Virus record (IMG/VR): IMGVR_UViG_3300036398_001080
Location: 1-20,512 of that record
Length of the DNA stretch: 20,512 nt
Source: a virus
Direction: 5' to 3' (one strand)
Below are positions 1 through 20,512 of this stretch, in pieces (the stretch's first letter is position 1; every line of letters begins with the position of its first letter). Position numbers and translations under genes: made by a program. The notes under the pieces were generated by a model. That model was not told the DNA's origin. It did not search any database and worked only from the letters and a program-made list of their open reading frames with translations.

Positions 1-186
1 TGACTTCTGCAACTGCAACATGGCCGTGGACAAGTGACGCATAGCACGACCTATATGGTAATCATGCACCGGCTTGTCAACATGAAACCATTCTCCGTAG
101 GCGGATTTCTCCGATCCTTTGCCCATAACGCGCCACGTTATGTCCTCGGCGGCTTTGCCAAGTTCCTCGATGGTCGGCGGCGTCAC
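1..186 (-). CDS. Hypothetical protein, 3' part cut by window edge
   Basis: This is an open frame of 62 codons running off the left edge of the window. I place the start at a GTG that overlaps the TGA stop of the upstream nuclease gene (GTGA, a coupled start). The visible part is rich in charged and aromatic residues. It contains the segment EWFHVDKPVHDYHIGRAMRH near residues 32-51, with several His residues spaced as in small alpha-helical phage enzymes. I cannot assign a family. A nucleotide-metabolism protein of the MazG/diphosphohydrolase kind is only a guess from the His pattern and the replication-gene neighbourhood. It continues the DNA-metabolism operon, and its C-terminus is not in the window. 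Confidence 0.6.
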   Translation of the reverse strand, partial: MTPPTIEELGKAAEDITWRVMGKGSEKSAYGEWFHVDKPVHDYHIGRAMRHLSTAMLQLQKS

Positions 187-1001
187 AGCTTCATCCCTGG
201 AGGTACATACTTCTTTGACCACGCCCATACCTTGAGCATGGCCTGGAAGGCGATACCCGACTCATGCAACTCCTCCTCGCTCCACTGGTGAATCACCAGC
301 GTCTCCGGGTCATTGGCCGCCAGGACCACCGACACGCACGCTGCCTTGGAATTCTCCGAGGCGATGCGGTAGGCCCAAAGCTGGGCGCAGTCGCTATCGT
401 AGAACGGGTCGTATTTCGGATTTACCTTGCGGTTTTTGAGGTCGATGATCGCGTCACCTATTCCCTTCAGCTTGACGTAGGCATCGCATCGTCCAGCGTA
501 ACCAGCACCAACCAGTGCTTTTTCGCACCAATAGGTTCTTTCGATATTGTCTTCAGCCCACTCTCTAAACGTCTTGATATACGGCTGGAGTTCCTGGTCT
601 TTGGAACAATCACGTCCAAGTAGGATATGCTCCATTTGTTCGTGCATTTTCGTCCCGTGTTCCGCCGCCTTGGTTGTGGATTGCTTCGAGTCTTTGACGA
701 CCCGCTTCGCATACTCTTCGAGTGTTTCACCGCCCTCCTTTGGAAGCGTAAGCGAGGACATAATGGCCTGCTCGATCTTCCATGCTGTGAGTTGCGGCTT
801 GTCCATGATGCCCAAGACGCTCGTGACCGATGGGAGCAAGCCCATCTTGCGCGCGTCCGTAACCGTGGTGTTACGCTCGTTGCCGTTCTTTCCTATGACA
901 ACGTGGGCGGACTCGCCTTCCTGTGTGTACCAATGTCCGCTGGACTCGGTTTGAACGAGTTTAGCGGTCGATGGCTCTTTCTGCGTGAGAGTAAGAGCCA
1001 C
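183..1001 (-). CDS. PD-(D/E)XK exonuclease, RecB/lambda-exonuclease-like
   Basis: This is a 272-aa predicted metal-dependent DNA nuclease. The superfamily motifs appear in order: AAEHGTKMH at about residues 112-120 (the G-x-x-x-H helix common in RecB/Cas4-type nucleases), GRCDAY with D163, IIDLKNRK with D177 and K179 (the D...D-x-K metal site), and QLWAYRIA with Q197 and Y201 (the QxxxY helix of RecB-like members). Phage relatives resect double-strand ends for recombination or degrade host DNA. The frame is open further upstream to 1172, but that part only shadows the SSB gene in another frame and reads as Arg/Ser-rich noise. The best start is the GTG at 1001, four nucleotides after the SSB stop. 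No clear ribosome site precedes it, so translation is probably coupled. Pairing with an SSB directly upstream fits a recombination role. Confidence 0.8.
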   Translation of the reverse strand: MALTLTQKEPSTAKLVQTESSGHWYTQEGESAHVVIGKNGNERNTTVTDARKMGLLPSVTSVLGIMDKPQLTAWKIEQAIMSSLTLPKEGGETLEEYAKRVVKDSKQSTTKAAEHGTKMHEQMEHILLGRDCSKDQELQPYIKTFREWAEDNIERTYWCEKALVGAGYAGRCDAYVKLKGIGDAIIDLKNRKVNPKYDPFYDSDCAQLWAYRIASENSKAACVSVVLAANDPETLVIHQWSEEELHESGIAFQAMLKVWAWSKKYVPPGMKL

Positions 1002-1005
1002 TGGA

Positions 1006-1653
1006 TTAGAACGGGATTTGGTTGCCGTCCGCGTCGGTGCTGTCGGCAGCCTTGCCCTGCGGTGCCGAAGACGCACCACGGAACTCCCGGCTTGCCCGGA
1101 TCTTCTCCTGCAACCACTCCGGCAGTTCGCTGAACTGGCCACCTTCGCCCTGCTCAATCTCGTAGAACACATGGTCGTTCTCGGTCTTGGCAGGAGCCTT
1201 CATCGACTTGGGCAGCTTGGCGATGCCTTGAATCGCGCAGTAGTTGCGCCCTGCTTGGCTGGTCTTGTGAACCAAGGTGAGCAAGCAAGCCTTGCCCAAG
1301 AGGTTCTTGAGGCTGAAGCTGGCAAGCTCTTTGCTGGTGAACGCCTGACCGCGCCAAGTTTCGAGGTGCTTCCGCAGGGTAGCACGCTCTCCTAGGCTGC
1401 GGGTGAGTTCGATGGAAACGACCATCGGCTTCGTCACCTTGGTCGTCTTGCCGTTCTCCGTAACCTCGCCTTCGATGGTCTGTTCCGGCAATTCAAATGC
1501 CAAGCGCAGTTTGGGGGTGTTCTTTGTCTCGCCGTCCCAGGTCACTTCCTGGGTTCCGAGATCGACCAGGCTGAATAGAACGCCGACGGTTGCTCCGGCT
1601 TCGGGCAACTGGCGTTCCGTGTTTTTGGATGTTTCACTGATGGTTAGGCTCAT
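1006..1653 (-). CDS. Phage single-stranded-DNA-binding-like protein
   Basis: This is a 215-aa protein with a beta-rich N-terminal half (about residues 18-140) and a low-complexity, acidic C-terminal tail. The last residues are DADGNQIPF, closely resembling the acidic DDDIPF tip that bacterial SSB uses to recruit partner enzymes. The body contains GATVGVLFSLVDLGTQEVTW and a GKACLLTLVHKTS...YCAIQGIAKLP strand pair, which look like an OB-type barrel. I recognise the general type from phage replication operons, but I cannot prove the fold from sequence alone. The start ATG follows an AAAGG-type ribosome site. It lies between a resolvase-like gene and an exonuclease gene, which fits a role coating DNA during replication or recombination. 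A generic OB-fold recombination mediator is the alternative. Confidence 0.7.
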   Translation of the reverse strand: MSLTISETSKNTERQLPEAGATVGVLFSLVDLGTQEVTWDGETKNTPKLRLAFELPEQTIEGEVTENGKTTKVTKPMVVSIELTRSLGERATLRKHLETWRGQAFTSKELASFSLKNLLGKACLLTLVHKTSQAGRNYCAIQGIAKLPKSMKAPAKTENDHVFYEIEQGEGGQFSELPEWLQEKIRASREFRGASSAPQGKAADSTDADGNQIPF

Positions 1654-1667
1654 GTTATTTTACCTTT

Positions 1668-2102
1668 CTATATTTGGTTTGGGTTTAGTGGTGTGGAAGG
1701 CAGTACGAAGCCCTGGGCTACGGTTGTGGCAACGGGTGCGGTATGGACTATGTCCACGGTGAAATTGGGAGGGGCGATATGTCGGGCGATCTCGCAAAGG
1801 TCGTCGGCCTGGACGATGGCCAGCCACTTCTTCTCGCCGTTGCGCCGAAAAAACACTGCCGGGATCTTGCCATCTGGTGCATCGGACTTGGCCTGCCGCA
1901 TCCATTCCTCCGGCTTGACCTGCTGGCAACGCTTGACCTCAACGTGAAATGGGAAATTCCCACAGACCACATCCCCCGAACCGCCCTCTGGATTACCGGC
2001 GTACTGCTGTGTGCGCCGCGCTTTTTGCCAGCCCTGCTCGCGCAGGTATGATGCAAACTCCCTCTCCCCTGCCGCCCCCTTGCGCCTTGAATTGATTGCC
2101 AT
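1668..2102 (-). CDS. Holliday-junction-resolvase-like PD-(D/E)XK nuclease
   Basis: This is a 144-aa basic protein with the minimal PD-(D/E)XK endonuclease core. It shows NSRRKGAAGEREFASYLRE (E13 or E15 in helix 1), GSGDVV (D44) and FHVEVKR (E55-x-K57), followed by a strand-helix region rich in basic and aromatic residues. This order and size match archaeal Hjc/phage resolvase-like nucleases, which cut branched DNA before packaging. The last 30 residues are Pro/Thr-rich and probably disordered. The ATG at 2102 is the only sensible start; upstream lies a short gap containing one copy of a TTGACTAGGT element. It heads a block with the SSB and exonuclease. A VRR-NUC or restriction-like nuclease cannot be ruled out, but the short N-terminal motif favours the resolvase type. 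Confidence 0.75.
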   Translation of the reverse strand: MAINSRRKGAAGEREFASYLREQGWQKARRTQQYAGNPEGGSGDVVCGNFPFHVEVKRCQQVKPEEWMRQAKSDAPDGKIPAVFFRRNGEKKWLAIVQADDLCEIARHIAPPNFTVDIVHTAPVATTVAQGFVLPSTPLNPNQI

Positions 2103-2128
2103 CGCCCGACCCTAGCGGGGATGTCAAA

Positions 2129-2138
2129 ACCTAGTCAA
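2129..2138 (-). promoter_or_regulatory. TTGACTAGGT element, copy A
   Basis: This is a 10-bp sequence, TTGACTAGGT on the minus strand, ending 26 nt before the ATG of the resolvase-like gene. An identical copy in the opposite orientation lies before the plus-strand gene at almost the same distance. It begins with a -35-like TTGACT, but no good -10 box is visible at 17 nt. A -35 half site or an operator are both possible; the function is inferred. Confidence 0.4.
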
Positions 2139-2318
2139 CTACTTTTTTGCGTCCTCGTCAAAGCACTCCAGCAACCCCGCACCGGTCATCCTCTTGGCCA
2201 CCTGCGGGTTCTCCCGCAACCATTCGGCGGCCTCCTCGACCGAGTTCATCTTATTGACGGCGTTCTCGAAGATACGCCATGCCTCCTTGGAGGTTAGAGA
2301 TCGCTTAATATACGCCAT
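2139..2318 (-). CDS. Small helical hypothetical protein (59 aa)
   Basis: I do not recognise this 59-aa protein. It is predicted to be mostly alpha-helical and charged, with KEAWRIFENAVNKMNSVEEA and EWLRENPQVAKRM segments and an acidic-basic end (ECFDEDAKK). The frame is open to a TTG at 2363, but the ATG at 2318 is preferred; a weak GGG ribosome site lies just upstream. It overlaps the 3' end of the endonuclease gene by 25 nt in another frame, so the two are probably translated together. A perfect AAGGAGG lies inside the coding region (around 2284-2290) but no in-frame ATG follows it closely, so I do not use it. A partner or regulator of the nuclease is possible but unsupported. Confidence 0.55.
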   Translation of the reverse strand: MAYIKRSLTSKEAWRIFENAVNKMNSVEEAAEWLRENPQVAKRMTGAGLLECFDEDAKK

Positions 2319-2671
2319 GAAGACCCTGTGCGGATTGATGCCTTGTAATTCTTGCCTTTGCAATCCCTTGGGTTCACGATCCAGAACAGATCGTCATCCA
2401 TTCCCCACAAAATAAAAACATCGACCCCTCCAGAATAAAGCCTCTTTGAACTAAGACCCTTGCAGGTCATAAAGCCATACCTGTTCCGATCTGGGTCTTT
2501 CCGCTCGGATGTCTTGACCTGGATGCGGATAAACCGCTTGCGCTTCTCGGCCACCAGGTCATACCCGCAAAAATCCTCAAGCGGAGTCAGCACTTGATAG
2601 CCCAGCCGCAACAAGGCTCCGGCCACCCTGGCCACCCCGACTGCTCCTATCTGGCGGTTGGATAATTTCAT
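2294..2671 (-). CDS. I-Ssp6803I-like PD-(D/E)XK endonuclease (freestanding)
   Basis: This is a 125-aa protein resembling the group I intron-associated PD-(D/E)XK endonucleases. The helix IGAVGVARVAGALLRLGYQV leads into a catalytic core with YDLV (D38) and FIRIQVKTSE (Q51-x-K53). The Q-x-K variant, instead of the usual D/E-x-K, and the 13- and 15-residue spacing from the Asp match what I recall for I-Ssp6803I. The helix-1 glutamate of that enzyme appears to be Val13 here, so activity is uncertain. No intron or interrupted gene is visible around it, so it is a freestanding copy. It starts only 37 nt from the divergent plus-strand gene. It may be a selfish homing nuclease, or a domesticated phage enzyme. 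Confidence 0.7.
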   Translation of the reverse strand: MKLSNRQIGAVGVARVAGALLRLGYQVLTPLEDFCGYDLVAEKRKRFIRIQVKTSERKDPDRNRYGFMTCKGLSSKRLYSGGVDVFILWGMDDDLFWIVNPRDCKGKNYKASIRTGSSWRILSDL

Positions 2672-2673
2672 GC

Positions 2674-2683
2674 TTGACTAGGT
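2674..2683 (+). promoter_or_regulatory. TTGACTAGGT element, copy B
   Basis: This is an identical 10-bp copy of the element at 2129-2138, inverted with respect to it. It lies in the 37-nt divergent gap, 25 nt before the ATG of the plus-strand gene and 3 nt before the start of the minus-strand endonuclease. Relative to the gene downstream of each copy, the two have the same orientation and nearly the same spacing. This suggests a common promoter or operator rather than a random repeat. Confidence 0.4.
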
Positions 2684-2708
2684 GGCGCGAATGCTGGAGT
2701 TTTTACAC

Positions 2709-3050
2709 ATGAAAGCAACACTATTCCTAATGGCGGTGCTGGTGGCACCGGTGATGGGGGAGGATGAAATGGATGATTTCATGGGCGGTGTTTACGATAA
2801 GCCTGGGATTTATGCGAAAACCTCAAATGTTGCTATTGGCGATGGGATTGTTATTCGATCTGGAGACACATTTTTTACAGATGAAGGCATTTGCAGGAAG
2901 GCGGGATCTTTCTACTTCAATGAAAAAGATATTGTATTAAGCACTGGCAATTCTTTTATATCAGACAAAAACTTCACCGCGAAATCCGGCAATGTGTATG
3001 TGGGAACTGGCGGGTTTTCAGTTCTTACAGATTCAGTAATTTTCAAATAA
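2709..3050 (+). CDS. Predicted exported protein of 14-residue repeats
   Basis: This is the only plus-strand gene I accept. It has 113 codons from the ATG at 2709. The start is MKATLFLMAVLVAPVMGEDE, a classic short signal peptide with a possible signal peptidase I site after VMG. The mature part has at least five tandem 14-residue units: TSNVAIGDGIVIRS, GDTFFTDEGICRKA, GSFYFNEKDIVLST, GNSFISDKNFTAKS, GNVYVGTGGFSVLT. Each unit starts with a turn (G/S-x) and alternates hydrophobic residues, as expected for a beta-solenoid or stacked hairpins. A GGAG site lies 9 nt before the ATG; an in-frame ATG at 2691 is an alternative start. It runs against the virion operon, and its stop directly abuts the lysozyme stop. 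Moron-like cargo acting at the host envelope is my inference; the family is unknown to me. Confidence 0.7.
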   Translation: MKATLFLMAVLVAPVMGEDEMDDFMGGVYDKPGIYAKTSNVAIGDGIVIRSGDTFFTDEGICRKAGSFYFNEKDIVLSTGNSFISDKNFTAKSGNVYVGTGGFSVLTDSVIFK

Positions 3051-3770
3051 TCAAACAGATCCAAAAAGACCAAGCCTATTGTTAATTCTGTTTTCAAGAC
3101 CTTGAAGTAATTTCCTTCTTGCAGGATTTTTTCGCGCCATTGCGTATTCGTCCCGAAGTTGGGCTTGGCTTGCAGCTTTCATTAGCGCACCAGGCTGGAC
3201 CGTGCCGATTGCCTGCAAGGTCTGTGGGCCAAGCCTTCCGTCAACGGAAACCTTTTGGCCAAGGCTATTAAGACCTTGCTGAATGTATTTGGTTGCACCA
3301 CCAGCGCCACGGTTGAAGGCCATATCCTGAACAAATGCCTGCATTTCCTGTGGCATTCTGTCAACAATAGGGGCGGTGTACTTCCTGATGTATTTTGCGG
3401 CCTCAATTTCGCGTTGTTCCGGCGGCAAATTGGCAAGTCTTCTGGCTTCACCGGGGTGGAATTTGTCATTGATTCCGGCAACCTCATAGGTTCCGCCCAT
3501 GTCGCCGGAAGGAAGTTTGTAAACCGTGATGTTGCCAGCCTTGTCCCTTCTGGCCTCCATGCTTACTGTCTGGAGCGCGGCAGGCAGAAGGGGATCAATC
3601 TCTTGTGATACCGGAGTTGCTTGTTGGTATAGTGGTTCCTGTCTTTTCATCGCCATATCCTCCACTTTTGAAATTGGCTCAAGCTCTTTGCGGATGGCCA
3701 TATTACGAGATTTTTCCTCAATTTGGCCAAATCCACGCCCAACAGATCCAGATATGTCAAATCTGGCCAT
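3051..3770 (-). CDS. GH108-like peptidoglycan hydrolase (virion lysozyme or endolysin)
   Basis: This is a 239-aa protein whose C-terminal 170 residues resemble GH108 phage lysozymes with a PG_binding_3-type region. Visible features are E72 in SMEARRD (candidate catalytic acid), LPSGDMGGTYEVAGIN at 86-101 (compare the DPGG-T-x-G-I stretch of GH108), AFNRGAGGATKYIQQGLN at 151-168, VDGRLGPQTLQAI at 176-188 and LRDEY at 205-209. The first 60 residues are charged and not part of the enzyme. It is the last gene of the virion operon and begins with a TAATG overlap on the ejection-protein gene. It may therefore be a virion-borne wall-piercing enzyme rather than the lysis endolysin, though either is possible. 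No signal peptide is seen. The usual EGG catalytic motif is not obvious, so this assignment is moderate. Confidence 0.65.
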   Translation of the reverse strand: MARFDISGSVGRGFGQIEEKSRNMAIRKELEPISKVEDMAMKRQEPLYQQATPVSQEIDPLLPAALQTVSMEARRDKAGNITVYKLPSGDMGGTYEVAGINDKFHPGEARRLANLPPEQREIEAAKYIRKYTAPIVDRMPQEMQAFVQDMAFNRGAGGATKYIQQGLNSLGQKVSVDGRLGPQTLQAIGTVQPGALMKAASQAQLRDEYAMARKNPARRKLLQGLENRINNRLGLFGSV

Positions 3771-5848
3771 TATTTACCTATCTTTTTTGAGATTTCCTGT
3801 TTTCTAAGCTGTTCGGCAATTTCTGCAAGATCCTGATCGTTGTCTTCTTTTGCTATGTTTGAAAGTGTGGTTATTGCACCAGGGATTGCTTCTGTTGGTA
3901 TTTTGGAATTTTCTGCAAGCCATTTTACATACTTCGGATTTGTAAATGCCTTGGCTGAAGCTCTGGATAGTGCGGAGGCTGTTAATAGACCCGTGATAAG
4001 CTTGTATTGCCCCGCCGCAACAGCCGTTGCCAATACGGCAAGCGTTGCTGGCTGTACTCCTGCGGCAGCAGTTCCACTTGGATTTGCCAGAACCTTGGAG
4101 CCTTCCCGAATCATGGACGCTGTTTCTGCTATTTTATCTAGGTTTTTCCTGTAATCAGACCCGAATCTGTTGAACAAGACCTGCTTTGCCTCCGGGCTTA
4201 ATTTGTTCCAGTTGGTCAAAAATCTTTCAGTGCTGAAAACATCGCCAAGCTCGTCCTGCTGTCCTGGGAGAGCCTTGCCCATCTTCGATATAAATGAAGA
4301 CGCAACTGCTTTTTGCTCTGGCTTCGGCAAGCTCTGCATGACGGCCCTGAGTCTTGTTGCCCCAAGCTCGGTTCCCTCAAAAGCCGCCCTATAAATTTTT
4401 TCAGGCTCGTTTTTATTTATGAATCCCTGAAGCTTATCAATTCTTTCGTGAAAAGATTTTGTGTATTTATTGGCCCTGCTCAGTGCAGTAAGAGCATCAG
4501 CACCTGATTCCCTTGCCGCCTCCCTTAAATCATCGCTAATTGCACCATAAATTTTTTTGTATGTTGCTTGTTGTACATTTGAGGCAAGATTTACGGATGA
4601 CATTTTTTGGCCTATTCTTGACCTTAATTCCTTCAGGGCTGAAAATGGAATATCTCCCTCTGCATTCAAAAGATCAGATTCAAGATCATTTTTAAGCAAA
4701 GTTATTTCTTCGTTGCTAATTAACTGATTGCGCGATAACGCAGGCGCGCCCTCGATGGGTCTGGATAATTTCTCAAGCGCCGCATATGTATTTTTTGCTT
4801 TTACCGGCTTAAATTTGGGTATGTATTCATCAAGTTTATTATATAATCCTGATTCAATCGCCCTTGATCTTGGAACAAAAATATCCTCAACACCACGTTG
4901 GATGCCAGCACCGGCAACAGTAGGCTCCTTTACCTTCGAAAGCTTTTCTGCAACCTCTTTGACTCTTTGCCCAACTTCGGCCTGCTGTGTCATTGCCTTT
5001 TCTCGCATTACTCCGATTGCACCAGGTATTCTTCCAAGACTGCTTTCCATGCCCTGAACAAGTGTCTTGCCAGTTGCCTGTCCAGCGGAAGGGGTTGTGC
5101 CTGCCTGTGCAAATGCCTCTATGTTTCTTCGGATTTCTTCTTGTGTCGCGCCAGCCCTTCCTGCGGCTCGCAAGGCCGCGCCGGAAATAGGCGCAACCGA
5201 TGGTGCCAATGCGCCAGCAAGTCCGGCGACAGTCTGCCCAATCGGACCAGCCCCGCTTTCCTCGGCAAATGATGCTCCAGTTGCCCCCGCAAGCCCAGAA
5301 ATGGCCTGCATGGCTGGCCTTTCCGTCAAAACCTGACCCACCCTTTGTGCGACAGGCGAAACGCTTTGCATCGCAAGTTTTCCGGCACCCATCGGTCCAA
5401 TAAGCCCGGTAGTAGTTTCGACCGCCTGCTGTGCAAATCTTTCTGTCGGAGTTGCTGGTCGTGGCAAACCTATGTCGGTTTTTATCTCCTCAAGCAATTC
5501 ATTAAGAGGCTTCCCACGCCCGGTTAGCGAGGAATAAACCCTTGATCCAATATCTGTAAGAAATCCTGCCGTTGCTCCTGCAACTGCTCCTGGCGCAGCC
5601 CCAACGCCACCAACCATTGCACCGATTCCGGCACCAGTTAAAGCCCCCAAAGTTGTGGGAGTCATCGCTGCCCTTGCGGTCAGTCCTGCCTGCCTTGCGG
5701 CGTAATCTCCAATTCCTTCAGGAGAAACTGCGGACTTTGCCTCGGAATAGTCTTGTACGACTTTTTGAGCTATTTGGTTCTGCTGGTCTTCTGAAAGACC
5801 TTCTGGAACCTCAATTTTTCCGATACCTTCAATTTCTATGAAAGCCAT
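3770..5848 (-). CDS. Large internal virion / DNA-ejection protein candidate
   Basis: This is a 692-aa protein. The N-terminus (MAFIEIEGIGKIEVPEGLSE) is a short beta segment followed by an amphipathic helix, a start common in phage ejection proteins. Residues 65-105 and 590-625 are Ala/Gly-rich hydrophobic stretches (GALTGAGIGAMVGGVGAAPG and AGVQPATLAVLATAVAAGQY) that could insert in membranes. The middle, about 280-580, is a long charged helical region. In short-tailed phages, such proteins leave the capsid with the DNA and build a channel across the cell envelope. It sits between a smaller helical protein and the lysozyme, each joined by a TAATG overlap, which supports co-translation and a common role. 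The coding region is AT-richer than the neighbours to its right. There is no enzyme motif I can name. Confidence 0.6.
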   Translation of the reverse strand: MAFIEIEGIGKIEVPEGLSEDQQNQIAQKVVQDYSEAKSAVSPEGIGDYAARQAGLTARAAMTPTTLGALTGAGIGAMVGGVGAAPGAVAGATAGFLTDIGSRVYSSLTGRGKPLNELLEEIKTDIGLPRPATPTERFAQQAVETTTGLIGPMGAGKLAMQSVSPVAQRVGQVLTERPAMQAISGLAGATGASFAEESGAGPIGQTVAGLAGALAPSVAPISGAALRAAGRAGATQEEIRRNIEAFAQAGTTPSAGQATGKTLVQGMESSLGRIPGAIGVMREKAMTQQAEVGQRVKEVAEKLSKVKEPTVAGAGIQRGVEDIFVPRSRAIESGLYNKLDEYIPKFKPVKAKNTYAALEKLSRPIEGAPALSRNQLISNEEITLLKNDLESDLLNAEGDIPFSALKELRSRIGQKMSSVNLASNVQQATYKKIYGAISDDLREAARESGADALTALSRANKYTKSFHERIDKLQGFINKNEPEKIYRAAFEGTELGATRLRAVMQSLPKPEQKAVASSFISKMGKALPGQQDELGDVFSTERFLTNWNKLSPEAKQVLFNRFGSDYRKNLDKIAETASMIREGSKVLANPSGTAAAGVQPATLAVLATAVAAGQYKLITGLLTASALSRASAKAFTNPKYVKWLAENSKIPTEAIPGAITTLSNIAKEDNDQDLAEIAEQLRKQEISKKIGK

Positions 5849-6822
5849 TATTTAGCCCGTATTACTTGTCCAGATGGATCTATCGAATATCTTCCAACAA
5901 CACCAGAACTTTGACCACCTGCCTGTGGTTGTTGTTGCTGTCTAGCACCCTCATCGCTGATTGCGCCCATTTGAAGGGATCGAGGAATCTCAAATCCGGC
6001 CTCTTGATACGCCTGCAATTTGTCTAGATATTCACGCCTTCTTTGGTTTGCAAAAATCTCAAGTCTTTGGGCAAAATCACCTGTATATGGATCACCCATT
6101 TCCTGTAAAAATCTTTTAGCCTCCTGTTCAGTTACTGCCGCACCCGACCTGGCCTTTAGAATTTGGTTTCTAACTCCGGCATACGCCTGATTCATCTGCG
6201 TAAAATCAGGGCTTTGGCCGAATGCGGCTAATCCTGCCTGAACTCTTCCGGTAACGGGACCATATAGATTCGGGCTAGTTGTTTCCATTGCCTTTGTGCT
6301 AAGATCAACAAGATTTTTGTATTCCACAAGTTCTTCAGCTTGTTTGATTGGAAGTTTCTTAAAATTATCTTTTACGTTCTTAAACTGCATATCGCGCACG
6401 GCTTCCAGTGCGGATGCGCTATACATATCGCCAACCTGTTTTGCCTGATCGATCTGCTGGTTAATTGAGGCCAGGCGTTGCGCCCCCATTTGAGTTCTGC
6501 GATTCAGAATCTCGTTTACCTGCTCTTCCGGCACCACGGTTGGTATCGCACCAAGCCCCTCAACCTGCCTTGTTCCGCCAAGCTCTCCAAGGCGCGCATA
6601 AGCAGCAGCCTTTCTTCCGGTTGTGGCACTCGGATCTTGAAGCGCCATAAGCTCCGCATCAATGGCGGAACCCCTAGCCGACGTATCCTCTCTTTCGAGT
6701 TGCATTTGGAGGCTTCTTGCCTGCAATTCTCTTACTCTTTGATCAAGTTCTCTTTGGCGGTCTTCCTGCTCGTATTGCTTTGACTGCCATGGAAACGGAA
6801 ATATTGGTCTTGCTTCAGCCAT
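5848..6822 (-). CDS. Helical internal virion protein candidate
   Basis: This 324-aa protein is predicted to be almost wholly alpha-helical. The N-terminal region (residues 13-50) is a dense Glu/Arg/Gln coiled-coil candidate. A conserved-looking block, ARSGAAVTEQEAKRFLQEMGD, lies near residues 225-245. I have seen this style in predicted phage ejection or virion proteins, but I cannot name a family. The C-terminus is Gln/Gly-rich with a run of four Gln (RQQQQPQAGGQ) and ends in a short beta strand, YSIDPSGQVIRAK. Start and stop are both part of TAATG overlaps with neighbouring genes, linking it to the 552-aa and 692-aa proteins. It probably forms part of the same ejection assembly. No signal peptide or membrane span is visible. 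Confidence 0.55.
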   Translation of the reverse strand: MAEARPIFPFPWQSKQYEQEDRQRELDQRVRELQARSLQMQLEREDTSARGSAIDAELMALQDPSATTGRKAAAYARLGELGGTRQVEGLGAIPTVVPEEQVNEILNRRTQMGAQRLASINQQIDQAKQVGDMYSASALEAVRDMQFKNVKDNFKKLPIKQAEELVEYKNLVDLSTKAMETTSPNLYGPVTGRVQAGLAAFGQSPDFTQMNQAYAGVRNQILKARSGAAVTEQEAKRFLQEMGDPYTGDFAQRLEIFANQRRREYLDKLQAYQEAGFEIPRSLQMGAISDEGARQQQQPQAGGQSSGVVGRYSIDPSGQVIRAK

Positions 6823-8480
6823 TAGATTGCTCCGTTGTTTTTAATCTTTGAATCCATCCATTTGCGGATAAGTGCCTTAATTTTAGGTTTATTGCGTATT
6901 GACTTGGCAATTCTCTCACCATACTCAATGTAATAGTTTCTAAGATTGTCGGATGCCTTGGTCAGCATCCACTCCCTAAACTGCAACCATTTTGGATTGT
7001 CTTCTCCATAAACCTCCCTGGCAACCCAACAGAAAATACCGCCGGGGGCGATTTTTCCAATCAATCCTCCTGCACCACCTGCAAAATCTGCAAATGTTTG
7101 AGCAGGGCTTTTGTATGTTGATGCAATCGCCTGAGTCTGCGCCCCATACGTCCTAGCCGCATAATCCGCCTGCGACCCGTAAAGCTTGTTGAACTCGCCC
7201 GTCAGCGCCACCGGGATTGCCTGCTCGGCCACCTGGAAGAAAGGCTGTGCCGTACTCGGAGCCTGACCAAACTGCCCAGGAATAGGCTGAGTCGCCTGAA
7301 TGAAGTTCTGGAATGCGCCCTGTTGCTGTGCGGTTCTGGCCTGCGCCAAGTTGGCGATGGACGGCCCACCGGCGATAAAGCCTGCGGCTGCGCCCAAACG
7401 TTGCTGGGTGAGCGCATCGCGGAGCGCAAGGTCGCGGGCTTGAGCTGCGCCTGTGGTTTCGCCGGAAGCCAAGAACTGCTGCGCCGCCCCGAAACGCGCA
7501 AGCTTGCGTTGTTCCCCAGCGGCACCCAGCGTGGCCGCTTCCTGCACTGCCGGTCCCAGACCGAAGATGTTCCCACGGGCGGTCTGCGCCGCGCGGACGG
7601 CCTGCTCGTAACCACGCCGCTCCTCTGCGCCGATGGTCGAACCAAGGCGAAGCTGGTTTAAGGCTTCCTGCTCGATGGTCTGGCGAAGCTGTTCGGTCGG
7701 TTCGGTGGTGGTTTCGGGCAAGGGTTCCATCGCCATCTGGCGATATTGGCGGCCAAGGCCAACCGCCGTGCGGAATGTGTCTGGGTCGATCTGGCGAAGC
7801 TGCTGAGTTGCGCGTTCTTCAGGCAACTGGATATATTCGCGGAAAGAGACAATCTGTTTAAGTGCTTCCTCGCTTCCGGGCGCCAAAGGCTTGAAGTTCT
7901 GGATCTGGTTGGTGGCATCCGCCACGCCGGACTGAACGCTTGTAAGGTCGGACTTCAACTGGTTGACTGTAACTTCGCTTGCGGTGCGGCGTGGGTCGCC
8001 TTGTGGCAACTGGTCAAGCAAGGTCTGGGCTGCGTTCAGCCTTTCGGTAATGCCCGCAATCTGGGCGTTGCCTTGGCCGACAAGCTGGTTTAGGCGGTTG
8101 AGCTTGGATTGATTGTAGTCGGCAAGGATCTGGTCGTCGCTGACCTGGAAGTTTAGGCGTGTCGAAAGGTCTGATGCGCCATAGTTGCGCTCGGAGCCAA
8201 GTGCGGATAAAGCCTCGTTGAAGGCCGGACCTGCTGCCCGTGTCTGCCCATCTCTTCCTCCTCCAATGCCACGGATCTGTTCGGCCAATGCCGTGTAGGT
8301 TCTGTCCTTGGAGAGTTGTTCTTCGTATCTTGCCGTCAATGATTTGATTTGCTCGTCTGCATACTGACGGGCCTGGGCGGCAGCCGCCTCGGCTGCGGCT
8401 GCTCTTTGGTTTGCTGCGGCTGCTGCGGCATTTGCGCCAGCAACCGACTTGTTTATCATTCTTTGGACTTTCGACGACAT
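6822..8480 (-). CDS. Internal virion protein with C-terminal CWVAREVYG module
   Basis: This is a 552-aa protein. Residues 12-40 are almost pure Ala/Gln/Glu helix, followed by long Gln/Ala-rich helices to about 450 and a Gly-rich hinge (FAGGAGGLIGKIAPGGIF). The last 69 residues, from C484, form a distinct module: CWVAREVYG, KWLQFREWML, YYIEYGERIAK, IRNKPKIKALIRKWMD. I recognise this as a C-terminal tail shared by many phage virion and fibre proteins, and it resembles CFI-box C-terminal domains (C-x-x-A-x-x-x-YG, then FR). Its function is not known to me. Base composition shifts sharply near 7130-7180: upstream coding DNA is GC-rich (about 67% in 7441-7500) and the C-terminal part is AT-richer, which suggests that the module was exchanged. 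The ATG follows a GGGAG ribosome site. Confidence 0.6.
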   Translation of the reverse strand: MSSKVQRMINKSVAGANAAAAAANQRAAAAEAAAAQARQYADEQIKSLTARYEEQLSKDRTYTALAEQIRGIGGGRDGQTRAAGPAFNEALSALGSERNYGASDLSTRLNFQVSDDQILADYNQSKLNRLNQLVGQGNAQIAGITERLNAAQTLLDQLPQGDPRRTASEVTVNQLKSDLTSVQSGVADATNQIQNFKPLAPGSEEALKQIVSFREYIQLPEERATQQLRQIDPDTFRTAVGLGRQYRQMAMEPLPETTTEPTEQLRQTIEQEALNQLRLGSTIGAEERRGYEQAVRAAQTARGNIFGLGPAVQEAATLGAAGEQRKLARFGAAQQFLASGETTGAAQARDLALRDALTQQRLGAAAGFIAGGPSIANLAQARTAQQQGAFQNFIQATQPIPGQFGQAPSTAQPFFQVAEQAIPVALTGEFNKLYGSQADYAARTYGAQTQAIASTYKSPAQTFADFAGGAGGLIGKIAPGGIFCWVAREVYGEDNPKWLQFREWMLTKASDNLRNYYIEYGERIAKSIRNKPKIKALIRKWMDSKIKNNGAI

Positions 8481-8483
8481 ATA

Positions 8484-8960
8484 TCAAGCTCCCATCTTCG
8501 GCTGGCTTATGTTCGTGCCAATCGTGCCGTAGTAAGTTGCCGCCGGTGATTGCGGTCCAAACGCCACGTTCGGCTCGACCGAGGCATAGGGGCTGCGTCC
8601 GTAAAGCTGTTCAAACTGGCGAGTCAACTGCGATCCAAGCCCGCGCTGGAGGGCATAGCCCTGCGGGGATAACTCATAGGAACGGCGCAAGGTTTCAAGG
8701 CTACGCTGCGGGCCGTAAAGACGCTCAGTCTCAAGCCCAGAACGCACCGCCGCCATCTGGTCAAGCGCGGACAACTGGCGTTCCAACTCCCGTTGCTGCG
8801 GCATATATTGCATCCGCATCTTGTTTTCCACCGCCGTCATCTCAGGCAGCTTTTGGATGTAGGTATCGACGTTCATGCGGTAAGCTTCCGCATTGGCCTG
8901 AGCCACCTCGCGTGGATTCGGAGGAGGAGGAGGTGCCGGGATGGATGGTCCGCCGCCCAT
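8484..8960 (-). CDS. Small virion-associated hypothetical protein, Pro-rich head
   Basis: This is a 158-aa protein starting MGGGPSIPAPPPPPNPREV, a Gly/Pro-rich flexible head, followed by a charged helical middle (KMRMQYMPQQRELERQLSAL) and a Tyr/Ser/Pro-rich tail. The gene begins at a TAATG overlap with the GNAT-like gene and stops 3 nt before the 552-aa gene. Such short Pro-headed proteins are common just before the ejection proteins of short-tailed phages, but I cannot name this one. A structural or scaffolding role for the internal core is an inference from position only. No signal peptide or transmembrane helix is seen. Confidence 0.5.
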   Translation of the reverse strand: MGGGPSIPAPPPPPNPREVAQANAEAYRMNVDTYIQKLPEMTAVENKMRMQYMPQQRELERQLSALDQMAAVRSGLETERLYGPQRSLETLRRSYELSPQGYALQRGLGSQLTRQFEQLYGRSPYASVEPNVAFGPQSPAATYYGTIGTNISQPKMGA

Positions 8961-9349
8961 TAGTTTAGTGCCTTTCGCATAAAGTTGTAGTAGTCGTACT
9001 CCTTGTAAAAGCCGTTACGCTTGAATGTGATCCTCCTGCGCGGACCGAATCTATCCCAAAGGATACTCAGCAGGCACTTTAGAGCCTTGCGACTCAAGGC
9101 GTTACTTTTACCATCAATCGAGGTCACGGTCAAGTCCACGAACACACTCTCTCCAGCTTCGTCATGTTCATAAGGATCAGGGGCTTCCACGCCCCTTACG
9201 CACCTGGCAATAGCTACCCCGGCCACCTCTTCCCCATCTTTTGCCACACCAACCAAACCGCGCTCAGAATGCCAGTTAAACCATTCCCTAAAGTTGGGCC
9301 ACATGGACTCAGGCACGCCGGAAGCCTCGATAAACTCTACCGCCGTCAT
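8960..9349 (-). CDS. Small GNAT-fold-like protein
   Basis: This is a 129-aa protein. The start is the ATG at 9349, which overlaps the TGA of the nozzle gene as ATGA; the frame is open to 9457, but that part only shadows the nozzle gene. The pattern resembles a small acetyltransferase: a helix WPNFREWFNWHSERG, paired strands GLVGVAKDGEEVAGVAIARC, a strand VFVDLTVT, a helix KALKCLLSILWDRFGP and a final strand with RRITFKRNGFYKEYDYYNF. The Q/R-x-x-G-x-G/A acetyl-CoA loop is not clear (GKSNALSRKALK is the nearest), so catalysis is doubtful. Similar small proteins occur next to tail and ejection genes in T7-like phages. It ends with a TAATG overlap into the next gene. Confidence 0.5.
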   Translation of the reverse strand: MTAVEFIEASGVPESMWPNFREWFNWHSERGLVGVAKDGEEVAGVAIARCVRGVEAPDPYEHDEAGESVFVDLTVTSIDGKSNALSRKALKCLLSILWDRFGPRRRITFKRNGFYKEYDYYNFMRKALN

Positions 9350-11199
9350 GAGATGTTCTTTTGAACCTCGATGGTGTCTGGGTTGGCCGCAGCCGTGATT
9401 TGGCGTATAGCCATTTTGTTCGCCGCCGATTGGATCTTGATATTGATCAAACGCCATTTCTGGTACGCCCGAAGATCGCTGGCAAGCCTTTTCTTGACCG
9501 AGGACGGCAACTGGGCCGGAAGAACAAAGGGCAGAGTAAGGGCGGCACTGGAGATGTTGAGGTTTGGCTGAACGTCAATATCGCCAACGTCAATATCCCG
9601 CTGGATGGAGATGGTCGTATCGGTCGAGAATGAGTCGTCAAATACAATCTCAAAGTGGCTGCCATGCTTCTCGGCAAAAGGATCGCCAAAGTCCATATCG
9701 GCGGTGCGGACATAGGATTCGTAGTCAACTCCGGCATCTTGGTAGTCGGCAATTGTGACCTGTGCTGGGGTCTTGTATCCGCTATACTTTTGGATCTGTC
9801 CCGTGGTGGACTTCTTCATCAGCCGAAGCCCCTCGTCTTGGAAATTGGTCAAAGCAAACTGCATGACATTCGGAGTCCAAGTCCCCTCAAATGCCCCCAG
9901 AACCGTGTTGTACACAATGATGGTGTCGTTAAAATCGTTTGATGCTGTCGGCACGGCAAGGAAGTAGCGGTTGTCGTAGAAAGCCGCCGTGCAGATCCCA
10001 ATCTCGGCCACGTTGATTTCCTGAATAACATCCTTGACGACCTCGGACAATGGCAGACCTACCGAGGTAAAGTCGTCCGCAGCAGACCGAACCAGCGAGC
10101 GGATGCCGTCATCGGAAAGAAAGAAGATGTCGGAATTGACCTGTACTGCCGACCCTTCCGCCACGCAGCCGGTGTTATTGGAGATAAGCTGGATCACCCA
10201 ATCCGCCGCGCTGGTCATATCGGGAGGAATCGTAACTTGGAATATGCGCCGTTTCTTGAAGACGATGATGCGGTTCTCGTAGTACGGCACGATGGCCGTG
10301 ATCTCGTCTCCGTCATCGGCGTTTACGATGACCGAGTTTGCCGCGTCCCAAATGGAGGCATCCAGAATGTCGGAAGCATAAAGTGTGTTGCGGTTGCCTG
10401 CCGATCCCACCCCAAAGAGGCGGTTGCCGGTGTTGATTAAAAGCCTGAGATTGAGCGGAGGCGGGCTGACCGTGGCAGTGGCGGTTGCGCCAGAGCCATT
10501 GCCGATAATGGTCACGGTGGGCGCACTGGAATATCCCGACCCGCCATCCACCACCGTCACGCTGGTGACAGCCCCACCGGCCACCTGCGTAATCAGGGTA
10601 GGCAAGGTTCCTCCCCAATCCGGCCCGGTCACAATTGCGGTCGCGCTGGTGTAGCCGGTGCCGCCCGTGGAAACGGTAATCGCCCTGACCTTGCCCCCCT
10701 GCCTTGTGGCAATGTCGCCGTCGTAATAATAAAGGGGTCCGTCGGCATCGGCCAGATACATCTTGTCGTTGAACTGCGCCATGCTGACCTTGGTATCGAA
10801 AGTTGTTGAAAATCCGTCAGCCCATTGTTGTGCGTCATTGTCCCATGTGCTGTTGGTGTTGTTCCAAATCTCGTCGGCTGGATGCAAGGTGGCGCTCCCG
10901 TTGGAGTTGATGCTGTATAGCCGCCCTTGCGTTACGCTGACAAGATCCTCGTATTGCGCTGTGTCAAAATACCGCATCCCGCCAATCGAACCTTCCTGGC
11001 TGGTCGCCGTGGTGTTGAAGTTGGTCAGACCGCGCCGAGTCTCAAGGCTGCCCTTGGGGGACAGGGTCATGTTGACCAACTGCTGAACTTGGTTCTCGGC
11101 CAGAAGGTCGGATTGCAGACCGCTGGCTTGACCACCCGCAAAACTGCGGATGCCGTCAAACGCCAATAGGTCGTCTAGGTTGTCCGAGTAGTATGGCAT
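9346..11199 (-). CDS. Tail nozzle / stabilisation protein, beta-propeller type
   Basis: This is a 617-aa protein with the features of the short-tail nozzle family (T7 gp12 / P22 gp10-like). It has repeated blade-like strands, for example GSIGGMRYFDTAQYEDLVSV, GRLYSINSNG, VSMAQFNDKMYLADADGPLYYYDG, NRLFGVGSAGNRNTLYASD, DGDEITAIVPYYENRIIVFK and IFFLSDDGIRSLV. Residues 168-245 look like an insertion of Gly/Thr-rich beta repeats (GTGYTSA..., GSGYSSAPTVTI), as seen in many phage surface proteins. It begins at a TAATG overlap with the adaptor gene. Its position directly after the adaptor agrees with the stacking of these two proteins in the tail. The C-terminal 130 residues are a separate beta domain. 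Confidence 0.7.
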   Translation of the reverse strand: MPYYSDNLDDLLAFDGIRSFAGGQASGLQSDLLAENQVQQLVNMTLSPKGSLETRRGLTNFNTTATSQEGSIGGMRYFDTAQYEDLVSVTQGRLYSINSNGSATLHPADEIWNNTNSTWDNDAQQWADGFSTTFDTKVSMAQFNDKMYLADADGPLYYYDGDIATRQGGKVRAITVSTGGTGYTSATAIVTGPDWGGTLPTLITQVAGGAVTSVTVVDGGSGYSSAPTVTIIGNGSGATATATVSPPPLNLRLLINTGNRLFGVGSAGNRNTLYASDILDASIWDAANSVIVNADDGDEITAIVPYYENRIIVFKKRRIFQVTIPPDMTSAADWVIQLISNNTGCVAEGSAVQVNSDIFFLSDDGIRSLVRSAADDFTSVGLPLSEVVKDVIQEINVAEIGICTAAFYDNRYFLAVPTASNDFNDTIIVYNTVLGAFEGTWTPNVMQFALTNFQDEGLRLMKKSTTGQIQKYSGYKTPAQVTIADYQDAGVDYESYVRTADMDFGDPFAEKHGSHFEIVFDDSFSTDTTISIQRDIDVGDIDVQPNLNISSAALTLPFVLPAQLPSSVKKRLASDLRAYQKWRLINIKIQSAANKMAIRQITAAANPDTIEVQKNIS

Positions 11200-11897
11200 T
11201 AGGAAGCAGTGATTTCTTCGGTGGAGAGGTCGCCCAAGCTGGACGGCGTTATCTGCTTGATCCCGCCCACCTGGCTCAGTTCGTAGTTGGCCATGACCGC
11301 AAGGTCGGCATTGGCCGTCTGCACGACCGATTGCGCCTTGGCGTACTGACGCTCGCGCTCCAAGGCATCTGCGTGGGTGAGGGAGAGGATGACCTGATGT
11401 ACATGGGGCAAGCGAAGCTCGTCATCCAGCGCCTGCGTGGTCGGCGGGAAGTCCACAATGATGTTGGTGCGTGTGAGGCACTTCAGCTTCTCCACCACCC
11501 GCAGGCTTATCGTCCCAGCAGTTTCCAATCGCGGATACAGATCAAGCTGTGCAACTCCGCTCGTATTCCGACCAGTAAAGTGATACAGCACCGGAGTACC
11601 CGTGCGGGTGTCTTCAAGCAGATCAGCGTCTTGGCTGATAATGGTGGCAAGGTCGATGGGTTCAACTTCGGATTGGTCATAGGATACGGAGAGCGGTGTC
11701 TCCACGTTGGTTCCAAGGGTGATGGTGCGGTTGGTTCCGACCGAGTAGGTGGAACTGGTGACAGTTTCACGCCAAGGTGCAAAGTTCCAAACCCGGCGGT
11801 AAGCCAAGCTTGCGGCTTTTTGGAGGAAGGTCAGTGTTTCGGAGTCGGTCTTGCCGACCTTCTCACCGGCGTATTGGGCTATTTCAGACAGGGTCAT
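11199..11897 (-). CDS. Head-tail adaptor (T7 gp11 / P22 gp4-like)
   Basis: This is a 232-aa protein. The N-terminal helices LSEIAQYAGEKVG and ETLTFLQKAASLAYRRVWNFAPWRETV are typical of head-tail adaptor or tubular A proteins, which bind the portal ring and anchor the nozzle. The middle is beta-rich (residues 45-140) and a long C-terminal helix (DALERERQYAKAQSVVQTAN) follows. The start ATG is preceded by GAGGAG with 7-nt spacing; that ribosome site lies inside the Pro-Glu codons of the upstream gene, with which it overlaps by 14 nt. It runs into the nozzle gene by TAATG. The assignment rests on fold-level pattern and gene order. Confidence 0.65.
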   Translation of the reverse strand: MTLSEIAQYAGEKVGKTDSETLTFLQKAASLAYRRVWNFAPWRETVTSSTYSVGTNRTITLGTNVETPLSVSYDQSEVEPIDLATIISQDADLLEDTRTGTPVLYHFTGRNTSGVAQLDLYPRLETAGTISLRVVEKLKCLTRTNIIVDFPPTTQALDDELRLPHVHQVILSLTHADALERERQYAKAQSVVQTANADLAVMANYELSQVGGIKQITPSSLGDLSTEEITAS

Positions 11898-12195
11898 TTA
11901 CTGGCTCCTCGGGTGCTGGCTCCGGCTCTGGGGCTGGGGCTGGTTCCGGCTCTGGTTCGGGTTGCGGGATAGGTTCGGTGTTGAAACGCTCGTACACCTC
12001 GCCATCCACCTCCTCAGTATACGCGCCCGTGACCCTTTCGCCAGCGGGTACGCTGGCCGGGTGGTATGGCTTGACCCCGATCTGGGCAAGCTGTTCCTTG
12101 CTCCAGCACCAGAAGATGCTGGCCGGATGGTTGACATCTTCGATGCGGATGCCTTGAGGTTGGCGAATTATGTTATTGGTTGATGTAATCCACAT
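11884..12195 (-). CDS. Small protein with Pro-Glu repeat tail
   Basis: This is a 103-aa protein. Residues 1-73 form a small domain (MWITSTNNIIRQPQGIRIED..., WCWSKEQLAQIGVKPYHP, TGAYTEEVDGEVYERF). Residues 74-98 are an almost pure Pro-Glu-Ala repeat, probably extended and disordered. The first part resembles small phage proteins of the tail-fibre accessory type, with an aromatic strand followed by a G-V-x-P turn, but I do not recognise a named family. It follows the 817-aa fibre gene, whose stop lies within its ribosome site (AGGAG, 6 nt before the ATG). A fibre chaperone is a possible role from position alone. Confidence 0.55.
   Translation of the reverse strand: MWITSTNNIIRQPQGIRIEDVNHPASIFWCWSKEQLAQIGVKPYHPASVPAGERVTGAYTEEVDGEVYERFNTEPIPQPEPEPEPAPAPEPEPAPEEPVNDPV
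11902..11976 (-). repeat. Pro-Glu/Pro-Ala codon repeat with embedded ribosome site
   Basis: This simple-sequence stretch of CCnGAn and CCnGCn codons encodes PEPEPEPAPAPEPEPAPEEP-type sequence at the end of the 103-aa protein. Its 3' end supplies GAGGAG, the ribosome site of the adaptor gene. Such repeats readily vary in copy number by slippage. Confidence 0.7.
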
Positions 12196-12203
12196 ATAGT
12201 CTC

Positions 12204-14657
12204 CTATCTTGCTCTAGCGTATTTGAAGGGTGATTCGGCGAAGGCGGCGAAGGTGAAAGTTCCGCTAGAAGTGTTTGGATCTCCAGCCGTCCTAATTTTA
12301 TATCCATTTGAAACAAAATCTATTCTTGGCGGATCTGATGATTCTTGATCTGATACATTCGCCCATAATCTTGATCCCATTACATTTGAAGTTTCTCTTG
12401 CTGAATCAAAAATAGTCCAAAAGCCCGAGACCGAGGAATCGGCCCTCTTAATCATCACCCACCTCGGCCTAAACCCGCACCACACAAACGGACCGTCTGC
12501 CGAGCCGTTGCCTGTGTAGCTTCCAAACTTGGAGTAGCCTTCGATTTCGGCGAAGCAGTAGGAAATATAATTTACAGCAGATCCGTTGGTTCCGGCATCA
12601 GTCCCAAGATTAACAGCAGAAGCTGTTGGAATTGCGCTATTCCACACCGTTGATGCTGATGCTTTTGCTTGGGTTAGATTTAATACCAAATACTCAGATC
12701 CTGACAATGCAGAATGCCAAACTACCCAAGAATAAGCTAATCCACTTTGATTTCTTGCTTTTACAATCACCATTTTCGGCGCAACGCCCAATCCATGCCC
12801 AACCGTGGCGTTTGCGCCAGTTCCAGTATAACTTACAATACTAAACCCAGCCTGCGGATTTGCCCTTACGGTGCTGGTGATGGAGCCAGAGGTGTTGGTG
12901 GAGTTGGTTGAGCCTGCGTCCCAAGACCATCCCACATAGGTTGCCGTGTTGGTGTTGACTTGTGCAAGTGTACCAACAGTAAATCCAGCCGAATTAAATG
13001 ATGTCAGTCCATTATCTGAAGTAACCTCGGCATCAGTTGTATTAGACTCAAGCCTTGCCTGTGATCCACGGATAACATCATAAAGCGCATGATCCGTGGC
13101 CCCGCTCCTTCCCTTGATCCAGACAAGATCAGGAGAGAACCCAAGGCTGGATATGCTCTGGCTTGCGCCTGTTCCGGTATAAGTCACCACATCCATCGCC
13201 GTACTGGGCTTCTGGATCGTCGGTTGCGGTAGGTTCTGGGTGCAGAGAGCCTTGAAGCCGGAGGGGGCGGTGTAGGCAAAAGGGCGTTGGCCGAAGTTGC
13301 AGGCAAACGACGATGTTCCAGAATTAACTCTTGTAGTTACAATAAAATAAAATACTCCATTACCAACGCTTGCAACATCATAAGGATATGTGCTTCCAAG
13401 AATTAACCCGTTTTTGTAAAAATTAACAGTTCTTGCATCTGCGTCAAAAGCAATACCAATAATATCATTTAAGGAAAAACTAAATGATGCATCTCCACCT
13501 GTTAGCTGCACGCCGTTTTCAATTATTGCCCTATCTGATACCGATAATGCATTAAGATTTATTGATGTTATTCCGTTGATAATTGAATTTTGATTGCTTG
13601 TATCTCTTTGGTACACATGAGACCCAATTCCAAGAATTGCATTATTTGTTCCTCCCGACAAAAACGTAAATTCAGCATACCATTTTCCAGATGTTATTCC
13701 AATCGTTGAATACGATGAGGAGAAATTGCCGCCGTCAGCACCAGATCCGCTTACCTGAAGACCTCCATTTGAGTAAACAGAAAGAGTAGAACCAGTTAGC
13801 GGATTAAGGGTCGCATAATTCCCGCGCACATTTCCACCAACCCCAGTATCACTCCCATAATTAGTCGGTGAATCCACAAGGCTGTCATTGCCTGCGCCTG
13901 CCGTGACGGAGAAATTATTCGGAGTCCAGTTGTTGCCGTTACCGCTTGAGTCCTTACCAAGTGTGGTGGATGTCGTTCCGCTGTTGTCGGCAAACTTCAG
14001 ATAAAACCCATTCGTCCCATACGTTCCGCTATACGCCTTAGCTTTCCAGCGGCCTGTGATGGCATCGGTTTCGCCGAAGGACGATGGGGTTAGGGCTTGG
14101 CCGTCGATGAAAATAAACTCGGCCATGTATCCATTAAATAGATTTGATGTCAACCCATCTGTTCCTATTTGATGCGTAACTCCGCTTGTGTTTAATCTAT
14201 TTACAAACGATGTATTTAAATCAAATGTAGTTAGCGATTGAGATACACCATTTATATAAATTGTGAATGGATAGCTTGAGGCCCAAGAGCCATTCTTTGA
14301 TACTACAACATGATACCAAGAAGAGGGATCTCTAAAAATTCCATTTGTTTTCTGGTTTCTTGATTGAATTGGAGGTACATTTATCCATGTTTCTGCCAAT
14401 AGATTTGATGAACTATCAAAATAAATTGTCTCGTAATTATTGGATCCATTTGATGCACCGATAATTCCAGCACTGTTAAGAGATGACCTTTTTAGCCAAA
14501 CAGATAATGTCCAAACATTTTGATTTGTTGGAGTTCCAAATGTCCTGCTCAAATACGCTGAGTCAGCCGAATTAAACCGCAAACTCCGCTCGATGCGGTA
14601 GGTGTCGGAGTCGCCCCTAGCCCCAAAGAAGCCGGTCGGATGGACGGGCCAAGGCAT
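12204..14657 (-). CDS. Large tail fibre / receptor-binding candidate with LamG, SPRY and three C-terminal repeats
   Basis: This is an 817-aa protein. Residues 24-225 resemble a concanavalin/LamG lectin sandwich (SLRFNSADSAYLSRTF, WTLSVWLKRS, WYHVVVS, YINGV, YMAEFIFIDGQAL). Residues 285-460 resemble a SPRY domain (SGKWYAEFTF, IGIAFDADARTVNFYKNG). Then come three divergent tandem repeats at about 488-580, 605-708 and 710-815, each with Y-TGTG/GNG, GF-P-x-x-V-IK, a WxIxD/WH segment and G-F/Y near the end. I recognise this repeat type from fibres of uncultured aquatic phages. The likely role is binding cell-surface sugars. Base composition alternates within the gene: about 33% GC in 13441-13500 and about 60% in 13201-13260. 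The ATG has no Shine-Dalgarno and lies 5 nt after the previous stop, so re-initiation is likely. Confidence 0.7.
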   Translation of the reverse strand: MPWPVHPTGFFGARGDSDTYRIERSLRFNSADSAYLSRTFGTPTNQNVWTLSVWLKRSSLNSAGIIGASNGSNNYETIYFDSSSNLLAETWINVPPIQSRNQKTNGIFRDPSSWYHVVVSKNGSWASSYPFTIYINGVSQSLTTFDLNTSFVNRLNTSGVTHQIGTDGLTSNLFNGYMAEFIFIDGQALTPSSFGETDAITGRWKAKAYSGTYGTNGFYLKFADNSGTTSTTLGKDSSGNGNNWTPNNFSVTAGAGNDSLVDSPTNYGSDTGVGGNVRGNYATLNPLTGSTLSVYSNGGLQVSGSGADGGNFSSSYSTIGITSGKWYAEFTFLSGGTNNAILGIGSHVYQRDTSNQNSIINGITSINLNALSVSDRAIIENGVQLTGGDASFSFSLNDIIGIAFDADARTVNFYKNGLILGSTYPYDVASVGNGVFYFIVTTRVNSGTSSFACNFGQRPFAYTAPSGFKALCTQNLPQPTIQKPSTAMDVVTYTGTGASQSISSLGFSPDLVWIKGRSGATDHALYDVIRGSQARLESNTTDAEVTSDNGLTSFNSAGFTVGTLAQVNTNTATYVGWSWDAGSTNSTNTSGSITSTVRANPQAGFSIVSYTGTGANATVGHGLGVAPKMVIVKARNQSGLAYSWVVWHSALSGSEYLVLNLTQAKASASTVWNSAIPTASAVNLGTDAGTNGSAVNYISYCFAEIEGYSKFGSYTGNGSADGPFVWCGFRPRWVMIKRADSSVSGFWTIFDSARETSNVMGSRLWANVSDQESSDPPRIDFVSNGYKIRTAGDPNTSSGTFTFAAFAESPFKYARAR

Positions 14658-14662
14658 AGGGG

Positions 14663-15607
14663 TTAGGAGAAGTCTTGGCTGGTTACGCCGTAGAGTACGG
14701 TGCCGTTGGAAACGAAGGCGAGAACGTCAACGTCGGAGGAGCCGGTTGACAGGACAGGCGCGGAGCCGCCGGGGAACTTGTAGGCCGTGCTGAAGGAGAG
14801 GGTATTGCTTCCACCGGTTCCTTGCGTGACTACCAGCATATAGGTTGCGCCGTCAACAGGATTGGTCGGGGTGTTGAGCGTGGAGTTGGTCGTGACCTCA
14901 AGCTTGGCCACCTGGTTTGCAGACAGATCCCAAGGGATTGTCCCGCTGGTGATGGTGAGGCTGGTGGCATTGAAATTGTGGGTGGCAGTATATTCCTGCG
15001 CCGTGTTGACCACGGCCACACGGGTGCTTACGGTGGCCGTGCCAGTGCTGATGGTCACATCGCCTGCAAGCGTGGTCGTTAAATTGCCAATCGTTCCAGC
15101 CGTGCTGTTGATCGCCCCGCTGAAGGTTCCGCCCGTGATCGTGGCCGTGCTGGCGGTAAGCGTTTGGATCGTTCCGTTGGTGATGTTGGCGGCAGTCGAT
15201 GTAGTGGTTCCGGCGGTCAGGGTCGGGATGGTGGCCACAGTTGATGTGGTCGTGCCTGCGGTGAGGGTGGGAATCGTGCCTGTCGTGATCGACGCATTGG
15301 TGGAAACAATCCGAGTGCCAGTGGATGTGCCGTAGGAAATGTTATTGATATTTGCGTTGGTGTAGGTGCTGATCGTCAGCGCATCCTCAAACAACTCGTT
15401 TACCGTAACGGCGCGAGGCGCGTCATTTGCGGTCAGATCCGCATCTGCAATCAATAGTTCGTCGGCAGAGCCAACCGAAGTAAGGTTGGTCTGGTCAGTG
15501 ATCAACGCCTGATAGATGTCTGTGCCGTCAATCAGGTTGTGCAGCCCGGCGGCAGTCACCGTGCCGTTGGTGGCGAAAGTCTGGGAGCGATTGAATTTAA
15601 TTGCCAT
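14663..15607 (-). CDS. Fibre-like structural protein with Thr/Gly repeats (314 aa)
   Basis: This is a 314-aa protein. Residues 1-60 (MAIKFNRSQTFATNGTVTAA...) look like a virion-attachment start. Residues 90-200 are Thr/Ser/Ile-rich beta repeats, including a 15-residue unit, TIPTLTAGTTTSTVA, repeated directly at 111-125 and 126-140. The C-terminal domain (EVTTNSTLNTPTNPVDGATY, KFPGGSAPVLSTGSSDVDVL) is a pattern I have seen in phage tail proteins. Low-complexity beta repeats of this kind usually form trimeric fibre shafts. The gene starts 1 nt after the stop of the 273-aa gene and ends 5 nt before the 817-aa gene, so the three probably form one fibre cassette. Sequence does not settle which is the shaft and which the tip. 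Confidence 0.6.
   Translation of the reverse strand: MAIKFNRSQTFATNGTVTAAGLHNLIDGTDIYQALITDQTNLTSVGSADELLIADADLTANDAPRAVTVNELFEDALTISTYTNANINNISYGTSTGTRIVSTNASITTGTIPTLTAGTTTSTVATIPTLTAGTTTSTAANITNGTIQTLTASTATITGGTFSGAINSTAGTIGNLTTTLAGDVTISTGTATVSTRVAVVNTAQEYTATHNFNATSLTITSGTIPWDLSANQVAKLEVTTNSTLNTPTNPVDGATYMLVVTQGTGGSNTLSFSTAYKFPGGSAPVLSTGSSDVDVLAFVSNGTVLYGVTSQDFS
15188..15277 (-). repeat. Two tandem 15-residue fibre-shaft repeats
   Basis: This stretch encodes TIPTLTAGTTTSTVA and TIPTLTAGTTTSTAA back to back in the 314-aa fibre protein. At the DNA level the two 45-nt units are similar but not identical, differing mainly at third positions. This points to an older duplication, or one kept by selection on the protein. 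Confidence 0.7.
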
Positions 15608-15608
15608 A

Positions 15609-16430
15609 TTAAGCCGTGAACCTCAGTGCGGTCATGTGCAGGGTTCCGGCGGGAACCGTGCCAGCAGTGGTGGTCGGATTGGTGATGGAGTAGCGAACCA
15701 CGTTATTCGCTATGCAATGAAAGCCGATAATTAGTCCGGTTGAACCAGTGGCAGATCCAAGTGAATTAAGGGTTCCGATGACAATATCGCTATTCTGCGC
15801 CCCGGTAAGTGCAACCGTTCCGTTGGTGGTTCCGGCAGAGTTGTGGGCTGCAACCGTGGAGGCGGTAAAAGCCGCAGTTCCGTATGAGGCATTTGTAATG
15901 CTAGGACCGGTAGCCCCAATCTCCAACGTGCCTACCGTGGCCGTGGTTGTGACGGACATCCCGCCTGTGTTTGTAATAGTTCCGATGGTGGCCGTGTTTA
16001 CGCTGATTGTTCCAAGCGTATTTGTCCCGGTGGAGGCGGTGATGGTGGAACCAAACGTCACCGCTCCAAGCTGGAGCGGGATCGTGGCCGTGCTGATGGA
16101 GGCGGTGGAGATGGTGGCCGTAGAAAGCGTTACGGAAGGGATGGTGGCCGTGCTGATGGAGGCCGTGCCAACGGAAAGAGTTCCGATGGTGGCAGTTCCG
16201 GTGGATGCGGTCAGGCTGGTTCCGAAGGTGACAATGCCGGAAAGAAGGCTGGTTCCATCCACCGCCAAAGAGCCGGTGCTTTGCACGCCGGTGGTGGAAA
16301 GGTTTAAAGCCGATGAGGTATTGTCGCCATCTGTGATAACCTGAAGATTGCCATCAACCCCGCCAAGCCCAAAGGTCTTGAGAAGCTGGGGATAGCTGGT
16401 CGAGATATTCTGTGTACCTAAAGTGGGCAT
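15609..16430 (-). CDS. Fibre-like structural protein with Thr/Ile repeats (273 aa)
   Basis: This is a 273-aa protein. The first 45 residues include VDGNLQVITDGDNTSSALNL, a motif I know from phage fibre proteins. Residues 60-175 are Thr/Ser/Ile beta repeats. ASISTATIP recurs 20 residues apart, and VTFG-x-S/T-x-x-TASTGT-x-T-x-GT recurs at 67 and 124. The end (VAAHNSAGTTNGTVALTG, NVVRYSITNPTTTAGTVPAG) is a compact beta domain also typical of virion surface proteins. The ATG follows a GGAGG site overlapping the end of the holin-like gene. It probably encodes a trimeric fibre shaft; there are no enzyme motifs. Confidence 0.6.
   Translation of the reverse strand: MPTLGTQNISTSYPQLLKTFGLGGVDGNLQVITDGDNTSSALNLSTTGVQSTGSLAVDGTSLLSGIVTFGTSLTASTGTATIGTLSVGTASISTATIPSVTLSTATISTASISTATIPLQLGAVTFGSTITASTGTNTLGTISVNTATIGTITNTGGMSVTTTATVGTLEIGATGPSITNASYGTAAFTASTVAAHNSAGTTNGTVALTGAQNSDIVIGTLNSLGSATGSTGLIIGFHCIANNVVRYSITNPTTTAGTVPAGTLHMTALRFTA
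16084..16163 (-). repeat. 20-bp DNA repeat at 60-bp spacing in the fibre gene
   Basis: The same 20 bases occur at 16084-16103 and 16144-16163, exactly 60 bp apart, matching the 20-residue period of ASISTATIP in the encoded fibre. Perfect identity at the DNA level suggests recent duplication or gene conversion. Confidence 0.7.
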
Positions 16431-16685
16431 TTATCCTCCGTGGGTGAGCCGGGAGCGGATCGCATCCCAAACCACACTGACTATAGCACCTATGGAGCCT
16501 GCCACAAGGAGCATCTTGGTTTTAAGGTGTTCCAGGGAAGTTACCCTGTTGGACAGGTCGCCAAAGCTGGATAGGGAACGCTCGACCATCCCGATCAGGG
16601 TAACTTGGCGTTCTTCCATCCGAGCCAACCGCTCGGCCATTGACCCGAACTTTTCCCGAAGGTCATGCACTTCATCAAGACTCAC
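16431..16685 (-). CDS. Holin/XhlA-like small membrane protein
   Basis: This is an 84-aa protein with a charged amphipathic coiled-coil candidate (about residues 4-50, LREKFGSMAERLARMEERQV...), followed by one hydrophobic segment at about 57-75 (KMLLVAGSIGAIVSVVWDAI) and a short basic tail. This layout is that of haemolysin XhlA-type phage proteins, which act with holins at the membrane. The start is a GTG at 16685, preceded by GGAGGG; it overlaps the 93-aa gene by 11 nt. Its position among fibre genes, far from the lysozyme, is unusual for a lysis cassette, so a structural role is an alternative. Confidence 0.55.
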   Translation of the reverse strand: MSLDEVHDLREKFGSMAERLARMEERQVTLIGMVERSLSSFGDLSNRVTSLEHLKTKMLLVAGSIGAIVSVVWDAIRSRLTHGG

Positions 16686-16956
16686 GACCTTTTCCCTCCA
16701 GATATTTTAGCGCAACCGCCAGATGCACCACCGCGTCCACAACCTCGTCCCGATCCCGACCCTCCTCCACAATGCGCTTGATCGAGCGGTTGACGGATAG
16801 AAGGTGCTTCACCTTCCCGATGTACTTTGTTTCCCTCGCAACCGTGTTGTTCTCCCCGGCAAACCTCAACGCCTCCTTGAAACAAACGTATTCCTTGCGC
16901 GTCATCAAGAAACGCAAACTCAAATTGGTCAGCCAGATGGCGAGGGTTTTCCACAT
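16675..16956 (-). CDS. Hypothetical protein with hydrophobic N-terminus (93 aa)
   Basis: This is a 93-aa protein I cannot assign. The N-terminus, MWKTLAIWLTNLSLRFLM, is hydrophobic and could be a membrane anchor or an amphipathic helix. The rest is charged and helical (KEYVCFKEALRFAGENN, VKHLLSVNRSIKRIVEEG, VVDAVVHLAVALKYLEG). A GGAGGGG ribosome site precedes the ATG. It overlaps the XhlA-like gene by 11 nt, so a shared membrane function (for example holin or spanin-like) is possible but unproven. Confidence 0.5.
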   Translation of the reverse strand: MWKTLAIWLTNLSLRFLMTRKEYVCFKEALRFAGENNTVARETKYIGKVKHLLSVNRSIKRIVEEGRDRDEVVDAVVHLAVALKYLEGKGRES

Positions 16957-16959
16957 GGA

Positions 16960-17280
16960 CTAAATCCCCTCCGGCACGGGCGGGGCGAGGAACTGGACGG
17001 CATCGGCCTCGTCGTTGGAAGTGGCGGCGAGGATCAGAGCCTTGCACCGCAGATATTCGTTACGACAGGCGGAGATGTAGGACTTAATGGCCTCGTATCT
17101 TTCCGGCGAGTAGATGCCAAGGGCGGCGTTTTGTTGGGTGGCTTGATCAATTCCAACTGAATAAAGATGTTTTGTGCAATCCTCTTTTGCGTATCCGATG
17201 CGCTGATTTTGTGCATCGTAAAGAGTCCTATTGTCGATTATCTCAACAGTTCCATCTAGGTGTTTAATAATCTGTTTCAT
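16960..17280 (-). CDS. Small hypothetical protein (106 aa)
   Basis: This is a 106-aa protein with no recognised family. It starts with beta-like MKQIIKHLDGTVEIIDNRTL, continues with helical, charged sequence (YEAIKSYISACRNEYLRCKAL) and ends in APPVPEGI. The start overlaps the stop of the 246-aa fibre gene (TAATG), and it ends 3 nt before the 93-aa gene. Position next to a fibre gene suggests an assembly helper; nothing in the sequence proves this. Confidence 0.5.
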   Translation of the reverse strand: MKQIIKHLDGTVEIIDNRTLYDAQNQRIGYAKEDCTKHLYSVGIDQATQQNAALGIYSPERYEAIKSYISACRNEYLRCKALILAATSNDEADAVQFLAPPVPEGI

Positions 17281-18020
17281 TAAAACGTAACAATCAATGT
17301 TGGTGTTGCATTGTTTGTATTTGTTGCCGACATATCACTTGTAGAAAGTGTTGACGGAAAAACCGATGAAGATATTGATGAGTCAAGAATAATAAATCTT
17401 CTCCTTGGAATTGATGAAACTGAATCTGCTCCAGCTACTTGTTGGACGAAATTATTACTATCATTATTAACGCTATGGGCCTTAACCGCGCACTGAGTTG
17501 TGGAATTATTATATATGCACCCCCAAAATAAACCTTTTACTGATGCCGTAATTGCTGTTGTGACCAATGTTCCGCTTGCTGTGCTTGATAAATTTGTTGA
17601 GGTTTCTTGAGATATTTTTGTTTTAGGCCATCCAGTAAGTAAGTCAGATTGATAAATTCCAAGAGTAAAAGTTGTATTGATATTTGCTGAGTGCATAATA
17701 AATGAAATTTGTGAAACTGTCGCAGTCCCATTTATTAAAAATGGGCAAAGAATCGCTCCGTTTGTGCTTTGTAAATTTCCAGAATCAGTTATTTCTGGCC
17801 TTCCAATCATTAAATATGGATAATAATATCTTGATGTAGATTTAACAAATGGAGTTGCCGCATATGCGCTTAGATAACCCTTAAAGGTTGCGTCACCAAA
17901 AAGGTATTTTTCTTCATCCCCCGCCGCCGGAGCGGGAACCAAGCCAGCCGTGCCTGCGACTGAACTGGTCGCTCCGACCATGTTGCTCGCCGCACCCCCG
18001 CCGCCGCCGAAGAAGCCCAT
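17280..18020 (-). CDS. Fibre/tail surface protein with Gly-rich head (246 aa)
   Basis: This is a 246-aa protein. It begins MGFFGGGGGAASNMVGATSS and GTAGLVPAPAAGDEEKYLFGDATF, a Gly-rich start followed by a phage-fibre attachment motif (GLVPAP-x-AG) that I recognise from many tail proteins. The remainder (residues 60-246) is a Ser/Thr/Asn-rich beta domain (ATVSQISFIMHSANINTTFTLGIY, KGLFWGCIYNNSTTQCAV), probably a receptor-contact sandwich. DNA coding for this second part is distinctly AT-rich (about 32% GC in 17341-17400), whereas the head-coding part is GC-rich, so the tip was probably swapped in. It starts 3 nt after the 134-aa gene and overlaps the next by TAATG. Confidence 0.6.
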   Translation of the reverse strand: MGFFGGGGGAASNMVGATSSVAGTAGLVPAPAAGDEEKYLFGDATFKGYLSAYAATPFVKSTSRYYYPYLMIGRPEITDSGNLQSTNGAILCPFLINGTATVSQISFIMHSANINTTFTLGIYQSDLLTGWPKTKISQETSTNLSSTASGTLVTTAITASVKGLFWGCIYNNSTTQCAVKAHSVNNDSNNFVQQVAGADSVSSIPRRRFIILDSSISSSVFPSTLSTSDMSATNTNNATPTLIVTF

Positions 18021-18023
18021 AAA

Positions 18024-18428
18024 CTAACCCTGCACTCCGATGACTCTGGCAGTTCCAGTAGAAGTAATCGCCGCAATCGCACCGGTTGGAATGAATGATC
18101 CCTCCCAAGTAATACCCTGACCAGCGGTAAGCTGAATGTCTTCGGTCGCGCTGGCCGTGCCGTTGGTGTCAATAAACACCGTTCCGCTGGTGCATTGCAC
18201 CAGAAGATAGTTTCGGGTGGAATTGGTGGCGAACAAGGTTCCGTTGGTCGTGCCAGCAGTCAAAGTTCCAGTGCTGGTCGTGCCACGAATGGGCGGAATC
18301 CCATCCGCCACATCCGCCTGAAGCGTGGTAAGCAACGCCTCAATCTCGGTGAGATTGGCGTTGATGGACATGGTGCCGCCCGAAAGCGGTCCCAAGCTCT
18401 CAATAATAGTATTCCACTGACGACCCAT
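18024..18428 (-). CDS. Small virion surface protein candidate (134 aa)
   Basis: This is a 134-aa protein. Residues 20-42 form a helix (MSINANLTEIEALLTTLQAD) and residues 60-134 a small beta domain with NYLLVQCTSGTVFID, EDIQLTAGQGITWEG and TGAIAAITSTGTARVIGVQ. This strand pattern is common in small phage decoration or head/tail accessory proteins. The start ATG follows a perfect AAGGAGG at 6-nt spacing, so the gene is probably translated strongly. Together with the Gly/Thr composition and the near-capsid position, this suggests a high-copy virion protein. Confidence 0.55.
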   Translation of the reverse strand: MGRQWNTIIESLGPLSGGTMSINANLTEIEALLTTLQADVADGIPPIRGTTSTGTLTAGTTNGTLFATNSTRNYLLVQCTSGTVFIDTNGTASATEDIQLTAGQGITWEGSFIPTGAIAAITSTGTARVIGVQG

Positions 18429-18434
18429 GACGGG

Positions 18435-18441
18435 CCTCCTT
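18435..18441 (-). promoter_or_regulatory. Perfect Shine-Dalgarno (AAGGAGG) of the 134-aa gene
   Basis: This full seven-base match to the anti-Shine-Dalgarno lies 6 nt before the ATG at 18428 and fixes that start over the internal ATG at 18371. It is one of the strongest ribosome sites in the window. Confidence 0.8.
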
Positions 18442-18442
18442 T

Positions 18443-18679
18443 TTAGTCCTTGCGGACGTAGATGGCAAGCCCGCCACCGGTCAGCGCCACCTGGGCAATA
18501 TCGCCGTAGACGGTGACATTGGCCGCAAGCGTTGCCGTGGAGGTCGCGCCGCTGATGACAAGCGTGGCCGTGGATTGGGTGAGTGCCGTCACCGCATCGT
18601 AGCTTCCAGTGTTCGTGGAAGCCGACGATGCGATGATCGTCCCACCATCACCCAGCGTGAGGCGAGATAAGAGGCGCAT
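18443..18679 (-). CDS. Small Thr/Ala-rich virion protein candidate (78 aa)
   Basis: This is a 78-aa protein (MRLLSRLTLGDGGTIIASSA...) rich in Thr, Ala and Gly with alternating hydrophobic residues (ATLVISGATSTATLAANVTVYG), so probably a small beta barrel or sandwich. The family is unknown to me. It is joined to the preceding 64-aa gene by TAATG, and the next gene follows 14 nt later with its own strong ribosome site. A head decoration or minor structural role is inferred from position close to the capsid gene. Confidence 0.5.
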   Translation of the reverse strand: MRLLSRLTLGDGGTIIASSASTNTGSYDAVTALTQSTATLVISGATSTATLAANVTVYGDIAQVALTGGGLAIYVRKD

Positions 18680-18873
18680 TAGCTGTGCAGCGCGATGCGG
18701 TAGGAAGTGCCGTTGAGCGTCACGTTGAGCGAAGCCGGTGCGGTCGCAACGGTGTTAACCGTGCCGCCGCTGGACGACGCTGTGATCTCAAACACATTGG
18801 TGAAGCCCTGGGCATCAAAGCGCAGAGCGCGACCCTTGGCCTTACGTTCGGAACGTACAAATTCTTTCGCCAT
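18679..18873 (-). CDS. Small hypothetical protein (64 aa)
   Basis: This is a 64-aa protein starting MAKEFVRSERKAKGRALRFD, a basic head, followed by a beta-rich part with TNVFEITASSSGGTVNTV and LNVTLNGTSYRIALH. The ATG at 18873 is chosen over an upstream start at 18942 because AAAGGAG lies 5 nt before it. The earlier region is only an overlap with the 92-aa gene. The family is unknown; its place between two small virion-type genes suggests a structural accessory. Confidence 0.55.
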   Translation of the reverse strand: MAKEFVRSERKAKGRALRFDAQGFTNVFEITASSSGGTVNTVATAPASLNVTLNGTSYRIALHS

Positions 18874-18874
18874 A

Positions 18875-19153
18875 TTAACTCCTTTGAGCCACCGCCCGTT
18901 TGATGCTATCTGGCGTGTAGCGGCTCCTGAATTTACTGCCAAGCTTTTGTTCCTGGCGGTAGTACCCCTTCATAAGATTTGTTTGATTGACTCCCAGCGG
19001 ATTGTCGAGGGGTTCGCCAACCCCCACTAGGCTCAATCTTTGTGGCACGCTGAATCTTTTAAGGTAACGCGGGACTGAGTCCCGTTCCGCCACCGTCTTC
19101 TCCAGTTCGACGACAGATCCGTTGCGGGTGTCTTCGTACTGGTAGACAGGCAT
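18875..19153 (-). CDS. FmdB-like small protein without cysteines (92 aa)
   Basis: This is a 92-aa protein starting MPVYQYEDTRNGSVVELEKTVAERDSVPRYLKRF, which reads like the start of FmdB/zinc-ribbon proteins (MPxYEY-x-C-x-x-C...). Here, however, the Cys pairs are absent, so no zinc site is possible. The second half (KRFSVPQRLSLVGVGEPLDNPL..., KGYYRQEQKLGSKFRSRYTPD) is basic. I recognise this kind of protein as a frequent neighbour of phage capsid genes, but its job is not known to me. It overlaps the preceding gene by TAATG and ends 1 nt before the 64-aa gene. Confidence 0.5.
   Translation of the reverse strand: MPVYQYEDTRNGSVVELEKTVAERDSVPRYLKRFSVPQRLSLVGVGEPLDNPLGVNQTNLMKGYYRQEQKLGSKFRSRYTPDSIKRAVAQRS
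18879..18885 (-). promoter_or_regulatory. Shine-Dalgarno (AAAGGAG) deciding the 64-aa start
   Basis: AAAGGAG lies 5 nt before the ATG at 18873. It sits inside the last codons of the upstream 92-aa gene and shows that translation starts here rather than at the in-frame start codon at 18942. Confidence 0.75.
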
Positions 19154-19410
19154 TAGGCGTAGTTCTCCTTGTCAGATTCCTCGGCCATCTTCATCATCCG
19201 GTCTTCCTCGGACATCTCCGGCTCGTTGGATTCTTCGGCTTCAGGCTCCTCGGACATCGCATTGCTTACGCTAACGATGGCCATATCGCCGTCAATTCGT
19301 TCCACCTTGCCTTCGAGTTCCACCATATCGCCGACTTCGGGGTTGGCGTTTTCCTCGCCCTCACCGAGTTCGAACATGGACAGAGGAAGCTTAACCATAC
19401 CTTCTTTCAT
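19153..19410 (-). CDS. Small acidic capsid-proximal protein (85 aa)
   Basis: This is an 85-aa acidic protein. The middle, PEVGDMVELEGKVERIDGDMAIVSV, is a compact beta (SH3-like) stretch, and the end is strongly acidic (SEEPEAEESNEPEMSEEDRM). The frame is open to an ATG at 19497, but the start at 19410 is preferred: AAGGAG lies 6 nt before it, and no ribosome site precedes 19497. The extra N-terminal region would also include the GC-rich hairpin. It is the first gene after the capsid and is joined to the next by TAATG. An acidic small protein here could be a decoration or capsid-assembly factor. If 19497 is the true start, the protein is 114 aa. Confidence 0.55.
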   Translation of the reverse strand: MKEGMVKLPLSMFELGEGEENANPEVGDMVELEGKVERIDGDMAIVSVSNAMSEEPEAEESNEPEMSEEDRMMKMAEESDKENYA

Positions 19411-19416
19411 CGACTT

Positions 19417-19422
19417 CTCCTT
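19417..19422 (-). promoter_or_regulatory. Shine-Dalgarno (AAGGAG) deciding the 19410 start
   Basis: AAGGAG lies 6 nt before the ATG at 19410 and directly after the right arm of the hairpin at 19426-19463, so the hairpin and this ribosome site form one leader. Confidence 0.65.
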
Positions 19423-19425
19423 GGT

Positions 19426-19463
19426 GGAAGGAGCGGGGGAGGTTTTACCCTCCCCCGCCTTCC
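19426..19463 (-). promoter_or_regulatory. GC-rich hairpin behind the capsid gene
   Basis: A 10-bp perfect stem (19433-19442 with 19449-19458, GCGGGGGAGG paired to CCTCCCCCGC) with a 6-nt loop is extended by 5 more pairs (19426-19430 with 19459-19463) across a 2-nt bulge. It lies 40 nt after the capsid stop and 3 nt before the ribosome site of the next gene. No U-run follows on either strand, so it is not a standard intrinsic terminator. An attenuator, or an RNA-processing/stability hairpin that raises capsid mRNA above the downstream genes, is my inference. Confidence 0.6.
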
Positions 19464-19502
19464 GGGGACCCATACCGATAATCAGCATGGCTCCCATTAG
19501 AA

Positions 19503-20512
19503 TTACGAGTAGTTCGACTTGCTGAACAACACCCGGAAGAACCGAGGGTCGAGCTGCTTGGCGGCGTAGAACGTCTTGAAGGACGCCACAACGCGCTGGC
19601 CGTAGGGGTCGGACTTGTCGGCTGCGTCGAGGATCGTGACCTTCGGAGCGAAGGGCGAGCCGGAAGCGGCGACCGAGGACAAGCTCGGAACGCCAAACGC
19701 ACCACCACCGAGCAACACATTCGCGTAGACCGCGCCGGTGCTGACAGTGGCTTCACCCACGCCGGAGGCGCTGGTGTTGAACGTCTGAACGTTGGTGGAG
19801 CTAATCACGCTCACGCCGAACAGTTTGCCAGTTTCGCCCTTGAAGATTTGATCTGGGGCGGAGTAGCTGGAAACCTTCAACCAATCATCGTCCTGCTGGA
19901 GATCGCGGATAACGGCAGGGTGCGCGACGAGCGCGTAGCCGTCCTTGATCTTAGGAGCGCGAGCGATGAACAGGCTGGTCGCACCGTCCAGAAGGTCGGT
20001 GGCGGTCATGCTGCTGTTGGGGGTGGAGGCCGTGCCGAAGGTCGTGCCGTTGGTGCCGTTCTGGGCATAACGAGCATAGGACTTGACGGCAACGCCAGTG
20101 CCAGTGCTGGTCGAGGAATCCTGAACCAGAGCGCGGTGGCAGAGGGTGTCGGCGTGCAGCGCGGCGTCTTCGCCGAGTTGCTTGGTGGCCTGGGCGAGAT
20201 GGCTGAACAGCTCGGTGGCCAAAAGAACGTCCGTGAGGATGATTTTGGAACCGTACTGCACCAGGGTCGCTTCGACCGAGGAGAGCGTCAGATCGCGCTC
20301 GTCACCGCTGGAAGGCGTGGTGCCTTCGGAGAGGTTGGCGATAGCGCTGATGCTCGGATCGGAGAACCGGAAGAACCGGATCGTCTTGTTCCCACCCGTT
20401 TTGGTCGGGTAGGGGGTTTTCATAGCAAACTGCTCCATCTGGAGCAAGGGGAGCGCACGCTCCAGCAACGCCTTCGAGAAGTACGTCTGGAACTGCGCGG
20501 TTACTGAACCAG
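19503..20512 (-). CDS. Major capsid protein, N4-gp56 family (5' end outside window)
   Basis: At least 336 residues of this capsid protein are visible. The family pattern is clear: VTAQFQTYFSKALLERALPL followed by FAMKTPYPTKTGGNKTIRFFR, EGTTPSSGDERDLTLSSVEATL, QYGSKIILTDVLLATELFSH, DAALHADTLCHRALVQDSST, GYALVAHPAVIRDLQQDDDW and FGVSVISSTNVQTF. This is the HK97-fold shell protein of N4-gp56-type phages. The TTG at 20468 is not the start; the frame remains open and homology-like sequence continues to the window edge, so the N-terminus and true start lie beyond it. The gene is GC-rich (about 63% in 19921-19980), as expected for a highly expressed core gene, and leads the virion operon seen here. 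Confidence 0.85.
   Translation of the reverse strand, partial: GSVTAQFQTYFSKALLERALPLLQMEQFAMKTPYPTKTGGNKTIRFFRFSDPSISAIANLSEGTTPSSGDERDLTLSSVEATLVQYGSKIILTDVLLATELFSHLAQATKQLGEDAALHADTLCHRALVQDSSTSTGTGVAVKSYARYAQNGTNGTTFGTASTPNSSMTATDLLDGATSLFIARAPKIKDGYALVAHPAVIRDLQQDDDWLKVSSYSAPDQIFKGETGKLFGVSVISSTNVQTFNTSASGVGEATVSTGAVYANVLLGGGAFGVPSLSSVAASGSPFAPKVTILDAADKSDPYGQRVVASFKTFYAAKQLDPRFFRVLFSKSNYS

Follow-up and report, generated by a model that had tools for sequence, protein, structure and literature searches.

An identical 10-bp sequence upstream of two divergent genes

The DNA analyzed here, a stretch of 20,512 bases from an uncultured phage (hereafter the window), raises the question of why one and the same 10-bp sequence, TTGACTAGGT, stands at a matched distance before two genes that point away from each other. 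As stated in the initial annotation, exact copies lie at 2129-2138 on the minus strand and at 2674-2683 on the plus strand, and a third exact copy is absent from the whole record. The copies end 26 nt before the ATG of a resolvase-like gene (2102, minus) and 25 nt before an ATG at 2709 (plus), so that the pair brackets the endonuclease and 59-aa genes exactly as described. The left copy adjoins the stop of the 59-aa ORF (2139-2318, minus), 2 nt separate the right copy from the ATG of the endonuclease (2671), and the gene at 2709-3050 (plus) is the only likely gene of the window that is not encoded on the minus strand. The features are summarized in Table 1.

Taken by itself, the bare 10-bp inverted repeat is not significant against chance expectation, because the window contains 375 inverted 10-mer pairs, 20 of which are less than 560 bp apart. 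What does exceed chance is a TTGAC core at a fixed distance from the ATG, accompanied by a -10-like hexamer, and this becomes visible only through comparison with relatives. Our analysis suggests that the two copies of TTGACTAGGT contain, with high probability, the -35 boxes of two separate sigma70-type promoters that make leaderless mRNAs.

Table 1 Coordinates of the genes and predicted promoter elements around the two TTGACTAGGT copies.
Feature	Position	Strand	Remarks
Holliday-junction-resolvase-like PDDEXK protein	1668..2102	-	phrog_244 E=6e-24; PF24608 PDDEXK_15 E=2e-12
Palindrome CCCG-CTAGGGT-CGGG around the -10 hexamer	2105..2119	-	equivalents in L003-L284
-10 hexamer TAGGGT (predicted)	2109..2114	-	N18 from -35, N6 from ATG
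-35 hexamer TTGACT, resolvase-operon promoter (predicted)	2133..2138	-	first six bases of left TTGACTAGGT copy
59-aa ORF	2139..2318	-	stop codon overlaps TTGAC box in many relatives
PD-(D/E)XK endonuclease	2294..2671	-	PF11645 E=1e-15; between the two promoters
-35 hexamer TTGACT, plus-strand gene promoter (predicted)	2674..2679	+	first six bases of right TTGACTAGGT copy
-10 hexamer GAGTTT (predicted)	2697..2702	+	N17 from -35, N6 from ATG
Variable secreted 113-aa protein with 14-residue repeats (predicted)	2709..3050	+	predicted leaderless start 2709

A TTGAC core is kept at a fixed distance from both start codons

We scanned IMG/VR with the resolvase-like and endonuclease proteins, which yielded 80, 28, 80 and 80 loci with some contigs recurring, and thereby assembled a comparison set of about 200 related metagenomic phage loci. 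Wherever a contig reaches, the gene order is constant and runs from the lysis gene through the opposite-strand gene, the endonuclease, the 59-aa ORF and the resolvase to the SSB-like gene. Relatives in which the resolvase directly follows the 59-aa ORF, with no extra gene, are referred to as class A. An extra small gene separates the two in some clades (L011, L013, L017, L036, L076 and L082). In clades of this kind, a TTGAC promoter is found before the start of the extra gene, at a similar distance. Among cultured relatives, a DNA match for the region was not found, and protein matches were limited to the resolvase and the capsid, at below 60%. A genome scan for the host returned resolvases that were only 31-48% identical, which is too little to name a host; these matches came mostly from Lachnospiraceae and other clostridia, with some from MAGs of Verrucomicrobia, Kiritimatiellae and Planctomycetes.

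Of 110 distinct relatives, 108 have a TTGAC in the right region that begins 34-38 nt ahead of the plus-strand ATG. When all 5-mers were scanned by distance without an anchor, TTGAC likewise emerged as an isolated peak with variable flanks, in 98% of 91 distinct right regions. On the left side, each of the 37 distinct class-A intergenic sequences that were tabulated has the same five bases, beginning 33-37 nt ahead of the resolvase ATG. Thus, both sites carry a TTGACA-like -35 element as known for sigma70-type promoters, with five of five bases of TTGAC matching.

The complete layouts in the window read TTGACT-N18-TAGGGT-N6-ATG on the left (2138 to 2100, minus) and TTGACT-N17-GAGTTT-N6-ATG on the right (2674 to 2711, plus). 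To assess the -10 element, TTGACN was taken as the -35 box and a hexamer of the form xAxxxT was sought 16-18 bp downstream of it and 5-8 nt before the ATG. Such a hexamer was present in 87/87 distinct right promoters as compared to 22% in shuffled spacers, and in 30/30 distinct class-A left promoters as compared to 13%, with the shared ancestry among relatives left in place by these shuffle controls. Both sites therefore show the A2 and T6 of a sigma70-type -10 box at 16-18 bp spacing. The remaining hexamer positions are diverse (e.g., GAGACT, AATAGT, TATTCT, TACTTT, GATACT, TAGCGT and TAATGT), and diversity outside A2/T6 is what would be expected if selection acted on the two key positions of the -10 box. 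Measured against the E. coli consensus, the -10 boxes of the window are weak, matching at three (TAGGGT) and two (GAGTTT) of six positions, and a scan with this consensus flagged neither site. The hexamer TAGAGA at N15 was considered as the right -10 box and dropped, since A2/T6 are present in all sequences when the hexamer is placed at N16-18. Also counting against the promoter reading is a more distant resolvase class, which carries T[CT]GAC together with CTAAAC/CTAGAC-type hexamers lacking T6.

Further sites of related form were observed. In the relative G006, TTGACA-N18-TAGTCT-N6-ATG precedes a small early gene, similar sites occur in the relatives G007 and G008, and this third site, with the general form TTGAC-N16/18-TAnnnT-N6/7-ATG, is located at G006:C1:27905-27943, G007:C1:27592-27629 and G008:C1:29478-29442. 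Moreover, a second box, TTTGACA, lies downstream of the first one at 2122..2128 (minus), the two TTGAC being offset by 11-12 bp, or about one helical turn; it is present in the class-A relatives listed and absent from the other classes.

One could ask whether TTGAC is kept for reasons other than transcription, namely on the right as a signal for translating the endonuclease (GTCAAgcATG, read on the other strand) and on the left as the overlapping stop of the 59-aa ORF. Indeed, the right box and the endonuclease start are 2 nt apart in 87/110 relatives, and a role of the right TTGAC for the endonuclease is therefore not fully separable from its putative promoter function; on the left, the 59-aa stop TGA is located inside TTGAC in 22 of the 37 sequences. 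However, the 59-aa ORF of the window ends with TAG before the box and yet TTGAC persists, the endonuclease start is found at differing distances from the box (2, 7, 8 or 17 nt) while the plus-strand ATG stays at 34-38 nt, and a matched -10 hexamer is present at both sites. We consequently regard this explanation of the conserved core as improbable.

Predicted leaderless starts

At both sites, the predicted -10 box stands 5-8 nt before the start codon, a position expected of leaderless genes. Shine-Dalgarno-like motifs were found at none of 30 class-A resolvase starts and at 14% of the starts of the plus-strand gene; the SSB-like gene that follows the resolvase has them in 76% of cases and the lysis gene in 64%. 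The starts of the endonuclease (14%) and of the 59-aa ORF (18%) are also poor in such motifs, and the absence of the motif alone is therefore weak evidence. The clade of the window also has a GGAG, located 9 nt ahead of the plus-strand ATG (2709), and a transcript beginning further upstream could use it as a Shine-Dalgarno site.

Judging from this arrangement, the TTGAC inside each TTGACTAGGT copy would act as the -35 box of a host-type, sigma70-like promoter, and both -35/-10 pairs would most likely be recognized by the host RNA polymerase. Transcription would begin at, or a few bases from, the A of each ATG, giving mRNAs that are leaderless or nearly so and that would be translated without a Shine-Dalgarno site. 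One promoter would drive the recombination operon comprising resolvase, SSB and exonuclease, in which the resolvase-like gene comes first with a predicted leaderless start at 2102, and the other would drive the lone secreted-protein gene on the opposite strand. The matched spacing of the two TTGACTAGGT copies would then arise because a transcription start at the ATG fixes the distance from the -35 box to the start codon.

The second half of the element diverges independently at the two sites

The TAGGT half of TTGACTAGGT varies independently at each site among relatives. Pairwise comparison of bases 6-10 gave TAGGT/TAAGT, TAGAT/TAGGT and TCGGT/TAGGT already in near relatives, and TCATT/TAGGC, TGATA/GGATT and others in the set as a whole. 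On average, 1.7 of these five bases match between the left and the right site as compared to 1.4 under permutation (p = 0.05), a slight excess that is driven by the window's own clade, and most spacer columns hold only 0.1-0.8 bits. The exact pair is confined to the closest relatives of the window phage; further exact copies are rare in the contigs of relatives, and one, in G001, is located inside a coding ORF. The pattern argues for selection on the TTGAC core only and not on the whole 10-mer. The identical TAGGT halves in the window phage would be a coincidence, possibly aided by a weak spacer preference.

These data also bear on the earlier proposal of a promoter or operator shared by both genes. 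Its promoter part holds insofar as each copy appears to be a promoter element for the gene ahead of it, while the 10-bp identity does not represent a shared element, only TTGAC being conserved. That TTGACTAGGT is a 10-bp operator through which one regulator fires or represses both genes together would be in line with the copies being identical and equally oriented toward their genes, both in the window and in the relatives closest to it, as well as with the slightly elevated matching of the five bases. Against this stand the independent divergence of bases 6-10 at each site, the abundance of 10-mer pairs by chance, and the lack of clear co-conservation of the full element at both sites. A common operator of this type is very unlikely and already largely refuted by the relatives.

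The endonuclease is a core gene and the variable module lies in the plus-strand gene

The initial annotation had alternatively proposed that the repeats delimit an inserted nuclease cassette and had called for an alignment of relatives lacking the endonuclease. In 197/197 relatives whose contig covers 1,600 bp or more on the upstream side of the resolvase, the endonuclease occupies the same place, leaving no empty site to align, and it is therefore a core gene rather than an optional insert. Although the two copies bracket the endonuclease and the 59-aa gene exactly, the idea that they are terminal repeats or target-site marks of such a cassette has next to no likelihood, given this universal presence, the invariant synteny, the lack of conservation of the copies as a pair, and homology breaks that fall within the plus-strand gene (start ~2767-2816, end ~3049-3136), away from the repeats.

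The break is evident in the comparison to L003, in which homology covers 524-2785 (96%) and begins again at 3049 (67%). Since promoter and signal region are kept while homology breaks inside the gene, the module exchanged between close relatives is the mature part of the plus-strand gene and not the nuclease. Identity of the encoded protein among relatives ranges from 32 to 100%. The 113-aa protein of the window has no Pfam or PHROG match. Its AF2 model (pLDDT 85) shows a disordered, signal-like N terminus followed by repeated beta strands, and a fold search with the protein returned no significant match. The 3' ends of the plus-strand gene and of the lysis gene face each other with zero gap (3048-3051).

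A covarying palindrome surrounds the predicted -10 box of the resolvase operon

The left -10 box is enclosed by a palindrome whose arms differ by clade while their complementarity is kept. The clade-specific versions include CGCCCG-CTAGGGT-CGGGCG, GCCCC-CAATGT-GGGGC and TCCGCT-AGAACC-AGCGGA, and furthermore GTTGGT-CTGCTAAA-ACCAAC, GGGTT-GACAGCTA-AACCC and GCGCGATA-GATCAA-TATCGCGC. In a best-stem scan, stems of at least 5 bp were obtained for 47-89% of the distinct left regions, depending on the class, as compared to 10-12% in shuffles; in the right regions, the frequency was 2%, and the opposite-strand promoter of the window has no such palindrome. The palindrome is single-copy, as no extra, operator-like copies were detected in the contigs of seven relatives scanned. 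A strand test, which uses G.T versus A.C mismatches to discriminate between selection on RNA and on DNA, encountered few mismatches. An Rfam search gave no match.

A tentative and rather unlikely reading is that the start of the resolvase operon works as a switch that senses the origin of the transcript through the palindrome hairpin. In RNA reading through from upstream genes, the palindrome would fold directly before the ATG and block translation, while transcripts initiated at the leaderless promoter of the operon itself would lack the 5' arm and be translated. If true, the signature of such a switch would be arms that covary across clades and a loop containing a -10 box.

Comparison to known systems and implications

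The cI gene of lambda, when transcribed from PRM, is a phage gene on a leaderless mRNA. In this respect it resembles the present case, but cI is a regulatory repressor gene whereas a recombination operon is concerned here. In Cluster K mycobacteriophages, the start-associated sequences (SAS) constitute a conserved sequence that occurs in many copies at ribosome-binding sites, some of them with inverted repeats. The palindrome described here resembles the SAS as a conserved element tied to start codons, but differs in being single-copy and in keeping only its complementarity. The SAS are named in a study of Cluster O mycobacteriophages, for which divergent leaderless SigA promoters (PL1/PR2) were predicted (PMC4351075). 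In contrast to Cluster O, the promoters of this different, uncultured phage family are separated by ~550 bp that include two genes, and 17-bp genome-wide repeats are lacking.

A TANNNT motif located ~12 nt ahead of the start codon has been described as a sign of leaderless bacterial genes (PMC3160421). Like the TA-led genes of Actinobacteria and Deinococcus-Thermus in that study, the sites reported here combine a -10 box ~12 nt upstream, few or no Shine-Dalgarno motifs and an operon-first gene. They differ from them in that the -10 hexamers often lack the first T and a clear -35 TTGAC is present.

Our analysis provides a testable map of transcription starts for a widespread family of uncultured phages. 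It also carries a warning, as a short identical pair can result from coincidence added to a conserved core of 5 bp. Further work would be worthwhile on the covarying palindrome around the -10 box of the recombination operon. Taken together, the recombination operon and the variable secreted gene of these phages are probably expressed from leaderless mRNAs.
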